Assembly (NCBI RefSeq): GCF_003574625.1
Contig: NZ_QNUJ01000003.1
Location: 124,001-188,000, forward strand
DNA: 64,000 nucleotides
Direction of reading: 5' to 3'
Origin: Shinella zoogloeoides
GTDB lineage: Bacteria; Pseudomonadota; Alphaproteobacteria; Rhizobiales; Rhizobiaceae
Shown one piece after another: positions 1 to 64,000 of the stretch (the stretch's first letter is position 1; each line of letters begins with the position of its first letter). Made by a program: the position numbers and the translations under genes. The notes below the pieces were generated by a model. That model was not told the origin of the DNA, searched no databases, and saw only the letters and a list, made by a program, of their open reading frames with translations.

Positions 1-1055
1 ATGTTCTCCTCGATATTGCGGCCCTGCACGATGCCGTCGAACTTGCGGTCTTCCGGGCAGAGCACGATGCCGGCGCGGATGGCGTGCGGCGGACTGTCGG
101 GCACGACTGCCCGGCCATCGACGCTGACGGTGCCCTGCAGGCGGCTGTCGGCACCGTAGACGAGGCGCGCCATCTCGCTGCGGCCCGCGCCGATAAGGCC
201 GAAGAAGCCGAGAATCTCGCCCTGGCGCACGGAGAAGCCAATCGGGTTGCGCAGCTTGCGGCCGGCAAGGTCCTTGACCTCCAGCCGCACGGCACCCCGC
301 TGGCGCGGGCGAAAACCCCAGATGTTGGAAATCTCGCGGCCGACCATTTCGGCGATGATCTGCTCGCGCGTGATCTCGGCAATCGCGGGGTGATGGGCGG
401 CAAGCTTGCCGTCGCGCAGCACCGTGAGGCTGTCGCACAGGCGGAAGATCTCGTCGAGGCGGTGCGAGACGTAGAGGATGACCTTGCCCTGCGCGCGCAG
501 GCGGTCGATCAGCGCAAAGAGGATTTCGCTTTCGCGCGAGGAAAGCGAGGAGGTGGGCTCGTCCAGCGCGATGACGCGCGCATCGGCCATCACGGCCTTG
601 GCGATCTCCACCATCTGGCGTTCGCCGATCGAAAGCGAAGCGACCTTGGCGGTGGGGTCGATGTCGATGCCTATCTCCGCCAGCTTCTCCTTGACCGCAC
701 CGACGAGGCGCGTGCGGTCGATGACGCCGACCCTGCCGGGAAAGCGGCCGAGCCAGAGGTTTTCGGCGACCGTCAACTCGGGCACGAGCTGGAGTTCCTG
801 ATGGATGACGATGACACCGGCCTCGAAGGCATCCCGCACGGAGCGGTAATGCTGCGCCTTGCCGTCGATGAGGATCTCGCCGGCATCGGCGGACTGATCG
901 CCGGAGAGCACGCGGATGAGGGTGGATTTACCCGCGCCGTTTTCGCCCATCAGGCCATGCACGGCGCCCTTCTTCACGCAGAAGGAAACGTCGGCGAGCG
1001 CCTGCACGCCGGGATATCCCTTGGATATCGCCCTGAATTCGAGAAAGTCCGTCAT
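1..1055 (-). CDS. araG: AraG-type sugar ABC transporter ATP-binding protein (3' end outside window)
   Basis: Energises a periplasmic-binding-protein-dependent sugar importer from the cytoplasmic face. The visible 351 residues hold one complete nucleotide-binding domain (Walker A GENGAGKST, signature LSIGERQ, Walker B VIALDEPTSSL) and the start of the second, degenerate one (GLIGAGRSE), as in the RbsA/AraG/MglA family of about 500 residues. The reading frame is open to the window edge, so roughly the last 150 residues are missing. The start at 1055 (MTDFLEF) is the first ATG after the araF stop. It follows araF on the same strand with a 66-bp gap containing a stem-loop; a permease (araH) is expected just outside the window. 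Named AraG because its partner is clearly AraF-like. Confidence 0.88.
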   Translation of the reverse strand, partial: MTDFLEFRAISKGYPGVQALADVSFCVKKGAVHGLMGENGAGKSTLIRVLSGDQSADAGEILIDGKAQHYRSVRDAFEAGVIVIHQELQLVPELTVAENLWLGRFPGRVGVIDRTRLVGAVKEKLAEIGIDIDPTAKVASLSIGERQMVEIAKAVMADARVIALDEPTSSLSSRESEILFALIDRLRAQGKVILYVSHRLDEIFRLCDSLTVLRDGKLAAHHPAIAEITREQIIAEMVGREISNIWGFRPRQRGAVRLEVKDLAGRKLRNPIGFSVRQGEILGFFGLIGAGRSEMARLVYGADSRLQGTVSVDGRAVVPDSPPHAIRAGIVLCPEDRKFDGIVQGRNIEEN

Positions 1056-1073
1056 GTCAGCACCCCGAAAGAG

Positions 1074-1099
1074 GCCCGGCGACTGTGCCGCCGCCGGGC
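1074..1099 (-). terminator. intercistronic stem-loop between araF and araG
   Basis: A perfect inverted repeat GCCCGGCG/CGCCGGGC with a 10-nt loop lies between the araF stop and the araG start. There is no clear T-tract on the minus strand, so partial termination or 3'-end protection of the araF message is more likely than full termination. This is inferred from position. Confidence 0.55.
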
Positions 1100-1121
1100 T
1101 GAGGTCATCCTCAGAGGATGA

Positions 1122-2105
1122 TTATTCGATGCCGAGGTCCTTGCGAACCGTTTCGTAATTGTCGCGCAGCGCGATCTGGCCGGCGGTCAGGATCAGCTTT
1201 TCCGGTTCCTTGCCGTTGGCGACCCAGTCATACATGTTGAGCGCGGTCTCGTAGCCGTGGCGCTTCGGCGAAATGATCACGGTGCCGAAGAAGCCCGTGG
1301 CCGCGGGCTTCTTGAACTCGTTGATCGCCGAGTCCGCCCCGCCGATGCCGACGCCGATCATGCTGTCGGCGGCAATGCCGACGCTTTCGGTGGCGCGCAC
1401 CGCGCCGAGGACGGCTTCGTCATTGAGGCCCACGGCGACCCAGTGCTTGATGCCGGCATTCTTGTTGAGAACGACGGTCGCGGCATTGAGGGCGGCTTCC
1501 GTATCGGTCTTGGCCTGGGGCGCGTCGAAGATGTTGGCTTCCGGGAAGCCGGCGGCCTTCAGCACGGAGAGTGCGCCCTCGACACGGTCGACGGCCGTCG
1601 GGAGCTGGTCGTAGGAGACGCGGATCGCGCCGACGTCCTTCATGTCCCAACCGCGCTTCTTGATCTCGTCGACGATCGTCTGGCCGACGGCCTCGCCGAT
1701 CTTGGTGGCGGAAATGCCCATATGCGGCACGTCCTCGATCGGGCTGCCATCGGCGTTCACGAGGCGGTCGTCGACGGTCATCAGCTTGAGATCGTTGGCG
1801 GCGGCCTTGGCGACGATGCCGGGGCCGAGCTTGACGTCCGGCGTGCAGATGATGAAGCCCTGGGCGCCCTGCGCGCCGAGATTGTCGATGGCCGACTGAA
1901 CCTTCTCGCCGTCTTCCGCGCCGATCTTGACGAGGGTGAAGCCCTTCTCCTTGGCGGCGACGTCGGCGAATTTCCATTCGTCCTGGAACCACGGCTCTTC
2001 CGGCTGCTTCACGATGAAGCCGATCTTGGCGTCGGCGGCGAAGGCGGAGGTTGCGGCGAATACGGCGACGGTGCCAGCCAGGATGGCTGCCTTGATAAAG
2101 CCCAT
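1122..2105 (-). CDS. araF: L-arabinose-type periplasmic sugar-binding protein
   Basis: Periplasmic receptor of a monosaccharide importer, 327 residues. The first 23 residues form a signal peptide ending near AFAADAK. The mature start matches the E. coli AraF pattern closely: IGFIVKQPEEPWFQDEWKFA, then GFIICTPD, TVDDRLVN, KIGEAVGQ, KRGWDMKD, KHWVAVGLND and GAVRATESVG, all from memory of AraF and in the same order. It is the first gene of a minus-strand araF-araG operon and faces a FadR-type regulator across a 187-bp gap with a dyad. Family assignment is strong. L-arabinose is the expected ligand, but related proteins can also bind D-galactose or D-fucose. Confidence 0.9.
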   Translation of the reverse strand: MGFIKAAILAGTVAVFAATSAFAADAKIGFIVKQPEEPWFQDEWKFADVAAKEKGFTLVKIGAEDGEKVQSAIDNLGAQGAQGFIICTPDVKLGPGIVAKAAANDLKLMTVDDRLVNADGSPIEDVPHMGISATKIGEAVGQTIVDEIKKRGWDMKDVGAIRVSYDQLPTAVDRVEGALSVLKAAGFPEANIFDAPQAKTDTEAALNAATVVLNKNAGIKHWVAVGLNDEAVLGAVRATESVGIAADSMIGVGIGGADSAINEFKKPAATGFFGTVIISPKRHGYETALNMYDWVANGKEPEKLILTAGQIALRDNYETVRKDLGIE

Positions 2106-2155
2106 TGTCTCTCTCCCAAAACAACTGCGTCTGCAGTGATCTTGGTGTAGGGTTT

Positions 2156-2190
2156 TTCATCATATCCGTCAATTGTCTTTGTATGATGAA
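2156..2190. promoter_or_regulatory. candidate operator between araF and the GntR gene
   Basis: A perfect 9-bp inverted repeat TTCATCATA/TATGATGAA with a 17-nt spacer lies in the divergent gap. The right arm belongs to a TGTATGAT element that is repeated directly at about 2202-2209. Such spaced half-sites fit binding by the adjacent FadR-family repressor. No binding data are available. Confidence 0.45.
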
Positions 2191-2292
2191 TTGAATATCG
2201 ATGTATGATAGTGATGTCGGATCGACGCGAAACCGGCCGTCGCCAGCGCGGCTGAAACCGGTTAATGCATCGCAGGCTGAGTGGGATGGAGA

Positions 2293-3063
2293 ATGGTCGT
2301 GCAGCAACAGAGTGAGCGCCCGGATATGTCCGAAGGCGAGGGGAGCGTGCGCCGGCCCCGGGTGCAGAAGAACGTGACGCGGACGATCGCGACCGATATC
2401 TGCGCGGATGTCTTCCCGGTCGGCGCCTTCCTGCCGACGGAGAACGAGCTGTGCCTGCGCTACGGCGTCAGCCGCACGGTCATCCGGGAATCGCTGAAGA
2501 TCCTGGAATCCAAGGGGCTTGTGCGCGGGCGCTCGCGCGTCGGCACGGTCGTCTGCCCGAAGGAGGAGTGGAACATCCTCGACCAGCAGGTGCTGGAATG
2601 GATCGGTCCGCGCATCTTCGAACTCGATCTCCTCAACTGTGTGCTGGACGCCCGCCGCGCCATCGAGCCCTTCGCCGCGGAATTCGCCGCCGAGCGGGCG
2701 ACGCTGCAGGAGGTCGCCGAGATCGAGCGCGCCTGGGAGGAGATGCGCGATGCGGAGGGAGACCTCGAAGCCTTCACCAAGGCCGATGTCGCCTTTCACG
2801 CGGGGCTCCTGAAGGCGAGCCACAACCAGGTCTTCATGCAGCTCGCCAGCATCATCCGGGCGGCGCTGGAATTTTCCCTGCACACCTCCAACGAGGCGGC
2901 GGATGCGCGCGGCGAGGCGGTGGAAATCCACAGGCAGCTCGTCGAGGCGCTGCGCCTTCGCGACAGGCAAGCCGCCCGCGAATGCTCGCGCCGCATGCTC
3001 GACATCGCCGCGCGCGACATCGCGATCGCCGTCCGCAATCATCCTTCGTCGAACGGCCGCTGA
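2293..3063 (+). CDS. FadR-subfamily GntR transcriptional regulator
   Basis: DNA-binding repressor or activator, about 256 residues. The N-terminal winged helix-turn-helix covers LPTENELCLRYGVSRTVIRE and GLVRGRSRVGTVV; the C-terminal all-helical FCD effector domain has the usual D...H...H spacing (DVAFHAGLLKASHN, EIHRQLVEAL). A GTG at 2281 and an ATG at 2326 are alternative starts; the ATG at 2293 is preferred because of the purine-rich GGATGGAGA just before it. It diverges from araF and is followed 11 bp later by an SDR gene, so it probably controls sugar uptake and the first oxidation step in response to the sugar or its lactone/acid. Confidence 0.85.
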   Translation: MVVQQQSERPDMSEGEGSVRRPRVQKNVTRTIATDICADVFPVGAFLPTENELCLRYGVSRTVIRESLKILESKGLVRGRSRVGTVVCPKEEWNILDQQVLEWIGPRIFELDLLNCVLDARRAIEPFAAEFAAERATLQEVAEIERAWEEMRDAEGDLEAFTKADVAFHAGLLKASHNQVFMQLASIIRAALEFSLHTSNEAADARGEAVEIHRQLVEALRLRDRQAARECSRRMLDIAARDIAIAVRNHPSSNGR

Positions 3064-3074
3064 GGAGAACCGAC

Positions 3075-3851
3075 ATGGCAGGACGTCTCGAAGGCAAGCG
3101 GATCGTCGTCACCGGCGCGGCGCAGGGCATCGGCCTTGCCATGGCCGAGGCCTTCCTTGCGGAAGGGGCGGGCCTCTTCCTGATCGACCGCGACGGCGGC
3201 CTGCTTTCCGCCGAGACGGAGCGCCTGCGCGCGGCCGGCGGGCGGATCGGCCATGCGGCCGCCGATATCACCGATATGGCGGCCATCGAGAGTGCGGTGG
3301 CGGCCGCGGCGCTGGAGATCGGCCGGCCGAACGCGCTCGTCAACAATGCCGGCGTCAATGTCTTCTCCGAACCGCTGAAGCTTTCCGATGCCGACTGGCA
3401 GCGCTGCCTCGACATCAATCTCAAGGGCGCCTGGAATTGCAGCCGCGCGGTGCTGCCGGGCCTGATCGAGGAAGGTGGCGGCGTCATCCTCAACATCGCC
3501 TCCACCCATGCCTTCACCATCGTTCCCCACAGCTTTCCCTATCCGGTTGCCAAGCATGCCCTGCTCGGCATGACCAAGGCCCTCGGCCTCGAATATGCCG
3601 GGCAGGGCGTGCGGGTGAACGCGCTGGCTCCGGGCTATGTGCGCACGCAGAAGGTCGTGGACTACTGGAACAGCTTCCCCGATCCTGCGGCAGCCGAGGC
3701 GGAGACCCTGAAGCTCCATCCCGGCGGGCGCATCGCGACGCCGGAGGAAATCGCCAAGGCGGCGCTCTTCATGATCTCGGACGAATGCCCGTTCATGAAT
3801 GCCACCTGCCTGACGGTCGATGGCGGGATGACGGTGCTGCACCATCCCTGA
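3075..3851 (+). CDS. SDR-family oxidoreductase, probable sugar dehydrogenase
   Basis: NAD(P)-dependent classical short-chain dehydrogenase, 258 residues. The cofactor motif TGAAQGIG is at 13-20, NNAG at about 90-93, and the catalytic set is S143 (NIAS), Y156 and K160 (YPVAK). The C-terminus ends in the usual LTVDGGMT. The ATG follows GAGGAGAACCGAC, a good ribosome site, 11 bp after the GntR stop, so the two are cotranscribed. Lying next to an araFG importer, it probably oxidises the imported aldose (L-arabinose or D-galactose type) at C1 in a non-phosphorylative route. That substrate is inferred from context only. Confidence 0.8.
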   Translation: MAGRLEGKRIVVTGAAQGIGLAMAEAFLAEGAGLFLIDRDGGLLSAETERLRAAGGRIGHAAADITDMAAIESAVAAAALEIGRPNALVNNAGVNVFSEPLKLSDADWQRCLDINLKGAWNCSRAVLPGLIEEGGGVILNIASTHAFTIVPHSFPYPVAKHALLGMTKALGLEYAGQGVRVNALAPGYVRTQKVVDYWNSFPDPAAAEAETLKLHPGGRIATPEEIAKAALFMISDECPFMNATCLTVDGGMTVLHHP

Positions 3852-3885
3852 GCGGTGCGCGCGGAAACGGGCCCTTCGTCCGGGA

Positions 3886-4146
3886 TTACGCCCGGCTCCT
3901 GCGGATCGCCCTGACCAGCCGAAACACGGCGAAGGCGGCGCAAAGGACATACAGGCCTCCGCCGATGAACATGATGCCGTAAATGCCGGCAAAGAGTTCG
4001 CGATCCTCCCGGTAGACATCCGTTGCGGGCGGGGCGGGCGGATAGACGAAGGCGGCGATCACCTCGCCGATCCCGTATCCGGCAAAGAGGCAGACCGGCA
4101 CGAGGAGGATAAGGCTGGCGACGAAGATAGCGACCGGTTTCAGCAT
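3886..4146 (-). CDS. small two-helix inner-membrane protein, unknown function
   Basis: An 86-residue protein with a hydrophobic helix at about 4-35 and a second at about 52-80, separated by a proline-rich loop (VYPPAPPATDVYRED), ending in a basic tail (RAIRRSRA). The start at 4146 is chosen over upstream in-frame codons because it has a GGGAGG ribosome site and begins directly with the hydrophobic segment. I do not recognise the family. It lies 5 bp after a small secreted-protein gene on the same strand. Confidence 0.6.
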   Translation of the reverse strand: MLKPVAIFVASLILLVPVCLFAGYGIGEVIAAFVYPPAPPATDVYREDRELFAGIYGIMFIGGGLYVLCAAFAVFRLVRAIRRSRA

Positions 4147-4151
4147 CGCGT

Positions 4152-4490
4152 CTACCTCCCAAAATCGGTGAGCGTATCGAGGGTGAATCGCTCGGAATCT
4201 GCCCCGCACCGATGCCAGCGCATCTCGGCATTCGCCTCGCTGCGGCGCCCGTAGCACCAGTTCCTCTCATTGAGCGCGACACCGTAGATCGTCATCGCCT
4301 TGCAGGCGACGGCGATCCGGACGTCTCCGCTGGGATTGTGCAGGCAGATGTCTCCTGCATCGTCATAGAGTTTCTTGAGCTGATCGTCGCTTTCGGTCGC
4401 CCGCGGAAACAGCTTTTCCGCGGCGGTGGCTGGAACTGCGGTGTACAGTCCGGCAACGAAGAGGGGCATTGCAAGCAGCAGCCGGTTCAT
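4152..4490 (-). CDS. small secreted cysteine-containing protein, unknown function
   Basis: A 112-residue protein with a clear signal peptide (MNRLLLAMPLFVAGLYTAVP, cleavage near ATAA|EK). The mature part has four cysteines (DICLHN, AVACKA, NWCYGR, HRCGAD), suggesting two disulfides in the periplasm. The start at 4490 has GGAGGAAGAC directly upstream; the longer in-frame ORF has no such site. The spacing of C and W residues resembles lysozyme-inhibitor-like small periplasmic proteins, but I cannot assign a family. It is part of a three-gene minus-strand cluster with 4523-5017. Confidence 0.6.
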   Translation of the reverse strand: MNRLLLAMPLFVAGLYTAVPATAAEKLFPRATESDDQLKKLYDDAGDICLHNPSGDVRIAVACKAMTIYGVALNERNWCYGRRSEANAEMRWHRCGADSERFTLDTLTDFGR

Positions 4491-4522
4491 GTCTTCCTCC
4501 TTGGCGTCATAAGTGGGAACCG

Positions 4523-5017
4523 TTACCCGGTGGGCCGGAAGCATGTGGCCAGTCTGGCGACCACGGCCTCGTAGGTCTTCGCCTCGTCCAACGGATATGT
4601 CAGGCGGAAGACGTGAAGGCTGTCGATATCATCTTGCCCATTCGGTCTCAGCAGGGCCTTGGCATAGAAGACCCTGCCGTTCTCGCGGCCGGAGATGACG
4701 GCCCAGTTTTCTTTTGCTCGGTGATAGCTGACGACGGCATCCGGGCTGTCGAGGTCCGAGACGATGGCGTCGGCGGTCTGCTCCATCACGTTGTAGCCAC
4801 CCCAGACCCGCAATTCGGCGCCCGATTTCGCGGAGAACACGCGGCCATCGCCGTTATCGGCCTCCGGCTGGGCAGCAAGGAGATCGGCCGGATAGCAGAT
4901 GCTGTAGCCGAAGCGGACATTGGTGTAGGTCTTCCATTGGTGATCCGCCGCCATGGCGGGCATGCTCGTCGGCAGGACGGCGAGCGCCGCGGCGAAGGCG
5001 TGTGTCGAGATGTTCAT
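4523..5017 (-). CDS. secreted protein of unknown function
   Basis: A 164-residue protein with a signal peptide (about 1-23, cleavage after PAMA). The mature part has the pattern YTNVRFGYSICYPADLL, then NGDGRVF and AELRVWGGYNV, ending in VARLATCF. Two cysteines, one early and one at the end, could form a disulfide. The layout (an aromatic FGYSICYP motif followed by a mixed alpha/beta domain) recalls small periplasmic lipid- or protein-binding folds. No enzyme motif is visible. The ribosome site is GGGAGGAAACG before the ATG at 5017. Confidence 0.65.
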   Translation of the reverse strand: MNISTHAFAAALAVLPTSMPAMAADHQWKTYTNVRFGYSICYPADLLAAQPEADNGDGRVFSAKSGAELRVWGGYNVMEQTADAIVSDLDSPDAVVSYHRAKENWAVISGRENGRVFYAKALLRPNGQDDIDSLHVFRLTYPLDEAKTYEAVVARLATCFRPTG

Positions 5018-5050
5018 CCGTTTCCTCCCATGTTCATGGCCGGGCTTGCC

Positions 5051-5668
5051 TCACAGGATACGCAACATGATGGCAAGGCTGAGCCCGACGAGGATGCAGC
5101 CACTGATCCGCGAGACCCAAAGACCGGAGCCGGGCGTGGAAACGAGCGGTGCGGCGAGGGACGCGATACCCACCGAGGCGAGGTCGCCCAGCGAGAAAGC
5201 GCCGTTGACGATGACCCCCAGCAGCAGGAACTGGAGCCAGTCCGGCGTCGTCGCGGCGGGATCGACGAACTGCGGCAGGAAGGTCAGGAAGAAGAGCGCG
5301 GTCTTCGGATTGAGGACCTCGACCACGATACTGTCGTGCAGGACCTTCCTTTGCCTCGAACGCGTTTCGGTTTCCGCCCGCGCTCCGGGCGGAACGATCA
5401 TCCGGCCACCCAGCCAGAGCATATAGAGCGCGCCGGCCGTCCTGACGGCTGTATAGAGCGCGGGCGCATGATGGAGGAGGGCGGCAAGGCCGATGGAGGC
5501 CCCGGCTATGTGGATATAGCAGCCGAGATGGATGCCGAGGGCGGCCATCAGCCCGGCCCGGTGGCCGTGGGCAAGGGTCTGTGCCGACATGTAGAGAATG
5601 GCCGGCCCGGGCATGCAGGCGAAGGCCATGGTGGCGAAGGCGAAGGGTATCCAGCTTTCCAGTGACAC
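5051..5668 (-). CDS. LysE/RhtB-family amino acid exporter
   Basis: Inner-membrane exporter, about 205 residues with six predicted helices. Family hallmarks are the N-terminal PGPAILYMSAQTLAHGHRAG (usual G-x-x-x-G-P-G-P region) and the mid-protein LNPKTALFFLTFLPQFVD. A GTG start at 5668 is preferred over the ATG at 5701: it has GGGAGG eight bases upstream and gives the typical family length. Divergently transcribed from a LysR gene, the standard arrangement for effector-controlled efflux of an amino acid or its derivative. The substrate cannot be read from the sequence. Confidence 0.85.
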   Translation of the reverse strand: MSLESWIPFAFATMAFACMPGPAILYMSAQTLAHGHRAGLMAALGIHLGCYIHIAGASIGLAALLHHAPALYTAVRTAGALYMLWLGGRMIVPPGARAETETRSRQRKVLHDSIVVEVLNPKTALFFLTFLPQFVDPAATTPDWLQFLLLGVIVNGAFSLGDLASVGIASLAAPLVSTPGSGLWVSRISGCILVGLSLAIMLRIL

Positions 5669-5722
5669 GGCGGTTGACCTCCCGTTTTGCCGGCGGGGCA
5701 AGTCAATCAGCCTTTATTGATC

Positions 5723-5741
5723 ATGAGAAACGATTTATCAT
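5723..5741. promoter_or_regulatory. candidate LysR operator upstream of the lysE-like gene
   Basis: An imperfect palindrome (ATGAGAAA, 3-nt centre, TTTATCAT; one mismatch) lies in the divergent gap between the LysE and LysR genes. Its position and T-N11-A-like symmetry fit a LysR autoregulatory site. Confidence 0.45.
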
Positions 5742-5772
5742 CATGTCATTGATGACGGAACGAGGTGGATCG

Positions 5773-6654
5773 ATGTTCGACATCGTGCTGCTGCGGACAT
5801 TCGAAACGGTCGCCTGCCTGTCGAGCTTCACGAAGGCGGGGCAGCAGTTGAACCTGACGCAATCCGCCGTCAGCGCCCATATCCGGCGACTGGAGGAACA
5901 GGCGGGCACCGCCCTTTTCGAGCGCAGCACCCGCACGGTCGCCCTGACGCCGCAGGGACAGGCGCTGCTCGGCCATGCGCGGGCGATCCTGCGCCTGAGC
6001 GAAGAAGCCCGGACCCTGATGCGGGGAAGCAGCAACGCGCTTCACCTGCGCATCGGCGCATCCGATGATCTGACGAGCACATGGCTGCCCGCGGTGCTGC
6101 GGAAATTCCAGGATTCCCGCACGGCAAGGACGCTGGAAGTCCATATTTCCAACACGGCGGTGCTGCTCGAGAGCATGGACAAGGGCGAACTCGACCTGAT
6201 CGTCGGCTGCCGCTGCCGGGGCGACCAGCCCGGTATGCATCTGTGGAACGAGCCGCTCCGATGGGTGCTCGGAAGGACCCCGCTCGATGCCGAGACGCCC
6301 ATTCCCATTGCCGTGTTTCCCGAACCGTGCCCCTACAGGGACGCCGCCCTTGCCGCGCTCGCCGCGCAGAACTGCACGTGGAGGATCACCAGCGTCAGCC
6401 CCAGCCTCGGCAGCCTGACGGCTATGGCCGCTGCAGGGCTTGCGGTCACCCCGCTGAATGCCAGTTCGATCCCGGCCAACCTGCAATCGTCGTCGGGCAA
6501 TGCGCAATTGCCGCCTTTGCCCGATGTCGAATTCGTGGCCCATGTGCGGCCCGGCCTGCCGGAAGAAACCATGCTCCTGACGCGTGCCGTCATCGAATGG
6601 ATCACCGCCAACAGGCCGCAGGTCGCCGCGCCGCGTCACCTCCGGAAAACCTGA
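5773..6654 (+). CDS. LysR-family transcriptional regulator
   Basis: A 293-residue regulator. The N-terminal winged helix is complete (LRTFETVACLSSFTKAGQQL, TQSAVSAHIRRLEEQAG, LFERSTRTVALTPQG), followed by a periplasmic-binding-like effector domain (LRIGASDDL, ELDLIVGCR, GLAVTPLNAS). The ATG at 5773 follows GAGGTGG; upstream ATGs lack a ribosome site. It diverges from the LysE-type exporter and most likely controls it. Confidence 0.87.
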   Translation: MFDIVLLRTFETVACLSSFTKAGQQLNLTQSAVSAHIRRLEEQAGTALFERSTRTVALTPQGQALLGHARAILRLSEEARTLMRGSSNALHLRIGASDDLTSTWLPAVLRKFQDSRTARTLEVHISNTAVLLESMDKGELDLIVGCRCRGDQPGMHLWNEPLRWVLGRTPLDAETPIPIAVFPEPCPYRDAALAALAAQNCTWRITSVSPSLGSLTAMAAAGLAVTPLNASSIPANLQSSSGNAQLPPLPDVEFVAHVRPGLPEETMLLTRAVIEWITANRPQVAAPRHLRKT

Positions 6655-6719
6655 ACCATGCGATTGTTAATCCGCAAGAGGCGAACTAGTTTCGGCCTGC
6701 CGAACCCGCCGGAATTTTC

Positions 6720-8588
6720 ATGCCCGATCCGATTGCAAAACCCGATCTTCCATCGCCAGCGGCGCGCGTGCTCCAGCTGCGCTCGCTGTTCGCCCTGAAC
6801 AAGCCGGGTGCCCGGCGCTGGCCGTTTGCGCTGCGCGCAGCCCTTGCGATGGGCGTGCCTGCTGCAATCGGCTGGGCGGCGGGGGACCTGCCGGCGGGAC
6901 TGATGGCGACGATCGGCGGCTTCACCGCCGTCTACGGCAACGACCGGCCGTTCCTGAACCGCGCCTTTCATCTTGGCGCGATCGCGGTGTCGTTCGCGCT
7001 TGCCGTGATGATCGGCGTGGTGGCGGGCGGCACGGAGTGGCTGACCGTTCCGGTGGTCACTTTGCTCGCGACCGCTGCCGCCTTCCTGTGCAGCGCGCTG
7101 AAAGTCGCCCCGCCGGGGGCCTATCTCTTCACGCTTGCGGTCGCGGCCGGCACGGCGATGGGGGCGGAGCACCTGTCCTGGTGGCATGTGGGCACGCTCG
7201 TCCTTGCCGGCGGGGCCTTCGCCTGGGTGCTGCATATGGCGGGGGCGATCCTTGCCCCGCGCGGGCCCGAGGTTCTGGCCCTCAAGGCGGCGGCCCGCGC
7301 GGTCGGCGATTTTCTCGCCGCGGCGACGACGCCGGGCGGCGATGCGGCGCGGCATCAGGCGGCCATCGCGCTGCATCTCGCATGGACGGTGCTGGTCAGC
7401 CAGCAGCCCGTGCAGCCTCGCCCGAACGGAACCCTGTCGCGGCTGCGCGCCGAGGGCCGGGAACTGCACATGATCTTCGCCGAGGCGATCAATGCGGTGG
7501 GAGCGGGCGAACCGATCCCACAGGCCAATGTCGAGCGCGTGCGGGCAATTGCCCGGCAGGGGGCGATGCCGGTGGACGTCACCAATCCCGGCCATATCCC
7601 GCTCGGCCGCGTCAGCGGCTGGCAGCTCCTGAAGGAGGGTGCGCGCCCGGGCGCGCAGGCATTCGAGATCGGCCTGCGGGTGGCGGTGGCCTCGGCGGTG
7701 AGCGGGCTCTTCGGCTGGTTGACGAACATCGAGCATGCCTACTGGATCACCGCCGCCGCCGTGCTGATGCTCTACCAGGGCCTCGACCGGGCGACGATGC
7801 TGCAACGGGGAATCCAGCGGGTCGGCGGCACCCTGATCGGCACGGTCCTCGCCGGCGTCGTCCTGTATCTTCATCCCGAAGGACTGTGGTTCGCGGCCAC
7901 GATTGCCCTCCTCCAGTTCATCATCGAATTGCTGGTGCTGCGCAATTACGGGCTCGCGGTCGTCTTCATCACGGCGATTGCCCTCACTATCGCTTCCGGC
8001 GGTCATCCGGTGGCCGATATTCCCCATCAGGTCTGGGTTCGCGCGGAAGATACCTTTCTCGGCTGCGCGATCGGTGTCGCGGCGTTCCTGCTTCTGGCGA
8101 AACGGGGAACGAAACGGGCGATCTCGCAGGAATTGTTTCGGACCTGGGGGGCGATCGATCTGGTCGCCCAGCATCTTGCGACCGGCGATGCCGATACGAC
8201 GAGCGTGCGCGGTGCCCGGCGCAACCTGCAGCATCACATAATCCTGCTGCTGCAAAGCTACGATGCGGCGGCCGGAAGCGGTGCGGAAAGCCGCGCCACG
8301 ACGGAACCGCTCTGGCCCGCCGTCGTCGCCACCCAGCGCCTCGCCTACCGCCTGCTCGCCGCCGGCTGGCGGATCGAGGCCGCATCGGCGACAGGGGAAA
8401 ATGCCGCTCTGGCGGAAGAACTGTTCGGCAAGGAGGGCGCAGCGCAACTGCACGCCTGCCTCGCCGGGATCGTCAATGCCTTTCACAATGGCACCGCACC
8501 GCCGCCCGATCCCGAGGTTCCGGCCTTTCTCGAAGCGGAAATCCGCTTGCTGGGCAGCTCGATCGTCTTCCCGTCCAGCCGGGCGTGA
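6720..8588 (+). CDS. FUSC-family inner-membrane protein
   Basis: A 622-residue membrane protein with two bundles of hydrophobic helices (about 40-180 and 335-460), each followed by a soluble helical part, the layout of the FUSC/YccS/AaeB family (fusaric-acid-resistance-like). The second bundle contains the family's YWITAAAVLMLYQGLDRATM segment and a VGGTLIGTVLAGV stretch. AaeB/FUSC proteins are linked to export of aromatic acids, but no membrane-fusion partner lies beside it, so an efflux role is uncertain. Its stop is 10 bp from the stop of the convergent aldolase gene. Confidence 0.8.
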   Translation: MPDPIAKPDLPSPAARVLQLRSLFALNKPGARRWPFALRAALAMGVPAAIGWAAGDLPAGLMATIGGFTAVYGNDRPFLNRAFHLGAIAVSFALAVMIGVVAGGTEWLTVPVVTLLATAAAFLCSALKVAPPGAYLFTLAVAAGTAMGAEHLSWWHVGTLVLAGGAFAWVLHMAGAILAPRGPEVLALKAAARAVGDFLAAATTPGGDAARHQAAIALHLAWTVLVSQQPVQPRPNGTLSRLRAEGRELHMIFAEAINAVGAGEPIPQANVERVRAIARQGAMPVDVTNPGHIPLGRVSGWQLLKEGARPGAQAFEIGLRVAVASAVSGLFGWLTNIEHAYWITAAAVLMLYQGLDRATMLQRGIQRVGGTLIGTVLAGVVLYLHPEGLWFAATIALLQFIIELLVLRNYGLAVVFITAIALTIASGGHPVADIPHQVWVRAEDTFLGCAIGVAAFLLLAKRGTKRAISQELFRTWGAIDLVAQHLATGDADTTSVRGARRNLQHHIILLLQSYDAAAGSGAESRATTEPLWPAVVATQRLAYRLLAAGWRIEAASATGENAALAEELFGKEGAAQLHACLAGIVNAFHNGTAPPPDPEVPAFLEAEIRLLGSSIVFPSSRA

Positions 8589-8598
8589 CGGAAAGACG

Positions 8599-9852
8599 CT
8601 ATTGAGCGGCGACCTTCAGCTTTGCCTGTTCCAGTGACCAGTATTCCATGTCGAACAGGTCCGCCTCGCCGATGGGCGTGAAGCGGCCGTAGGCTTCGGC
8701 GGCGTTGATGGCGCGGGTCGCCTGCTCGCAGAGGTCGCCGCCGATCCCGGCTGCCTTCGCACTGGCGCCGAGGGCATAGATGCCCTTGCCGCGGACCAGA
8801 ACGAGGCGCGGATAGACGTCCAGCATCTGCTTCGGCTCGTCGGTGCGGGTGGCGTTGCGCGCGAAATAGGCGCGGTAGCGGTCGGCATAGGCTGCAAGCG
8901 CTGCGTCGATCGCGGCCTCGTCCGCACCGGCCTCGATGATCATCGGCCAGGGCTTGATGCGGATGACGTGATCCGGCGTGACGGTGCCGCGCAGGCCGAT
9001 CGCCTCGACGTTTTCCTTTCCGGCATGCTCGCGGATCGCGGCGGTGGAGCGATAGTCGAGGAAGACGCCCCTGGCGAAGGGCGAGCCGTCGCGGGTAAGC
9101 GCAGCTTCGAGCCGCGCCGTCAGCGCCGTGTCCTCCGCGCCGTCGCTCGGCTGTGGGCCGGAAAGCGTGATGCCCTTACGCGCCAGCTCCTCTTCCGCCA
9201 TGGTGACGAATTCGATCATCAGCTCGTAGGAGGCGCGGGCGTCGCCGGCGAAGGTGAAGAGGCCGTGGTTCTCCAGCCAGAGGCCTTCACAGCCCGGATG
9301 GTCGCGGTAGATGCGGTCGGCGACGATGGAGAGGTCGAAGCCGGGCATGACATAGGGCACATAGGCGAGGCGCTCGCCATAGACGCGGCTGACCGTCTCG
9401 CGCATGTCGGGCTGGTCGGCTAAGGCGAGGATCGCCGTCGCATGCGTATGGTCGACGAAGGCGAAGGGCAGGAAGGCATGGAGCAGCGCTTCGACGGAGG
9501 GGTTCGGCGCGTCCGCCTCGATGAGGCTGGCGCGCAGCAGGGCGACCATGTCGGGGTCGGAGAGCTTGGGGCCGTTGCGGGCTTCGAGCAGCGGGGCGAG
9601 ACGGACGGCCGGCAGGCCCGGCGCCTCGATCGTGTCGAGATCCCAGCCGCTGCCCTTGATGTGCATGAGGGCTTCGCCGTCGGCCGAGGTCACCTTAACG
9701 GAGGTGTTGCCGCCGCCATGCAGCACGAGGTCCGGATCGCCGCCGATGATGCGGGAGGTATAGATGCGAAGGCCGAGGGCCTCGCTCTGTCCGGCTTCCA
9801 GCGCGGCCTCCACGTAACGTGCTGCGTCCTCGTCGTTCCAGCGGCTTTTCAT
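8599..9852 (-). CDS. class II aldolase/adducin-family protein in the lsr operon
   Basis: A 417-residue zinc-dependent aldolase or epimerase-like enzyme. Visible parts: phosphate-binding HGGGNTS (45-51) and GSG (67-69), candidate catalytic E121 (PSVEALLHA), zinc ligands H135 and H137 (VDHTHATAIL) and H196 (ENHGLFTF). It is longer than FucA/RhaD and resembles the aldolase half of the rhizobial bifunctional rhamnulose-phosphate aldolase/dehydrogenase, without the SDR half. It is the last gene of lsrACDB, the slot lsrF occupies in enterics, so it may cleave the product of phospho-AI-2 processing. That role is inference; family membership is secure. Confidence 0.82.
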   Translation of the reverse strand: MKSRWNDEDAARYVEAALEAGQSEALGLRIYTSRIIGGDPDLVLHGGGNTSVKVTSADGEALMHIKGSGWDLDTIEAPGLPAVRLAPLLEARNGPKLSDPDMVALLRASLIEADAPNPSVEALLHAFLPFAFVDHTHATAILALADQPDMRETVSRVYGERLAYVPYVMPGFDLSIVADRIYRDHPGCEGLWLENHGLFTFAGDARASYELMIEFVTMAEEELARKGITLSGPQPSDGAEDTALTARLEAALTRDGSPFARGVFLDYRSTAAIREHAGKENVEAIGLRGTVTPDHVIRIKPWPMIIEAGADEAAIDAALAAYADRYRAYFARNATRTDEPKQMLDVYPRLVLVRGKGIYALGASAKAAGIGGDLCEQATRAINAAEAYGRFTPIGEADLFDMEYWSLEQAKLKVAAQ

Positions 9853-9880
9853 GCGGATTGTCCTGTCCTTGAAATGAAAG

Positions 9881-9906
9881 CGGCGGGCAGCCGGAGCCGC
9901 CCGCCG
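9881..9906 (-). terminator. stem-loop between lsrB and the aldolase gene
   Basis: A perfect inverted repeat CGGCGGGC/GCCCGCCG with a 10-nt loop lies right after the lsrB stop. With no strong T-tract it is probably a partial terminator or mRNA-protecting hairpin giving more binding protein than downstream enzyme. Confidence 0.55.
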
Positions 9907-9917
9907 TTCGTGCGTTA

Positions 9918-10955
9918 TCAGAAGTCGAAGTTGGCGATGTTGTCCTTGGTGAAGACGGTACGCTCCGGCAGCAGGATGATGCCGTTGCCGTCGGCTTCGT
10001 AGTCGTAGCCCTGTACCTTGTTGGCCGAGACCTCAACGGTGCCGACGCCGGGGATTTCCAGCTTGTCGCCGACCTTCATCGGGCCGTTCTTCAGGACGTG
10101 ATCGGCGACGTAGACCGAGATCTTGCCCTGCTGCGTGACGTCCCACAGGCCGAAGCGCTGGATCGTGCCGCGCTCGATATAGGGGCGCATGACGTTCGGC
10201 GTGGAGAAGCCGACGATGGTGACGCCCTCGGCGCGCTTCAGGTTCTCCGCTGCCTGTGCTGCGGCCGGCAGGGCGTTGGCGTCGGGCGCGATGATCGCGT
10301 CGAGGTCCGGATAGGTCTGGAGGATGCTTTCAGCCGTCTGCAGCGACTTCTGCGCGTCGTTGTAGCCGTACTGGGTGGTGACGATCTCCCAGCCCGGATG
10401 CTCCTTGGCGATCTTCGCCTTGGCGGCTTCCGCCCAGGCGTTCTGGTCGGTCACGGTGGGGCTGGAATAGAAGAAGGCGACCTTGGCCTTTTCCTTCGTC
10501 ACGCCTTCTGCGGCCATGTCGACCAGCAGGCCGCCGAGCTGCTCGGGCGTGCCCTGGTTGATGTAGTAGCTGCGGCAATCCGGGTTGACGTCGCTATCCC
10601 AGGTCATGACGAGCACGCCGCGATCCATCGCGCGCTTCAGCGCCGGGCACAGGCCGTCCGGCGAGACGGAGGAGACGATGAGGGCGTTGTAGCCCTGGTT
10701 GACGAAGTTGTTGATGAACTGCACCTGGCCGGAAACGCTGGGCTCCGTCGGGCCGTCATAGGTGACCTTGACGCCAAGTTCCTCGCCGGCCTTCGTCGCG
10801 CCGGCGCCGCCGGAAGTGAAGAAGCCGACGCCCACCAGCTTGGGGATGAAGGCGATCTGGTTTTCGGCATGGGCCGTGCCCGAGGCGAGCATGGTGCCGG
10901 CAAGAAGTGCCGCGGCGACGGCGCCGGATTTCATGATATTCTTGATCATTCTCAT
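9918..10955 (-). CDS. lsrB: autoinducer-2 periplasmic binding protein
   Basis: Periplasmic receptor for AI-2, 345 residues with a signal peptide to about residue 30 (GTAHA|EN). The mature protein follows Salmonella LsrB almost segment by segment: [75 protein letters not shown] and [11 protein letters not shown]. The six residues known to contact AI-2 in Salmonella LsrB (K35, D116, D166, Q167, P220, A222) are all present here at a constant +4 offset: K39, D120, D170, Q171, P224, A226. Its start overlaps the lsrD stop (ATGA). A second ATG at 10949 is an alternative start. Confidence 0.95.
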
Positions 10956-11965
10956 TCTCCTCCTGAAGTGACTGCCGCCCGGTTCTGTCTTTTCTGCCGG
11001 GCGACGGCGATGAAATCGGCCAGCATTGCGCTTCCGTGGCGCAATGCGACCGCGATAACCAGCAACCCTCCCGAAAGTGCGCTGGAAATCTGGCTGGGGA
11101 CGCCGGCCGCCTGCAGGCCCTGCTGCAGGTAGCCGATGACGAATGTGGCGATCAGGGTGCCGAGGATGGAACCCTGGCCGCCGTAGATGGAGGCGCCGCC
11201 GAGCACGGCCGCGGTGACGGCCGGCAGCAGTGTCGCCGAACCGAGGTCGACACGTGCGGAGCCGAAATAGGCCGACATGACGAGGCCGGCGATGGCGGCG
11301 GAAAGGCCCGTGATGACATAGGTGATCGTCTGCACGCGGCCGACGGGAATGCCGGCGAAGCGCGCCGCGCTTTCCGACTGGCCCGAAAGGAACACGGCGC
11401 GGCCGAAGCGGGTGAAATGCAGGAGCACGACCAGCACGAAGGCGAGCGCGAGGAACAGCGCGAACGGGGCCGGAAGACCGAGGACTTCCGCATAGCCGAA
11501 GGCGTTGAAGGCTTCCGGGAAGTTGCCGATGCCCTCATAGCCGCCTGCGCCGACGAGGCCGGAAGCGACTGTCGCCGTGCCCTGGAAGAGATAGAGGCTG
11601 CCGAGCGTGACGACGAGCGGCTGGATCTTCGACAGGTGGATGACGGTGGCGTTGAGAAGGCCGCAGAGCGCGCCCGAAACAAGCGCCAGCGCGATCGAAA
11701 GCGGCAGCGGCACGCCGTAGAAAGTGGCGACGCCGAAGACGATGGCGGCAAGGCCGATCACCGATGCGAAGGAGACGTCGATGCCGCCGGCGATGATGAC
11801 AAGGGTCAGCGGCAGGGCGACGATGCCGATCTGCACGAAGTCCGAGGTGCCATAGATCAGGTTTGCGACATTGAGGAAGCGCGGATTGACGATGCCGAAA
11901 ATGGCAAGCTCGGCGACGAGCATGGCAAGGAGAGCGGTTTCCCACCGGAAGATGAGCTTTTTCAT
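10952..11965 (-). CDS. lsrD: AI-2 ABC transporter permease LsrD
   Basis: A 337-residue inner-membrane permease of the AraH/RbsC type, about ten hydrophobic segments, with the family motifs [20 protein letters not shown] and [18 protein letters not shown]. It overlaps both neighbours by 4 bp (ATGA), so translation is coupled with lsrC and lsrB. It pairs with LsrC to form the channel through which LsrA drives AI-2 into the cytoplasm. Assigned as LsrD by gene order (A-C-D-B). Confidence 0.9.
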
Positions 11966-12993
11966 TGGCCGGCCTCCACGGTGCGCGCCGTTGTCGTTTC
12001 AGCGGATTGGGCGGGGCCGCGCTCGTGCACGGCATAGCGGCGGGCGCGGATGCGGCGGTCGATGATCTGGCGGATACGCCCGTCGAGCAGCAGCACCGAG
12101 AGCAGGATCGCGCCGGCGATGAAGTCGTTCCAGTAGGCGGGAATTTTCAGGAAGACGAGCGCGCTGTCGATGGAGGTGATGAAAATGACCGCGGAAAAGA
12201 CGCCCGCGACCGAGCCGGTGCCGCCGAGCAGGCTCACCCCGCCGAGCACATTGACGGCGATGGCCTTCAGCTCGATGCCGTTGCCGGCCTGGTTGGGAAT
12301 GAAGCCGATCTGCGCGGCGAAGACGAGGCCGGCGAGCGCGGCGCAGATGCCGGTCGCGACGAAAGCGGTGAATTGCACGCGCTTCACCGGCACGCCGAGA
12401 TGGTGCGCGGCGGCGCGGTTGTCGCCGACGGCGTAGAAATAGCGGCCGAAGCGCGTCTTGCGCAGCACGAGCCATGTAAGCACGACGAGAACGAGCACGA
12501 CGACGGTGAGCGCGGAGAAGCCGGCGCCGAGATTGCCGGCCAGCGCCTTGAGGTTTTGCGGCAGGTCTTCGATCCAGCGTCCGCCGGTTAGCACGAGCAT
12601 GATGCCGCGGTAGAGGCCGAGCGTGCCGAGCGTGGCGACGATGGAGGGAATGCCGAGATAGGCGACCATCAGCCCGTTGAAGGCGCCGGCTGCGGCCCCC
12701 GTCATGAGGCAGAAGGCGATGGCGAGCGGCAAGTCGAGGCCGGCATTGAGCGATAGGCCTAGCACGGCGGCGCTGAGGCCGAGCACCGAGCCGCTGGAAA
12801 CGTCGATGTTGCGTGTCAGGATGACGATCATCGTGCCGAGCGAGATGAGCATCAGCACGAGGCTGTTGGAGACGACGACCGAGGCCGTCGCGCCGGAGAG
12901 ATAGCCGGGCGCGGCCGCGCCGATGGCGGCATAGGCGACGACCAGAACGGCGATGAGCGTTGCGACACGATTGCGCGCGAAAAGGTCAAGCAT
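11962..12993 (-). CDS. lsrC: AI-2 ABC transporter permease LsrC
   Basis: A 343-residue permease with the same fold as Lsr[38 protein letters not shown] and [18 protein letters not shown] are the diagnostic segments. The ATG at 12993 (MLDLFARN) is chosen over 13020 because GGAGG sits seven bases upstream; it overlaps the lsrA stop by 8 bp. The C-terminal tail is rich in Arg and Ala ([14 protein letters not shown]), probably cytoplasmic. Confidence 0.9.
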
Positions 12994-14488
12994 GGCGAGC
13001 CTCCGAAGCACCGAAGGCAAGGCGGGCGATGGCGTCCACCGAGATGTCGTCCGTCAGTTCCCCGCCGGACTGGCCGAAGGCCATGACCTCGACGCGGTCG
13101 GCGAGCTGCTCGATCTCGTCGAAATCCGAGGAGATGAGGACGATGGCGACGCCCTCGGCGGCGAGCTTGCGGATGAGGTCGTAGATGTCATTGCGGGCCG
13201 CGACGTCGACGCCGCGCGTCGGTTCGTCGAGGATCAGCACCTTCGGCCGGGCCGACATGCATTTGGCCAGCAGCACCTTCTGCTGGTTGCCGCCCGAAAG
13301 GCCGCGCGCCTCCTGGCCGGGGCCGGTGCACTTGATGCCCATGCTGGAGCGGAATTCGTCGAAGGCCTTCCGTTCCGCGCCGGGGCGCAGGAAGAAGGGC
13401 AGGCGATGCACGAGATAGGACGAGACGTTCCAGAAGAGCGGCGCTTCGAGGAAGAGGCCGTGCTGCTGGCGGTCTTCCGGCAGGTAGACGAGGCCGCGAT
13501 CGATGCAGAGGCGCGGCGAACGCTTCTTCAGTTCCGCTCCGTCGAAGACGACGCTGCCCGCCGTCTGGGGGCGCAGGCCGAAGAGCGTTTCGGCGAATTC
13601 CGTGCGCCCCGCGCCGACGACGCCGGCAAGGCCGAGAATCTCGCCGGCCCGGACGTCGAGGCTGATATTGCGGAAGCCCTCGCCGCTGAGGCCGCGCACG
13701 CTGAGGCGCGGCTGGCCGATCTGCGAGACCTTGCGGCCGGTGCGGTCTTTGCCCGAGGCCTCCGTGATCTGTACGCGGCTCATCGCGCCGATGATCTCGG
13801 CGTCGCTGTAGCTGTCGAGCGGGCCGGAAAGCACGATGACGCCGTCGCGCAGTACGCTGATCGTGCCGCAGATCTCGCGGATCTCGCGCAGCTTGTGCGA
13901 GATGAAGAAGATGCCGACGCCCTGCGCCTGCAATTTGCGCACGCGCTGGAAGAGCGCGTTCGTCTCGAAGGGGGTGAGGGCGGAGGTCGGCTCGTCGAGG
14001 ATCAGCACGCGCGCATCGCGCACGAGGCCGCGCAGGATCTCGACGATCTGCCGCTCGGCGATTTCGAGGGCGGCGGCCTGGGCGTCGAGGTCGAGCGAGA
14101 CGGAGAGCTCGGCGACGAGCTGTTCGACGCGCGGGCGCAACGCCTTGGGCGAGGCGGCAAGGCCGAGGCAGATGTTTTCGAGGACGCTCTGGTTGGGCAG
14201 GATATGCGCTTCCTGCGGAACCAGATAGAGGCCGAGGTCCTGCGCATGGGCCGGTGAGGCATGGGCGAGCGGCCGGCCATTGATCTCGATCGCACCGGAA
14301 TTGGCCGGGATGACGCCCGACATGATCTTCATGAGGCTCGATTTGCCGGCGCCGTTGCCGCCGAGAAGCGCGTGCACTTCCCCGGCCTGCAAGGCGAGCG
14401 AGACACCCTTCAGCACCGGAACGGCACCGTAGGACTTCCAGATGTCCGTCAGCGTCGCGACCCTCCCGGCCGCCGGGCTACCCGTCAT
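12986..14488 (-). CDS. lsrA: AI-2 ABC transporter ATP-binding protein LsrA
   Basis: A 500-residue tandem ATPase. Domain 1: Walker A GGNGAGKSS, Walker [12 protein letters not shown] and switch region FFISHKL; its signature region is weak (EIAERQIVEI). Domain 2: GVVGAGRTE, signature LSGGNQQ and VLILDEPTRGVD. First gene of the lsrACDB operon and divergent from lsrR. The ATG at 14488 has AGGTG five bases upstream; an ATG at 14503 is possible. The membership of this ATPase in the Lsr set rests on the unmistakable LsrB, LsrK and LsrG around it. Confidence 0.9.
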   Translation of the reverse strand: MTGSPAAGRVATLTDIWKSYGAVPVLKGVSLALQAGEVHALLGGNGAGKSSLMKIMSGVIPANSGAIEINGRPLAHASPAHAQDLGLYLVPQEAHILPNQSVLENICLGLAASPKALRPRVEQLVAELSVSLDLDAQAAALEIAERQIVEILRGLVRDARVLILDEPTSALTPFETNALFQRVRKLQAQGVGIFFISHKLREIREICGTISVLRDGVIVLSGPLDSYSDAEIIGAMSRVQITEASGKDRTGRKVSQIGQPRLSVRGLSGEGFRNISLDVRAGEILGLAGVVGAGRTEFAETLFGLRPQTAGSVVFDGAELKKRSPRLCIDRGLVYLPEDRQQHGLFLEAPLFWNVSSYLVHRLPFFLRPGAERKAFDEFRSSMGIKCTGPGQEARGLSGGNQQKVLLAKCMSARPKVLILDEPTRGVDVAARNDIYDLIRKLAAEGVAIVLISSDFDEIEQLADRVEVMAFGQSGGELTDDISVDAIARLAFGASEARHA

Positions 14489-14518
14489 TCTGCACCTGTT
14501 CATATGTAATTCATGCCA

Positions 14519-14703
14519 ATCATGTGATCATAGTGATGCGAGGTCGTCAATATGCTCAAATCGCGCGGCACGAGCATGCAAGGCCGATATTGCGCTGCAA
14601 AATATGATTTATCTGCGGAAATCAAGGAATTGCGGCTGCAAAGAATTTTTCGCCGCACGGATATGTTGACGTATCAAAAGTTTTTTTGTTATTCAAATGA
14701 TCA
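14519..14703. promoter_or_regulatory. lsrA-lsrR divergent control region with repeated TGATCA elements
   Basis: The 240-bp gap is AT-richer than its surroundings and holds two similar 12-mers, ATCATGTGATCA (14519-14530) and TTCAAATGATCA (14692-14703), each ending in the palindrome TGATCA and placed near the two gene starts. They are candidate LsrR sites. SorC-family operators vary, so this remains a guess from symmetry and position. Confidence 0.35.
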
Positions 14704-14728
14704 GAAATCGACCGAAAGGGCCGCTTGC

Positions 14729-15676
14729 ATGGCGACTGACAACGGGGAATGGAGCTACGCCGATACGGATGAGGAGATTCTCACCCGTATCGCCTGGTAT
14801 TACTACAACGACGGGCTGACGCAGAACGAGATCGGTGAAAAGCTCAACATGTCGCGCATCAAGGTCTCGCGCCTGCTCGAAAGCGGCCGGCGCTCGGGCA
14901 TCATCCAGGTGCGCATCAATTCGCGCTACCAGGGCTGCCTTGCCTTGGAGCGGCAGATCAAGGAGCGCTACGGGCTGCTTGAGGCCTATGTCGTGCCGCA
15001 GCTTCCCGATCAGGACCCGAGCGACCGGCTGGGGCAGGCGGCCGCGCAGTTCCTCATGCAAAGCTTGCAGACGGACGACCTTCTGGCGGTCGGCTGGGGC
15101 GCTACCGTATCCAACACCATCCAGCGGCTCGGCCATCTCGCCAACGAGCGCAATATCGGCCTCGTCAGCCTCACCGGCGGCGTCGGCACCTATGTCGACG
15201 GCATGCGCACGGCCAATTGGGGCAGCGGCGTGCATCTGGTGCCCGCGCCCCTCGTCGTGCGCGACCCCGACGTGGCGCGCAATCTTTCCTCGGAGCCGGC
15301 GGTCGCCAACCTCCTCGACATGGCGCTCAACGCCACCTACCAGCTCGTCGGCATCGGCGAGCTTTCCGCCGCATCCACCGTCGTGCGTTCGGGCTATGTC
15401 AGCCCCGACGAGGTGGAGCCGCTGCGCCGCAAGGGCGCGGTCGGCGATATCCTCTGCCAGTTCTACAACGAGCGCGGCGAACCGCTCGATCTGCCGCTGC
15501 ACGACCGGGTGATCGGCGTGAAGCTTGCGGCGCTGTCGCGCGCCGAAAAGGTCGTGGCGGCGGCGGGCGGCATTCACAAGGTCGGGGCCATCCACGCGGC
15601 GCTGCGCGGAAAATTCGTCGGCATCCTCATCACCGACGAAACGACGGCCGCCGGCCTCATCGAGATCAAGGACTGA
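14729..15676 (+). CDS. lsrR: SorC/DeoR-type repressor LsrR
   Basis: A 315-residue regulator, the same length as enteric LsrR. N-terminal helix-turn-helix (YNDGLTQNEIGEKL, MSRIKVSRLLESGR), then the sugar-phosphate-binding domain of the SorC family (VGWGATVSNTIQRLG, SLTGGVGTYV, GIGELSAAST, AAGGIHKVGAIHAALRGKFV, LITDETTA). The ATG at 14729 (MATDNGEW) is preferred over 14552 because the longer N-terminus is not family-like and GAAAGGG precedes it. Expected to repress both lsr units until phospho-AI-2, made by LsrK, is bound. Cotranscribed with lsrK (4-bp gap). Confidence 0.9.
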   Translation: MATDNGEWSYADTDEEILTRIAWYYYNDGLTQNEIGEKLNMSRIKVSRLLESGRRSGIIQVRINSRYQGCLALERQIKERYGLLEAYVVPQLPDQDPSDRLGQAAAQFLMQSLQTDDLLAVGWGATVSNTIQRLGHLANERNIGLVSLTGGVGTYVDGMRTANWGSGVHLVPAPLVVRDPDVARNLSSEPAVANLLDMALNATYQLVGIGELSAASTVVRSGYVSPDEVEPLRRKGAVGDILCQFYNERGEPLDLPLHDRVIGVKLAALSRAEKVVAAAGGIHKVGAIHAALRGKFVGILITDETTAAGLIEIKD

Positions 15677-15680
15677 ACCC

Positions 15681-17243
15681 ATGACGACTTCATACCTGCT
15701 GGCCGTCGACGCCGGCACCGGCAGCGGCCGCGCCGTCATCTTCGACGAGAACGGCAACCAGATCGCCAGCGCCCAGCACGAATGGTGGCACAAGGCCGAT
15801 CCGCGTTTTCCCGGCTCCATGGATTTCGACGTGGAAGGCAACTGGTCGCTGCTGTCGCGCGCCATCCGGCAGGCGATATCCGAGGCCGGCATCGCGGCCG
15901 CCGATATCCGCGCCGTCAGCGCCACCAGCATGCGCGAGGCCATCGTCGCCTATGACCGCAGCGGACGGGAGATCTGGGCCTGCGCCAATGTCGACAGCCG
16001 TGCCGTCAGCGAAGTGCGCGACCTGAAACGCGAATTCCCCGGCCTCGAACGCGACCTCTATGCCGAGACCGGCCAGACCTTCGCGCTCGGCGCCCTGCCG
16101 CGCCTTCTCTGGCTGAAGCGCAACCTGCCGGACGTCTATGCCCGCATCGACCGGATCAGCATGCTCTCCGACTGGGTTCTGGCGCGCCTTTCCGGCGTCA
16201 TCGCCAGCGATCCCTCCAATGCCGGCACCACCGGCCTCTACAGCCTGACGAAACGCGACTGGTTGCCGGAGGCCATGGCGAAGGCCGGCATGCGCGAGGA
16301 CATCTTCCCCGAGAGCGTCGAGCCGGGCACGGTCATCGGTCGCGTCACCGAAAAGGCGGCGGACGAGACCGGCCTTGCCGCCGGCACGCCGGTCGTCGTG
16401 GGCGGCGGCGATTGCCAGAGCGGGGCTGCGGCCATCGGCGTCGTCAACGAGGGCGACTGCGCGGTGCTCGGCGGCACCTTCTGGCAGCAGGTGGTCAATG
16501 TCGGCCCCGCCGTCTCCGACCCGTCGATGGACCTGCGCATCAACCCGCATGTCGTGACCGGTCTCAACCAGGCCGAGGCGATCAGCTTCTTCGTCGGCAT
16601 CGTCATGCGCTGGTTCCGCGACAGTTTTGGCGCGGAGGAAGTGGCCGCGGCCGGGCCGGGTGGCGATGCCTACCGGCTGCTGGAGGAGAAGGCGGCGGGC
16701 GTGCCCGTCGGCGCCTACGGCATCATCCCGGTCTTCTCCGACGTCATGCATTACGGCAACTGGTACCATGCGGCCCCGTCGCTGCTGAACCTGTCCATCG
16801 ACCCGGAAAAGTCCGGCAAGGCCGCGATCTTCCGCGCCTTGCAGGAAAACGCTGCCATCGTCGCGGCCCGCAACCTTTCGGCCATCTTCAAGCTCTCCGG
16901 CAAGAAGCCGGACAAGATCGTCTTCGCCGCCGGCGCTTCGAAATCGGCCCACTGGTCGCAGATCCTGTCCGACGCGACGGGCCTTCCGGTCGTTACCCCC
17001 GTCGTCAAGGAGGCGACGGCGCTTGGCTGCGCGGCCTCCGCCGCCATCGGCATCGGCCTTCGCCGCGATTTCGTCGAGGCGGCCGAGGGCTGGGTGCGCT
17101 GGGACAGGCGCTTCGAGCCGAATTTCGCGCACAAGGCCATCTACGACGAGGCCGGCGAACGCTGGGCGCGGGCCTATGCGCTGCAACGCCAGCTCGTCGA
17201 CGAGGGCGTCACCACGGCCATGTGGAAAGCGCCGGGCCTTTGA
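15681..17243 (+). CDS. lsrK: autoinducer-2 kinase LsrK
   Basis: A 520-residue FGGY-family kinase that phosphorylates imported AI-2 (DPD) and traps it inside the cell. It matches E. coli LsrK throughout: LAVDAGTGSGRAVIFDENGN, VSATSMREAIVAY, IWACANVDSRA, DPSNAGTTGLYSLTKRDW, GTPVVVGGGD, LGGTFWQQVVNVG, WYHAAPSLLNLSIDP, WSQILSDATGLPV, VVKEATALGCA and the C-terminal end TTAMWKAPGL. Follows lsrR by 4 bp. Confidence 0.95.
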   Translation: MTTSYLLAVDAGTGSGRAVIFDENGNQIASAQHEWWHKADPRFPGSMDFDVEGNWSLLSRAIRQAISEAGIAAADIRAVSATSMREAIVAYDRSGREIWACANVDSRAVSEVRDLKREFPGLERDLYAETGQTFALGALPRLLWLKRNLPDVYARIDRISMLSDWVLARLSGVIASDPSNAGTTGLYSLTKRDWLPEAMAKAGMREDIFPESVEPGTVIGRVTEKAADETGLAAGTPVVVGGGDCQSGAAAIGVVNEGDCAVLGGTFWQQVVNVGPAVSDPSMDLRINPHVVTGLNQAEAISFFVGIVMRWFRDSFGAEEVAAAGPGGDAYRLLEEKAAGVPVGAYGIIPVFSDVMHYGNWYHAAPSLLNLSIDPEKSGKAAIFRALQENAAIVAARNLSAIFKLSGKKPDKIVFAAGASKSAHWSQILSDATGLPVVTPVVKEATALGCAASAAIGIGLRRDFVEAAEGWVRWDRRFEPNFAHKAIYDEAGERWARAYALQRQLVDEGVTTAMWKAPGL

Positions 17244-17280
17244 CCTTTCATCATTGATACAACGCAACAAGGATTACAAC

Positions 17281-17586
17281 ATGCTCATCCAGATGGTCAG
17301 CATCAATGTCAAACCGGGCCACGCCGATGAATTTCTGGAGGCCTTCCGCATCAATTACGAGGGCACGCGGCTGGAGCCGGGCAACCTGCGTTTCGATGTG
17401 CTGCGCAATCCCGAGGATGAGCACAGCTTCGTCATCTACGAGGTGTTCAGGTCGTCCGAAGCGCTCGACGAGCATCGCAAGACGCCGCACTATCAGGAAT
17501 GCGTGCGCCGGATCGACCCCATTCTGGCCGGTCCGCGGACGAAGACCTTCTACAAGGTCGAGATGGCGGACTTCCTGGCCGCATGA
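17281..17586 (+). CDS. lsrG: phospho-AI-2 processing protein LsrG
   Basis: A 101-residue protein of the ABM (antibiotic biosynthesis monooxygenase-like) fold. EPGNLRFDVLRNPED, FVIYEVF and TPHYQECV match E. coli LsrG, which isomerises phospho-DPD. It lies 37 bp after lsrK on the same strand, whereas in enterics it closes the lsrACDBFG operon. That places the kinase and the processing step together with the regulator here. Confidence 0.92.
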   Translation: MLIQMVSINVKPGHADEFLEAFRINYEGTRLEPGNLRFDVLRNPEDEHSFVIYEVFRSSEALDEHRKTPHYQECVRRIDPILAGPRTKTFYKVEMADFLAA

Positions 17587-17643
17587 TGCCGGTCTAACTC
17601 TCGACACGCCCGATCTGGTTTCGGCGCCCCACAGAGTCTTGAG

Positions 17644-18513
17644 CTACGACCGCTTTGCCAGTTGGTGTTCGCGCCAGATGGTGAAGAGGCCGGCGCCGAC
17701 GACGATGAGGGCGCCGATGACCATGTTCAGCGTGACGTTCTCGCCGAAGAGGCTGACGGCGACGATGACGTTGAGGACCAGTTGGAAATAGGTCACCGGC
17801 TGGACTTCGGCGGCCGGCAGCAGCCCGTAGGCGCGGATGAGGAAATAGTGGCTGAGGGTGCCGCAGACGCAGAGCGCAGCAAGGGCGAACCAGTCGGAAG
17901 GCTTTACCGTGCTCCAGTAGAACGGCCCGATCAGCGAGATCGCCACGGCGCCGGCGACGCCGGCATAGAAGAGGCTCGTCACCGCCGTATCCTCGCGGCT
18001 CACCGCGCGCGTCGCGATGCTGTAGAGCGCGAACAGCACCGATGCGGCCAGCGGCAGGAGCAGCGACATGTCGAAATGGATGTCGACGGGATTGATGATC
18101 ACCAGCACCCCGAGAAGGCCGATCAGCACCGCCGTACCGCGGCGCCAGCCGACGGCTTCCCCGAGAAGGGGGATCGACAGGACGGTGATGATCAGCGGCG
18201 TCGCCTGGAAGATCGACTGGCTCATGGCCAGCCCGGCATGCACATAGGAAAAGACGATGATGACGATCTCCGCAACGAGCAGGAGCCCGCGGACGATCTG
18301 CAGCCAGGGCCGCCGCGTGCGGATGGCCGCCCTTACGCCGCCCGGCGAGGTGGCGGCAAAGCCGAACACGAAGAGCGCGAACGCCCAGAACCGTATCATG
18401 GTGATGAAGAGCGCCGGATAGCGATCGCCGAGATACTTGGTGATCGCATCCTGGCCGGCAAAGATGCAGATCGCCAGGAAGGCAAAGAGATAGCCGCGGG
18501 TCTTGGGGCTCAT
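17644..18513 (-). CDS. EamA/DMT-family transporter
   Basis: A 289-residue inner-membrane protein with ten predicted helices in two repeats of the EamA domain. Repeat 1 contains VHAGLAMSQSIFQATPLII and repeat 2 contains YGLLPAAEVQPVTYFQLVLN, the usual position of the family's conserved proline. The start at 18513 (MSPKTRGY) fits the family; a GTG at 18552 lies just beyond a GGAGGAAACG stretch and cannot be excluded. Converges with lsrG and shows no functional link to it. The substrate is unknown. Confidence 0.8.
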   Translation of the reverse strand: MSPKTRGYLFAFLAICIFAGQDAITKYLGDRYPALFITMIRFWAFALFVFGFAATSPGGVRAAIRTRRPWLQIVRGLLLVAEIVIIVFSYVHAGLAMSQSIFQATPLIITVLSIPLLGEAVGWRRGTAVLIGLLGVLVIINPVDIHFDMSLLLPLAASVLFALYSIATRAVSREDTAVTSLFYAGVAGAVAISLIGPFYWSTVKPSDWFALAALCVCGTLSHYFLIRAYGLLPAAEVQPVTYFQLVLNVIVAVSLFGENVTLNMVIGALIVVGAGLFTIWREHQLAKRS

Positions 18514-18600
18514 GGGACAATCTACTGAAGAATCGTTTCCTCCAGATAGCACAGGCCTTTCGCCGGGGCGCGGACAAACATGCCCGCCCGCGGTTCTATT

Positions 18601-19968
18601 TCACATTGCGGCGCCACCGTGTGGCTGATCGCCCGCGGCGGCGTCGAGGACGAGCGGTCCTTCCGCCTCCAGCCGGACGCGGCCCCTGCCGACGCGAACG
18701 AGGCGGACGGGCGCCTGCTTTTCCTCGAGCCGGCGTCTGAGCAGGAGGAGGCGGGTTTCGAGATTGTCCTTGATTTCCGGCATACGGGCGCCGGCGGCAA
18801 GCCGCATTTCCCGGTTCGTGAATTCGCTGCGCCCCTCGTTCAGGTGCCATTCCAGCATGAGGCGCAGCAGCATGCCGGCAACGCCCTTCACGATATAGGT
18901 GCCGTCGATGAAGACGCTATCGTCGAAACGGTGATGGGCGACGCGAATTTCCCGGCCGCCACCGAACCGGGGCAGGGGGAGCGCCTGCCCCGGTTCGGTG
19001 GCGGCCGCTTCCCGCTCGCTGGCCCTCAGAGCGCTCGCTGCCTGTCCCGCCAGGATTTCGAGAGCCGCCTCGTCTTCCTCGCGGAAGGCCAGCCGCTGCT
19101 CGCTTTCGACGAAAAGCACGCCCGTCACGGCGCCGCGGGCAAGCATCGGAACGGCGATCTGGCTCATGACGGTCGGCAGGTGCGGGAAGGCGATGCTGCG
19201 TGTCGCCTCTTCCTCTTTCTCCGCGTCGAGGCCGATAGCTTCGCCAAACCGGCGCACACGACTCATGTCGCTGACCTTGACCGTCTGGCCGCTCGTCGCC
19301 GCGGCACCGATCATGCCCTCGCTGCCGGCGATCTCCGAGCCGAGCCCCGAGCGCGGATAGCCGATGCTGCCGGTGGTGATCAGGCAGCCGCGGTGGCCGT
19401 CGTGGATCAGCACGAGCGCATTGCCGTATCCGAGAACATGTTCGACGCCGCACAGCAGGCTGTCGATGATCTCGTCCGCCTCGGCCTGTCGCTCGATGGC
19501 CTTGATCGCCGCCGAAAGGGCGGGAAGGCTCACGGGAGGCCGGCCTCCCATCGCCGGCATGGTCTCCACCGGCGATGGGACCTTCTCGATACCGTGCACG
19601 CGGAAGATATCGGCGCTTTTCAGCCGCATGACGTCCGACATGCCGACCTGCGCGCTGCTTGCTTTCAACTGGCGGGCGATCTTGTCGAAGAGCGGTCCGG
19701 CATCGACGGAGCGCACGAAGCCGATGTCGAGCAGGAACTGGTCGCCGGTGAAGCCGTCGACGAGGATCAGCGTGACCTTGGGATTGGCGCGCACATTCGC
19801 CGCCGTCTTGGCGAAGAACTGGTTGGAGAGCGCGACGTGCTCCTCATCCATCCGCACCACATGGGAAAGATAGGAAATGTTCGGCATGCCATCGGCCGAG
19901 GCGGTGGCGATGATGGAGGGGATGACACCCTCGAAGCAGGCGGAAAGGTCGGAAAGACGCAAGCTCAT
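18601..19968 (-). CDS. flavin split-barrel/GAF/winged-helix three-domain sensor protein
   Basis: A 455-residue soluble protein. Residues 1-135 resemble a pyridoxamine-phosphate-oxidase-type split barrel (PSIIATASADGMPNISYLSH, NPKVTLILVD), 148-318 a GAF domain (GNALVLIHD, GYPRSGLGSEIAGSEGMIGA, VPMLARGAVTGVLFVESEQ) and 340-440 look like an OmpR-type winged helix (TNREMRL, ETRLLLLRRRLEE, VRLVRVGRGRVRL). Its ATG overlaps the stop of an upstream split-barrel gene by one base. The architecture suggests a cytoplasmic regulator sensing a flavin, haem or small ligand. The winged-helix call is my own reading and is less certain than the other two domains. Confidence 0.7.
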   Translation of the reverse strand: MSLRLSDLSACFEGVIPSIIATASADGMPNISYLSHVVRMDEEHVALSNQFFAKTAANVRANPKVTLILVDGFTGDQFLLDIGFVRSVDAGPLFDKIARQLKASSAQVGMSDVMRLKSADIFRVHGIEKVPSPVETMPAMGGRPPVSLPALSAAIKAIERQAEADEIIDSLLCGVEHVLGYGNALVLIHDGHRGCLITTGSIGYPRSGLGSEIAGSEGMIGAAATSGQTVKVSDMSRVRRFGEAIGLDAEKEEEATRSIAFPHLPTVMSQIAVPMLARGAVTGVLFVESEQRLAFREEDEAALEILAGQAASALRASEREAAATEPGQALPLPRFGGGREIRVAHHRFDDSVFIDGTYIVKGVAGMLLRLMLEWHLNEGRSEFTNREMRLAAGARMPEIKDNLETRLLLLRRRLEEKQAPVRLVRVGRGRVRLEAEGPLVLDAAAGDQPHGGAAM

Positions 19969-20444
19969 CAGGACCTCGCGCCTGCCAGCATGCCGGCGAG
20001 GGGCCCGGGGGTCTGTACATAGATTTCGCTGATCGCAAGCCGGGCGACCCGCACCTCCCGCGCGGTCAGCCACGGCGTGATGAGATGGCCGGAGACGCCG
20101 AGCGACTCGAGCTCGTTCGTCGCCGCCACGATGAACCGGCCGGCATGTTCGAGGTCACGTGGCTCTGTGTTCCGCATCGTGGCAGAGCCCTTGAGCTGGA
20201 AGCTGACATAGTCCGATGGGCTGACGAAGGTGGCGGCAAGCCGCTCCGTCTGCTGAATGCAGGTTTCGAGCCGCGGCCATTGCCAGGCGGAAAACATGAC
20301 GTCGATCGTCTCGCGGTCTTCGAGGAGCCGGAAACCGATGCCGCGCCCGGCCGATGGCCGGCGCGCCGCGTCGGCTGCCGCGACGATGCACATCAGCGGT
20401 CGATTGAAAAAGTCGATAAGCCTGTCGTCGAGCCGCACTGCCAT
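19968..20444 (-). CDS. pyridoxamine 5'-phosphate oxidase-family protein
   Basis: A 158-residue single-domain protein with the split-barrel pattern: FNRPLMCIVAAADAARRPSA at the start, a central VSPSDYVSFQLKG strand, and a C-terminal EIYVQTPGPLAGML. Family members bind FMN, F420 or haem and act as oxidoreductases or ligand sensors. True PNPOx catalytic residues are not obvious. Translationally coupled to the downstream GAF/winged-helix protein (TGATG overlap), so the two probably act together, perhaps as a heteromer sharing a cofactor. Confidence 0.72.
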   Translation of the reverse strand: MAVRLDDRLIDFFNRPLMCIVAAADAARRPSAGRGIGFRLLEDRETIDVMFSAWQWPRLETCIQQTERLAATFVSPSDYVSFQLKGSATMRNTEPRDLEHAGRFIVAATNELESLGVSGHLITPWLTAREVRVARLAISEIYVQTPGPLAGMLAGARS

Positions 20445-20716
20445 CCCCTGCTGCGTGTCCCCGCCATTCTTAGCAAACTTTTAGGATATTAGGCACGGCT
20501 TGCACATTCATTTAGGAACGCCGTTTTCCAGGCCGCGCTATAGGGAAAGCGTACCGGCTGGACGGCCTGGCTAACCATCATCTGCGCGTCATCGGCGGCT
20601 CGTGCCGCCTGCGAGAAAGACATCGAACCACGCTCCGGATGCCGGGGCGGGGACGCGATTTCTGTATCCGGCCGCAAGAGAGGCTGCATCGGTGCGGCCC
20701 GAACCTGGAGAACGAG

Positions 20717-21178
20717 ATGAAAAACTTCACCCACGCGGCGATATCGCCTTCCGGGCACGGGACGCCGGCCATGGCATTCGGCAGGCATGTCATCCGCATG
20801 ATGGCGGCCAATACGGGCGGTTCGCTCGGCATGTTCGAGGCATTCGTGCCGGCCGGCGAGGGGCCGCCGCTGCATGTGCACGAGCGCGAGGACGAATTTT
20901 TCCGCGTCCTTGCCGGCCGCTTCGGCTTCTGGTGCGCCGGCGACTATGTCGAATTGACGGAAGGCGGCTGCATCGCCCTGCCGCGCGGCGTGCCGCACCG
21001 CTTCTGCAATGTCGGGCAGACGGAGGGGCGCCTGATGGTCGTCGTCACGCCGGGTGGCTTCGAAAGCTTCTTTCCGATCGTCGAACTCTGCAAGCCCGGG
21101 ACGCCCGAAGAGATCGCATCCCTTGCGAAGGATTTCGGCCTGACCTTCCCGCCCGACGACGACCGCAAGGTCGCCTGA
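20717..21178 (+). CDS. cupin-domain protein
   Basis: A 153-residue single-cupin protein. Motif 1 is PPLHVHEREDEFFRVLAG with two His and one Glu as possible metal ligands; motif 2 is LPRGVPHRFCNVG with the third His. This resembles quercetin-dioxygenase-like and small regulatory cupins. The ATG at 20717 follows CTGGAGAACGAG. First of three plus-strand genes (cupin, NAT-like, YceI) that diverge from the split-barrel sensor pair, so it may belong to that regulator's targets. The reaction cannot be told from the sequence. Confidence 0.75.
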   Translation: MKNFTHAAISPSGHGTPAMAFGRHVIRMMAANTGGSLGMFEAFVPAGEGPPLHVHEREDEFFRVLAGRFGFWCAGDYVELTEGGCIALPRGVPHRFCNVGQTEGRLMVVVTPGGFESFFPIVELCKPGTPEEIASLAKDFGLTFPPDDDRKVA

Positions 21179-21235
21179 ACCTTCTCAAACCAACATCGGA
21201 ACCCGGACAACGGTCCATCGAAAGGAGACCGAAGG

Positions 21236-22081
21236 ATGACGCACGCGCCTTCGAACGAAAACGCAATGACCCTGACTGCCGCGCAGCTCGACGCCTATCT
21301 CGCCCGCACCGGAATGGAGCGGCCGGCCCGCCTTGATATCGCAAGCCTGTCGCGGCTGCACCGCGCCCATCTGATGACCTTCACCTGGGAGGCGCTGGAC
21401 GCCTTCATGGGCTGGCCGTCCTCTGTCGCCCCGGCCGCGGCCTTCGCAAAGATGGTCGAGGGGCGGCGCGGCGGCTGGTGCTACGAGATGAACGGCCTCT
21501 TCGGCGCCGCGCTTGCTGCCCTCGGCTTCCGCGTGACCCGTCTTTGCGGCGGCGTCGACCGGGAAAGGCTCGGCGATGTCGCCATCGGCAATCACCTGAC
21601 GCTGCGGGTCGATCTCGATCGCGCCTACCTCGCCGAGGTCGGCATCGCGGATGCCATCGTCGAGCCGGTTCCGCTTGCCGCCGGACCGATCAGCCAGCGC
21701 GGCTTCGACTTCTCGATCGTGCCGGCCGACGGCGGCTGGCTGCGCTTCAACAACCATGTGCGCGGCATCGCGAAGAGCTTCGACTTCCGGCCCGACCATA
21801 GCGACGAGGCCGCGATGGTCGCCACGCAGGGCTGGCTGATGCAGGATCCCGGCTCACCTTTCACCAATGCGCTCGCGATCCTGCGACACACGGCGGACGG
21901 CTATGTCGCCCTGCAGAACGACTGTCTGCGTCGGGTGACGGCGGCAAGCCTCACCGAGCAGCGCATCACCAGCGCCGACCAGCTCGCCGATACGTTCGGG
22001 ATCGTGTTCGATCTCGACGTTCCAAATCCGGCCCGTGTCTTCGAGCGCCTTCAGGCCATCGGCCGCGACAAGGCCGCCTGA
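21236..22081 (+). CDS. arylamine N-acetyltransferase-like protein with altered triad
   Basis: A 281-residue member of the NAT family, which uses a Cys-His-Asp triad to move acetyl from acetyl-CoA to aromatic amines. The nucleophile is C82 (RGGWCYEMN) and the histidine is H120 (IGNHLTLRV). The third member, normally the Asp of a DVGFG motif, reads AEVGIAD here, so E134 sits in its place. The usual P-F-E-N motif is also changed (TFTWEALD). A strong AAGGAG lies before the ATG. It may be active with another acyl donor or have a changed role. Confidence 0.75.
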   Translation: MTHAPSNENAMTLTAAQLDAYLARTGMERPARLDIASLSRLHRAHLMTFTWEALDAFMGWPSSVAPAAAFAKMVEGRRGGWCYEMNGLFGAALAALGFRVTRLCGGVDRERLGDVAIGNHLTLRVDLDRAYLAEVGIADAIVEPVPLAAGPISQRGFDFSIVPADGGWLRFNNHVRGIAKSFDFRPDHSDEAAMVATQGWLMQDPGSPFTNALAILRHTADGYVALQNDCLRRVTAASLTEQRITSADQLADTFGIVFDLDVPNPARVFERLQAIGRDKAA

Positions 22082-22118
22082 GCCCGCCTCGTATCACCCT
22101 GCAGCCAAGGAAACATCC

Positions 22119-22733
22119 ATGCTTCGCATCACCGCATTCGCCTTCGCATTTGGCCTGAGCACCGCCGTATTTGCCGCCCCCACCGACCCGGCGCCGGGCG
22201 GCGCCTACAAGACCGACCCATCGCATTCGAGCTTCAACTGGTCGTTCAACCATTCCGGTCTGTCGCACTATACGGCGCGCTTCACCAGGGTCGATGCGCG
22301 CCTCGACTGGAAGCCGGAAAGGCCTGAGGCCTCGGCGCTCTCGGTCACCATCGATCCGCTTTCGGTCCGCACCGACTATCCCTGGCCGGAGAAGGTGGAC
22401 TTCGACAGGGAAATCGGCGGCGAGGAGACGTTCCTGGCGGACAAGCCCATCACCTTCGTCTCGAAAAGCGTTCATGTGACGGGCGAGAAGACGGGCACCG
22501 TCGAGGGTCTCTTGACCTTCCGGGGCGAGACGCATCCGGCGAAACTCGACGTCACCTTCAACGGCTCGATGGCCGAGCACCCGATGATGGGCGTGCCGAA
22601 GATCGGCTTCTCGGCGACCGGCAGCATCAAGCGCAGCGAATGGGGTCTGGACTTCGCCATTCCCGAACTCGGCGACGAGGTCACCTTCGCCATCGAGACG
22701 CAGATGGTTCCCGCCGACTACGCCTTTGAGTGA
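22119..22733 (+). CDS. YceI-family periplasmic lipocalin-like protein
   Basis: A 204-residue secreted protein. The signal peptide spans about 1-20 (MLRITAFAFAFGLSTAVFAA). The mature domain is all-beta and typical of YceI: YKTDPSHSSFNWSFNHSGLS, FTRVDARLDW, VHVTGEKTGTVEGLLTFRG, GFSATGSIKRSEWGLD. YceI proteins bind isoprenoid chains such as polyprenyl pyrophosphate in the periplasm. The ATG at 22119 follows AAGGAAACATCC. Last gene of the cupin-NAT-YceI set. Confidence 0.85.
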   Translation: MLRITAFAFAFGLSTAVFAAPTDPAPGGAYKTDPSHSSFNWSFNHSGLSHYTARFTRVDARLDWKPERPEASALSVTIDPLSVRTDYPWPEKVDFDREIGGEETFLADKPITFVSKSVHVTGEKTGTVEGLLTFRGETHPAKLDVTFNGSMAEHPMMGVPKIGFSATGSIKRSEWGLDFAIPELGDEVTFAIETQMVPADYAFE

Positions 22734-22750
22734 AGAACGAGCCGGCCACT

Positions 22751-25700
22751 TCAGGACTCGGACGACACCCTGACGGAAAGCGCATCGGCGGGTGCGCTCT
22801 TCCTCGAGCCGCTAATGAGCCTGTGGAACGCATCCTTGAGCCCCTCCATGTAGAGGTAGATCACCGGCGTCACGAAGAGCGTCAGGGTCTGCGAGACGAT
22901 CAGGCCGCCGACCACGGCCACGCCGAGGGGCTGGCGGAGCTCGGAACTGGCGCCGCTGCCGAGCGCGATGGGCAGCGTGCCCATGATCGCCGCCAGCGTC
23001 GTCATCATGATCGGGCGGAAACGCAGCAGGCAGGCCTTGTGGATGGCGTCGCGCGCTGCAAGGCCCTGCCGCTGCAGCGTCAGCGCGACGTCGATCATCA
23101 TGATGGCGTTCTTCTTGACGATGCCGATGAGCATCAGGAGGCCGATCACCGCGATGACCGAGAGGTCGAAGCCCGAGACGCCGATGGCGAGGAGCGCGCC
23201 CGATACGGCCGATGGCAGGCCCGAGAGGATGGTCAGCGGATGGATGAAGCTCTCGTAGAGGATGCCGAGCACGATGTAGATGGTCAGGACTGCTGCAAGG
23301 ATCAGCAGCCCCTGGTTGGCGACGGAATCCTGGAAGGTCTTTGCCGTGCCGTAATATTGCGTGGAGACATCGGCGGGCAGGCCGATTTCGGCCTTCAGGC
23401 GGGCGATCTCGGCCATGCTGGCGTCGAGCGGCACCCCGGCGGGCAGGTTGTAGGAAAGGGTGACGGCCGGAAGCTGGCCGAGCTGGTTGACGGTGAGAAG
23501 ACCGGCCGTCATCTCCATATGCGCGAAGGCGCCGATCGGTACGAGCTTGCCGCCGCCGGCCGGCACCTCCATCTGCTCCAGCCGCTCCGGCGACCAGTGG
23601 ATGGCGGGATCGAGTTCCATGATCACGTCATAGCTGTCGGATGCCGAGAAGATGGTGCTGATCTGCTGGGAGCCGAAGCCGCCGTAAAGCGCGCTGCGCA
23701 AGGTGCCCGTGTCGACGCCGAGCGCGGCCGCCTTGTCCTTGTCGACAACGAGGCGTGCCTGCGGCGCACTGTTCTGCAGGTCGGAATTGACATCGAGGAA
23801 GAAGGCCGGCTCGGCGCGCATCGCGTCGACGAGCTTGCCCGACCATTCGTTCATCTTGTCCTGGTCGAGGCTCTGGACCACGAGCTGGTACTGGCTCGCC
23901 GAACCGCGCGCGCCGATGGAGAGGTTTTGGGCCGGCGACATGAAGGTCTGGACGCCGGCGATGGTGGAGAGCTGCCGGCGCAGGTCCCGCAGCACGGTTG
24001 CAAGCGCGGGGCGCTCGGTCTTCGGCTTGAGTTCCACGAAAAGCCGGCCGGAGTTCAGCAGCGAGGATTGCCCGGAGGCGCCGACCGAGCTTCCGACATT
24101 GGCGACATAGGGCGATTTGCGGAAGACGTCCTCGACCTTGGCCTGCAGGGCGGACATGGCGTCGAAGGAAATGTCGGGCCGTGCCTGCGTGGTGACCTGG
24201 AGCTGGCCGATATCCTCCTGCGGGAAGAACCCCTTCGGGATCGTCGAGACCTGATAGACTGTGACGGCGATCGTGGCGAAGAAGACGAGAAGGACCGCGA
24301 AGCGGAAGCGCAGGCAAAACGCAAGGCCCCGGTCGTAACCGGAAAGGACCTTGGCGAAGCCTTTCTCCAGCCAGCCGCCGATGCCGCGCTCCTGCACGCC
24401 TTCGGTGGGCATCGCCCCCTTGGGGAGGCGGGCGGCGAGCATGGGCGTCAGGGTCAGGGAGACGAAGGCCGAGGCGAGGATCGCGACCGTGACCACCACC
24501 GCGAATTCGTTGAATATCTTGCCGACGACGCCGCCCATCAGGAGGATCGGCAGGAAGACCGCGACGAGGGAGAGGGAGATCGCGATGATGGTGAAGCCGA
24601 TCTCCGACGCGCCGTCGAGCGCCGCCTGGAAGGCGCCCTTGCCCTCTTCCTCCATGTGCCGGACGATATTCTCCAGCATCACGATGGCGTCGTCGACCAC
24701 GAGACCGACGGAAATGGTGAGCGCCATCAGCGATATGTTGTCGATGGAAAGGCCGAGCAGATACATCACCGCGAAGGTGGCGATGATGGAGACGGGCACG
24801 GCGACGGCCGGGATCAGCGTCGCCCGCAGGCGCCGGATGAACAGGAAGATCACCATCACCACGAGGCCGATCGTCAGCATCAGCGTGAACTGCACGTCGC
24901 TGACGGCCGCGCGGATGGAGCGGGAGCGGTCGTTCAGCGTCTCCAGGCTCGCGCCGGCGGGCAATTGCTGGCGAAAGGTCTCCAGCATGGTCTGCACGCG
25001 GTCCACCACGGCGACGGTGTTGGCATCCGGCTGGCGCTGCACGGCGAGGATGATGGCGCGCGAACCGTCGTACCAGCTCGCCACCTGCGTATTGGCGACG
25101 GAATCGACCACCTTTGTCACGTCGCCAAGCCGCACGGGGCCGCCCGCGCCGTTGCTGACGATGATCTTCGAGAAGGCGGCCGCATTCTCGAGACCGCCGT
25201 CCGTGACGATGGTCAGTTGCCGCCCCTCGGACCGGAGCGTGCCGAGGGGCGTGTCGCTGTTGGCGTCGGTGATCGCCTGCTGAAGCGCGGGAACCGAGAT
25301 GCCGCGGGCGGCGAGCGCATACGGGTCGATCTGGATGCGCACCGCATATTGCTGGCTGCCGAGAACCGAGACCTGCGCCACGCCGTCGAGCGTCGACAGC
25401 GTCGGCGAGATGACGTCCTCGGCGAAGGCGTCGAGGCGCGTCAGCGGAACGGTGTCGCTTCTGAGGGCCAGCAGCAGGATCGGCGCATCGGCGGGATTGA
25501 CCTTGCGGTAGCTCGGCGGATTGGTCATTTCCGGCGGAAGCTGGCGCTGGGTGCGGGTGATCGCCGCCTGCACGTCGGCGGCCGCGGCGTCTATGTCGCG
25601 GTTCAGCTCGAACTGGATGGCGATTGAGGTGCTGCCGAGCGCGTTGGTGGTGGAGATGCTGTCGATGCCGGCGATGGTCGAGAACTGCTTGATGAGGGGC

Positions 25701-25894
25701 GTGGCCACCGACTGCGCCATCGTCTCGGCCGAGGCGCCGGGCAGCGAGGCCGAGACGTTGATGACCGGGAAATCGGCGCGCGGCAGCGCCGCGACGGGAA
25801 GGTTCACATAGGCGAAGAGGCCGGCGACGACCATGGCGATCGACAGGAGCAGCGTGGCGACGGGGCGGCGGATGCAGAATTGCGAGAGCGACAT
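22751..25894 (-). CDS. RND multidrug efflux transporter, inner-membrane subunit
   Basis: A 1047-residue proton-driven pump of the AcrB/MdtB-C type. Twelve transmembrane helices are laid out as one, a large periplasmic loop, then six, repeated. The start FCIRRPVATLLLSIAMVVAG and PRADFPVINVSASLPGASAE is typical, and the TM4 proton-relay pair is present (SVGLVVDDAIVMLEN). The second half repeats the design (ILAAVLTIYIVLGILYESF). It lies 13 bp after its adaptor gene. No outer-membrane channel gene is nearby, so it presumably borrows a TolC-like protein encoded elsewhere. Confidence 0.92.
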   Translation of the reverse strand: MSLSQFCIRRPVATLLLSIAMVVAGLFAYVNLPVAALPRADFPVINVSASLPGASAETMAQSVATPLIKQFSTIAGIDSISTTNALGSTSIAIQFELNRDIDAAAADVQAAITRTQRQLPPEMTNPPSYRKVNPADAPILLLALRSDTVPLTRLDAFAEDVISPTLSTLDGVAQVSVLGSQQYAVRIQIDPYALAARGISVPALQQAITDANSDTPLGTLRSEGRQLTIVTDGGLENAAAFSKIIVSNGAGGPVRLGDVTKVVDSVANTQVASWYDGSRAIILAVQRQPDANTVAVVDRVQTMLETFRQQLPAGASLETLNDRSRSIRAAVSDVQFTLMLTIGLVVMVIFLFIRRLRATLIPAVAVPVSIIATFAVMYLLGLSIDNISLMALTISVGLVVDDAIVMLENIVRHMEEEGKGAFQAALDGASEIGFTIIAISLSLVAVFLPILLMGGVVGKIFNEFAVVVTVAILASAFVSLTLTPMLAARLPKGAMPTEGVQERGIGGWLEKGFAKVLSGYDRGLAFCLRFRFAVLLVFFATIAVTVYQVSTIPKGFFPQEDIGQLQVTTQARPDISFDAMSALQAKVEDVFRKSPYVANVGSSVGASGQSSLLNSGRLFVELKPKTERPALATVLRDLRRQLSTIAGVQTFMSPAQNLSIGARGSASQYQLVVQSLDQDKMNEWSGKLVDAMRAEPAFFLDVNSDLQNSAPQARLVVDKDKAAALGVDTGTLRSALYGGFGSQQISTIFSASDSYDVIMELDPAIHWSPERLEQMEVPAGGGKLVPIGAFAHMEMTAGLLTVNQLGQLPAVTLSYNLPAGVPLDASMAEIARLKAEIGLPADVSTQYYGTAKTFQDSVANQGLLILAAVLTIYIVLGILYESFIHPLTILSGLPSAVSGALLAIGVSGFDLSVIAVIGLLMLIGIVKKNAIMMIDVALTLQRQGLAARDAIHKACLLRFRPIMMTTLAAIMGTLPIALGSGASSELRQPLGVAVVGGLIVSQTLTLFVTPVIYLYMEGLKDAFHRLISGSRKSAPADALSVRVSSES

Positions 25895-25907
25895 GGCCCG
25901 TTCATCC

Positions 25908-27080
25908 TCATGAATCGGCCGACGGCGCGTCGGCCGTCGTGACCGCCTGGCCGGGGCGCAGGTTTAACTGGCCCTCGACGACCACCTTTTCCCCCGCGGT
26001 AAGCCCCTTGTCGACGGCGGCGGACACGTCGTCGGAGGCGGCGACCGTCACCGGCCGGCGCTCGATCGTGTCGTCCGGCTTGACCACGAAGACGAAGGCT
26101 GAATCCTGCCCGGGCTGGATGGCGACGGCCGGCACGGTGATCGCCGCGGCAAGGACGCTCTTCTCGACGATGACCGTCACCGACTGGCCGGGCCACAGGG
26201 CCTGGCTGCCGTTTTCGAAGGTCGCGTGCATGGCGATGGTGCCGGACGTGTTGTCGACGGCGGAATCGATGAAATCGAGAGGCCCCTTGGCCAGCGTCTC
26301 CCCGCTGTCCGGGCGCAGCACCGTGACCGTCGGCGGCCGGCCGGCGTCGAGCGCCGCCTTGATGGCGGGGAGCTCCCGCTCGGGCAGGCGGAAGGAGACC
26401 TCCACGGGGTCGATGGCGGTGAGGGTCGCAAGGCTGGTGGTCGCGCCTGTGCCGCCCACCATGTCGCCTACGCTGACGCCGACCGTGCCGAGCCTGCCGT
26501 CGAAGGGCGCGGTGATGCGGGTATAGCTTATCTGGACATTATCGGCATCGATCGTCGCCCTGTCGGCGCCGATGGTCGCTTGCGCGGCCTTGGCGGCGGC
26601 CTGCGCAGTTTCCAGCGTCTGTTGCGAGATGCTGGAGCCGAGGAGGGATTTTGCCCGGTCGAGCTCGGCCATGGCGCTGGCAAGCCCCGCCTCGTCCTTG
26701 GCGAGGGTCGCCTGATCGCGCGCCAGTTGCGCCTGCAGCGCACGGTCGTCCAGCAGGAAGAGGAGGTCGCCCGCCTTGACGATCTGACCGTCCTTCACAT
26801 GGATTTCGGTGATCTGGCTGGAGACGCGGGCGCTGATCGCCGTGGTGGCCGGCGCCTGCACGGTGGCGAAGGTTTGCACCTTCAAGGGGAAATCCCGGGC
26901 GACGGCGGCCGCGACGACGACCGCGGGCTTGCCGATGTTGCGACGGACAGCGGAGGCGGGGGCGGCGTTCTCGGCATGCGTGGCGCCCGAGAGCGAGCCG
27001 CTGCTCCAGTTCGCCCCCAGAAAGACGCCGGCCGCCATGCACAGCACGCCCGCAACGACCGCCTTTGCCCATCGCGCCAT
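25908..27080 (-). CDS. RND efflux membrane-fusion (adaptor) protein
   Basis: A 390-residue periplasmic adaptor anchored by an N-terminal hydrophobic segment (VVAGVLCMAAGVFLGANW). Order of parts: first lipoyl half (ISARVSSQITEIHVKDGQIV), alpha-helical hairpin rich in Ala and Gln (about 115-175), second lipoyl half (ITAPFDGRLGTVGVSVGD), then beta-barrel and membrane-proximal domains (VEVSFRLPERELP, WPGQSVTVIVE). MdtA-like. The ATG at 27080 follows AAGGAGCACGGGTC. It precedes the pump gene in one operon and probably sets which outer-membrane channel is used. Confidence 0.9.
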   Translation of the reverse strand: MARWAKAVVAGVLCMAAGVFLGANWSSGSLSGATHAENAAPASAVRRNIGKPAVVVAAAVARDFPLKVQTFATVQAPATTAISARVSSQITEIHVKDGQIVKAGDLLFLLDDRALQAQLARDQATLAKDEAGLASAMAELDRAKSLLGSSISQQTLETAQAAAKAAQATIGADRATIDADNVQISYTRITAPFDGRLGTVGVSVGDMVGGTGATTSLATLTAIDPVEVSFRLPERELPAIKAALDAGRPPTVTVLRPDSGETLAKGPLDFIDSAVDNTSGTIAMHATFENGSQALWPGQSVTVIVEKSVLAAAITVPAVAIQPGQDSAFVFVVKPDDTIERRPVTVAASDDVSAAVDKGLTAGEKVVVEGQLNLRPGQAVTTADAPSADS

Positions 27081-27152
27081 GACCCGTGCTCCTTGCCGGC
27101 CTTGCCGGGCAAATGTTGAACCGGTCAGAATGTGCCGTCAGACTCTAGGCAT

Positions 27153-27168
27153 AATTGTGGTGACAATT
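27153..27168. promoter_or_regulatory. candidate repressor palindrome upstream of the RND adaptor
   Basis: A perfect palindrome AATTGT-GGTG-ACAATT lies 73 bp before the adaptor start, in the AT-rich promoter region. Efflux operons are often held by TetR- or MarR-type repressors at such sites. No regulator gene is adjacent, so the binder is unknown. Confidence 0.35.
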
Positions 27169-27380
27169 TTGGATGAAGGTTACCCTTTAGGAAAGGCATA
27201 ATACGTATAAATTTCAATTTATTACATATAATAAGTTTGTCTATTGGTTTAGGAATATGGCGGCTTCCGGATTGTGAAATCTTGTCCACCTAATTCCATT
27301 CAGGCGTGTATCGTCGAAAATGGAGCCACCAGACATAAACCGGATGGCGGCGGGAGGCGCCATCCCACCGCCAAAAAGCG

Positions 27381-27409
27381 CTTCGCCGCAGCGTCGAGCC
27401 ACGGCGAAG
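27381..27409 (-). terminator. terminator after the amino-acid binding protein gene
   Basis: An 8-bp perfect stem CTTCGCCG/CGGCGAAG with a 13-nt loop; read on the minus strand it is followed by CGCTTTTTGG, a short T-tract. It lies 20 bp past the stop at 27430. Confidence 0.6.
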
Positions 27410-27429
27410 GTTTTCCCGATTCTCGGCCG

Positions 27430-28440
27430 TCAGCGGGCCGGCGGCGCGTACATCAGGCCGCCGTCGCTCCAGAGGCGGTTGAGACCGCGATCGATCTTGA
27501 GCGGGCTCTCCTTGCCGAGATGGCGCTCGAAGATCTCGCCGTAATTGCCGACGGCGGCAACGGCGTTATAGGCCCATTTGGCATCGAGGCCGAGCGTCTT
27601 GCCGGCTTCGCTCTCGATGCCGAGGAAGCGCTTCTGGGCGACCGTGCCGCTTTCGAGAAGCGAGGCGGCATTCTCCCGGGTGATGCCCATCTCCTCCGCC
27701 TCTATCAGCGAGAAGAGCGTCCAGCGCACGATCTTGAACCATTGGTCGTCGCCCTGGCGTACGGCCGGGCCGAGCGGCTCCTTGGAGATGACCTCGGGCA
27801 GGACCACGAAACGGTCCGGGTCGTTGAGCGTCAGGCGCTGGGCGTAGAGCGCGGAGGCATCGGTGGAGTAGACGTCGCAGCGGCCCGTATTGAAGGCCTG
27901 CACGGTCTGGTCCGGCTTCTCGAAGGCGATGACCTGGTATTCGATCTTGTTGGCGCTGAAATAGTCGGCCATGTTCTGCTCGGTCGTCGTGCCGGTTTCC
28001 GTGCAGACGGAGGCACCCGAGATTTCCTTGACGCTCTTCACGCCGAGGTCCTTGTTGATCATGAAGGCCTGGCCGTCATAGTAGGCGACGCCGACGAAGC
28101 TCATGCCGAGATCGGTGTCGCGCGAGAGCGTCCACGTCGTCTGGCGCGAGAGAAGATCGACCTCGCCCGATTGCAGCGCGGTGAAGCGGTCCTTGGTGGA
28201 AAGCGGCACATAGGCCACCTTGTCCGGATTGCCGAGCGTCACGGCGGCGACGGCGCGGCAGAAGTCGACGTCGAAGCCGCCCCATTTCCCGTCCTTGTCC
28301 GGCACCGAGAAGCCGAGCACGCCCTGGCTGACGCCGCAGCGCACCTCGCCCCGCTCCTTGATGATGTCGAACGTGCCGGCATGTGCGGCCGTGCCGGCGG
28401 CAAGCGCCGCTGCGGCCATGGCCAGAACTTTCAGTTTCAT
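27430..28440 (-). CDS. general amino acid ABC transporter substrate-binding protein (AapJ-like)
   Basis: A 336-residue periplasmic protein with a signal peptide to about residue 21 (AAAALAAGTAAHAG). Features of the AapJ/BztA family: RGEVRCGVSQGVLGFSVPD, GKWGGFDVDFCRAVAAVTLG, GEVDLLSRQTTWTLSRDTD, GTTTEQNMADYF, GRCDVYSTDASALYAQR and NYGEIFERHLG. The family usually works with AapQMP; no permease or ATPase lies beside this gene, so it is an orphan or shares components encoded elsewhere. It follows the kinase/lyase fusion gene by 90 bp on the same strand, which hints that its ligand may be that enzyme's substrate. GGAGGAGG precedes the ATG. Confidence 0.85.
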   Translation of the reverse strand: MKLKVLAMAAAALAAGTAAHAGTFDIIKERGEVRCGVSQGVLGFSVPDKDGKWGGFDVDFCRAVAAVTLGNPDKVAYVPLSTKDRFTALQSGEVDLLSRQTTWTLSRDTDLGMSFVGVAYYDGQAFMINKDLGVKSVKEISGASVCTETGTTTEQNMADYFSANKIEYQVIAFEKPDQTVQAFNTGRCDVYSTDASALYAQRLTLNDPDRFVVLPEVISKEPLGPAVRQGDDQWFKIVRWTLFSLIEAEEMGITRENAASLLESGTVAQKRFLGIESEAGKTLGLDAKWAYNAVAAVGNYGEIFERHLGKESPLKIDRGLNRLWSDGGLMYAPPAR

Positions 28441-28530
28441 GGGTTCCTCCTCCGTTGTTTGGATATGCGTCATCCCGGCCGGGAAAGGGCTTTCCCGGCT
28501 CAGGCTATTCGGTCCTTGGTGTGGCTTGCC

Positions 28531-31500
28531 TTAGCCGAGCGTCCTTGCGACGTCGGCGAAGGTGTCCTCGAGAACGGCGATCAGGTGGTCCGCATCGCGT
28601 TTCGAGAAGATCATCGGCGGGCGCATCTTCAGCACGTTGTCGTGTGGGCCTTCCGTGCCCATCAGCACGCCGCGCCGGCGGGCGCCGTTGGAGACGGCGC
28701 GGGCGAATTCGGTCGCGGGTGCCTTGCTTTTGCGGTCGGTCACCAGCTCGATGCCGAGGAAGAGGCCGAGGCCGCGCACGTCGCCGATCACTTCGTGGCG
28801 CTTCTGCATGTCACGGAAGGCGTCCATCAGGTAATTGCCCATCGCGAGCGCATTGCCGCGCAGATCCTGGCTTTCGATGACGTCGAGCACGGCAAGCCCG
28901 ATGGCGCAGGAGACCGGGTTGCCGCCGAAGGTGTTGAAATATTCCATGCCGTTGTTGAAGCTGTCGGTGACCTCGCGGGTCGTCACGACGGCGGCCATCG
29001 GATGGCCGTCACCGATCGGCTTGCCCATGGTCACGATATCGGGAACGACGCCCTGCGTCTCGAAGGCCCACCAATGGCTGCCGACGCGGCCGAAGCCGAC
29101 CTGGACCTCGTCCGCGATGCAGACGCCGCCCGCCTCGCGCACCAGCCGGTAGACCTCCTTCAGGTAGCCTTCCGGCAGGAAGACCTGGCCGGCGACGCTC
29201 GGGATGGATTCGGCGATGAAGAAGCCGGGGCCTTCGCCCTTCGCCTGCATGGCGGCGATCAGCTCCGCGACGCTTTCGGCAAAGCGTTTGCCGTGCTCCT
29301 CAGGCGGCCAGTCCGCCGGCGCGCGATAGCTGTCCGGGACGGCCGCGATATGGACATGCGGCTTCGGTCCCTTGCCGCCCTTGCGGCGGAACTTGTAGGG
29401 GCTGATGTCGATGAGCTCCTGTGTCGTGCCGTGATAGGACCAGTCGAGCGTGATGGCGTTCTCGCGGCCGGTATGGGCGCGCATCATGCGCAGCGCGAGG
29501 CTGTTGGCCTCCGAGCCGCTGTTGACGAAGCCGGCGACCGTCAACTCCTTCGGCAGCGTTCCCGTCAGGCGCTCGGCATAGGCGACGATGTTGTCGTGCA
29601 GGTAGCGGGTATTGGTGTTGAGCGTTCCGGCCTGCTTCGCCATCGCCTCCACCACGGCCGGATGGGCATGGCCGATGTGGCAGACATTGTTGAAGCAGTC
29701 GAGATAGGCCCGCCCGCCGTCGTCGATCAGCCAGACGCCTTCGCCGCGCACGAACTTGATCGGCTTTTCGTAGGAGATGGAGAGGTTCGGCAGAAGCAGC
29801 TCGCGCCGCATCTTGACGATCTCCTCATGCGAGCGGCCCTCCCGCTCGTAGAATTCCCGCGCGATGCCGCCGAAGGTACGGGCGTCGGGGAAGAGTTCGG
29901 CCCAGACGTCGAGATAGCGCGGCTCGCCGACGCCGAGGATCTCGGTGGCCGAAAGGTCCGTGTCGGTGGAAAGCTGGAGGTGGAGATGCGGCGCCCAGCC
30001 GCCGTTTTCCGAAGGGGCGCCCATTTCGCCGACCAGTGCGCCGGCGTCCAGCCGGTCGCCGGCCTTGAGGCGGCTCATGGCCTCATGGGCGAGGTGGCCC
30101 CAGAGGGAGACGAAGGGCGGGCAGCCCTCGGGTTCGTGCCGCAGCGCGATCAGGCAGCCATAGCCGAGCGGATCCTTCTCGATCTCGACGCTGACGACGG
30201 TGGCGGCGAGCGGCGTGAAGACCTTCGTGCCGGCCGCCATGAAGAGGTCGAGGCCGAGATGATGCGTGCGGCGCGTTCCCTCGATGAAGCGCGAGACGAA
30301 CATCTCCCCGGCATAGACCGTGCGCTCCTCGCCCCACGGGCCGATGCCGAGCTCGATGCCGTTTTCGCGGCAATAGGCTTCCCAGATGGCCTGTGCCGCG
30401 TCCGGTTGCTCGGCGGCGGACTTGACCGTCATCGGATGAGCCGGGTCGCCATAGGGTACCAGCGCGGCCGGATAGGTCGCCGCGGGGCGTTCGAGCAGCG
30501 GTGCCAGGGTCTTGCGGTTGGCGGCAAGCCAGTCCATGACGGTGCGCGCGCCGGACGCGGCCTCGAAGCCGCAGGCCTTGCGCAGGATCGCGGTGGCGAA
30601 GCGCGGGTTCATGCGGTCGAGCTTGCGCAGCAGCGTCCAGGCAGGCCGTTCGCTGATCGCGAGATACGGATTGTCGTCGGTATGGGCGCGGCGCGATGCG
30701 GAGATCGTGACCGAGGTGACGAGGCGGATGGCGATGAGGTCGTAGAGAAGGTCGACCTCCTCCTCCAGAAGCGGATATTCGGCATGGAAGCCGCGGGCGA
30801 TGGCGGCGGCCGCGCCAATCGGATCGGCATGGTCGAGGCCGGCATAGGCGGCGGCGATGGCGACTTCCGCGATCAGCGGTGCATGGAGCGCATCGCCGAA
30901 ATCGATGAGGCCCGAAACGCGATCCGGATCGGCCGCATCGACCAGCACGTTCCAGTCATTGGCATCGTTGTGAATGACGGCGGCGCGCAGGGTCGCAAGG
31001 CGCGGCTCAATCGCGGAAAAGCGGGCGAGGAACCGTTCCAGCAGCGCGCGGTCCTCGGAAGCCGTGACATGGTGCAGCCGGTCGGCCGAGCGGCCGGCCT
31101 TGCGGATATCCCAGTCGAGGTCGCGCAGCGCGCCGGGATGCATGAAGCCCTTCAGGGCGGCGTCGAAGCGGCCGAGCATCCGGCCGAGGGAGACGAGCGC
31201 GGCGTCGCTGCGCTGCGTCTCGGCAAGGGGCTGCCCATGTACCCAGCTGACCAGGCGGACGCGATGGCTGGCGCCGCCCGGGCTGGTGACGCGGGCAAGG
31301 CTGGCACCGGCAAGCGTCGGGCGGATATGCGGTACGGGCAAATCGCCGGCATGGGCACCGACATGGGCGAGCAGCGCCGTCTGGAAATCGCTCTCGACCT
31401 CCGGCTCGGCAGCGTTGACGAGCTTCAGGATGAAGATCCCTTCGGGCGTTTCCACCTTGAAATTCTGGTCGCGTTCGCTGGCGAGCGGCGAAAGCGTGCC

Positions 31501-31581
31501 GGTCAGGCCGTAATGCTCGCGAAGGAGGGCGGCGGCGGCCTCGATGGAAAAGTCCGGGGTGGTCGTCAGCATGTCGTTCAT
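28531..31581 (-). CDS. kinase/M23-like/class III aminotransferase-fold fusion protein
   Basis: A 1016-residue three-part protein. Residues 30-370 form an APH-type small-molecule kinase ([11 protein letters not shown] at 204-214, IDFGD 226-230). Residues 420-545 resemble an M23/lysostaphin-fold domain ([16 protein letters not shown] from 440, HLHLQ 532-536). Residues 590-1016 form a PLP enzyme of the class III aminotransferase fold ([13 protein letters not shown]824 in [14 protein letters not shown] lysine K854 in [11 protein letters not shown]). The PLP part resembles the AGXT2L phospho-lyases, and its kinase partner AGPHD1-type kinases. A likely role is phosphorylating an amino alcohol (hydroxylysine- or ethanolamine-like) and eliminating the phosphate. 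Start at 31581 has GAGGA upstream. Confidence 0.85.
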
Positions 31582-31617
31582 GGCAATCCTCGTTTCGCCG
31601 TGGAGATTTGCACGGAC

Positions 31618-31647
31618 GCCGGATCGCCGCATCCGGCATTATGCCGG
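31618..31647. promoter_or_regulatory. overlapping dyads in the fusion gene/Lrp divergent gap
   Basis: Two palindromes overlap here: GCCGGAT-6 nt-ATCCGGC (31618-31637) and the perfect CCGGCATTATGCCGG (31633-31647). A TATAAT hexamer follows at 31666-31671 in the Lrp direction. The dyads are good candidates for binding by the adjacent Lrp/AsnC regulator. Confidence 0.45.
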
Positions 31648-31709
31648 TTGTGCCTGCACTTTGTTTATAATAACCGTCATCTTGTCGGTGTCATTTCAGG
31701 GAGAGAGCG

Positions 31710-32144
31710 GTGCAGGATACGGACGCCATAGACCGGACGATCCTCAGCATTCTTTCGCGCGAGGCCCGCATTCCCATGAAGACGCTCGCCGGGCGGGTCG
31801 GCCTTTCGCGCAGCGCGACGACGGAGCGGGTGACGCGGCTCGAAAAGGCCGGCATCATCCGCGGCTACCGGGCCGATATCGGCCAGCTTGACGACGGGCA
31901 GATCCAGGCCTTCCTGCTCGTTACCCTCAAACGCACGCCCTCGATCGGCGTGCTCGACCGGCTTGCCGGCTTCGCCTCGGTCCGCAAGGTCTCCTCCGTC
32001 AGCGGCCAGCTCGACCTCGTGGTGGAAGTCGAGGTGGGATCGATCAACGCGCTGAACGAACTGCGCAACGAGGTCTCGACCTTGGAAAACGTCGAAGACC
32101 TCACCACCTCCATCGTGCTCCGGCGCGATATCGAGCGGAGCTGA
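31710..32144 (+). CDS. Lrp/AsnC-family transcriptional regulator
   Basis: A 144-residue regulator. N-terminal helix-turn-helix (DAIDRTILSILSREARIPMK, GLSRSATTERVTRLEKAGII, RGYRADI) and C-terminal ligand-binding RAM domain (FLLVTLKR, VSGQLDLVVEVEVG, LRNEVSTLENVEDL). The start is a GTG at 31710 with AGGGAGAGAGC before it. Divergent from the kinase/lyase fusion and its binding protein, so it most likely induces that unit when its amino-acid-like substrate is present. Confidence 0.88.
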   Translation: MQDTDAIDRTILSILSREARIPMKTLAGRVGLSRSATTERVTRLEKAGIIRGYRADIGQLDDGQIQAFLLVTLKRTPSIGVLDRLAGFASVRKVSSVSGQLDLVVEVEVGSINALNELRNEVSTLENVEDLTTSIVLRRDIERS

Positions 32145-32207
32145 ACAACGCCTAAGCATTGCCGTATTTCCGAACGCAAAATCGCTTCGCACTTTTGCTG
32201 GAAATAT

Positions 32208-32990
32208 CTAGCGGCTGATCCGCTCGAGCACCCGGTCCAGCGCCTTCGTGAGCGCGCTGGTGCCGCCTTTGTGGTCGAAATCGTGGAAGACCTGCTCGTT
32301 GAGACCGCCCTTGGTGGCGTATTCGCGGCTCATCTCCATGAAATCGACATGCCGGCCGCCATGAAGCGCGGTTTCGGAGAGGCCGGCGAAGAGCGGCGCG
32401 AGATAGGCGCGGCCCTTTTCCTCCGGCAGGCCCTTTTCCGCGAGCCATTCCGTCGTGCGGTGCATGATGCCGAAATAGGTGGCCATCAGGGCACTGGCCG
32501 CGGCGAGAAGATCGTATTCCGCCTTCGTCTCGCATTCGACGGCATTGCCGAGCACGTTGAAGATGGCCGCCGCGCCCGCATCCGGCGGGTAGACGGCGGT
32601 GACGCCCTTGCGCCGGGAGACGAAGGGCAGGGGAACCGCCTGGGTGAGGTCGACATCCGCGTCGATCCAGTCGAGGAGCGTCTCCCTACTGGTCGCCGCG
32701 ACGACGCTGATTACCTTCTGCCCGTCGCGGAAGCGTAGGGGTCGGACGACCTCTTCGGCAATCTGCGGGCGGATCGCCAGAACGACCGTATCGCAGCCGT
32801 CGACGATAGCCTGATTGTCGTCCGAAACCAGAACCTCGGCGAAATCGGCGGCGAGCCTTGCCGAGACATCCGCGCTGCGGAACGAGACCATGACATGAGG
32901 CACGGCGGCGGGGTCGGCGAGAAGCCCGCGCACCATCGCGTCGGTGATGGCGCCTGTTCCGATGAAACCGATTTTCCGGGGTAGGGACAT
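32208..32990 (-). CDS. pyrroline-5-carboxylate reductase-like oxidoreductase
   Basis: A 260-residue NAD(P)-dependent enzyme of the ProC family. Rossmann motif IGFIGTGAITDAMVRGLL near the N-terminus, then VVLAIRPQIAEEVV and VISVVAATSRETLLDWI. The C-terminal helical part (ASALMATYFGIMHRTTEWLA) is like ProC but lacks its usual run of small residues (DxVTSPGGTT), so the substrate may differ from pyrroline-5-carboxylate. ATG at 32990 preferred; a GTG at 33005 is possible. Lies tail to tail with the Lrp gene. Confidence 0.75.
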   Translation of the reverse strand: MSLPRKIGFIGTGAITDAMVRGLLADPAAVPHVMVSFRSADVSARLAADFAEVLVSDDNQAIVDGCDTVVLAIRPQIAEEVVRPLRFRDGQKVISVVAATSRETLLDWIDADVDLTQAVPLPFVSRRKGVTAVYPPDAGAAAIFNVLGNAVECETKAEYDLLAAASALMATYFGIMHRTTEWLAEKGLPEEKGRAYLAPLFAGLSETALHGGRHVDFMEMSREYATKGGLNEQVFHDFDHKGGTSALTKALDRVLERISR

Positions 32991-33074
32991 GAGATGTTCC
33001 GTCACGCTGAAGGCTGAATGATCATTCGCGTGGAAGCATTGCCATGCCCTGTGCCGAAAGGAAACCTGCGGGTT

Positions 33075-33698
33075 TCAGTAAAGCGGCGCGGATCGGGCGC
33101 AGCCTTCCAGGAAATCAGCCGTGGGGACCAGATCGAGCTGTACGGAAAACCGCTCTCCCAGCACGGTCAGCGAGGCGTCGTGGGTTTCATCCGCGCTGCC
33201 GCAGATCGCGTCTTCCAGAAGGACGGTGCGGTATCCGAGATCGATGGCGCCCAGCACCGTCGCCAGCACGCAGACATCGGTTTCGCCGCCGGAAATCGCA
33301 AGCGCCGTCACGCTGTCCCTGCGCAGCGCCGCGTGCAGGCGGCCGTCCAGCCAGGGCGAATAGCCCTGTTTGTCGAACTGCCTTGCCGGCGGGGTGAAGC
33401 GCCGGAGCTCGGGCAGGATGTCGAGAAGCTCCGGGGGAAGGGCACTCCGCGTCATCATCGGCCATTTCCTGTAATAGTCGCGCCAGGCGCCGCATGCGTC
33501 TTCGGCCGTCTCCGGCGGCATGAAGCGGGTGAAGATCGTTCGCTCGCTGTGCCGCCCGGAGACTTCGACGACCGCATCCTTCACCCTCTCCATCCATGGG
33601 ACGTGCCACGGCGTATCCTCGGCGAACATGCGCTGCATGTCGACGCAGAGGTGCCGCCAGTTGGCGCGGCAGAAACGGGCTGCATCCCAGGCGGTCAA
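33075..33698 (-). CDS. isochorismatase-family cysteine hydrolase
   Basis: A 207-residue alpha/beta hydrolase with the full family triad: D20 (LCVDMQRMF), K110 (QFDKQGYSPW) and C143 (GGETDVCVLAT). Family members hydrolyse amides such as nicotinamide, N-carbamoylsarcosine or biuret, or vinyl ethers. The start is a TTG at 33698 with GGAGG five bases upstream; the first internal ATG would remove the catalytic Asp. It follows the DUF6766-like gene by 15 bp on the same strand. The substrate is not clear from context. Confidence 0.82.
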   Translation of the reverse strand: MTAWDAARFCRANWRHLCVDMQRMFAEDTPWHVPWMERVKDAVVEVSGRHSERTIFTRFMPPETAEDACGAWRDYYRKWPMMTRSALPPELLDILPELRRFTPPARQFDKQGYSPWLDGRLHAALRRDSVTALAISGGETDVCVLATVLGAIDLGYRTVLLEDAICGSADETHDASLTVLGERFSVQLDLVPTADFLEGCARSAPLY

Positions 33699-33713
33699 TG
33701 GAGCCTCCGAGGG

Positions 33714-34376
33714 CTAGTCGCCCGTCTGCGAATGCGGGGCGGCGACGGGCTTCGATTCCGGCGACCCGCGATAGCGCAGGAAGATCGACAGGATGACGAT
33801 GGCGGCGGTCGACAGGAACTCGGACTGCCAGTTCTGGAAGGATTCGAACCAGAACTGCGCGCTGCCGAGATGCTGGAGAAGGCCGGGCGCCGGCCGCCCG
33901 TGCAGCGCCGCCTCGGCCGCCTGCGCGGCGGCGCTGTATCGCATGTGCAGGACGAAGCTGAACAGGAAGAGCCCGAAGAGGGCGATGCCGAGCGAATAGG
34001 AGTAGAGCGTGCGCACAATGCCGCCGAGCCGGACAGGCAGCGGCGCGTTCCGGTCGCCGTGGTGGCATGCGGGCTCCTCGTCCTGCGGCTCCGTCTTCCC
34101 GTCCGGATCGCGCGATTCCGCCGAGCCGCGCTGGAAGAGAAAGGCGGTCAGCACGACATAGGCCGACATCTGCAGGAATTCGCTTTCCCAGTTCTCGAAG
34201 ACGGCGGACAGAAAATGCCCGCTGATGAGATAGGCGGCAATCCCGACCGCTGGCCGCTGATGCTGCGCCAGTTCCTCGTTATAGACGGAGAGCCCGGTGA
34301 ACAGCATGCCCACCAATGTCGCCACGGTGGCCACGGCCAGGACGACGGTCAGGCTATTGTCTCTCAACCACTTCAC
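33714..34376 (-). CDS. DUF6766-like inner-membrane protein with internal duplication
   Basis: A 220-residue membrane protein with four hydrophobic stretches. It is built from two similar halves: FENWESEFLQMSAYVVLTAF and FQNWQSEFLSTAAIVILSIF share the N-W-x-S-E-F-L core followed by a hydrophobic helix and an arginine-rich end (FQRGSAES, RYRGSPES). I recall such proteins as DUF6766; no function is known to me. A GTG start at 34376 (VKWLRDNS) with GGAG six bases upstream gives the natural length; the longer ATG form adds a cysteine-rich, unlikely N-terminus. Confidence 0.7.
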   Translation of the reverse strand: MKWLRDNSLTVVLAVATVATLVGMLFTGLSVYNEELAQHQRPAVGIAAYLISGHFLSAVFENWESEFLQMSAYVVLTAFLFQRGSAESRDPDGKTEPQDEEPACHHGDRNAPLPVRLGGIVRTLYSYSLGIALFGLFLFSFVLHMRYSAAAQAAEAALHGRPAPGLLQHLGSAQFWFESFQNWQSEFLSTAAIVILSIFLRYRGSPESKPVAAPHSQTGD

Positions 34377-34464
34377 GCTGCACTCCGCCGGCTCTTGCAA
34401 ATTCCTCCGGTAGAACCGGCAGCAGGGAACAATGTTCCTTCGCAAGACGGCCGCTCAAAGAGCA

Positions 34465-34498
34465 GGAAGGCCCCGGAACGATAGCTCCGGGGCCTTCC
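34465..34498 (-). terminator. terminator of the betaine transporter operon
   Basis: A perfect 13-bp inverted repeat GGAAGGCCCCGGA/TCCGGGGCCTTCC with an 8-nt loop, 28 bp after the stop at 34526. On the minus strand it is followed by TGCTCTTTGA, weakly T-rich. The strongest hairpin in the window. Confidence 0.75.
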
Positions 34499-34525
34499 GT
34501 CATGCTTGGCAGGCGGAGAGAGGAC

Positions 34526-35401
34526 TTAGCCGTCTTCCTTGGCGAGCCACGCCTTGATCTGATCGGGATGGCCGGCGATGTACTTGTCGACAGCCTTCTC
34601 ATAGGAGGTTTCCTGCGCGTCGAACATTGCGGCTTCCAGATCGCCGATCGGCAGCTTCATGCGCGAGAGGAAGGCCGCGACCTCGGGATTGTCCTTCTGG
34701 AAATCCTTGCGGGCGAGGATATCGACATGCTCGGCCTTGCCGAGCGCGCCCTTCGGATCGTCGATATAGCGCAGCTCGTATTTGCCGAACATCCAGTGCG
34801 GGCTCCAGGAGGTGGCGACGAACCACTCCTCCTTGCGGAACGCCCGGTCGACCGTCGTCAGCATGCCGGCCTCGCTGGAGATCTGCAGCTTGTAGCCGTC
34901 GAGCCCGTAATCCTTGACGGCCTGTTCGGAGAGGCGCGTGAGACCCGCGCCCGGATCGATGCCCTCGACGCGGCCCTTGAGCTTGTCCTTCACGTCGTCC
35001 TTCTTCAGGTCCTCGATGGAGGCGATGGCGTCCTCGGGGATGTATTTCGGCACGACCCAGCCGAGCTTCGCCCCGTCATAGACGGTGCCGAGCGTCGTCA
35101 CCTTGTCCTTCACCCTGGCGAAGTAGTCGGCATGGGTTTCCGGCAGCCAGGCCATCATCATGGCATCGAGGTCGCCGCGCGCGACGCCCTGGTAGAGCGG
35201 GGCGACGTCGGTCTGCACGAGTTCGACCTCCTGGCCGAGCTCGTCCTTGATGAGCTTGGCGGCGAGCTTGGTCACGAATTCGGCGTCGGACCAGGCGGCC
35301 CAGCCGATCTTGACCGGCGCCTTGTCCGCGGCCAGCGCGGTGCCGAATGTGGCGACGGCGATACCGGCCGCAAGGCTCATGGTTGCGAGTGTCTTGAACA
35401 T
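34526..35401 (-). CDS. glycine betaine-type ABC substrate-binding protein
   Basis: A 291-residue periplasmic protein (signal peptide to about 23, GTALAADK). OpuAC-type domain: KIGWAAWSDAEFVTKLAAKL, VARGDLDAMMMAWLPETHAD, VEGIDPGAGLTRLSEQA and FVATSWSPHWMFGKYELRYI, with several tryptophans that could form an aromatic box for a quaternary amine. Last gene of the ATPase-permease-binding protein operon. Glycine betaine, proline betaine or choline are the candidate ligands; the sequence does not decide among them. AGGAGC lies before the ATG. Confidence 0.88.
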   Translation of the reverse strand: MFKTLATMSLAAGIAVATFGTALAADKAPVKIGWAAWSDAEFVTKLAAKLIKDELGQEVELVQTDVAPLYQGVARGDLDAMMMAWLPETHADYFARVKDKVTTLGTVYDGAKLGWVVPKYIPEDAIASIEDLKKDDVKDKLKGRVEGIDPGAGLTRLSEQAVKDYGLDGYKLQISSEAGMLTTVDRAFRKEEWFVATSWSPHWMFGKYELRYIDDPKGALGKAEHVDILARKDFQKDNPEVAAFLSRMKLPIGDLEAAMFDAQETSYEKAVDKYIAGHPDQIKAWLAKEDG

Positions 35402-35430
35402 GGTTGCTCCTTTTTTGAAGGTTCGCATTC

Positions 35431-35449
35431 GGCGGCGCATGACGCCGCC
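35431..35449 (-). terminator. stem-loop between the betaine permease and binding-protein genes
   Basis: A perfect 7-bp stem GGCGGCG/CGCCGCC with a 5-nt loop, just past the permease stop. Probably an mRNA-processing or partial-termination element within the operon. Confidence 0.4.
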
Positions 35450-35453
35450 ATCT

Positions 35454-36338
35454 TCAGGCGGTCGCGGTGGTGCCCACCGGTTGCGGCGCCTGACGACGGA
35501 AGAGGGCGCGCCAGAGGCCGGCGCGTTCCTTTCCGAGGCTTTGGGTGATCCGGTCGAGGATCACCGCGAGAATGACGACGGCGATGCCGCCCTCGAAGCC
35601 GGTGCCGACATCGAGGCGCTGGATGCCCGTCAGCACCGTGTTGCCGATGCCGCCCGCGCCGATCATCGAGGCGATCACCACCATGGAAAGCGACAGCATG
35701 ATCGTCTGGTTGATGCCGGCCATGATGGAGGGCAGGGCATTGGGAAGCTGCACCTTGAAGAGCAGCTGCGCGGCGGTGCAGCCGAAGGCGTTGCCGGCCT
35801 CGATGAATTCCACATGCACCTGGCGGATGCCTAGATTGGTGAGGCGCACGACCGGCGGCATCGAGAAGATGACAGTTGCGATGGTGCCGGGCACGGCGCC
35901 GAGGCCGAAGAACATCGCCGCCGGAATGAGATAGACGAAGGCCGGCATGGTCTGCATGAGGTCGAGCACGGGGCGCACGACGGCGGCGGTCCGGTCGCTG
36001 CGCGCCATGGCGATGCCGAGCGGCAGGCCGATCAGCATGGCGACGAGCGTCGAGGCGAGGACCAGCGACAGCGTCTCCATCATGGCGGACCACAGGCCCA
36101 TATGGTCGACCAGCCAGAGCGAAAGGGCGGTGAAGACGGCAAAGCCGAAGCCGACGCGCCAGAGCGACAGCAGCACGAAGACGGCAAGGCCGATGAGCAT
36201 GGGCGTCGCCATGAGCGTCGTCTGGATGCTGTTGGTCACCGCGCCGATGGCGGCGGCGATGAGGTCGAGCAGCGGGGCGAAATTGTCGAGGATGTAGTTG
36301 ACGGCGCTGTCGACGCCGTCACCGATATCGAAAGTCAT
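35454..36338 (-). CDS. glycine betaine-type ABC transporter permease
   Basis: A 294-residue inner-membrane subunit of the ProW/OpuAB type. About six helices, with the binding-protein-dependent transport signature in NLGIRQVHVEFIEAGNAFGC and the QTIMLSLSMVVIASMIGAGG stretch typical of ProW. Sits 24 bp after the ATPase gene and 52 bp before the binding protein. Confidence 0.88.
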   Translation of the reverse strand: MTFDIGDGVDSAVNYILDNFAPLLDLIAAAIGAVTNSIQTTLMATPMLIGLAVFVLLSLWRVGFGFAVFTALSLWLVDHMGLWSAMMETLSLVLASTLVAMLIGLPLGIAMARSDRTAAVVRPVLDLMQTMPAFVYLIPAAMFFGLGAVPGTIATVIFSMPPVVRLTNLGIRQVHVEFIEAGNAFGCTAAQLLFKVQLPNALPSIMAGINQTIMLSLSMVVIASMIGAGGIGNTVLTGIQRLDVGTGFEGGIAVVILAVILDRITQSLGKERAGLWRALFRRQAPQPVGTTATA

Positions 36339-36362
36339 GGGATTATCTCCGAAGGGGCTGGA

Positions 36363-37595
36363 TCAGGCGGTGCGATCGAGCGTTTCGAGAAGCGCGGATT
36401 TGCTGATGGAGCCGAGATAGCGGTTCGCCTCGTCGACGACCGGCACGGGGAAGGCGCTGGCGGCGACCTTGCCGAGGACGTTGGAGATGCTCTCGGACGC
36501 CGGGATCGGCTCGATATCCGGCAGGAAGGCGCGGCGATAGGGGTCGCTCGCGCCGTCGCGGGCAGTCTCGATCAGCGAATTGCGGCTGACCATGCCGTGA
36601 TAGGTCTTGTCGCGGCCGAGGATGATGGCGACGTCCCGGTCGTAGTGCTCCATGCGCTCCAGCGCCGCGGCGGCGGAGACGCCCTGGCGCTCGATGATCG
36701 TCACCTGCGTCTTGCGGGCGACGTCGCCGGCGCGGAAGACCTGCGAGACGTCGACATTGCGGAAGAAGGAGCGCACGTAGTCGTTGGCCGGCTTCAGCAC
36801 GATCTCGTCCGGCGTGCCGACCTGCACCACCTCGCCGTTCTGCATGATGCAGATGCGGTCGCCGATGCGCATGGCCTCGTCGAGGTCGTGGCTGACGAAG
36901 ACGATGGTGCGGCTGTGCTCGGCCTGGAGGCGCACCAGCTCGTCCTGCATTTCCGTGCGGATAAGCGGGTCGAGCGCGGAAAAGGCCTCGTCCATCAGGA
37001 GCACGGTGGGCTCTGCGGCGAGCGCGCGGGCAAGGCCGACGCGCTGTTTCATGCCGCCGGAAAGCTGGTCGGGGCGGCTGTCGTCGTAACCGTCGAGGCC
37101 GACGGCGTGCAGCGCGGCGCGGGCGCGCTGTTTGCGCTCGGCCTCGCCGACGCCGGCAACTTCCAGCCCGAAGGCGGCATTGTCGATGACGGTGCGGTTG
37201 GGCAGGAGCGCGAAGGACTGGAAGACCATGCTGATGTCGCGGCGGCGGAGTGCGATCAGTTCGCCGCGCGGCATGCGGGCGACATCGCGGCCTTCGATCT
37301 CGATCGACCCGGATGTGGGCTCGATCAGCCGGTTGATGAGGCGCAGCATGGTGGATTTGCCGGAGCCCGAAAGCCCCATGATGACGAAGATCTCGCCGGC
37401 GCGGATGTCGAAGGTCGCGTTGTTGACGCCGATGGTGCAGCCGGTCGCCGCATGAATCTCGGCCTTGGACCTGCCGGCCTCTAGAAGCTCGAGCGCCTTT
37501 TCCGGCCGTTCGCCGAAAACCTTGAAAACATTCCTGATGCTGATCTTCACCGGCCGGTCGTTCGCCGCAAGATCGCTCTCAGTTGTAAAAGCCAT
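36363..37595 (-). CDS. glycine betaine-type ABC transporter ATP-binding protein with CBS domains
   Basis: A 410-residue ProV-like ATPase. Walker A MGLSGSGKST, Q-loop MVFQSFALLPNRTV, signature LSGGMKQRVGLARAL, Walker B LLMDEAFSALDP. The N-terminus keeps the ProV-type insert linking to AATGCTIGVNNA. The last about 130 residues form a CBS pair (VTIIERQGVSAAAALERM; PVPVVDEANRYLGSISKS) that in OpuA-type systems senses ionic strength. First gene of the operon, with a 348-bp leader and promoter region. No good ribosome site precedes the ATG at 37595. Confidence 0.88.
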   Translation of the reverse strand: MAFTTESDLAANDRPVKISIRNVFKVFGERPEKALELLEAGRSKAEIHAATGCTIGVNNATFDIRAGEIFVIMGLSGSGKSTMLRLINRLIEPTSGSIEIEGRDVARMPRGELIALRRRDISMVFQSFALLPNRTVIDNAAFGLEVAGVGEAERKQRARAALHAVGLDGYDDSRPDQLSGGMKQRVGLARALAAEPTVLLMDEAFSALDPLIRTEMQDELVRLQAEHSRTIVFVSHDLDEAMRIGDRICIMQNGEVVQVGTPDEIVLKPANDYVRSFFRNVDVSQVFRAGDVARKTQVTIIERQGVSAAAALERMEHYDRDVAIILGRDKTYHGMVSRNSLIETARDGASDPYRRAFLPDIEPIPASESISNVLGKVAASAFPVPVVDEANRYLGSISKSALLETLDRTA

Positions 37596-37722
37596 ATTGT
37601 ACTGGGCCCGGCTCCGGAAGCAGGGCGCTCTCCTTTGTCTGTTGTGAGCTGATGACGCTATCAGCGGGATGGAAGGACGCGCAGGCCGAAGGGCTTCGCA
37701 AAAGCGATATAGCGTCGCAATT

Positions 37723-37758
37723 TGGACATCTTATGACACATCGATGCCGTAATGTCCA
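37723..37758. promoter_or_regulatory. dyad upstream of the betaine transporter operon
   Basis: A perfect 7-bp inverted repeat TGGACAT/ATGTCCA with a 22-nt spacer, centred 145 bp before the ATPase start. Possible operator. Confidence 0.35.
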
Positions 37759-37773
37759 CAGTTGAAGAAAAAA

Positions 37774-37811
37774 ATTCCATTTCAATCTCTCGTTTCTGCT
37801 GAAAATGGAAT
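37774..37811 (-). promoter_or_regulatory. AT-rich stem with T-tract in the betaine operon leader
   Basis: Arms ATTCCATTT/AAATGGAAT (9 bp, perfect) with a 20-nt loop; on the minus strand the second arm runs into TTTTTTTC. It looks like an intrinsic terminator reading toward the betaine operon, but no minus-strand gene ends here, so it could be a leader attenuator or a block to read-through transcription. Confidence 0.4.
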
Positions 37812-37943
37812 GGTTTCGCGGCTGCTCCGCAGCGGCTCCATTCGCGCGGTTATTCCTCGCAATCCGACATGTCACGCCCGATTGAATGGACGGCGCCCGA
37901 GGACGCGGTGTAGTCTCGCGCCATTCTCTTCGAAGGGCTCGGC

Positions 37944-39710
37944 ATGACCAGGGACAGCGGCGGCATCGCGGTTAAGGCAGGGTCCGGCCGGATGCGTGAC
38001 GGTGTGGAGGAACGGCCGCTGCGGCAATATCTCGCCACCATGGCCGACGCCTTTCGCGGCTCGCCGCTCAGGCGGACACTGGTCCTGCTCGCCGCGGGCA
38101 TCTTCGCGGTCATCCTTGCCACGGCCTATGGCCAGATCGTTCTCAACGGCTGGAACAGGCCGTTCTACGACGCGCTGCAGCAGCGCAACATGCAGGCCTT
38201 CCTCGCGCAGCTCCTTGTCTTCTTCGAGATCGCGGGCGCGCTGCTCGTCCTCAATGTCGTGCAGCAATGGCTCAACCAGATGCTGCACCTGCGGCTCAGG
38301 GAGGCGCTGACCCGCGACATGATCGACGAATGGCTCCGGCCGGGCCGCGCGTTCTGCGTCGCCCGAAGGGGGCAGATCGGCATCAATCCGGACCAGCGGC
38401 TGCACGAGGATGCCCATCGCCTGTGCGATCTTTCCGTCGATCTCGGCGTCGGGCTGCTGCAAGCCGGCGTCCTGCTTGCAAGCTTCGTCGGCGTGCTCTG
38501 GGCGCTCTCCTCGGGCTTCGTCTTCCATCTGTGGGGCGCCGCTTTTCAGGTTCCCGGCTACATGGTCTGGGCGGCGGTCGTCTATTCGGGAACGGCATCC
38601 TGGCTCAGCTGGATGGTCGGCCGCCCGCTGATCGCGCTGAACGGCGACCGCTATGCGCGCGAGGCGGACCTGCGCTATTCCCTCGTGCGGGTTAACGAGC
38701 AGATCGAGGCGATATCGGTCGCATCCGGCGAGGCGGACGAGGCGCGGCGGTTGCAGCGTGATCTCGGAGCGGTCATCCTCGCCACCCGCCGCATCGTTTC
38801 CGCGACGATCCGGCTCGGCTGGGTCACCTCGGGCTATGGCTGGGTAACGATCGTCGCACCCATCATCATCGCCGCGCCGGTCTATTTCGGCGGCGACATG
38901 ACATTCGGCGGGCTGATGATGGCCGTCGGCGCGTTCAACCAGTTCCATGCCTCGCTGCGGTGGTTCGTCGACAATATCGGCTCCATCGCCGACTGGCGCG
39001 CAACGCTGCGGCGTGTCGCGGCGTTCCGGCTTGCCCTCCTCGAAGCTGACACGGCCGACGGGGCGGACGACCGCATCGCCTTCACCCGCTCGCCGGAGCC
39101 CGCCATCGTCATCGACGGGTTGGAAATGGACGTGCCGGACGGAAAGATTCGGCTCTCGGAGCCGCTTGTGACGATCCGCCCCGGCGACCGCCTGCTCGTC
39201 ACCGGGACGCTGGGCGCCGGCAAGACACTGCTGACGCACACGCTTGCCGGCCTCTGGCTCTGGGGCAGGGGCAGCATCCAGTTGCCGCGCGATGCCGGCC
39301 TCGCCGTGGTGGTGCGCGATCCGTACATGCCGCTCGGCCCGCTCCGGGCGGCGCTGTGCTATCCGCGCGACGTCGATGCCTGCCGGGATGAGGATATCCT
39401 CAAGGCACTGGAACGGGCCGGGCTGGAACGCCTTTCATCCCTGCTCGACCGCAATGCGCGCTGGGAGCATGAGCTTGGAAACGACGAGCGGCGGATGCTG
39501 AGTGTCGTCCAGCTCATGCTCCACCGCCCGGACTGGATCGTCATCGACGATATCGGCGACCTTGCCGCCGATGGCAACGGCGAGAGGATCGCCGCCATAT
39601 TCCGGGAGGAACTGGCGGGATCGGCGATCATCGCGATGGGCGCGGAGGAGATGAAGGGCGACCTCTTCGCACACACCATCCGCCTCGTGCCCGCCCGCGA
39701 TCACGCCTGA
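37944..39710 (+). CDS. BacA/SbmA-like ABC protein with degenerate ATPase domain
   Basis: A 588-residue protein. Residues 1-385 form an SbmA/BacA-type membrane domain (QIVLNGWNRPFYDALQQRN, WLNQMLHLRLREALTRDMID, NPDQRLHEDAHRL, SYGWVTIV-like region, FNQFHASLRWFVDN). Residues 390-588 match the ATPase domain of YddA-like fusions, but key parts are changed: Walker A is intact (GTLGAGKT), while the Q-loop glutamine (VVVRDPY), signature (LGNDERRM for LSGGEQQR), Walker B glutamate (IVIDDIG) and switch histidine are lost. Relatives import peptides, bleomycin or cobalamin. GAAGGG precedes the ATG. Confidence 0.85.
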   Translation: MTRDSGGIAVKAGSGRMRDGVEERPLRQYLATMADAFRGSPLRRTLVLLAAGIFAVILATAYGQIVLNGWNRPFYDALQQRNMQAFLAQLLVFFEIAGALLVLNVVQQWLNQMLHLRLREALTRDMIDEWLRPGRAFCVARRGQIGINPDQRLHEDAHRLCDLSVDLGVGLLQAGVLLASFVGVLWALSSGFVFHLWGAAFQVPGYMVWAAVVYSGTASWLSWMVGRPLIALNGDRYAREADLRYSLVRVNEQIEAISVASGEADEARRLQRDLGAVILATRRIVSATIRLGWVTSGYGWVTIVAPIIIAAPVYFGGDMTFGGLMMAVGAFNQFHASLRWFVDNIGSIADWRATLRRVAAFRLALLEADTADGADDRIAFTRSPEPAIVIDGLEMDVPDGKIRLSEPLVTIRPGDRLLVTGTLGAGKTLLTHTLAGLWLWGRGSIQLPRDAGLAVVVRDPYMPLGPLRAALCYPRDVDACRDEDILKALERAGLERLSSLLDRNARWEHELGNDERRMLSVVQLMLHRPDWIVIDDIGDLAADGNGERIAAIFREELAGSAIIAMGAEEMKGDLFAHTIRLVPARDHA

Positions 39711-39718
39711 GGGGCGCT

Positions 39719-41224
39719 TCAGGCCGGCCCGCCTCCGGAGGAGCCCCGGGCCACCCTGTCGACGTCGCGCCGGTAGGCCTGCGCCGCCAGCATGATCGCC
39801 CCGGACTGGGCGGGATAGGTGTGGACCACCTTGGCAAGTGCCTCCATGCCGATGCCGGTGCTCATGATGACGGCCATTTCGTTGATCAGTTCGCTGGCCC
39901 TCGAGGCGACGATGGTCGCGCCGAGAATGCGGTCGCTGCCTTCCGCGATGTGGATCTTGACGAAGCCGGTCTCCTGTCCGTCCGTGATGGCGCGGTCCAC
40001 GTCGCTCAGCATCACCGTATAGCTCTTGATCGGGATGGACTGCGTGCGGGCTTCCCAGACCTGCAGGCCGATATGGGCGATCTCCGGATCGCAGAACGTG
40101 CACCAGGGAATGACCGAATTGTCATGCCGCAGCCGGCCCTGCGCCAGCGCGTTTTCTACCGCCATCCGCGCCGAGGATTGCGCCGCATTGGTGAATTTCA
40201 GCGACAGGCAGACATCGCCGGCGGCGTATATGTCGGGATTGCTGCTGCACATGAATTCATCGACCTTGATGCCACGCAGGGGGCTGAACGCCACGCCGGC
40301 GGCATCGAGATCGAGCTCATCGACATTGGGCAGCCGGCCGGTGCAGACGAGGATCTCGTCGGCGGCGATCTCGCCCTTCATCTCGTTGTTGAGCGTTTCC
40401 AGCACCTTGACGTCGCCATCGCGCCGCGCGCCGACGACGGCGGTGTTCAGGCGGATCTCCATGCCGTCGCGCGCCATGGACCAGGAGAGGATCTCCGCCG
40501 CGTCGCGCTCCTCGCGCGGCAGGAATTTCGGATCGTTCTGCACGATGGTCACATGCGCGCCCAACCGGCAGAAGGCCTGCGCCAGTTCGCAGCCGAGCGG
40601 TCCCCCGCCGACGACCGCAAGACGCTGCGGCAGCGCCGTCATGTCGAAGATCGTCGAGCTCGTGCGATAGCCGGTCTCGCCAAGGCCGGGAATATCCGGG
40701 ATTCGCGGGCGCGCACCCGTGGCGACAAGCGCCTTGCGGAAGCGCAGGCGCGTATCGTCGACGAGCAGCGTGTCGGCGCTCGTGAACCGGGCGGCGCCGA
40801 AGAAGATGTCGATGCCGAGGGCGGTGAGGTCATGGGCCGAATGATAGACCGCGACGCGCGTGCGGATACTGCGCATGCGCGCCATCGCATCGCCGAAGTC
40901 GAGGGCGGATTCGACCGGCATGGGCGCGCCGAATTCGTCGGCATCGTGCATGGTGCCGTATACCTGCGCGGTACGGATGATCGCCTTCGACGGCACGGAC
41001 CCCGCATTGAGCGAATTGCCGCCAAGATGCGCGCGCTCGACGAGCGCGACCGAAAAGCCCCGCCGCGCAGCCCATTCTGCTGCCGAAAGCCCCGCCGGTC
41101 CCGCGCCGACGACCGCGAGATCGTAGATGCCTTTCGGCTCCGGATCGCGCCAGTCCTGCGGCCGCACCCGCCGAAGATAGCGGGCCTCGTCTGCGGGCCT
41201 TTTCCGTGGTGCCGTGCGCTGCAT
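39719..41224 (-). CDS. FAD-dependent disulfide-reductase-family protein lacking the redox disulfide
   Basis: A 501-residue flavoprotein of the lipoamide dehydrogenase/mercuric reductase/soluble transhydrogenase fold. FAD motif LAVVGAGPAGLSAAEWAARR (36-55), NAD(P) motif LAVVGGGPLGCELAQAF, second FAD motif DIYAAGDV, and a C-terminal dimer domain. The CxxxxC site reads GGNSLNAGSVPSKA, with serines at 71 and 76, and the usual C-terminal HxHPTxSE reads HTYPAQSG, so disulfide and acid-base chemistry are both lost. It may act as an NAD(P)H:quinone or transhydrogenase-type enzyme. Start at 41224 (41236 possible); overlaps or abuts the glucanase gene. Confidence 0.85.
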   Translation of the reverse strand: MQRTAPRKRPADEARYLRRVRPQDWRDPEPKGIYDLAVVGAGPAGLSAAEWAARRGFSVALVERAHLGGNSLNAGSVPSKAIIRTAQVYGTMHDADEFGAPMPVESALDFGDAMARMRSIRTRVAVYHSAHDLTALGIDIFFGAARFTSADTLLVDDTRLRFRKALVATGARPRIPDIPGLGETGYRTSSTIFDMTALPQRLAVVGGGPLGCELAQAFCRLGAHVTIVQNDPKFLPREERDAAEILSWSMARDGMEIRLNTAVVGARRDGDVKVLETLNNEMKGEIAADEILVCTGRLPNVDELDLDAAGVAFSPLRGIKVDEFMCSSNPDIYAAGDVCLSLKFTNAAQSSARMAVENALAQGRLRHDNSVIPWCTFCDPEIAHIGLQVWEARTQSIPIKSYTVMLSDVDRAITDGQETGFVKIHIAEGSDRILGATIVASRASELINEMAVIMSTGIGMEALAKVVHTYPAQSGAIMLAAQAYRRDVDRVARGSSGGGPA

Positions 41225-41226
41225 GT

Positions 41227-42513
41227 CTATAACCATCCGCCTTCGAAGCCCGCATGCGCAAGACCGTCGCGCACATATCCGCAGCTCCGGAAAATCTCCC
41301 AGATCAGGCCGCTGCGGTGATTTTCGATCATCATGGCAAGAAGGCCCTGGTCGAGCCCGTACCAGCCTTCGGAAATCCAGCCGCCCGAAGCAGGCTGCAG
41401 GGTCGGGTTGAAGCCGCTGGAAAACCGGTTGCCGGGGCAGACCTGCGGATAGTTCTCGAGGAGGTGGCGCGTGCCCGAAAGCGCCGCATCGGGCGTGAAA
41501 GGCAGCGTTGCGAGCATCGCCCAGGGGGAGATCGTGCCGTCGTCGGGGCCATAGGGCACGCCGCGCGACATGTAGCCGAAGAACCGGCGGTCCCGGCCTT
41601 TCTGGCGTATCGCCGCAACCGAGGGGCCGTCGCCGGCCGTCACGCCCCAGAAGTCGCGGCAATAGCCTTCGAATTCGTAAGGATTGCGCTCTCCGTATTC
41701 TCGGTGGATGGCGATCGCGTTTTTCGTGTTCTCGAAATAGTCGCTGTTCTTCTCGCGCATGAAGGCGTCGCGAATGCCGCGGAAGTCGATCCATGCATGC
41801 GAGAACAGATGCGTGAAGAGGGGCCCGGAATAGAGGACGTCATGACCGAGGAGGTTTTCCCACTGATAGGTCAGGCTCCATGTGTCGTAGCAGCTTGCCG
41901 TCAGCGGGAAGGTGGGCGATCCGAGGCCGAGGATGTAAAGGATCGTCGCCTCGTTGTAGCCTTCCCAGCCATAGTGGAGGAAGCCGCATTCGGGTTTCCA
42001 GCCCTGCGACAGGCCCGAGGTTCCGTTCTGTGCCCAGTGCCAGTCCACGCGGCGATAGAGGGCATCTGCATGGTCGCGGATGTCGCTTTCCTCGCCGGCA
42101 CCATCGAAGTAACAGCCCGCCACGAGGATGCCGGCCATCAGGAGGGCGGTGTCGATCAGCGACAGCTCGCATTGCCAGACGCGCCTGCCCGTCTTCATGT
42201 CGAGGAAATGATAGTAGAAGCCCCGGTAACCCGTGGCGTCGGCCGCCTTGCTTTGGGGGCTCGCGAGGAAGAATTTCAGCACTTTCAGCGTGCGCCGCGC
42301 GGCTTCCGTGCGCGACAGCCAGCCGTTCCTGACGGCGATCGGATAGCAGGAGAGGGCAAAGCCGACGACGGCGATGCTGCAGGGCGACCCCGGGCGGGAC
42401 GTATCGGCCACGAGCCCTGTCTCTTCATCGGTATGGTCGATGAGGTAGGAAAAGGCCGCATGCTGAAGCCGGGCAACCAGTGCCTCGTCCGAAAGTCGCT
42501 TCAAGCCGCTCAT
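41227..42513 (-). CDS. glucoamylase-domain (GH144-like) protein, probable beta-1,2-glucan hydrolase
   Basis: A 428-residue protein, most of it an (alpha/alpha)6-type glycoamylase domain as in GH144 and in the middle of cyclic beta-1,2-glucan synthases: FSYLIDHTDEETGLVADTS, IAVVGFALSCYPIAVRNGWL, GFYYHFLDMKTGRR, CELSLIDTALLMAGIL, YGWEGYNEATILYILGLGS, PLFTHLFSHAWIDFRGI, ISPWAMLATLPFTP and GFNPT. No signal peptide is seen, so it is cytoplasmic, where it could trim or recycle beta-1,2-glucans. GH144 members are endo-beta-1,2-glucanases or sophorohydrolases. Start 42513; its stop overlaps or touches the next gene's start, implying coupled translation. Confidence 0.82.
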   Translation of the reverse strand: MSGLKRLSDEALVARLQHAAFSYLIDHTDEETGLVADTSRPGSPCSIAVVGFALSCYPIAVRNGWLSRTEAARRTLKVLKFFLASPQSKAADATGYRGFYYHFLDMKTGRRVWQCELSLIDTALLMAGILVAGCYFDGAGEESDIRDHADALYRRVDWHWAQNGTSGLSQGWKPECGFLHYGWEGYNEATILYILGLGSPTFPLTASCYDTWSLTYQWENLLGHDVLYSGPLFTHLFSHAWIDFRGIRDAFMREKNSDYFENTKNAIAIHREYGERNPYEFEGYCRDFWGVTAGDGPSVAAIRQKGRDRRFFGYMSRGVPYGPDDGTISPWAMLATLPFTPDAALSGTRHLLENYPQVCPGNRFSSGFNPTLQPASGGWISEGWYGLDQGLLAMMIENHRSGLIWEIFRSCGYVRDGLAHAGFEGGWL

Positions 42514-42738
42514 GGAGCCTGTCCTGTAAATGGATAGACGCAGCCGACCGGGCGGCTGTGGCATTCGCTCACCATAGCAACCGGCCCCTCGAACGCAACC
42601 GCCGGGGCCGGCGTCTCCATTCCCATTGATGTGATCGCGGGACAGGAGCCAATGTGCTACAGCGCCTAAATTCACAAACGTTCGCGTGGTACACTTCGTC
42701 AGGAAGCCGCCGCTCGCAACAGGATCTCGACGTCACCC

Positions 42739-43341
42739 ATGGAAGCATTTCTCGGCCTTCTTGCTGCGATCATCGCCAACACGATGGCGATCCAGCCGAA
42801 TCTCGCGCCCTTCGGCGTCGCGCAGGATGCGCGGCCCTCGGCGCTCGGCTGCGAGCCGCTGGCGGAGGGGCCGGCGGATACTACGGGGCAATATGTATGC
42901 CGGAAGCTGCCTGGGGCGGATCCTCTTTACGAGGAATATATCCTCGCTTTCGTCGATGGCGTCGGCGTCTGCAACCTGACCGCCGTCACGCCCTATCGTG
43001 CCGACGACGATGAAGGCCATCTCACCCGCCGGATATTCGCCGATGTCACGGCGCGGATGACGAAGGAGCTCGGGGAGCCGGACGAAAAGGTCGACGTGGC
43101 CCATACGCCGGCCGCCGGCAGCGACCTTCTCCTCAAGCATACGATCACCGCCGAGGAGCGGCAGATCTTCAACCAGTGGAACCACCTGCAACGGCGCTTC
43201 CAGAACCTGCAGTCGGCCAGCGTGGTTCTTGCGGGCGACGAGGGGTACGGCCTTGCCGTCTACAGCACCTACCGTTTCGCCGGAAACGACGAGTGCATGC
43301 GCCGCATGGAGCAGACGACCGGTCTTTCGCCCGATCAGTAG
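42739..43341 (+). CDS. probable exported protein of unknown function
   Basis: A 200-residue protein starting with a short hydrophobic segment (FLGLLAAIIANTMA) that may be an uncharged signal peptide or a membrane anchor. The rest is soluble, with cysteines at LGCEPL, YVCRKL, GVCNLT and NDECMR, and mixed alpha/beta character. A 225-bp gap in front holds nothing I recognise. No family recognised. It is convergent with the diguanylate cyclase gene (20-bp gap). Confidence 0.55.
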   Translation: MEAFLGLLAAIIANTMAIQPNLAPFGVAQDARPSALGCEPLAEGPADTTGQYVCRKLPGADPLYEEYILAFVDGVGVCNLTAVTPYRADDDEGHLTRRIFADVTARMTKELGEPDEKVDVAHTPAAGSDLLLKHTITAEERQIFNQWNHLQRRFQNLQSASVVLAGDEGYGLAVYSTYRFAGNDECMRRMEQTTGLSPDQ

Positions 43342-43361
43342 ACGGTCGACCTGCTCAGGTT

Positions 43362-44414
43362 CTACTTCAGGAATTCGCGATAAGTATCGCCGCCGTCTGC
43401 CTTTGCGGCATAAAGGGCAAGGTCCGCCTTGGTGAAGAGGCTGGTCGGGGTCTCCGCTTCGGCAAAGGCGAAGCCGATGGAGGCGCTGACGCTGAAGACA
43501 TGCCCGGAACAGCTCATCGGCAGCTTGCCGGCATCGACTACCTGCCGCGCGGTGCGCTCGATCGCCTCCCGGCTGCTGGAAGGGCCGAAGAGGATCGCGA
43601 ACTCGTCGCCGCCGATGCGGGCGACCAGTTCGGCGCCCGTGCAGGTCGCGCGGAGCCGCCGGGTGAATTCGATGATGCACTCGTCGCCGAGGGCGTGGCC
43701 GAGCGTGTCGTTGATCTCCTTGAAGCCGTCCAGGTCGACGAGCATCAGCACGCCGCCCGATCCGTCCGGTCCGCACATGTCGGCGAGCCGCATCTGGAAG
43801 CGGGTGCGATTGGCAAGGCCGGTCATCACGTCGTGCTCGGCGAGATGGCGCATGTGATCGAGCATGGTCTTTTCGGCGGTAATGTCCTGCTTGATGCCGA
43901 AAAGCCGGACGGGCTCGCCGTCGCGGCGTTCGACCGTCGCGGAAATCCGTATCCAGCGCCGGCCGAATTCCGGGCTCTCGATCTCCGTGTCCAGTCCGAA
44001 GCCGTCCCCGTTGCGGATCGCCTCGCCACGGATCCTCTGCAGCCGCGCGAGCGAATCCTCGCTGTAGCTTCTGAGGATATCGCCGCGCACCAGGCCGCAA
44101 TTCTGCGGCAGGCCGAAGAGATGGTAGGTGCCGCTGCTCCAGGTCAGCTGCTCGCTGGGCAGTTCGCATTGCCAGGTGCCCATGCCCGCGGCCATGGAGG
44201 CGCGCTCGAAGATGTCGGCGCCGGCAAGCGCCGCCTCGATCCGGCGAGTGAGGGCCGACTGACGCTCGATCTGCCGGCGCAATTCCAGGATCGTCCGGCG
44301 GTCGAAGGGGCCGGCAAGGGTGCGCCGCAGCCGTTCCAGCAGGCCATAGAGCGCCGATTGCGGTGTGGCTTGAGTGTCGGCACTCGGTTGCGCGCTCGTT
44401 GCTGGATTTTCCAT
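43362..44414 (-). CDS. PAS-GGDEF diguanylate cyclase
   Basis: A 350-residue cytoplasmic protein. Residues 20-70 are a helical, Arg/Glu-rich lead-in, about 70-182 a PAS domain (ASMAAGMGTWQCELPSEQLT, IESPEFGRRWIRISATVERR, LFGIKQDITAEK) and 183-350 the GGDEF domain with an intact ARIGGDEFAILFG. The product would be cyclic di-GMP. The inhibitory I-site RxxD is absent at its usual place (TGAE found), so feedback inhibition is not expected. ATG at 44414 preferred over a GTG at 44423. The PAS ligand is unknown. Confidence 0.88.
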   Translation of the reverse strand: MENPATSAQPSADTQATPQSALYGLLERLRRTLAGPFDRRTILELRRQIERQSALTRRIEAALAGADIFERASMAAGMGTWQCELPSEQLTWSSGTYHLFGLPQNCGLVRGDILRSYSEDSLARLQRIRGEAIRNGDGFGLDTEIESPEFGRRWIRISATVERRDGEPVRLFGIKQDITAEKTMLDHMRHLAEHDVMTGLANRTRFQMRLADMCGPDGSGGVLMLVDLDGFKEINDTLGHALGDECIIEFTRRLRATCTGAELVARIGGDEFAILFGPSSSREAIERTARQVVDAGKLPMSCSGHVFSVSASIGFAFAEAETPTSLFTKADLALYAAKADGGDTYREFLK

Positions 44415-44505
44415 CTTCGTCACCGGCTGGTAGCAAGGCCCCTTACAACAAGTCCTAATATGAAAACATTAATCCGAAGTGAGGGCTGCCTTCCCCTTAT
44501 GCCGC

Positions 44506-45192
44506 TCAGCGCGGCAGGTAGCGCGTGAGGCTTGCCTCCAGAAGGCGGATGAGCGTGATGAGGATCAGGTTGATCAGGAGATAGAGCATGCCGGCAATGG
44601 CGAAGATCTCGAGGATCGCGTAGGTCTGGCTCATCAGCCGCTTGGCGTGGCCGGTGATCTCCAGCACGGTGATCGTCGAGGCAAGGCTCGTTCCCTTCAC
44701 CACCAGCACCAGCTCGTTGCCATAGGCGGGCAGCGCCTGGCGGATGGCGAGTGGAAACGCGATGCGGCGGAAGCACAGGAAGCGCGACATGCCGCAGGCC
44801 TGCGCCGCCTCCATCAGGCCGCCGGGAATGGACATGAGGCCGCCGCGCAGGATTTCCGACGTATAGGCTGCCGTGTTGAGCGCCAGCGCCAGAACGGCGC
44901 AGCGCACGCCGTCACCGACGATCCACCAGAGCACCGGATTGTCGCGCACGAAGGAAAGCTGGCCGAGCCCGTAGTAGAAGAGGAAGAGCTGCACGAGCAG
45001 CGGCGTGCCGCGGAAGACCGTGCTGTAGCCCTTGGCGAAGCTGCTCAGCAGCCGGTTCTTCGACAGCCGCATGACCGCGAGCGCCAGCCCGAGATTGAAG
45101 CCCATGGCGACGGAGGCGACGGTCAGCATGGCCGTCAGCCACACGCCCTTGGCAAGCGTCGGCACGGCAAGGCGAACGAGTTCGAGATCCAT
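44506..45192 (-). CDS. polar amino acid ABC transporter permease (HisM/ArtM type)
   Basis: A 228-residue inner-membrane permease with about five helices. Contains the family's GTPLLVQLFLFYYGLGQ and the ATPase-contact EAAQACGMSRFLCFRRIAFP followed by RQALPAYGNELVLVVKGTSL. Last gene of the peptidase-ATPase/binding protein/permease/permease operon; AGGAG lies before its ATG, 3 bp after the HisQ-type stop. Confidence 0.88.
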   Translation of the reverse strand: MDLELVRLAVPTLAKGVWLTAMLTVASVAMGFNLGLALAVMRLSKNRLLSSFAKGYSTVFRGTPLLVQLFLFYYGLGQLSFVRDNPVLWWIVGDGVRCAVLALALNTAAYTSEILRGGLMSIPGGLMEAAQACGMSRFLCFRRIAFPLAIRQALPAYGNELVLVVKGTSLASTITVLEITGHAKRLMSQTYAILEIFAIAGMLYLLINLILITLIRLLEASLTRYLPR

Positions 45193-45195
45193 GGC

Positions 45196-45903
45196 CTAGC
45201 TCCTGTTCTTCGGCTGGAGCAGGCGCTCGATCCGGTCGAAGCCGCCCTGGCTCACCAGCGTGATCGCAAGGTAGACGACGGCGGCGATGAAATAGAAGAT
45301 GAAGGGATGGCGAGTGGAGCCCGCGCCGACGAAGGCCGCGCGCATCAGCTCCTGCAAGCCCACCACAGAGACGAGCGCGGTGTCCTTGATCGTCGTCTGC
45401 CAGACATTGTTCATGCCGGGTACGGCGATCCGCAGCATCTGCGGCGCGATGATGCGGCGGAAGATGCGGCGTCCCGGAATGCCGAGCGCCCGCGCCGCCT
45501 CGATATGGCCGGCCGGGATGGCAGCGAGGGCTCCGCGCACCACCTCGGTCGAATAGGCGCCCGAAATGGAGGCGATGGCGATGACGGCGATGACGAAGGC
45601 ATAGCCGTTGCCGGCTAGCCCCGCATAGCCGAAGGCCGCCGCCACGCGCGCCACGAACTCAACCGAGGAGAAGAAGAGGAGATAGATGATCAGGAGCTCG
45701 GGTACGCCGCGCACGATCGACGTATAGAAGTCGACGACCAGCGTCAGCGGGAAGATCCGCCCCCACTTGATGAGCCCGCAGGCGACGCCGATGACGATGC
45801 CGAAGACCATGCTCGCTATGCCGAGGGCGACCGTGACCGCCGCCCCGCGCAGGATCGCGGCGATCCAGCCGCCCTCCCATACCTGCCAGATTCCCAGTTC
45901 CAT
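45196..45903 (-). CDS. polar amino acid ABC transporter permease (HisQ type)
   Basis: A 235-residue permease, partner of the next gene. Motifs: SIVRGVPELLIIYLLFFSS, YSTEVVRGALAAIPAGHIEA, ARALGIPGRRIFRRIIAPQM and VPGMNNVWQTTIKDTALVSV, as in HisQ/OccQ. Forms a heterodimer channel with the HisM-type subunit. Confidence 0.88.
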   Translation of the reverse strand: MELGIWQVWEGGWIAAILRGAAVTVALGIASMVFGIVIGVACGLIKWGRIFPLTLVVDFYTSIVRGVPELLIIYLLFFSSVEFVARVAAAFGYAGLAGNGYAFVIAVIAIASISGAYSTEVVRGALAAIPAGHIEAARALGIPGRRIFRRIIAPQMLRIAVPGMNNVWQTTIKDTALVSVVGLQELMRAAFVGAGSTRHPFIFYFIAAVVYLAITLVSQGGFDRIERLLQPKNRS

Positions 45904-45939
45904 CGTTCCCGCCCGAACCCTTCATGCCTTCCGGATGCG

Positions 45940-45970
45940 GCGTTCCCCGGCGCCTGCTGCCGGGGAACGC
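45940..45970 (-). terminator. stem-loop after the amino-acid binding-protein gene
   Basis: A perfect 12-bp stem GCGTTCCCCGGC/GCCGGGGAACGC with a 7-nt loop starts 8 bp past the binding-protein stop and precedes the permease genes. No T-tract; probably partial termination or message stabilisation. Confidence 0.65.
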
Positions 45971-45977
45971 GCTGTTG

Positions 45978-46781
45978 CTACTGCTGACAGGGCCGGGAGA
46001 TGTCCGACTTGAACCAGGTCTGGCTGGCCTTGCCGATGGAACCGTCGGCGACCAGCTCGCAGAGCGCCTTGTCGATACGGGCCTTCAGCTCGGTATTGTC
46101 CTTGGCGATGCCGACGCCGATGCCTTCGCCGAGGGTCGGATCGGAAGAGCTGGCGATCTTGACGTCGACAAGCTGGAAATCCTTGCCGTCGGGCTTGGCG
46201 AGAAAGTCTTCCAGCGCCGACACGTCGGAAAACGCGGTGTCGACGCGGCCGCTGGCCAGGTCGATCTGCATCTGGTCGAGCGTGTCGTAGGTCTTCAGGT
46301 CGGCGTTCGGCACGTTCTTCTCGAGATAGTGCGCGTGGGTGGTACCAGCCTGCACGCCGACCTTCTTGCTGTCGAGCGCCTTGACCAGGCTGTCGAGGTC
46401 CTTGATGCCGGCAAGGTCGGAGCTCTTCGGTGCCACGAACATGTTGGCAAGCTCGGCATAGCCGATAGAGAAGTCGATCTCCTTCTTGCGGTCGTCGGTG
46501 ATCGACATGCCCGAGATGATGACGTCGAAGCGCTTGGCCTTCAGCGCCGGGATGAGGCCGTCGAAGGCCTGCACGACGAACTGGCACTTCACCTCAAGCT
46601 TGGCGCAGAGCAGGTTGCCGACATCGGCGTCGAAGCCGGTGACGTTGCCGGCGGCGTCCGCCATGCTCCATGGCGGGTAGGCGCCTTCCGTTCCGATCGA
46701 CAATTCGCCTTCGGCCGCCCAGACGGCGGTAGTGCCGGCGGCGAAGCACGCGGCGAGCAGCAGGCTTTTCATCAGCTTCAT
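45978..46781 (-). CDS. polar amino acid ABC substrate-binding protein (HisJ/ArgT type)
   Basis: A 267-residue periplasmic protein. Signal peptide to about 20 (MKLMKSLLLAACFAAGTTAV, then WAAEG). SBP_bac_3 features: LSIGTEGAYPPWSMADAAGN, VTGFDADVGNLLCAKL, LIPALKAKRFDVIISGMSIT, KEIDFSIGYAELANMF, KKVGVQAGTTHAHYLEKNVP, DTAFSDVSALEDFLAK and GIGVGIAKDNTELKARID. The Arg that usually grips the ligand carboxylate (R after MS-T) is in a DDRKKE context, as in ArgT. Cysteines near the C-terminus may pair. Start at 46781 with GGGGAA; 46796 is an alternative. Confidence 0.88.
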   Translation of the reverse strand: MKLMKSLLLAACFAAGTTAVWAAEGELSIGTEGAYPPWSMADAAGNVTGFDADVGNLLCAKLEVKCQFVVQAFDGLIPALKAKRFDVIISGMSITDDRKKEIDFSIGYAELANMFVAPKSSDLAGIKDLDSLVKALDSKKVGVQAGTTHAHYLEKNVPNADLKTYDTLDQMQIDLASGRVDTAFSDVSALEDFLAKPDGKDFQLVDVKIASSSDPTLGEGIGVGIAKDNTELKARIDKALCELVADGSIGKASQTWFKSDISRPCQQ

Positions 46782-46824
46782 GTTCTGGTTCCCCATGTTG
46801 AACGTTGTTGTCGGCCGGCGGGCG

Positions 46825-48780
46825 TCAGAGCGTACGGGCCAGGAACTGGCGCATGCGTTCGGAGCGCGGATTGGTGAAGACGTCCGCCGGTGCACCCTCT
46901 TCCTCCACTTTTCCCTGGTGGAGGAAGAGGATCTTGTGCGAAACCTCGCGCGCGAACTGCATTTCGTGCGTCACGAGGATCATCGTATTTCCTTCTTCGG
47001 CCAGCTGCCGGATCACGCGCAGCACCTCGCCGACAAGCTCGGGATCGAGCGCGGAGGTCGGCTCGTCGAGCAGGATGAGTTTTGGGCGCATGGCGAGCGT
47101 GCGGGCGATGGCCGCGCGCTGCTGCTGGCCGCCGGAGAGCTGGCCGGGATATTGGGCGTGCTTTTCGGAAAGGCCGACCTTCTTCAGGAGCGCATGCGCG
47201 TGATCGACGGCGGCCTGCCGCTCTTCCTTCAGCACATGCAGCGGCGCCTCGATGATGTTCTCCAGCACCGTCATGTGCGGCCAGAGATTGAAGTTCTGAA
47301 ACACCATGCCGACCCGCGAGCGGATGCGCTCGACCTGCCGCATGTCGGTCGGCGCGGCATTGCCGTCCGGTGTCTTCTTCATGCGGATTTCCTCGCCGTC
47401 GATGACGACGCGCCCGTCATGCGGCTGTTCCAGCAGGTTGATGCAGCGCAGGAACGTGCTCTTGCCGGAGCCCGAGGAGCCGATCATCGAGACCACTTCG
47501 CCGGGCTGGGCCGTAAGGCTGACACCGTTCAGCACCGAAAGCTGCCCGAAGCGCTTGTGAAGGTCGTGCACTTCCAGCGCCGGACGCTCGCCGGCGCCCG
47601 GATGCACGGTCTCCGCATGGGCGATGACGGCAACCGGCGCGGCGGCGGGGACGGGCTTTTCGGCACCCGCGCCGCCGACGGCCTTGAGATCGGCAAAGGC
47701 GCGGTCGAAATGGCGCAGCGCCGTGGCGAGGCACGTGTTCCGCCAGTCCTCGTCCTCGGGAATGAAGGCGGCGCGCAGCGCCTTCTTGATGCGCTCGCCG
47801 AGCGGCGTGTCCACCTTGCCGTAGAGATGCAGCCAGTTGTCCGCCTGGACGGCCTCGATGACCGTTTCGCCGTTGAGCGTGCCGCATTCCACCACCAGCG
47901 GCAGGACGCGCGCCTTCGGCAGCGCCTTGCGCACGGCGGCCGAAACATAGCCGGTGGCGGTCGCGGCGATGCCCGTGTCGGTCGTCGCGTCCGTGCCGGT
48001 GAGGACGACGGAAAGGGCGGGGCCGAAGATATGCCGCCCCCAGTCGAGACCGGCATGCTCGCCTTCGGCCACCGAGAGGAGGGCCGGATAGCCATAGGGA
48101 CCGGCGCCCGTATGCAGGTCGAAGACGACGACCTCGGACGCCTGCCGGGCGAATGTCGAGAGGATCTCGATGAGCGTGCGGTTGGACCAGACGGGACCGT
48201 CGCCGCCATAGTAGAGGCCGTCCGAAAAGGCATACTGGCCCGCCTCGATCATGGGGGCGAGGCCGGCATAGCCGCCGAAGCGCCGTTTCGCCGCGTCATA
48301 GGCCTCGGCCGCCCGCTCGCGCTCCGGGCCTTCCCAGGTACGCCAGACGACGGCGTCGTGCAGCGTGGCGTAGCGTTCGTTGCGCGGCGGCCCCTTCTGC
48401 CAGTCGATGAAGTTGCGGTTCAGGTCGACATTGTCCTCGTTCACCCTGCGGCTCCAGGCGGTGCCCCAGGGATTGATCAGGTGGATGGCGAGGACGGCGG
48501 TGTCGTCGGGAAGCTGCCAGGGCGTGTTCTGCGAGAGCCAGGCCGTCTGGCAGGCCGAGCCGAAGGAGCCTTCGACGCCATGCGTGCCGGAGATCAGCAC
48601 CAGCAGCTTTGCAGCGTCGGGGCGTCCGAGATAGGCGATGTCGGTCGAAAGCTGCTCGCCGTTCGGCCCGTGCAGAGGATGGGGGTAGGCGACGAGGCTG
48701 GCGCCCGCCTGGCTTGCAGCAGCGAGAAACCGGCTGCGCAGGTCCGAAAAATCGCCGGAAAAGAGGGCGGAAGGGGACAT
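46825..48780 (-). CDS. M14-like metallohydrolase (DUF2817) fused to an amino acid ABC ATPase
   Basis: A 651-residue two-part protein read through in one frame. Residues 1-365 are a DUF2817/M14-type zinc hydrolase: H67 and E70 ([12 protein letters not shown]), substrate-binding R/N region ([16 protein letters not shown]), third zinc ligand H223 ([12 protein letters not shown]) and catalytic E298 ([10 protein letters not shown]). Residues 366-400 are an Ala/Pro/Gly linker. Residues 401-651 are a HisP/GlnQ-type ATPase (Walker [11 protein letters not shown]-loop [33 protein letters not shown], switch H605). Alternative start at 48828. The fusion links hydrolysis of an amide or peptide with import of amino acids. 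Confidence 0.88.
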
Positions 48781-48875
48781 GCGACAGTGCTCCCGGTTGT
48801 CTGTGTGCAGAACTGCTTTGGCGTTCATTCTCATTCCCCTGTGAGGCCGTTGGCCGGCCTGTCTTGGTCTGGTTT

Positions 48876-48903
48876 CAAGGAAGGCGGCTTGCGCCTTTCC
48901 TTG
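48876..48903 (-). terminator. hairpin after the oxygenase-reductase gene
   Basis: A stem of 11 bp with one bulge (CAAGGAA-GGCG paired with CGCCTTTCCTTG) and a 5-nt loop, 37 bp past the reductase stop. No T-tract follows on the minus strand, so termination is uncertain. Confidence 0.4.
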
Positions 48904-48939
48904 CAGGCAATGGGCCCTTTCCCGCAGGCCTCTCCGGCG

Positions 48940-50046
48940 TCAGAGATCGAGCACGATGGAGGATTTCGGGCGGGTGCAGCACAGGAGTACCCGGTCTGCC
49001 GGCATTTCGTCGAGCGGTTCCTCGAAGTAATCCACCTCTCCCGAGACGAGGCCCTGCTCGCAGGTTCCGCAGACGCCCGCCCGGCAGGAGAAGGCGGGCT
49101 CGATCCCCTTCGCCTCCAGGAAGGCGAGGATGGATTCGCTCTTGCCATCCCATGCGAGGCTGCGCCCGGATTTCTGCAGGACGATGCGCAACCCATCGCC
49201 ATCCTCGTCCGCGACCGGCGTGACGGCCGACGGCGTTTCCGGCTGCACCGGCGCCGCGCCGCTCTCCGACAGGAGACTTGCCGGGCCGAAGAATTCGTAG
49301 GCGATGCGTTCCTTGCCGATGCCGAGCCCGGTGAGGATGCCGTAGAGAGCCTGCATGAAGGGCGGCGGCCCGCACATATAGACCTCGTAGTCGTCGAGCG
49401 GCAGAAGGCTCTGGAGCGTCGCGCGGGAGACGAAGCCGGTGGAATGGCAGCGGCCCGCAGCGAGCTCGCCGTCTTTGGCGAAGCGGTAGCAGAAATGCAC
49501 CGATATGCCCGGCCGCAACGCCGCAAGGCGCTCCACTTCGTCGCGCAAGGCATGGACGGCCGCGCCGTCGCAGGCATGGATGAACCAGACCGGGCGATCG
49601 CTTTCCCTCGCCAGCACGTCCAGCATCGAGACCGTCGGCGTGAGCCCGACCCCACCGGACAGGAGCAGGACGGGCCGGCGGCTTGCGGCATCGAGCCGGA
49701 AAGCGCCGCGCGGCGGATCGATCTCCAGCACGGCGCCCGGCTCGATCTCGTCATGCAGCCAGCAGGAGCTCAGCCCTTCCGGCACGTCCTTCGAGGGCGC
49801 TGCCTCGCGCTTCACCGTGATGCGGTAGCTGCCTTCCTCGCGCGGCGATGAGGAGACGGTGTAGTTGCGCAGGACATGTCCGCCCTTGCGGTCGGGAACG
49901 CGCATGGTGAGGAACTGTCCCGCCTCGAACGGCCGCCAATGCTGCCGTTCGAGGGGCGCCAGGCGGAAAGACGTGATGGTGGCGCTTTCGCGCACCTTCG
50001 AAACGACCTCGAAGGGGCGGAAGCGCGAAGCCGCGGCATCGGGCAT
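48940..50046 (-). CDS. ferredoxin-NAD(P)H reductase component of a Rieske oxygenase
   Basis: A 368-residue electron-transfer protein. FAD-binding barrel with RNYTVSS (60-66), NAD(P)-binding domain with SGGVGLTPTVSMLD and CGPPPFMQ, then a C-terminal plant-type [2Fe-2S] domain with C321, C326, C329 (CRAGVCGTC) and C356 or C357 (LLCC). The order FNR-then-ferredoxin is that of VanB-, CntB- and GbcB-like reductases. It lies 13 bp after the oxygenase gene, so it is that enzyme's redox partner. Confidence 0.9.
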   Translation of the reverse strand: MPDAAASRFRPFEVVSKVRESATITSFRLAPLERQHWRPFEAGQFLTMRVPDRKGGHVLRNYTVSSSPREEGSYRITVKREAAPSKDVPEGLSSCWLHDEIEPGAVLEIDPPRGAFRLDAASRRPVLLLSGGVGLTPTVSMLDVLARESDRPVWFIHACDGAAVHALRDEVERLAALRPGISVHFCYRFAKDGELAAGRCHSTGFVSRATLQSLLPLDDYEVYMCGPPPFMQALYGILTGLGIGKERIAYEFFGPASLLSESGAAPVQPETPSAVTPVADEDGDGLRIVLQKSGRSLAWDGKSESILAFLEAKGIEPAFSCRAGVCGTCEQGLVSGEVDYFEEPLDEMPADRVLLCCTRPKSSIVLDL

Positions 50047-50059
50047 CCGGGGTCTATCC

Positions 50060-51106
50060 TTACTCTGCGGCGTCCGCGACGGTGGCGGCCTGCGTCTCGG
50101 CGGCGATCATCTGGGCGAGCTTGCGGCGGAAGCGCATCGGCCCGACATCGATCTTCAGATCGAGATTGGGCGTCTGCATGTTGGCCATGCCGTGATGAAC
50201 CGCTTCCAGCACCACGCGGTCCTCCTCGAAGGCGCCGCGCACGGACTTTGCGAAGCTCGCGGAGACCTTGGCGTCGTCGGGCGCGAAATTGCGCATCTGG
50301 AACCAGTAATACTTGGTGCGGTTCTCATCGACAGGGGTCATGAAGTTGTAGCTGTCCATGAGGAAGGTGTTGTCCGGCAGGTCGCGGCCTTCCCCGCCCG
50401 TGTGGGCCGGCGCGAAGATCGCCTTGATGATGGCATTGCTCGGATAGCGCACCTCGTAGTGCTGCTTGCGGTCGGTATTGCCCTCGAATTGCAGGAAGGG
50501 CGCATAGAAGGGGGCGGGCTCGGAATCGATCATCCAGCGCCAGACGGTCACGCCGTCTTCCTTGACGGTCGTCTCCAGCGGTGTCTCCTCGCAGGCCGAG
50601 CTGGCGAAGGACGACTGGTGCACCCAGGCGACATGGGACGGATCGAGCAGGTTGTCCGTCATGTAGAGATAGTTGCAGTGGAGCATCATGGATTCGCCAC
50701 GGTTGATGCCCCAGGCGGGATCGTCGAAATGCTCGACCTCGAAGATGTCCTTCGGGTCCGCCTTGGCGGCATCCCCCATCCAGATCCACAACAGGCCGTA
50801 GCGCTCGTGAACCGGATAGGACCGCACCTTGGCGACATGCGGGATGCGCTCGGCGCCGGGAACGCGGGTACAGGTGCCCGAACAGTCGAAGGTCAGGCCA
50901 TGATAGCCGCATTCCACGTCGTCACCCTTGATGCGGCCCATGGAGAGCGGCAGCTTGCGATGGGGACAGGCATCTTCCAGTGCGGCGGGCGTGCCGTCCT
51001 GAAGGCGGTAGAGGACGATGTTCTCGCCCAGGATGGTCACGGGTTTCAGTTCGCGGCCGACCTCGTTGTCCCAGGCCGCAACATACCAGGCGTTTTTGAG
51101 AAACAT
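50060..51106 (-). CDS. Rieske non-haem iron oxygenase (VanA-like)
   Basis: A 348-residue oxygenase alpha subunit. Rieske cluster ligands C47-H49 (EDACPHRKLPL) and C66-H69 (VECGYHGLTF). The mononuclear iron ligands are probably H158 and H163 (DNLLDPSHVAWVH), with an acidic ligand near FEEDRVVLEAV. The C-terminal part is of the VanA type, enzymes that usually remove O- or N-methyl groups or oxidise aromatic acids. The start MFLKNAWYVAAW matches this family; AAGGAG precedes the ATG. First gene of an operon with the reductase, divergent from a LysR regulator. Substrate unknown. Confidence 0.88.
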   Translation of the reverse strand: MFLKNAWYVAAWDNEVGRELKPVTILGENIVLYRLQDGTPAALEDACPHRKLPLSMGRIKGDDVECGYHGLTFDCSGTCTRVPGAERIPHVAKVRSYPVHERYGLLWIWMGDAAKADPKDIFEVEHFDDPAWGINRGESMMLHCNYLYMTDNLLDPSHVAWVHQSSFASSACEETPLETTVKEDGVTVWRWMIDSEPAPFYAPFLQFEGNTDRKQHYEVRYPSNAIIKAIFAPAHTGGEGRDLPDNTFLMDSYNFMTPVDENRTKYYWFQMRNFAPDDAKVSASFAKSVRGAFEEDRVVLEAVHHGMANMQTPNLDLKIDVGPMRFRRKLAQMIAAETQAATVADAAE

Positions 51107-51184
51107 CTCGCTCTCCTTGCGTTTTGCCAAGCGAATGTTCGTTGATTTTTTCGTGCCAACAAGTTGCCAGCGGCTGCGTTCTTT

Positions 51185-51199
51185 TTTAGAAATTCTAAA
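51185..51199. promoter_or_regulatory. LysR operator candidate between the oxygenase and LysR genes
   Basis: The perfect palindrome TTTAGAAATTCTAAA lies 28 bp before the LysR start and 79 bp before the oxygenase start. It contains the T-N11-A pattern of LysR sites and a CTAAA-type end seen in GcvA-like targets. Confidence 0.55.
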
Positions 51200-51226
51200 C
51201 TGCGTCGCTTCCGGAGGAGCTTCACC

Positions 51227-52171
51227 ATGCCGAACCCGTCCCTGCGCGGCCTGCAAGCCTTCGAGGCGATCGGACGGTGCGGCTCGGTCAGCGCGGCGGC
51301 CGAGGACCTCGGCGTTTCGCCCGGCGCGGTGAGCCAGCTGGTTCGCAATCTGGAGCAATGTCTGGGGCTGACGCTGCTGGAGCGGCGCGGCCGGCGGGTC
51401 GAGCTGTCGTCATGGGGGCGGGTGTATTACCGGGAAGTGGCGAAGGGTTTCCAGCAACTTTCCCACGCTGCCGGCGTGCTGACGCGCGCCCGCAACGAGA
51501 CGGGGATCGTGCTGAGCGCGCTGACATCCGTCGCCAACAAGTGGGTCAGCCGCAAGATCTTCGACTGGCAGTCCCTCTGTCCGGAATCGAGCGTGCGCAT
51601 TCTCGGCGAGGAGCAGGAGCCGCGCATCGGCATCGAGCATGTGGATTTCCGCATCACCTACGGCCGGCGCGCGAATGTGCACGAGCATGTCGCCAACCTC
51701 TTCACCGACTGGGTGGTGCCGGCGTGCTCGCCGGCGCTCCTCGCCAACCGGGTTCTCGACTGTCCGCAGGATATCCTCAAATTCCCGCTCCTCAATGTCG
51801 AGTGGGAATCCGACTACAAGGCGTCGCCGCAATGGCGGGACTGGGCACGGCTGATTGACGCCGATGGCAGCCAGACGTTCTCCGGCCTTTCCTTCACCCT
51901 GTCGAGCAGCGCCATCGATGCCGCCGCCAATGGCAGGGGCTTCGTTCTTGCGCAGATCTCCATGGTGCGGGACGAGGTCGCCGCCGGCAGCCTGGTGGTT
52001 CCCTTCGATATCCGCATGAAGCTGCCGGAAAGCTACTATCTTGCCTGGGACCGGGCGGCCCTCGAAAGACCCGTCGGCCAGCGGTTCCACAAATGGCTGC
52101 TGACCATTGGCAGGCAGCAGGACCTGGCCTCCGCGCCGGGCGCCGGTCTGCTCGCGCCCCCGCTCAGTTGA
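51227..52171 (+). CDS. LysR-family regulator, GcvA-like
   Basis: A 314-residue regulator. N-terminal winged helix typical of the GcvA branch (PSLRGLQAFEAIGRCGSVSA, AAEDLGVSPGAVSQLVRNLE, LLERRGRRVELSSWG). The effector domain shows VDFRITYGR and FTLSSSAIDAAANGRGFVLA. The ATG at 51227 has GGAGGAG seven bases upstream. Divergent from the Rieske oxygenase operon and most likely its activator. Its 3' end overlaps the convergent ATPase gene by 8 bp. Confidence 0.88.
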   Translation: MPNPSLRGLQAFEAIGRCGSVSAAAEDLGVSPGAVSQLVRNLEQCLGLTLLERRGRRVELSSWGRVYYREVAKGFQQLSHAAGVLTRARNETGIVLSALTSVANKWVSRKIFDWQSLCPESSVRILGEEQEPRIGIEHVDFRITYGRRANVHEHVANLFTDWVVPACSPALLANRVLDCPQDILKFPLLNVEWESDYKASPQWRDWARLIDADGSQTFSGLSFTLSSSAIDAAANGRGFVLAQISMVRDEVAAGSLVVPFDIRMKLPESYYLAWDRAALERPVGQRFHKWLLTIGRQQDLASAPGAGLLAPPLS

Positions 52172-53240
52172 TGCGGAGGCCCGAGGCCGCGTCGAAAAGG
52201 TGGATCGCTTGCATGTTCGGGCGAACGTGGATCCGGTCGCCGACGCGGATCGGCGTGTCGCGCGGGAATTCGACGGTCAGCATGCGGGGCTGGCCGATCT
52301 CCACATAGCCGTAGGTCTGGCTGCCGAGCCGTTCGGCGACGGCGAGCTCGCCGCTGAACCAGGCTTCCTCCTGCGGACAGGCGATCAGGTCCTCGGGACG
52401 GATGCCGAAGGTTGCGGCGCCGGGCGGAGGAGGGGTGTCGAGACCGGCAAGCGGCAGGGTGCGGTCGCTGAGGCGGATTGCGCTGCCGGTGTCCGTGGCG
52501 ATGATCGCCGCCGGCATGGTGTTCATGGTCGGGCTGCCGATGAAGCGCGCGACGAAGAGGCTTGCGGGGCGGTGGTAGAGATCGAGCGGCGGGCCGATCT
52601 GCTCGATCTTGCCGGCATTGAGGACCACGATGCGGTCGGCGAGCGTCATGGCCTCGACCTGGTCATGGGTGACATAGACGGTCGTCGCCTTCATGCGATT
52701 GTGCAGCTTGGCGATCTCAAGACGCATCTCGACGCGCAGGGCGGCGTCGAGATTGGAAAGCGGCTCGTCGAACAGGAAGGCCGAGGGCTCCCGCACGATG
52801 GCGCGGCCCATGGCGACGCGCTGGCGCTGGCCGCCCGAAAGCTGCGCCGGCCGGCGTTCGAGGAAGGGCTCGATCTTCAGGATGTCGGCGGCCTGCGACA
52901 CGCGGCCGTCGATGGTCGCCGTCTCCGTGCCGCGCATCTTCAGGCCGAAGGCCATGTTCTCGCGTACGCTCATATGCGGATAGAGCGCGTAGTCCTGGAA
53001 GACCATGGCGATGTCGCGGTCGGAGGGCGGCAGCGCGTTGACGATGTTTCCGCCGATATCGAGGGTTCCGCCGGAAATCTCCTCCAGCCCGGCGATCATG
53101 CGCAGGAGGGTGGACTTGCCGCAGCCGGACGGGCCGACGAGGACCAGGAATTCGCCGCTGGCGATATCGATGTCGACGTCGTGGATGACCTCCAGGGACC
53201 CATAGGTCTTGCGGATCTGCCTCAAGGCGATTGCTGTCAC
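52164..53240 (-). CDS. UgpC/MalK-type carbohydrate ABC transporter ATP-binding protein
   Basis: A 358-residue ATPase. Walker A VGPSGCGKST, Q-loop MVFQDYALYPHMSV, signature LSGGQRQRVAMGRAI, Walker B FLFDEPLSNLDA, switch VTHDQVEAM, then the MalK-type C-terminal OB domain (FGIRPEDL, VRVGDRIHVRPN). A GTG start at 53240 is chosen: GGAGGAG sits just upstream and it gives the normal family length; the ATG at 53282 lies near the operator. It diverges from the operon carrying the matching binding protein and permeases, and one palindrome lies between them. Confidence 0.9.
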   Translation of the reverse strand: MTAIALRQIRKTYGSLEVIHDVDIDIASGEFLVLVGPSGCGKSTLLRMIAGLEEISGGTLDIGGNIVNALPPSDRDIAMVFQDYALYPHMSVRENMAFGLKMRGTETATIDGRVSQAADILKIEPFLERRPAQLSGGQRQRVAMGRAIVREPSAFLFDEPLSNLDAALRVEMRLEIAKLHNRMKATTVYVTHDQVEAMTLADRIVVLNAGKIEQIGPPLDLYHRPASLFVARFIGSPTMNTMPAAIIATDTGSAIRLSDRTLPLAGLDTPPPPGAATFGIRPEDLIACPQEEAWFSGELAVAERLGSQTYGYVEIGQPRMLTVEFPRDTPIRVGDRIHVRPNMQAIHLFDAASGLRIN

Positions 53241-53280
53241 GGCTTTCTCCTCCGAAAGGTCAACTCTGCCCTTGACCTTC

Positions 53281-53304
53281 ATTATCGATATCAATATCAA
53301 TAAT
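53281..53304. promoter_or_regulatory. 24-bp palindromic operator in the UgpC/GntR divergent gap
   Basis: Arms ATTATCGATAT and ATATCAATAAT (one mismatch) around a 2-nt centre, in otherwise GC-rich DNA, with further GATAT repeats inside. The position between the divergent ATPase and regulator genes makes it a strong candidate site for the adjacent GntR protein, controlling both directions. Confidence 0.6.
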
Positions 53305-53341
53305 GATACAAGACGCGATTGGCAACCATGCGAGCCGGCCG

Positions 53342-54028
53342 ATGACCTATTTTTCTGCACCGTCGAATGCGCGAGGCGCGGCAAGGCCGGCAAAGTCGGC
53401 GGCCGCCTTCAACGCGCTCAAGCGCGACATCATGCTCGGGGTCCTGCCGGCCGGCGCGGCGCTGACGGAGCTGGATCTCGCCGCGCATTTCTCCTGCAGC
53501 CAGGGCACGGTGCGCGAGGCGCTGCTCCAGTTGCAGGAAGAGGGGCTGGTGCGCCGGCAGGGGCATCGCGGCACGCAGGTCTCCGAATGCACCGAGGCCG
53601 AGGCCGTGGAGATGTTCCGCGTGCGCCAGCAGATCGAATGCAGTGGCATCCTGCGCGCGCTGCAGATGCCGAGCCGCACGCTCGTTTCCGACCTCAAGGC
53701 GCTCTTCGCCGAAATGCTCGATACGGCCGCCGCCGGCGACGAGCTCGAGCTTGCATCCCTCGACCGGGACTTCCACCGCCGCATCTTCCAGGATGCGCAG
53801 CTTCCCGCGCTCGATCCGATCCTGCACCGCTGCCTCGTGCACAATCACCGCTTCAAGATTTCGCGCAGCACCACGCCGCGCGATCTGGTGGCGACCGCCC
53901 AGCGCCACGGCGCGATCATCGAGGCGATAGAGAACAGGGATGTCGCGCAGGCGAGCGCGGCGCTTCGCCACCACATCGCAACCATCGTCGACCTCGGTCC
54001 CGACGTCTTTCCCGAGGCGACGCAATGA
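53342..54028 (+). CDS. GntR-family (FCD-type) transcriptional regulator
   Basis: About 228 residues. Winged helix: AFNALKRDIMLGVLPAGAAL, DLAAHFSCSQGTVREALLQL, GLVRRQGHRGTQVSE. FCD ligand domain with D and H metal-ligand positions (LDRDFHRRIFQDAQLP, QRHGAIIEAIENRD, ALRHHIATI). The ATG at 53342 is preferred to 53303, which overlaps the palindrome. Its stop overlaps the esterase start (ATGA), so regulator and enzyme are translated together. Confidence 0.85.
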   Translation: MTYFSAPSNARGAARPAKSAAAFNALKRDIMLGVLPAGAALTELDLAAHFSCSQGTVREALLQLQEEGLVRRQGHRGTQVSECTEAEAVEMFRVRQQIECSGILRALQMPSRTLVSDLKALFAEMLDTAAAGDELELASLDRDFHRRIFQDAQLPALDPILHRCLVHNHRFKISRSTTPRDLVATAQRHGAIIEAIENRDVAQASAALRHHIATIVDLGPDVFPEATQ

Positions 54029-55005
54029 GCATCGTGCCCGACATTACCCGGCTTTCGCCGGAAATGGCCGCGCTGCTTGCCCGCGTGGCCGCCGAGACCG
54101 GGCCGCAGCCCGATCCGACGACGCTGTCGCCGGCCGAGGGCAGGGCGCTCTCGGAGGAAAGCAACCGGCGCTGGAATGTCGACCTGCCCGAGATGGCGGC
54201 CGTCGGCGAAGCGTGGATCGACGCGGATGCGGGCCTCGGCTCGGCGCGGGTGCGCCTCAAGGTCCTCGTGCCGCCGGGGCACGGCGCCGGCGCGGTCGTC
54301 TTCGTGCATGGCGGTGGCTTTGCCTTCTGCAGCCCGGAAACGCATGAGCGTTGCGCGCGCGTCCTCGCGCTGGAATGCGGCCTGCCGGTGCTGCTGCCCG
54401 ATTACCGCCTCTCGCCGGAACATCCCTATCCCGCGGGGCTCATGGATGTCGTTGCGACGATCCGCTTCGCCTTTGCCGCGTCCGCGCCGCTCGGCGTGAC
54501 CGCCGGTCCGCTCATCCTTTCCGGCGATTCCGCCGGGGCCAACCTCGCGCTCGCCGCCATGCTGCACGAGCAGGCCGAAGGGCGCCCGCCCGTCGCCGGC
54601 GCGCTGCTCTTCTACGGAACCTATGCGGGCGATTTCCGCACTGATTCCTATCGCGATTTCGAGAACGGGCCGGGCCTGACCACCGCGAAGATGCAGCGCT
54701 ACTGGCGCTGGTATGTCGGCGGCCGCGATGTTTCGGCCGATCCGCTGGCCTGTCCGCTGCTCGCATCGGACGAGGCGCTGATCGCCTTGCCGCCGCTGCA
54801 TTTGATGGCGGCGGGCGTCGATCCGCTGCTGTCCGACAGCATCGTGCTGCACGAGCGCCTGAAGGGCCTCGGCCGCGACGAGACCCTGACGGTTGTGCCG
54901 GGCGTCACGCACGGCTTTTTGCAGAACACGCTCGATCTTGCCGCCGCGCGCGAGGCGCTGGCGGCAGCGGGCGCCGATGCCCGGCGGATGACCGGTACAA
55001 ACTGA
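54025..55005 (+). CDS. HSL-family alpha/beta hydrolase (esterase)
   Basis: A 326-residue carboxylesterase. Oxyanion motif HGGGFAF, nucleophile in GDSAGANLAL, acid in AAGVDPLLSD and His in GVTHGFLQ, in the standard order. The cap is formed by the N-terminal about 65 residues. Coupled by a 4-bp overlap to the GntR gene and followed 24 bp later by a sugar-binding protein gene. An esterase at this place suggests that the imported compound carries an acyl group or is a lactone, but this is inference. Confidence 0.85.
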   Translation: MSIVPDITRLSPEMAALLARVAAETGPQPDPTTLSPAEGRALSEESNRRWNVDLPEMAAVGEAWIDADAGLGSARVRLKVLVPPGHGAGAVVFVHGGGFAFCSPETHERCARVLALECGLPVLLPDYRLSPEHPYPAGLMDVVATIRFAFAASAPLGVTAGPLILSGDSAGANLALAAMLHEQAEGRPPVAGALLFYGTYAGDFRTDSYRDFENGPGLTTAKMQRYWRWYVGGRDVSADPLACPLLASDEALIALPPLHLMAAGVDPLLSDSIVLHERLKGLGRDETLTVVPGVTHGFLQNTLDLAAAREALAAAGADARRMTGTN

Positions 55006-55029
55006 ATTCGATTTTCAAAGGAGGAGACA

Positions 55030-56232
55030 ATGAAAATCTGGAGGAAACTTGCGGTCGGGGCCGCGCTTGCGACGGCGCTGCTTGCCAGCACCGCATCGGC
55101 GGAAACCGTTCGCTTCTGGTATCACTTCGACAATCCGGAAAACCCGATGGGCGATCTCGTCGCCAAGTTCGAGGCGGCCAATCCGGGCATCAAGGTGGAA
55201 GCGGAGAACGTTCCGTGGAACAGCTACTACGATAACCTCTATACCGCGCTGGTCGGCGGCAATGCGCCGGATGCGGCGATGGTGAAGCTCTTCGCCCAGC
55301 CGCGCCTCGTGGAAATGGGTGCTTTGGAGCCGCTTGCCGAGCGCATCGACGCCTGGCCGGGCAAGGCGGACCTGCTCGACAACCTGCTGGAGCTCAACAA
55401 GGGGCCGGAAGGCCAGCAATACTACCTGCCGATCCAGTATGTCGTGCTCTATCTTTACTATCGCGCCGACCTCTTCGCCGAAGCCGGCCTGAAGCCGCCG
55501 ACGACCTGCGATGAGTTCCGCGACGCCGCGATCAAGCTTACCAAGGCGCCGGCGACCTACGGCTTCGGCCTTCGCGGCGGCAAGGGCGGCTGGGACCAGT
55601 GGGGCGCCTTCGTGCTCTCGCAGGGCGCCAAGCTGGAACCGGGCGGCCTGACGACGCCGCAGGCGATCGCCGCCAACCAGTGGCTCATCGATCTGTTCCA
55701 GAAGGACAAGGTCATTCCGGCCTCCGCACCGAACGACGGCTTCCAGGAAATCACCGCCGCCTTCAAGAACGGCACTACGGCGATGACGATCCATCACATC
55801 GGCTCGTCGAACGACATGGTCAAGGCGCTCGGCGACAAGGTCTCGGCCGTGCCGGTGCCTGAATGCGGCGGCGGTCGCTGGACGTCCTATGGCGACGAAT
55901 CCCTTGCGATCTTCTCCAGTTCGGAAGTGAAGGACGCGGCCTGGAAGTGGATCTCCTTCCTCGCCGAGGGCGAGAACAATGTCGAGTTCAACAAGGCGAC
56001 CGGCCAGATGACCGTCACCAAGAGCGGCTCGGCAAACTGGACGCAGCATGAGCGCCGCTTCGTCGATGCCACCGTTCAGTCGCTGCCCTTCGCCCATGTG
56101 CTGCCGCAGAACACGGCGACCTCGGAATTCGTCAACACGGCCTGGCAGACCGCGATGCAGCAGGCGCTGACCGGTCAGATCACCTCCGAGCAGATGATGC
56201 AGCAGCTCGAGGCGCTCTTCGCGCAGCAGTGA
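55030..56232 (+). CDS. carbohydrate ABC substrate-binding protein (UgpB/MalE type)
   Basis: A 400-residue periplasmic protein with a signal peptide (cleavage near ASA|ETVRFW at about residue 24). SBP_bac_1 features: VRFWYHFDNPENPMGDLVAK, FEAANPGIKVEAENVPW, LVGGNAPDAAMVKLF, YYLPIQYVVLYLYYRADLF, ATYGFGLRGGKGGWDQWGAF and WKWISFLAEGENNVEFNKAT. AAAGGAGGAGACA precedes the ATG. The class binds glycerol-3-phosphate, oligosaccharides or polyols; the downstream isomerase, Gfo/Idh and mannitol-dehydrogenase genes favour a sugar or polyol. Confidence 0.9.
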   Translation: MKIWRKLAVGAALATALLASTASAETVRFWYHFDNPENPMGDLVAKFEAANPGIKVEAENVPWNSYYDNLYTALVGGNAPDAAMVKLFAQPRLVEMGALEPLAERIDAWPGKADLLDNLLELNKGPEGQQYYLPIQYVVLYLYYRADLFAEAGLKPPTTCDEFRDAAIKLTKAPATYGFGLRGGKGGWDQWGAFVLSQGAKLEPGGLTTPQAIAANQWLIDLFQKDKVIPASAPNDGFQEITAAFKNGTTAMTIHHIGSSNDMVKALGDKVSAVPVPECGGGRWTSYGDESLAIFSSSEVKDAAWKWISFLAEGENNVEFNKATGQMTVTKSGSANWTQHERRFVDATVQSLPFAHVLPQNTATSEFVNTAWQTAMQQALTGQITSEQMMQQLEALFAQQ

Positions 56233-56239
56233 CCTCCCC

Positions 56240-56306
56240 GGAGCGGACGGTCCTGCGCCCGCTCCACCCCTCCCATCCGCCCCGCCCGAACATCTGGGCG
56301 GATGGG
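56240..56306 (+). terminator. tandem stem-loops after the sugar-binding protein gene
   Basis: Two hairpins: GGAGCG/CGCTCC (56240-56265) and a perfect 11-bp stem CCCATCCGCCC/GGGCGGATGGG (56272-56306) with a 13-nt loop, followed by ATCTTT. Placed between the binding protein and the permease genes, they should limit read-through and give excess binding protein. Confidence 0.65.
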
Positions 56307-56340
56307 ATCTTTCGAATGCCAACCGGCCGGGAACGACCGC

Positions 56341-57264
56341 ATGACCGCGACCACCGCCTCACCATCGACTGCCGTGATCATCCCGACGCCCTGGAGCGTC
56401 CGGCTGATGCCCTACATGCTGCTGGCGCCCGCGGTGCTCGTCACCCTGTTCATCGTCTTCTTCCCGATGGTGCAGGCGCTGATCACCAGCTTCTACGACC
56501 TCATCCTCTGGAAGCCGAATGCCAGCCGCTTCGTCGGCTTCGGCAACTACGTCAAGCTCTTCGCCGACCCCGTCTTCTGGACGGCGCTCGGCAACACCGC
56601 GATCTGGATCGGCCTGACCGTGCCTCTTCAGATGGGGCTCGGCCTCGTTACGGCGCTGCTGCTCAACCGGGAATTCCCCTGGCGCGGCCTCGCGCGCGCC
56701 CTCATCATCATTCCCTGGGCCTTGCCGAGCGTGGTGATCGCGCTGATGTGGCGCTGGATCTATGATCCCAATACGGGCGTCCTGAACGATATCCTGCTCT
56801 ATCTCTCCGTCGTGCAGTCCGCCGTGCCGTGGCTCGCCGATCCGAAGCTCGCGCTCTATGCGATCATCGCGACGCTGACCTGGCAGGGCTTCCCGTTCTT
56901 CGCGGTGATGATCCTCGCCGGCCTCCAGGGCATTCCGCGCAGCCACTACGAGGCCGCCTCCATCGACGGCGCGTCGGCGTGGCGGCAGTTCGTGCATATC
57001 ACGCTGCCCGGCATCGCGCCGGTGCTGGCGACGGCGGGGCTGCTGCGCGTCATCTGGGTCGCCAATTCCATGGACGTCATTTTCGTGATGACCGGCGGCG
57101 GGCCGGGCTATGCGACCCATACGCTGCCGCTCTACGCCTTCGTGCGCGCCCGCCAGAACCTCGATTTCGGCTATGGCACGACCATCGCCGTGACCTTCAC
57201 CATCCTCCTCGGCGCGATCGTCGCCGTCTATCTCGCCCGGACCATGCGGGAGGTCGAACGATGA
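56341..57264 (+). CDS. carbohydrate ABC transporter permease (MalF/UgpA type)
   Basis: A 307-residue permease with six helices. The first periplasmic region is short (UgpA-like), and the ATPase-contact EAA loop is [20 protein letters not shown] followed by [17 protein letters not shown]. The ATG at 56341 is preferred to 56302, which lies within the hairpin region. Overlaps the next permease by 4 bp. Confidence 0.88.
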
Positions 57265-58094
57265 ACAAGCCGTCCACGCTCCGTCGCATCCTCACCACCG
57301 ACCTGCCGGTGCTGGTGATCGTGCTCTTCGCCATGGGGCCGTTCGCCTGGATGGTGCTGACCTCGCTGACCCCGACCGCGACGCTGAACGCCACGGGCGT
57401 CTCCGTCTCGCCCGCCGGCTGGAGCCTCGACAACTATGTGCGGCTGCTGCGCCAGACCTCGTTCCTCGGCAACATGCTCGACAGTCTCATCATCGCCTGC
57501 GGCACGGTGGTTCTGGGCCTTGCCGTCGCGGTGACGGCGGCCTACGCCTTCTCGCGCTTCCGCTTTGCCGGCCGCAAGGTGCTGATGCTGCAGTTCCTGC
57601 TCATCAACATGTTCCCGATCGTGCTGCTCATCCTGCCGCTCTTCGTGCTGATGCGCAAAGCGGGCATCCTCGACACGCATTTTGGCCTCATCCTCGCCAA
57701 TGCGACGGTCGCCATTCCCTTCGCGGTATGGATGCTGACGAGCTATGTCGGCGCGATCCCGAAGAGCCTCGACGAGGCGGCGATGATCGACGGCTGCTCG
57801 CGGCTGACGGCGCTGCGCCGCGTCGTGCTGCCGCTGACGATGCCCGGCATCATCTCCACCGGCATCTACATCTTCATCACCGCCTGGAACGAATATCTCT
57901 ACGCGCTGACGCTCGGCGGCAAGAACGTGCGGCCCGTCACGGTCGCGATCCAGACGCTGATCGGCGAATACCAGATCGAATGGGGCCTGCTTGCCGCGGG
58001 CGCCGTCGTGGGCGCCATGCCCGCCACCATCCTTTTCCTTCTCGTGCAGCGCCGCCTGATCGGCGGGCTGACCCAGGGCGCGGTGAAGGGCTGA
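57261..58094 (+). CDS. carbohydrate ABC transporter permease (MalG/UgpE type)
   Basis: A 277-residue permease. The EAA loop reads [20 protein letters not shown] followed by [20 protein letters not shown] and [10 protein letters not shown], which is the MalG-type ending. Coupled to the previous permease by ATGA. Together they complete the importer powered by the divergent UgpC-type ATPase. Confidence 0.88.
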
Positions 58095-58117
58095 ATGCGA
58101 ATGAAAGAGGACAGACA

Positions 58118-58999
58118 ATGAACCCCGTCGGGTTGATCTCCATGCAATATGCGCGGCCCTTCACGGCCGAGCACTTCCCGCTCTTCACCGAAATGCGAAG
58201 GCTCGGCTACGACTTCGTCGAGCTTCTCGTGCCCGAACCCGGCGAGCTCGACCTTGCCGAGACGCGCCGCGCGCTGGAGGCTGCCGGCCTCGGCGTCGTG
58301 CTCGCCGCCCGCGTCAACCTGCAGCGCAACCTTTCCTCGGACGATCCGGCCGCCCACCGCGCCGGCATCGACTACCTGAAATATGCGGCCGACTGCGCCG
58401 CCGCGCTCGGGGCGACCATTGTCGGCGGCCCGCTCACCGGCAATCCGCTGGTCTTCGCCGGCCGCCCGCCGCAGCCGGTCGCCGAGGAGGAGCGCCTTGC
58501 CCGCAAGGCCCGCTGCGTGGCGGGCCTCAAGGAAGCCGGCGACCATGCCGCAGGCCTCGGCGTCGTGCTCGCGGTCGAGCCGCTCAACCGCTTCGAGAGC
58601 GATGTCCTGTGCACGACGCAGCAGGCGATCGAATTGCTGGACGCGGTCGACCACCCCGCCGTGCAACTCATGCTCGACACATTCCACATGCATATGGAAG
58701 AGGCTTCCATCGCGGAGGCCATCCGGCTCGGCGGCAGGCGCGTCGTACATTTCCAGGCGAACGAGAACCATCGCGGTTTCCCCGGCACGGGCGCGACCGA
58801 CTGGGTCGAGGTGTTCCGGGCGCTGCACGAGATCGGCTACGAAGGTCCCGTCTCGCTCGAACCCTTCCGCCGCAACGACGACCGCTTCGGCGTTCCCTTC
58901 GCCCAGTGGCGCGCGCCGCACGAGGACGAGAGCGAACGCCTCGCCGAAAGCGCAAAATTCATCAAGTCCCACATCCTGCTCACGGAATATCGTCGATGA
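58118..58999 (+). CDS. sugar phosphate isomerase/epimerase (TIM-barrel, AP endonuclease 2 fold)
   Basis: A 293-residue enzyme of the xylose-isomerase-like TIM-barrel family. Metal-binding acids are seen in the usual places: VEPLNRFE (Glu), [11 protein letters not shown] (Asp and His), [11 protein letters not shown] (His region) and VSLEPFRR (Glu). This layout is like D-psicose/tagatose 3-epimerases. It overlaps the next gene by 4 bp. Likely epimerises or isomerises the imported ketose or its keto-acid derivative. Confidence 0.84.
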
Positions 59000-59991
59000 C
59001 ACTCAAGATCGGTTGGATCGGCTGCGGCGTCCACGCCACCCAGATGCTGCTTCCGCAGCTCGTTCGCCATGACGTGCAGATCGTCGCGCTCTGCGACATC
59101 GACGGCAACCGGCTGGCCTCGGCCGGCCGGCAGTTCGGCGTGACGAACCTGACGAGCGATGCGGAGGAGCTCATCCGCCGCGCCGATATCGAGGCGGTCG
59201 GCATGGCTGTCGGGCCGGACCAGCATCTGCGCTTCGGCAGGATGGCATTGGAGCGCGGGCTTCCCGTCTTCATGGAAAAGCCGCCGTCGGGCAGCGCCGC
59301 CGGCGCGCGCGAATTGCTGGCGGCCTCGGAGAAGTCGGGCAAGCCGCTCCTCGTCGGCTTCATGAAGCGTTATTCCGCCGGCAACAAGATCGCGGCGAAC
59401 ATCCTGCGCTCCGGCCGCTTCGGCGATATCTACGGCATCACCGGCTATTACATGACGGCGCCCGGCTATTTCGCCGGCAATGTCGATTATACCGGCTTCT
59501 TCCTGCACCATTGCGTGCACTACATGGACCTTGTCTCCTTCCTCGTCTCGCCGGTCACCAGGCTGACCGCGCGCAAGGTGGAGAAGGCGCCCGGCAAGGT
59601 GCTCTTCCATGTGAATTTCGATTTCGAATGCGGCGCCATCGGCACCATCGCCATGGGCACGGCGCAGTCGCGCGGCACGCCCGTCGAACGCATCGAGATC
59701 ATGGGCGACCACCAGCGCATCGAGGTCGATAATGTCATCGAAGTGCGCTGGAACCGCAATCCGCCCTTCAAGGTGGACGACCCGGCAGCGACCCTTTCGG
59801 ACGCCGTCGACACGCTGACCTGGAAGCCGAACTTCACCGCCGCCGCCAACGAGGACCCGAAGGGCTATCACTCGCTGCTCGCCGACGTCGTTCCGGCGCT
59901 CGCCGGAACGGAAACGCCCGCGCCGACGATCCGCGACGGCGTCGTCGCCATGGAACGGCTCGAAACGCTCCGGCGCGAACTCGCGCTCTGA
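58996..59991 (+). CDS. Gfo/Idh/MocA-family oxidoreductase
   Basis: A 331-residue NAD(P)-dependent sugar or inositol dehydrogenase. Rossmann start [18 protein letters not shown], then [15 protein letters not shown], and the family's EKP motif ([18 protein letters not shown]) with the catalytic Lys. [13 protein letters not shown] segment supplies the usual His/Asp pair of the second domain. Cotranscribed with isomerase and mannitol-dehydrogenase-type genes. Confidence 0.86.
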
Positions 59992-60005
59992 CGGCGGAGA
60001 TCACG

Positions 60006-61109
60006 GTGAAGACGCCCGTCATCCAGTTCGGCACCAGCCGGTTCCTGCAGGCCCATGCGGACCTGTTCCTCTCCGAGGGAGATCCGGCGCGGGCGATCAC
60101 CGTCGTCCAGACCTCCGGTGATGCGTCACGCGGCCGGAGGCTTGCCGCGCTCGCCGCGCCCGAGGGCTATCCGGTCCGCATTCGCGGGCTCGCCAATGGG
60201 CAGGCCGTGGACGAGACGCACACTGTCACTTCCGTGAAGCGCTGCCTTTCGGCTGCGACCGATTGGCCGGAGGTCGTGCGGGTCTTCGTCGAGGAGGCGG
60301 AATTCGTGCTCTCCAACACCGGCGATGCCGGCTACCAGCCGCGGCCGGAAGACGGGGAGCGGGCCTACCATCCGGCGATGAGCTATCCGGCAAAACTCTA
60401 CCACCTGCTCGCCGCCCGCCATGCAGCGGGCGCAAGACCGCTCGTCGTGATGCCGATGGAGCTTGTGGTAGACAACGGCAAGGTGCTGAAGGAGGCCGTC
60501 CTTGCGGTTGCGGCCGCGCAGGCGGGCAGTCCGGACCTCCTCTCCTATATCGAGAACGACGTGGTCTGGGCCTGCAGCCTCGTCGACCGCATCGTCTCGG
60601 AATCGCTGGAACCCGCCGGCGCCGTCGCGGAACCCTATGCGCTCTGGGCGATCCAGAAGGGGCCCGGGGTCGTCGCCCCTTCCACCCATCTGGCCATCGA
60701 GATGGTCGACGATCTCAAGCAGATCGAGCGGCTGAAGCTGCATATCCTCAACCTCGGCCACACCGTCCTCGTCGACATCTGGCGGCGTCAGGGCGGAGAG
60801 GGCGATCCGATCGTGCGCGAATTCATCGCGCGTCCCGAGGTGCATGCGGAATTGACGGCGATCTGCCGGGATGAAGTGCTGCCCGTCTTCGCCGCTCTTG
60901 GACAGCGCGAGGCGGCGGAGCGATACATGGCCGTCACGCTGGAGCGCTTCGCCAATCCCTATCTCGATCACCGGCTCGCCGATATCGCCCAGAACCACGC
61001 GCAAAAGATCGAGCGCCGCATCGGCGCCTTCCTCGCTCTTGCGCATGAAGCCGGTGAAGAAGAGCGACGAGGGCGTCTCGGAGAGATCGTCGCCTCGGTC
61101 GCGGGATAG
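60006..61109 (+). CDS. mannitol dehydrogenase-family oxidoreductase (UxaB-like)
   Basis: A 367-residue polyol or aldonate dehydrogenase, NAD-dependent. IQFGTSRFLQAHADLFLSEG at the N-terminus is the family's cofactor motif; the catalytic region shows the K...N...H pattern, with KLHILNLGHTVL as its core. Shorter than mannitol 2-dehydrogenase (about 490), closer to compact tagaturonate/mannonate-type members. A GTG start at 60006 has GGAG six bases upstream. Last gene of the operon. Confidence 0.82.
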   Translation: MKTPVIQFGTSRFLQAHADLFLSEGDPARAITVVQTSGDASRGRRLAALAAPEGYPVRIRGLANGQAVDETHTVTSVKRCLSAATDWPEVVRVFVEEAEFVLSNTGDAGYQPRPEDGERAYHPAMSYPAKLYHLLAARHAAGARPLVVMPMELVVDNGKVLKEAVLAVAAAQAGSPDLLSYIENDVVWACSLVDRIVSESLEPAGAVAEPYALWAIQKGPGVVAPSTHLAIEMVDDLKQIERLKLHILNLGHTVLVDIWRRQGGEGDPIVREFIARPEVHAELTAICRDEVLPVFAALGQREAAERYMAVTLERFANPYLDHRLADIAQNHAQKIERRIGAFLALAHEAGEEERRGRLGEIVASVAG

Positions 61110-61168
61110 CCGTTGCCGGAAGTCCGGGCCAAGGTGGTTGTATACGACGCGGGCGCATGTCGCAGAGG

Positions 61169-61981
61169 CTAGGCCCTCGCCACGATGACATGGGCCTGAA
61201 TCTTCGCGACGACTTCGCCATTGCCGTGCCGGCTGGCGATTGTCGATGCGGCGCGATCGGTCGCGGCCTCCAGCATTCCGGGCGCCCTGGCTTCTATTTC
61301 GCTGCGAAGCACGGTTCCCTGGCAATAGGCGACGGCGGGGAGGCGGGGTGAGGGCGCGCGGCTTAGTTCCGCGCGGGTATCGATCCCGATGTCGATAAAA
61401 CCGGCCTCCTCCAGATCGCGACGAATCCGGTCCCTGTCGTGATAGCCGTGCGGCGTGCGTGCCAGGAAGCGCGGCGGATCGTCCGGGAACATCCCCGCCA
61501 GCACATTCGTCACCTCGTCGGCAAAGACGTTCTCCTCGATCCGATCCCAGACGCTCAGTAGAAACCGTCCTTCAGGCTTGAGAACCCGCCTTGCCTCGCG
61601 ATAGGCCGCCGGGCGGTCGGGAAAGAACATTGCGCCGAACTGACAGCAGACGAGGTCGAAGCTTCCGTCGGAAAACGGTAGCGCCATCGCATCTGCCTGC
61701 CGCCACTCGATGTGTCCGCCGGCAGGTTGCCGCGACGCGGCATAGTCGAGCATCGGCTGGTTGAGGTCGGTCACGACATAGCGCGCGTCAGCCGCCAGCT
61801 TCGGCGCCAGTGCGCGTGTAACGGCGCCCGTTCCTGCCGCGATCTCCAGGACGCTGCCCGGAAAAAAGGCGGCAGCGCGTCGAGCCATGTCCTCCGCATA
61901 GGGTTCGAAAATCAGCGGCACCATGTACCGATCGTAGTTCTCCGGGACCGAGCCGGTGAAAGCGTTGTCGGACTCCGGCAT
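61169..61981 (-). CDS. SAM-dependent class I methyltransferase
   Basis: A 270-residue soluble methyltransferase. SAM-binding motif I SVLEIAAGTGAVTRALAPKL, motif II YVVTDLNQPMLDYA, acidic DAMALPFSDGSFDLVCCQFG, and VLKPEGRFLLSVWD, as in UbiE/Methyltransf_11 proteins. The start at 61981 has GAGGT upstream; the longer ORF is not family-like. Divergent from a LuxR-type gene. Substrate unknown. Confidence 0.82.
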   Translation of the reverse strand: MPESDNAFTGSVPENYDRYMVPLIFEPYAEDMARRAAAFFPGSVLEIAAGTGAVTRALAPKLAADARYVVTDLNQPMLDYAASRQPAGGHIEWRQADAMALPFSDGSFDLVCCQFGAMFFPDRPAAYREARRVLKPEGRFLLSVWDRIEENVFADEVTNVLAGMFPDDPPRFLARTPHGYHDRDRIRRDLEEAGFIDIGIDTRAELSRAPSPRLPAVAYCQGTVLRSEIEARAPGMLEAATDRAASTIASRHGNGEVVAKIQAHVIVARA

Positions 61982-62081
61982 GGGGCGACCTCGCGTGCAT
62001 TCATGACATCGCGAGAATAGCACATCGCCACTTGGCTCCGCATGGGTCTTCCAAATATGCGTAAAAAAAATTTTAGATAAT

Positions 62082-62094
62082 GCGAATAATTCGC
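62082..62094. promoter_or_regulatory. palindrome upstream of the LuxR-type gene
   Basis: Perfect GCGAATAATTCGC, 32 bp before the regulator start, in an AT-rich patch (62058-62095). Possible autoregulatory site. Confidence 0.35.
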
Positions 62095-62126
62095 CATCTG
62101 AAACGTCTTGGTCTGCGGAGGTGGCC

Positions 62127-62813
62127 ATGTTCGTTTCCGAAACAGCGCTATTGGATCCCGTATGCCCGGCCGATCGCGGCGACGATCCGGGGCGGATCGT
62201 CATTGTCGCACGGCCGGATTGCCTCGTGGAATGTCTGGCGGAAGCGCTTCGCCGGCGGTTCCAGGATCGCGAAGTGGTTGTCGACGATCATCGGGATACG
62301 GGGAACGGGGGTGCCAACCTCATCTTGTACTATCGTCGCGACCCGGTCGAAATCGCCCAAATCGAGCGTGCGAGGCACCCAGCCTTCCGGGTTTCCGTTG
62401 CCGTCATCGTGGATGATGCGTCCGGGATCCATCCTTTGCTGGAGGGAATGGCGCGAGAGCGTCAAATCGACGGTATTCTGCAGTTGAACATGCATCTTGG
62501 TGTTTTGCTGACCAGCGTGGACCTCCTTCTGAAGGGAGGAGAGTATTTTCCGTCGGCGTTGCTGCATCGCCGTGAGTGCAAGCATGAGGAGCGGGCGACG
62601 GGCAGTGAAATCATGATGGATTGTTCCCAGCTGACAGCCCGGGAGACCGATATTCTCCAGTTACTGTGCAAGGGAACGCAGAACAAACTGATAGCCCATC
62701 GGCTTCATCTCTCCGAAAATACCGTAAAGACCCATATTCGCAGCATCTACAGGAAGCTGCATGTCACCAACAGGACGGCGGCGGTCATGTCCTATCGCCG
62801 CGAGGGCAGATAA
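62127..62813 (+). CDS. LuxR/NarL-type regulator with a degenerate receiver-like domain
   Basis: A 228-residue regulator. The last about 60 residues are a LuxR helix-turn-helix (LTARETDILQLLCKGTQNKL, HLSENTVKTHIRSIYRKLHV). The first about 145 residues follow the CheY-like alpha/beta order (RIVIVARPDCLVECLAEALR, VAVIVDD, GILQLNMH), but the acidic pocket (DD after strand 1) and the phospho-acceptor Asp (LILYYRRD at strand 3) are missing, so phosphorylation is unlikely. The ATG at 62127 follows GGAGGT; a GTG at 62121 is possible. Overlaps the convergent gene by 22 bp. Confidence 0.8.
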   Translation: MFVSETALLDPVCPADRGDDPGRIVIVARPDCLVECLAEALRRRFQDREVVVDDHRDTGNGGANLILYYRRDPVEIAQIERARHPAFRVSVAVIVDDASGIHPLLEGMARERQIDGILQLNMHLGVLLTSVDLLLKGGEYFPSALLHRRECKHEERATGSEIMMDCSQLTARETDILQLLCKGTQNKLIAHRLHLSENTVKTHIRSIYRKLHVTNRTAAVMSYRREGR

Positions 62814-64000
62814 CCGCCCGCCCGCGGCCGGTCGGCCTGCAGCCTGAAAATCCTTGCATTGGGGGAAGCGCGCACGAGATGGAAGCGCGGCGAGGCCAGC
62901 AGGATATTCTCCATGCGGTCGAAATCACCCGGCGGCATGCCCGACGCTTGCAGATAGGCCTTCTGGCTTCGGGTCAGGATCAGGAATGCGTCGTTCCAGC
63001 GCGGGTCGGTCATCCAGCGGTAAAACACACCGGCCGGGTCGGTGACGATCTCCCGTCTTGCCGCGTGATCTTCCTCGGAGATCGGCAGATAGGTGAAATT
63101 CTCGTAATTCACGAATTGCGAGGGGTAGCTTCGCGCGCCTTCGACGAGCAGCGTTCCCGGAGGGGCTATCGTGTAGAGCCATTTGGCCGTCGCGACTTCA
63201 TCCCTGGTGAAGCGATACTCGCGGTCCTTGCCATTGTTGGCGAAAAGGAAGCCTGTCGCCGAAAACAGGCAGAGCAGGAAGAGCAGTGGAAAGCTGAGGA
63301 TCGTCCTGCCGGCGGCGGGCGACGGGAAGAAGAGCGCGGCCGCGAAGAAGGCGAGAAACGGGGACGCGAACATATAGACCCGGAACACCGCCTCTCCACC
63401 ATAGGCGACCAGCAGGAGGGGCGCCGGTGCAAGAAGCAGCGCGACGGCGGTATAATCGAAGAATCCGTTCCATAGGCGGCGGAGGCCGCCGGCAACGGCG
63501 AAGAGCGCGATGGTAGCGGTCAGCGCCCGGCCGATCATGATGGCCTGGCCCCGCTCGGCGCTGACCGTCCCGACATTGGCCATTTTACTGGTCGCTTCCG
63601 ACAACGTGCCTATGGCGGCAAGCTCGTCATGAATCCGCTCAATAACGAAGGGGGCCGCGCCCCAGAGCAGCCAGAGCAGCTGGGCGATCAGCGCGAAGAA
63701 AAGATAGACCGGCGAGAGCCGGCGCCCCACCGTCAGCACGCCGATGGAAAGAATGACCAGCAGGGGCGTCAACTGATGCGTTACGACGACGGCGACGATG
63801 AGCACCATGGCGACGGCACTGGCAAGCACTCCGGAAAATCCGCCGGACGGCGAAGGGGCAGCCGTCCGGCGCAAGGGGCCGAGGAACAGACCGAGAAGAA
63901 TGATGTAGAAGAGGAAGGAAAAGCCCTGTGGCGAAAAATAGTCCTGGCCGATCCAGTTGGCTGTAATGAAGAGCCATGCGGCTGTCAGGGGAAGGCGAGG
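62792..64000 (-). CDS. polytopic membrane protein, polysaccharide/glycosyltransferase-like (5' end outside window)
   Basis: At least 402 residues, with the frame open to the window edge and beyond. At least seven hydrophobic helices are followed by a soluble C-terminal part of about 150 residues (WLYTIAPPGTLLVEGARSYP, PGDFDRMENILLASPRFHLV). A segment near the window edge, WIGQDYFSPQGFSFLFYI, is of the type found in large membrane proteins of cell-envelope polysaccharide or GT-C glycosyltransferase families. The N-terminal catalytic part is not visible, so the function stays open. Confidence 0.7.
   Translation of the reverse strand, partial: PRLPLTAAWLFITANWIGQDYFSPQGFSFLFYIILLGLFLGPLRRTAAPSPSGGFSGVLASAVAMVLIVAVVVTHQLTPLLVILSIGVLTVGRRLSPVYLFFALIAQLLWLLWGAAPFVIERIHDELAAIGTLSEATSKMANVGTVSAERGQAIMIGRALTATIALFAVAGGLRRLWNGFFDYTAVALLLAPAPLLLVAYGGEAVFRVYMFASPFLAFFAAALFFPSPAAGRTILSFPLLFLLCLFSATGFLFANNGKDREYRFTRDEVATAKWLYTIAPPGTLLVEGARSYPSQFVNYENFTYLPISEEDHAARREIVTDPAGVFYRWMTDPRWNDAFLILTRSQKAYLQASGMPPGDFDRMENILLASPRFHLVRASPNARIFRLQADRPRAGGYLPSRR

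Follow-up and report, generated by a model that had tools for sequence, protein, structure and literature searches.

Does a single gene of the soil bacterium Shinella zoogloeoides join a metallohydrolase to the ATPase of an amino acid importer, and if so, what might a hydrolase do on a transport motor? The gene lies on the minus strand (46825..48780) of the 64,000-nucleotide stretch analysed here (the window). A first-pass annotation, made from the sequence letters, had read it as one uninterrupted frame holding an M14-type zinc hydrolase with H67, E70, H223 and E298 intact and a complete HisP-type ATPase, followed by a binding protein and two permeases. The open frame, Pfam and NCBIfam matches to both halves, the neighbouring genes and homologous fusions in other genomes bear this description out.

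A DUF2817 hydrolase and a HisP-type ATPase in one frame

The frame runs without internal stops from an ATG at 48780 to a stop codon at 46825 (coding positions 46828-48780, 651 codons, 651 aa); a longer version starting at 48834 is possible. The N-terminal half, residues 7-352 (47725..48762, minus strand), matches the M14-like Pfam family DUF2817 (PF10994) with an E-value of 2e-95 and 320.6 bits against a cut-off of 23, over profile positions 1-340 of 341, and is the only DUF2817 match in the window genome. The H67-x-x-E70 motif, H223 and E298 had been placed correctly, and together with the Asn121-Arg122 pair they are invariant in 51/51 fusions (the window and 50 named loci). These four catalytic residues are also invariant across 60 aligned hydrolases, fused and unfused (44 of the 51 fused and 16 of the 28 unfused sequences). 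We take the HxxE motif, the downstream His and the catalytic Glu to play the roles that they have in carboxypeptidases. Sequence matches to solved M14 enzymes are weak (MpaA 5hxd, E = 0.012; REP34 4oko, E = 0.6), as is a profile match to REP34 4oko (E = 0.018); the fold and active site of this half are assigned from its motifs, by which it appears catalytically intact.

The C-terminal half, residues 402-650 (46831..47577, minus strand), is an ABC ATPase with recognizable Walker A, Q-loop, signature, Walker B, D-loop and H-loop motifs, and Pfam ABC_tran covers residues 417-576 of the fusion (E = 1.8e-37). Its alignment to the NCBIfam HisP equivalog (NF007908) spans residues 402-650 and scores 349.2 bits, below the cut-off of 466 bits. 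The Walker A motif, the Q-loop Gln, the LSGGQ core, the Walker B Asp-Glu and the H-loop His are kept in 51/51 fusions bar one ambiguous base, which is the sole odd Walker A lysine (locus L095). Both halves are under purifying selection, with dN/dS in 9 chosen pairs of 0.07-0.19 for the hydrolase and 0.03-0.09 for the ATPase; the short linker between them gives 0.07-0.86.

Conservation of the fusion among Alphaproteobacteria

The first-pass annotation had proposed a search for the same two-domain order in other genomes, and many relatives proved to share it; the refuting condition set there, a lack of homologous fusions elsewhere, is thereby excluded. A 1.89 Mb replicon of the same species carries the fusion at 99% identity. 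Of 20 regions retrieved around family-level matches, 17 have both domains in one frame and 3 do not, and the best 80 of 362 relatives in a scan of named genomes comprise 50 fused and 30 unfused loci; the 20 regions, taken from sampled genomes, and the 80 named loci overlap partly. Because the same-species replicon and many genera carry both domains in one frame, the fusion is confirmed as genuine and conserved. An assembly or base error that joined two neighbouring genes is ruled out by the presence of the join in separate assemblies of many genera; no point in support of such an error was found, and we consider its chance negligible.

Among the best 80 of 362 relatives, 49 of the 50 fused loci are alphaproteobacterial by record title and one (L126) is labelled Proteobacteria only. 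They belong to Shinella, Ensifer, Rhizobium, Agrobacterium, Pararhizobium, Mesorhizobium, Mycoplana, Pseudaminobacter, Paracoccus, Gemmobacter, Cypionkella, Pseudorhodobacter and other Rhizobiales and Rhodobacterales. The 30 unfused loci in this set are all gamma- or betaproteobacterial (Pseudomonas, Burkholderiaceae, Enterobacterales and other Gammaproteobacteria). At the genus level the DUF2817 family occurs in 7/21 sampled genomes, as a fusion in six, including the window, and truncated in one; its frequency is 19/394 genomes in the family sample, 19/397 in the order, 96/385 in the class and 86/398 in the phylum sample. Named plasmids with the hydrolase are found in Shinella, Ensifer, Sinorhizobium, Mesorhizobium, Pararhizobium and Rhizobium. 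Genes of the fused length are annotated in S. zoogloeoides ATCC 19623, R. leguminosarum, S. meliloti LMB1, M. terrae and Shinella HZN7, and the database product name of annotated fusions is 'DUF2817 domain-containing protein' only, a name that hides the ATPase.

Other long DUF2817 frames were considered as fusions of the same kind and rejected: in 14/14 regions the frame extends upstream of the hydrolase, with at most 22 residues after it. These regions are the newly listed over-cut-off matches of the class and phylum samples with frames of at least 599 aa, plus one of 541 aa, a selection that left out sub-cut-off matches with long frames and two weak family-sample fragments (G200 and G174).

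A tree of 95 hydrolase domains (51 fused, 28 unfused and 16 others; the unfused L146 and L157, for which no start was found, were left out) separates the 51 fused sequences from the rest at a branch with support 100/99, which 100% of 200 bootstrap trees contain. Long branches lead to several distant unfused rows, and the fused clade spans Rhizobiaceae, Phyllobacteriaceae and Paracoccaceae. The 14 fused domains sampled in an ATPase tree of 29 rows also form one clade (98/94), next to a group made up of HisP-like paralogs from the window genome itself together with the ATPase of an unfused P. fragi plasmid operon. Derivation of the fused ATPase from that of P. fragi is unsupported, as the fused domains are a clade of their own. 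The simplest reading of the trees would be a single fusion event followed by spread through descent or transfer.

The importer operon and its oxygenase neighbours

On the minus strand of the window the fusion gene is followed by a periplasmic binding protein of the LAO/nopaline-binding type (45978..46796; Pfam SBP_bac_3), whose best solved relatives are NocT, then LAO and OccJ and whose pocket residues agree with this assignment, and by two importer permeases (45196..45903 and 44506..45192; both BPD_transp_1). Fusion and binding protein are 28 bases apart, binding protein and first permease 74, and the two permeases 3. Fusion, binding protein, permease and permease are contiguous in 50/50 fused loci. 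After the permeases the same strand of the window carries a gene for a GGDEF protein (diguanylate cyclase, 43362-44423), which among 20 compared regions is likewise present only in that of the same species.

On the other side of the fusion gene, after a gap of 159 bases, lie a flavin/2Fe-2S reductase (48940..50046, minus strand; Pfam NAD_binding_1, FAD_binding_6 and Fer2, with an NCBIfam GbcB match below the cut-off) and a Rieske oxygenase of VanA_C type (50060..51106, minus strand) that the reductase presumably serves. A divergent LysR-type regulator, GcvA-like, follows on the plus strand (51224..52171; Pfam HTH_1 and LysR_substrate). With neighbour homologues called at an identity of at least 45% (at least 60% for the 11 loci with formaldehyde genes), the fetched stretches of the fused loci contain a Rieske homologue in 48/50 cases, the LysR regulator in 46/50, the reductase in 45/50, a HisC-like aminotransferase in 41/50 and a GlcD-like flavin oxidase in 35/50. 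No Rieske gene stands near the fusion in the fetched stretch of Mycoplana (L097), and the region's gene table for S. meliloti LMB1, possibly incomplete, lists the fusion, importer and flavin oxidase with no oxygenase. In S. meliloti LMB1 the fusion operon (pB, L196 2352-11738) also has a further ABC importer as its neighbour, accompanied by a gamma-glutamyltransferase and an M20 metallopeptidase.

S-(hydroxymethyl)glutathione dehydrogenase (FDH) is encoded in 10/50 fused loci and the synthase Gfa in 9/50, with either present in 11/50; they lie downstream of the operon in Ensifer and upstream in Gemmobacter and relatives. Neither was found in 39/50 fused loci as fetched, some of which end at contig ends (e.g. 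L120). The window oxygenase carries the Rieske and VanA_C domains characteristic of Rieske O/N-demethylases, and its best solved relatives are 7qwt (GdmA) and the dicamba O-demethylase DdmC. The available text of PMC12445004 tabulates 7qwt as GdmA and names dicamba O-demethylation and caffeine N-demethylation. Because enzymes of formaldehyde metabolism stand beside such an oxygenase, the gene order suggests that it may perform a demethylation. Rieske oxygenase and reductase, with the aminotransferase and formaldehyde enzymes of relatives, none of which the first-pass annotation listed, suggest a catabolic route that includes a demethylation.

The window's own copy of this cluster is reduced. 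It holds no homologue of the HisC-like aminotransferase, the flavin oxidase, FDH or Gfa, and the best matches elsewhere in the window genome are distant (HisC 33%, flavin oxidase 48%, Gfa 27%, the last partial). On the plasmid of Shinella HZN7 a short 'hypothetical protein' (L199 11774-11944) occupies the place of the relatives' aminotransferase, where the window has only 159 bases (48781-48939). The aminotransferase was possibly lost in Shinella.

Unfused and truncated relatives

On a P. fragi plasmid (L077) binding protein, permeases, ATPase, DUF2817 hydrolase, Rieske oxygenase and reductase are encoded by separate genes. Identities to the window are 49% for the hydrolase, 65% for the oxygenase, 50% for the reductase and 60% for the ATPase, but only 35% for the binding protein. 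As the binding proteins are so divergent, two lineages have an amino acid importer beside these enzymes. The P. fragi-type ATPase is nearby in only 5/30 unfused loci. In Paraburkholderia the oxygenase and reductase genes precede that of the hydrolase; a related binding protein is encoded a few genes upstream, and the opposite strand carries a transporter that seems to be of another kind. Plasmids of Pantoea (L078 10050-10823) and Klebsiella (L079 10062-10835) have a 2OG-Fe(II) oxygenase adjoining the hydrolase in place of the Rieske gene, HalD-like in Pantoea, and the binding protein directly before the hydrolase.

A truncated copy occurs within the species itself. In S. zoogloeoides XJ20 (NZ_CP093531.1, L081 8992-10188) the fusion ends in the linker, leaving a hydrolase of 398 residues that is accompanied by oxygenase, reductase and aminotransferase and lacks the transporter. 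The next genes, on the opposite strand, include a sugar-type ABC system, and the closest match to the binding protein in the XJ20 genome is only 40% identical. Since this strain keeps the hydrolase with its enzyme neighbours and without the transporter, the tether is dispensable there.

The binding protein and its likely cargo

Residues E11, Y14, S72, R77, Q117 and D161 of the binding protein (LAO numbering) are invariant in 50/50 fused loci. According to the available text of PMC4192606, Ser72 and Asp161 of LAO and HisJ hold the alpha-amine of the ligand and Arg77 its carboxylate, while in NocT the side chain of arginine is bound by Glu36 and Gln165. Our own alignment pairs position 117 with NocT Gln165. 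The head-group equivalents Ser72, Arg77 and Asp161 of the LAO/HisJ type are thus present in 50/50 fused loci, and because Glu11 and Gln117 are kept as well, the pocket favours, not decisively, a cargo that is a free alpha-amino acid and whose side chain is cationic or polar. The protein narrowly misses the cut-off of the LAO subfamily TIGR01096 (247.4 against 256.35 bits).

The pocket argument falls short of decisive because OccJ N202D, which combines the substituted Asp with its native Ser, still binds octopine, an opine with a substituted alpha-amine, at nanomolar strength, as given in the available part of PMC5740067. The same part reports that LAO, itself with Ser and Asp, binds none of the opines tested. 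An octopine-type opine therefore stays among the candidate cargoes. Nopaline is unlikely: the NocT signature Gly97/His170/Ser207 (three of the four signature places) reads Ser, His and Asp in 50/50 fused loci, and in NocT a Ser at 97 abolished nopaline binding, as the accessible portion of PMC5740067 states. The first-pass suggestion that the importer takes up an N-acyl amino acid is made less likely, again not decisively, by the presence in 50/50 fused loci of the Ser72 and Asp161 equivalents that hold an alpha-amine.

Within these limits the identity of the cargo is a guess. One guess is methylated histidine or anserine, on which a literature search gave nothing useful; it is retained as no more than one guess because the Enterobacterales version has a HalD-like 2OG-Fe(II) oxygenase rather than a Rieske enzyme. 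HalD-like 2OG-Fe(II) oxygenases are known to act on free lysine. The gamma-glutamyltransferase beside the S. meliloti LMB1 operon is a possible hint of a gamma-glutamyl conjugate. We guess that the bond cut is a side-chain amide or a conjugate.

Linker, proposed mechanism and alternatives

The two halves are joined by a variable Ala/Pro-rich linker, identified from alignment and composition, with its core at residues 369-399 (47584..47676, minus strand). Between positions 353 and 402 its length is 38-58 residues across fusions, and it contains 22% Ala and 13% Pro. Mean pairwise identity is 21% in the linker core against 70% in the hydrolase and 84% in the ATPase. From these properties the linker looks like a tether.

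We propose that the locus encodes a polar amino acid importer whose ATPase carries a tethered, active M14-like zinc hydrolase as the first catabolic enzyme, and we put the probability of this reading at roughly 0.45. The hydrolase would sit on a flexible N-terminal tether of the importer ATPase. Judging from the protein families, both ATPase and zinc hydrolase would be active, and the ATPase would form its usual homodimer, placing two hydrolase domains per transporter on the cytoplasmic side, next to the channel exit. What the periplasmic protein captures would be an amino acid, in all likelihood one whose alpha-amine is free and whose side chain is cationic or polar and probably modified; the importer would bring it in and the tethered hydrolase would cut an amide-type bond. 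The product would then pass on, usually to the Rieske oxygenase, which by its family would remove a methyl group as formaldehyde. In this scheme the substrate, the bond, the order of the steps and selection for the tether rather than for mere co-production are guesses.

The first-pass annotation had offered two roles for the hydrolase, hydrolysis of incoming cargo at the channel exit and regulation of transport by the cargo. Hydrolysis near the channel exit is plausible. A further claim, that the motor's hydrolase must act on an incoming amino acid conjugate and thereby couples uptake to the first chemistry, strikes us as doubtful; if true, it would amount to metabolic trapping at the channel exit. 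We know of no ABC importer for which coupling of uptake to the first chemical step has been described.

The main rival to the tethered catabolic enzyme is a fusion of convenience, in which both domains work but the join fixes only equal production and co-inheritance, the hydrolase gaining nothing from the transporter. This is a real, if lesser, possibility. A long, variable and weakly conserved linker fits it, as do the XJ20 strain, whose copy keeps the hydrolase and some of the linker although the transporter is missing, and the separate proteins of the gamma- and betaproteobacterial relatives. On the other hand, linker length is confined to 38-58 residues, and none of the 51 fused tree rows (the truncated XJ20 copy lies outside that tree) has separated again, though the clade spans three families. 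The hydrolase fold might instead be a regulatory domain that switches the ATPase off on sensing substrate or product in the cytoplasm. C-terminal domains of MetN, ModC and MalK regulate importer ATPases in this way (trans-inhibition), and the hydrolase is attached to the same subunit that bears those domains. All four catalytic residues are nevertheless kept in 51/51 fusions and in the aligned unfused relatives, free-standing homologues adjoin the same type of oxygenase, and so variable a linker is more in keeping with a tether than with a rigid switch; control of transport by the cargo is thus the less likely of the two first-pass roles, and we regard a regulatory domain as improbable.

Much the same can be said of the idea that the frame yields two proteins in practice, through a post-translational cut or internal initiation, so that some transporters would have no hydrolase or only one. 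Besides the variability of the linker, the argument for it comes from a scan for internal starts that covered residues 368-436 in 51 fusions. A GTG at residue 404, just ahead of the ATPase, is present in 18/51 (with a Shine-Dalgarno (SD)-like site in one of them), and might conceivably give a free ATPase; an ATG at residue 432 has an SD-like site in 25/51. Upstream of residue 420, however, a start codon with an SD-like site recurs in at most 1/51 fusions. The GTG at residue 416 is found in 35/51, none with an SD-like site, and that at residue 420 has an SD-like site in 5/51. Initiation at residue 416 or later would lose the first strand and the A-loop region and would be expected to leave a damaged ATPase. 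We hold production as two proteins to be unlikely.

Relation to known systems

Importer ATPases are known to carry regulatory add-ons; we know of no characterised importer ATPase with a built-in enzyme. An exact-term search of the open literature, weak as evidence of absence, found no description of an enzyme fused to an importer ATPase, and a search of the same kind found no biochemistry or functional study of DUF2817, turning up instead work on trypanosomatid transcription. The tethered hydrolase is not categorically new, since each half belongs to a known family and peptidase domains on ABC exporters (PCATs) already exist. The PCAT peptidase is an N-terminal C39 cysteine peptidase with the membrane domain in the same chain; Pfam finds neither a C39 nor a membrane domain in the fusion, which is thus no PCAT. 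As the available text of PMC6959990 describes them, PCATs likewise build a hydrolase domain into an ABC transporter, but they are exporters that cut off a secretion signal, whereas here a hydrolase of zinc type stands on the separate ATPase of an importer.

With the HisQMP-HisJ and LAO (ArgT) importers the system shares the layout of periplasmic protein, two permeases and HisP-type ATPase; it differs in the added N-terminal metallohydrolase and in the HisP score of 349.2 against 466 bits. The NocT/OccJ opine importers of Agrobacterium include the best solved relative of the binding protein, NocT, and the Glu, Gln and His of the NocT pocket are kept, but where the nopaline signature has Gly97 and Ser207 the fused loci carry Ser and Asp. 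Ectoine utilization combines the polar amino acid importer EhuABCD and the M14-like deacetylase EutE/DoeB in one pathway as separate proteins; the window importer does not reach the NCBIfam cut-offs of EhuA and EhuB.

The fusion offers a clean test system for the physical coupling of uptake and first metabolism in an ABC importer, because three alphaproteobacterial families conserve it, unfused and truncated versions occur in nature, and the operon around it is simple. It could give DUF2817 a first substrate, and a built-in hydrolase might let the cell break down food at the point of entry. The P. fragi plasmid cluster has like parts (importer, DUF2817, Rieske oxygenase and reductase), but these are unfused and the importer belongs to another branch. 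The fusion-bearing genome G330 has a second DUF2817 gene, distant at 39% identity (L050 8010-12804), where it is unfused and divergent to an importer with the gene order binding protein, permease, permease, ATPase.
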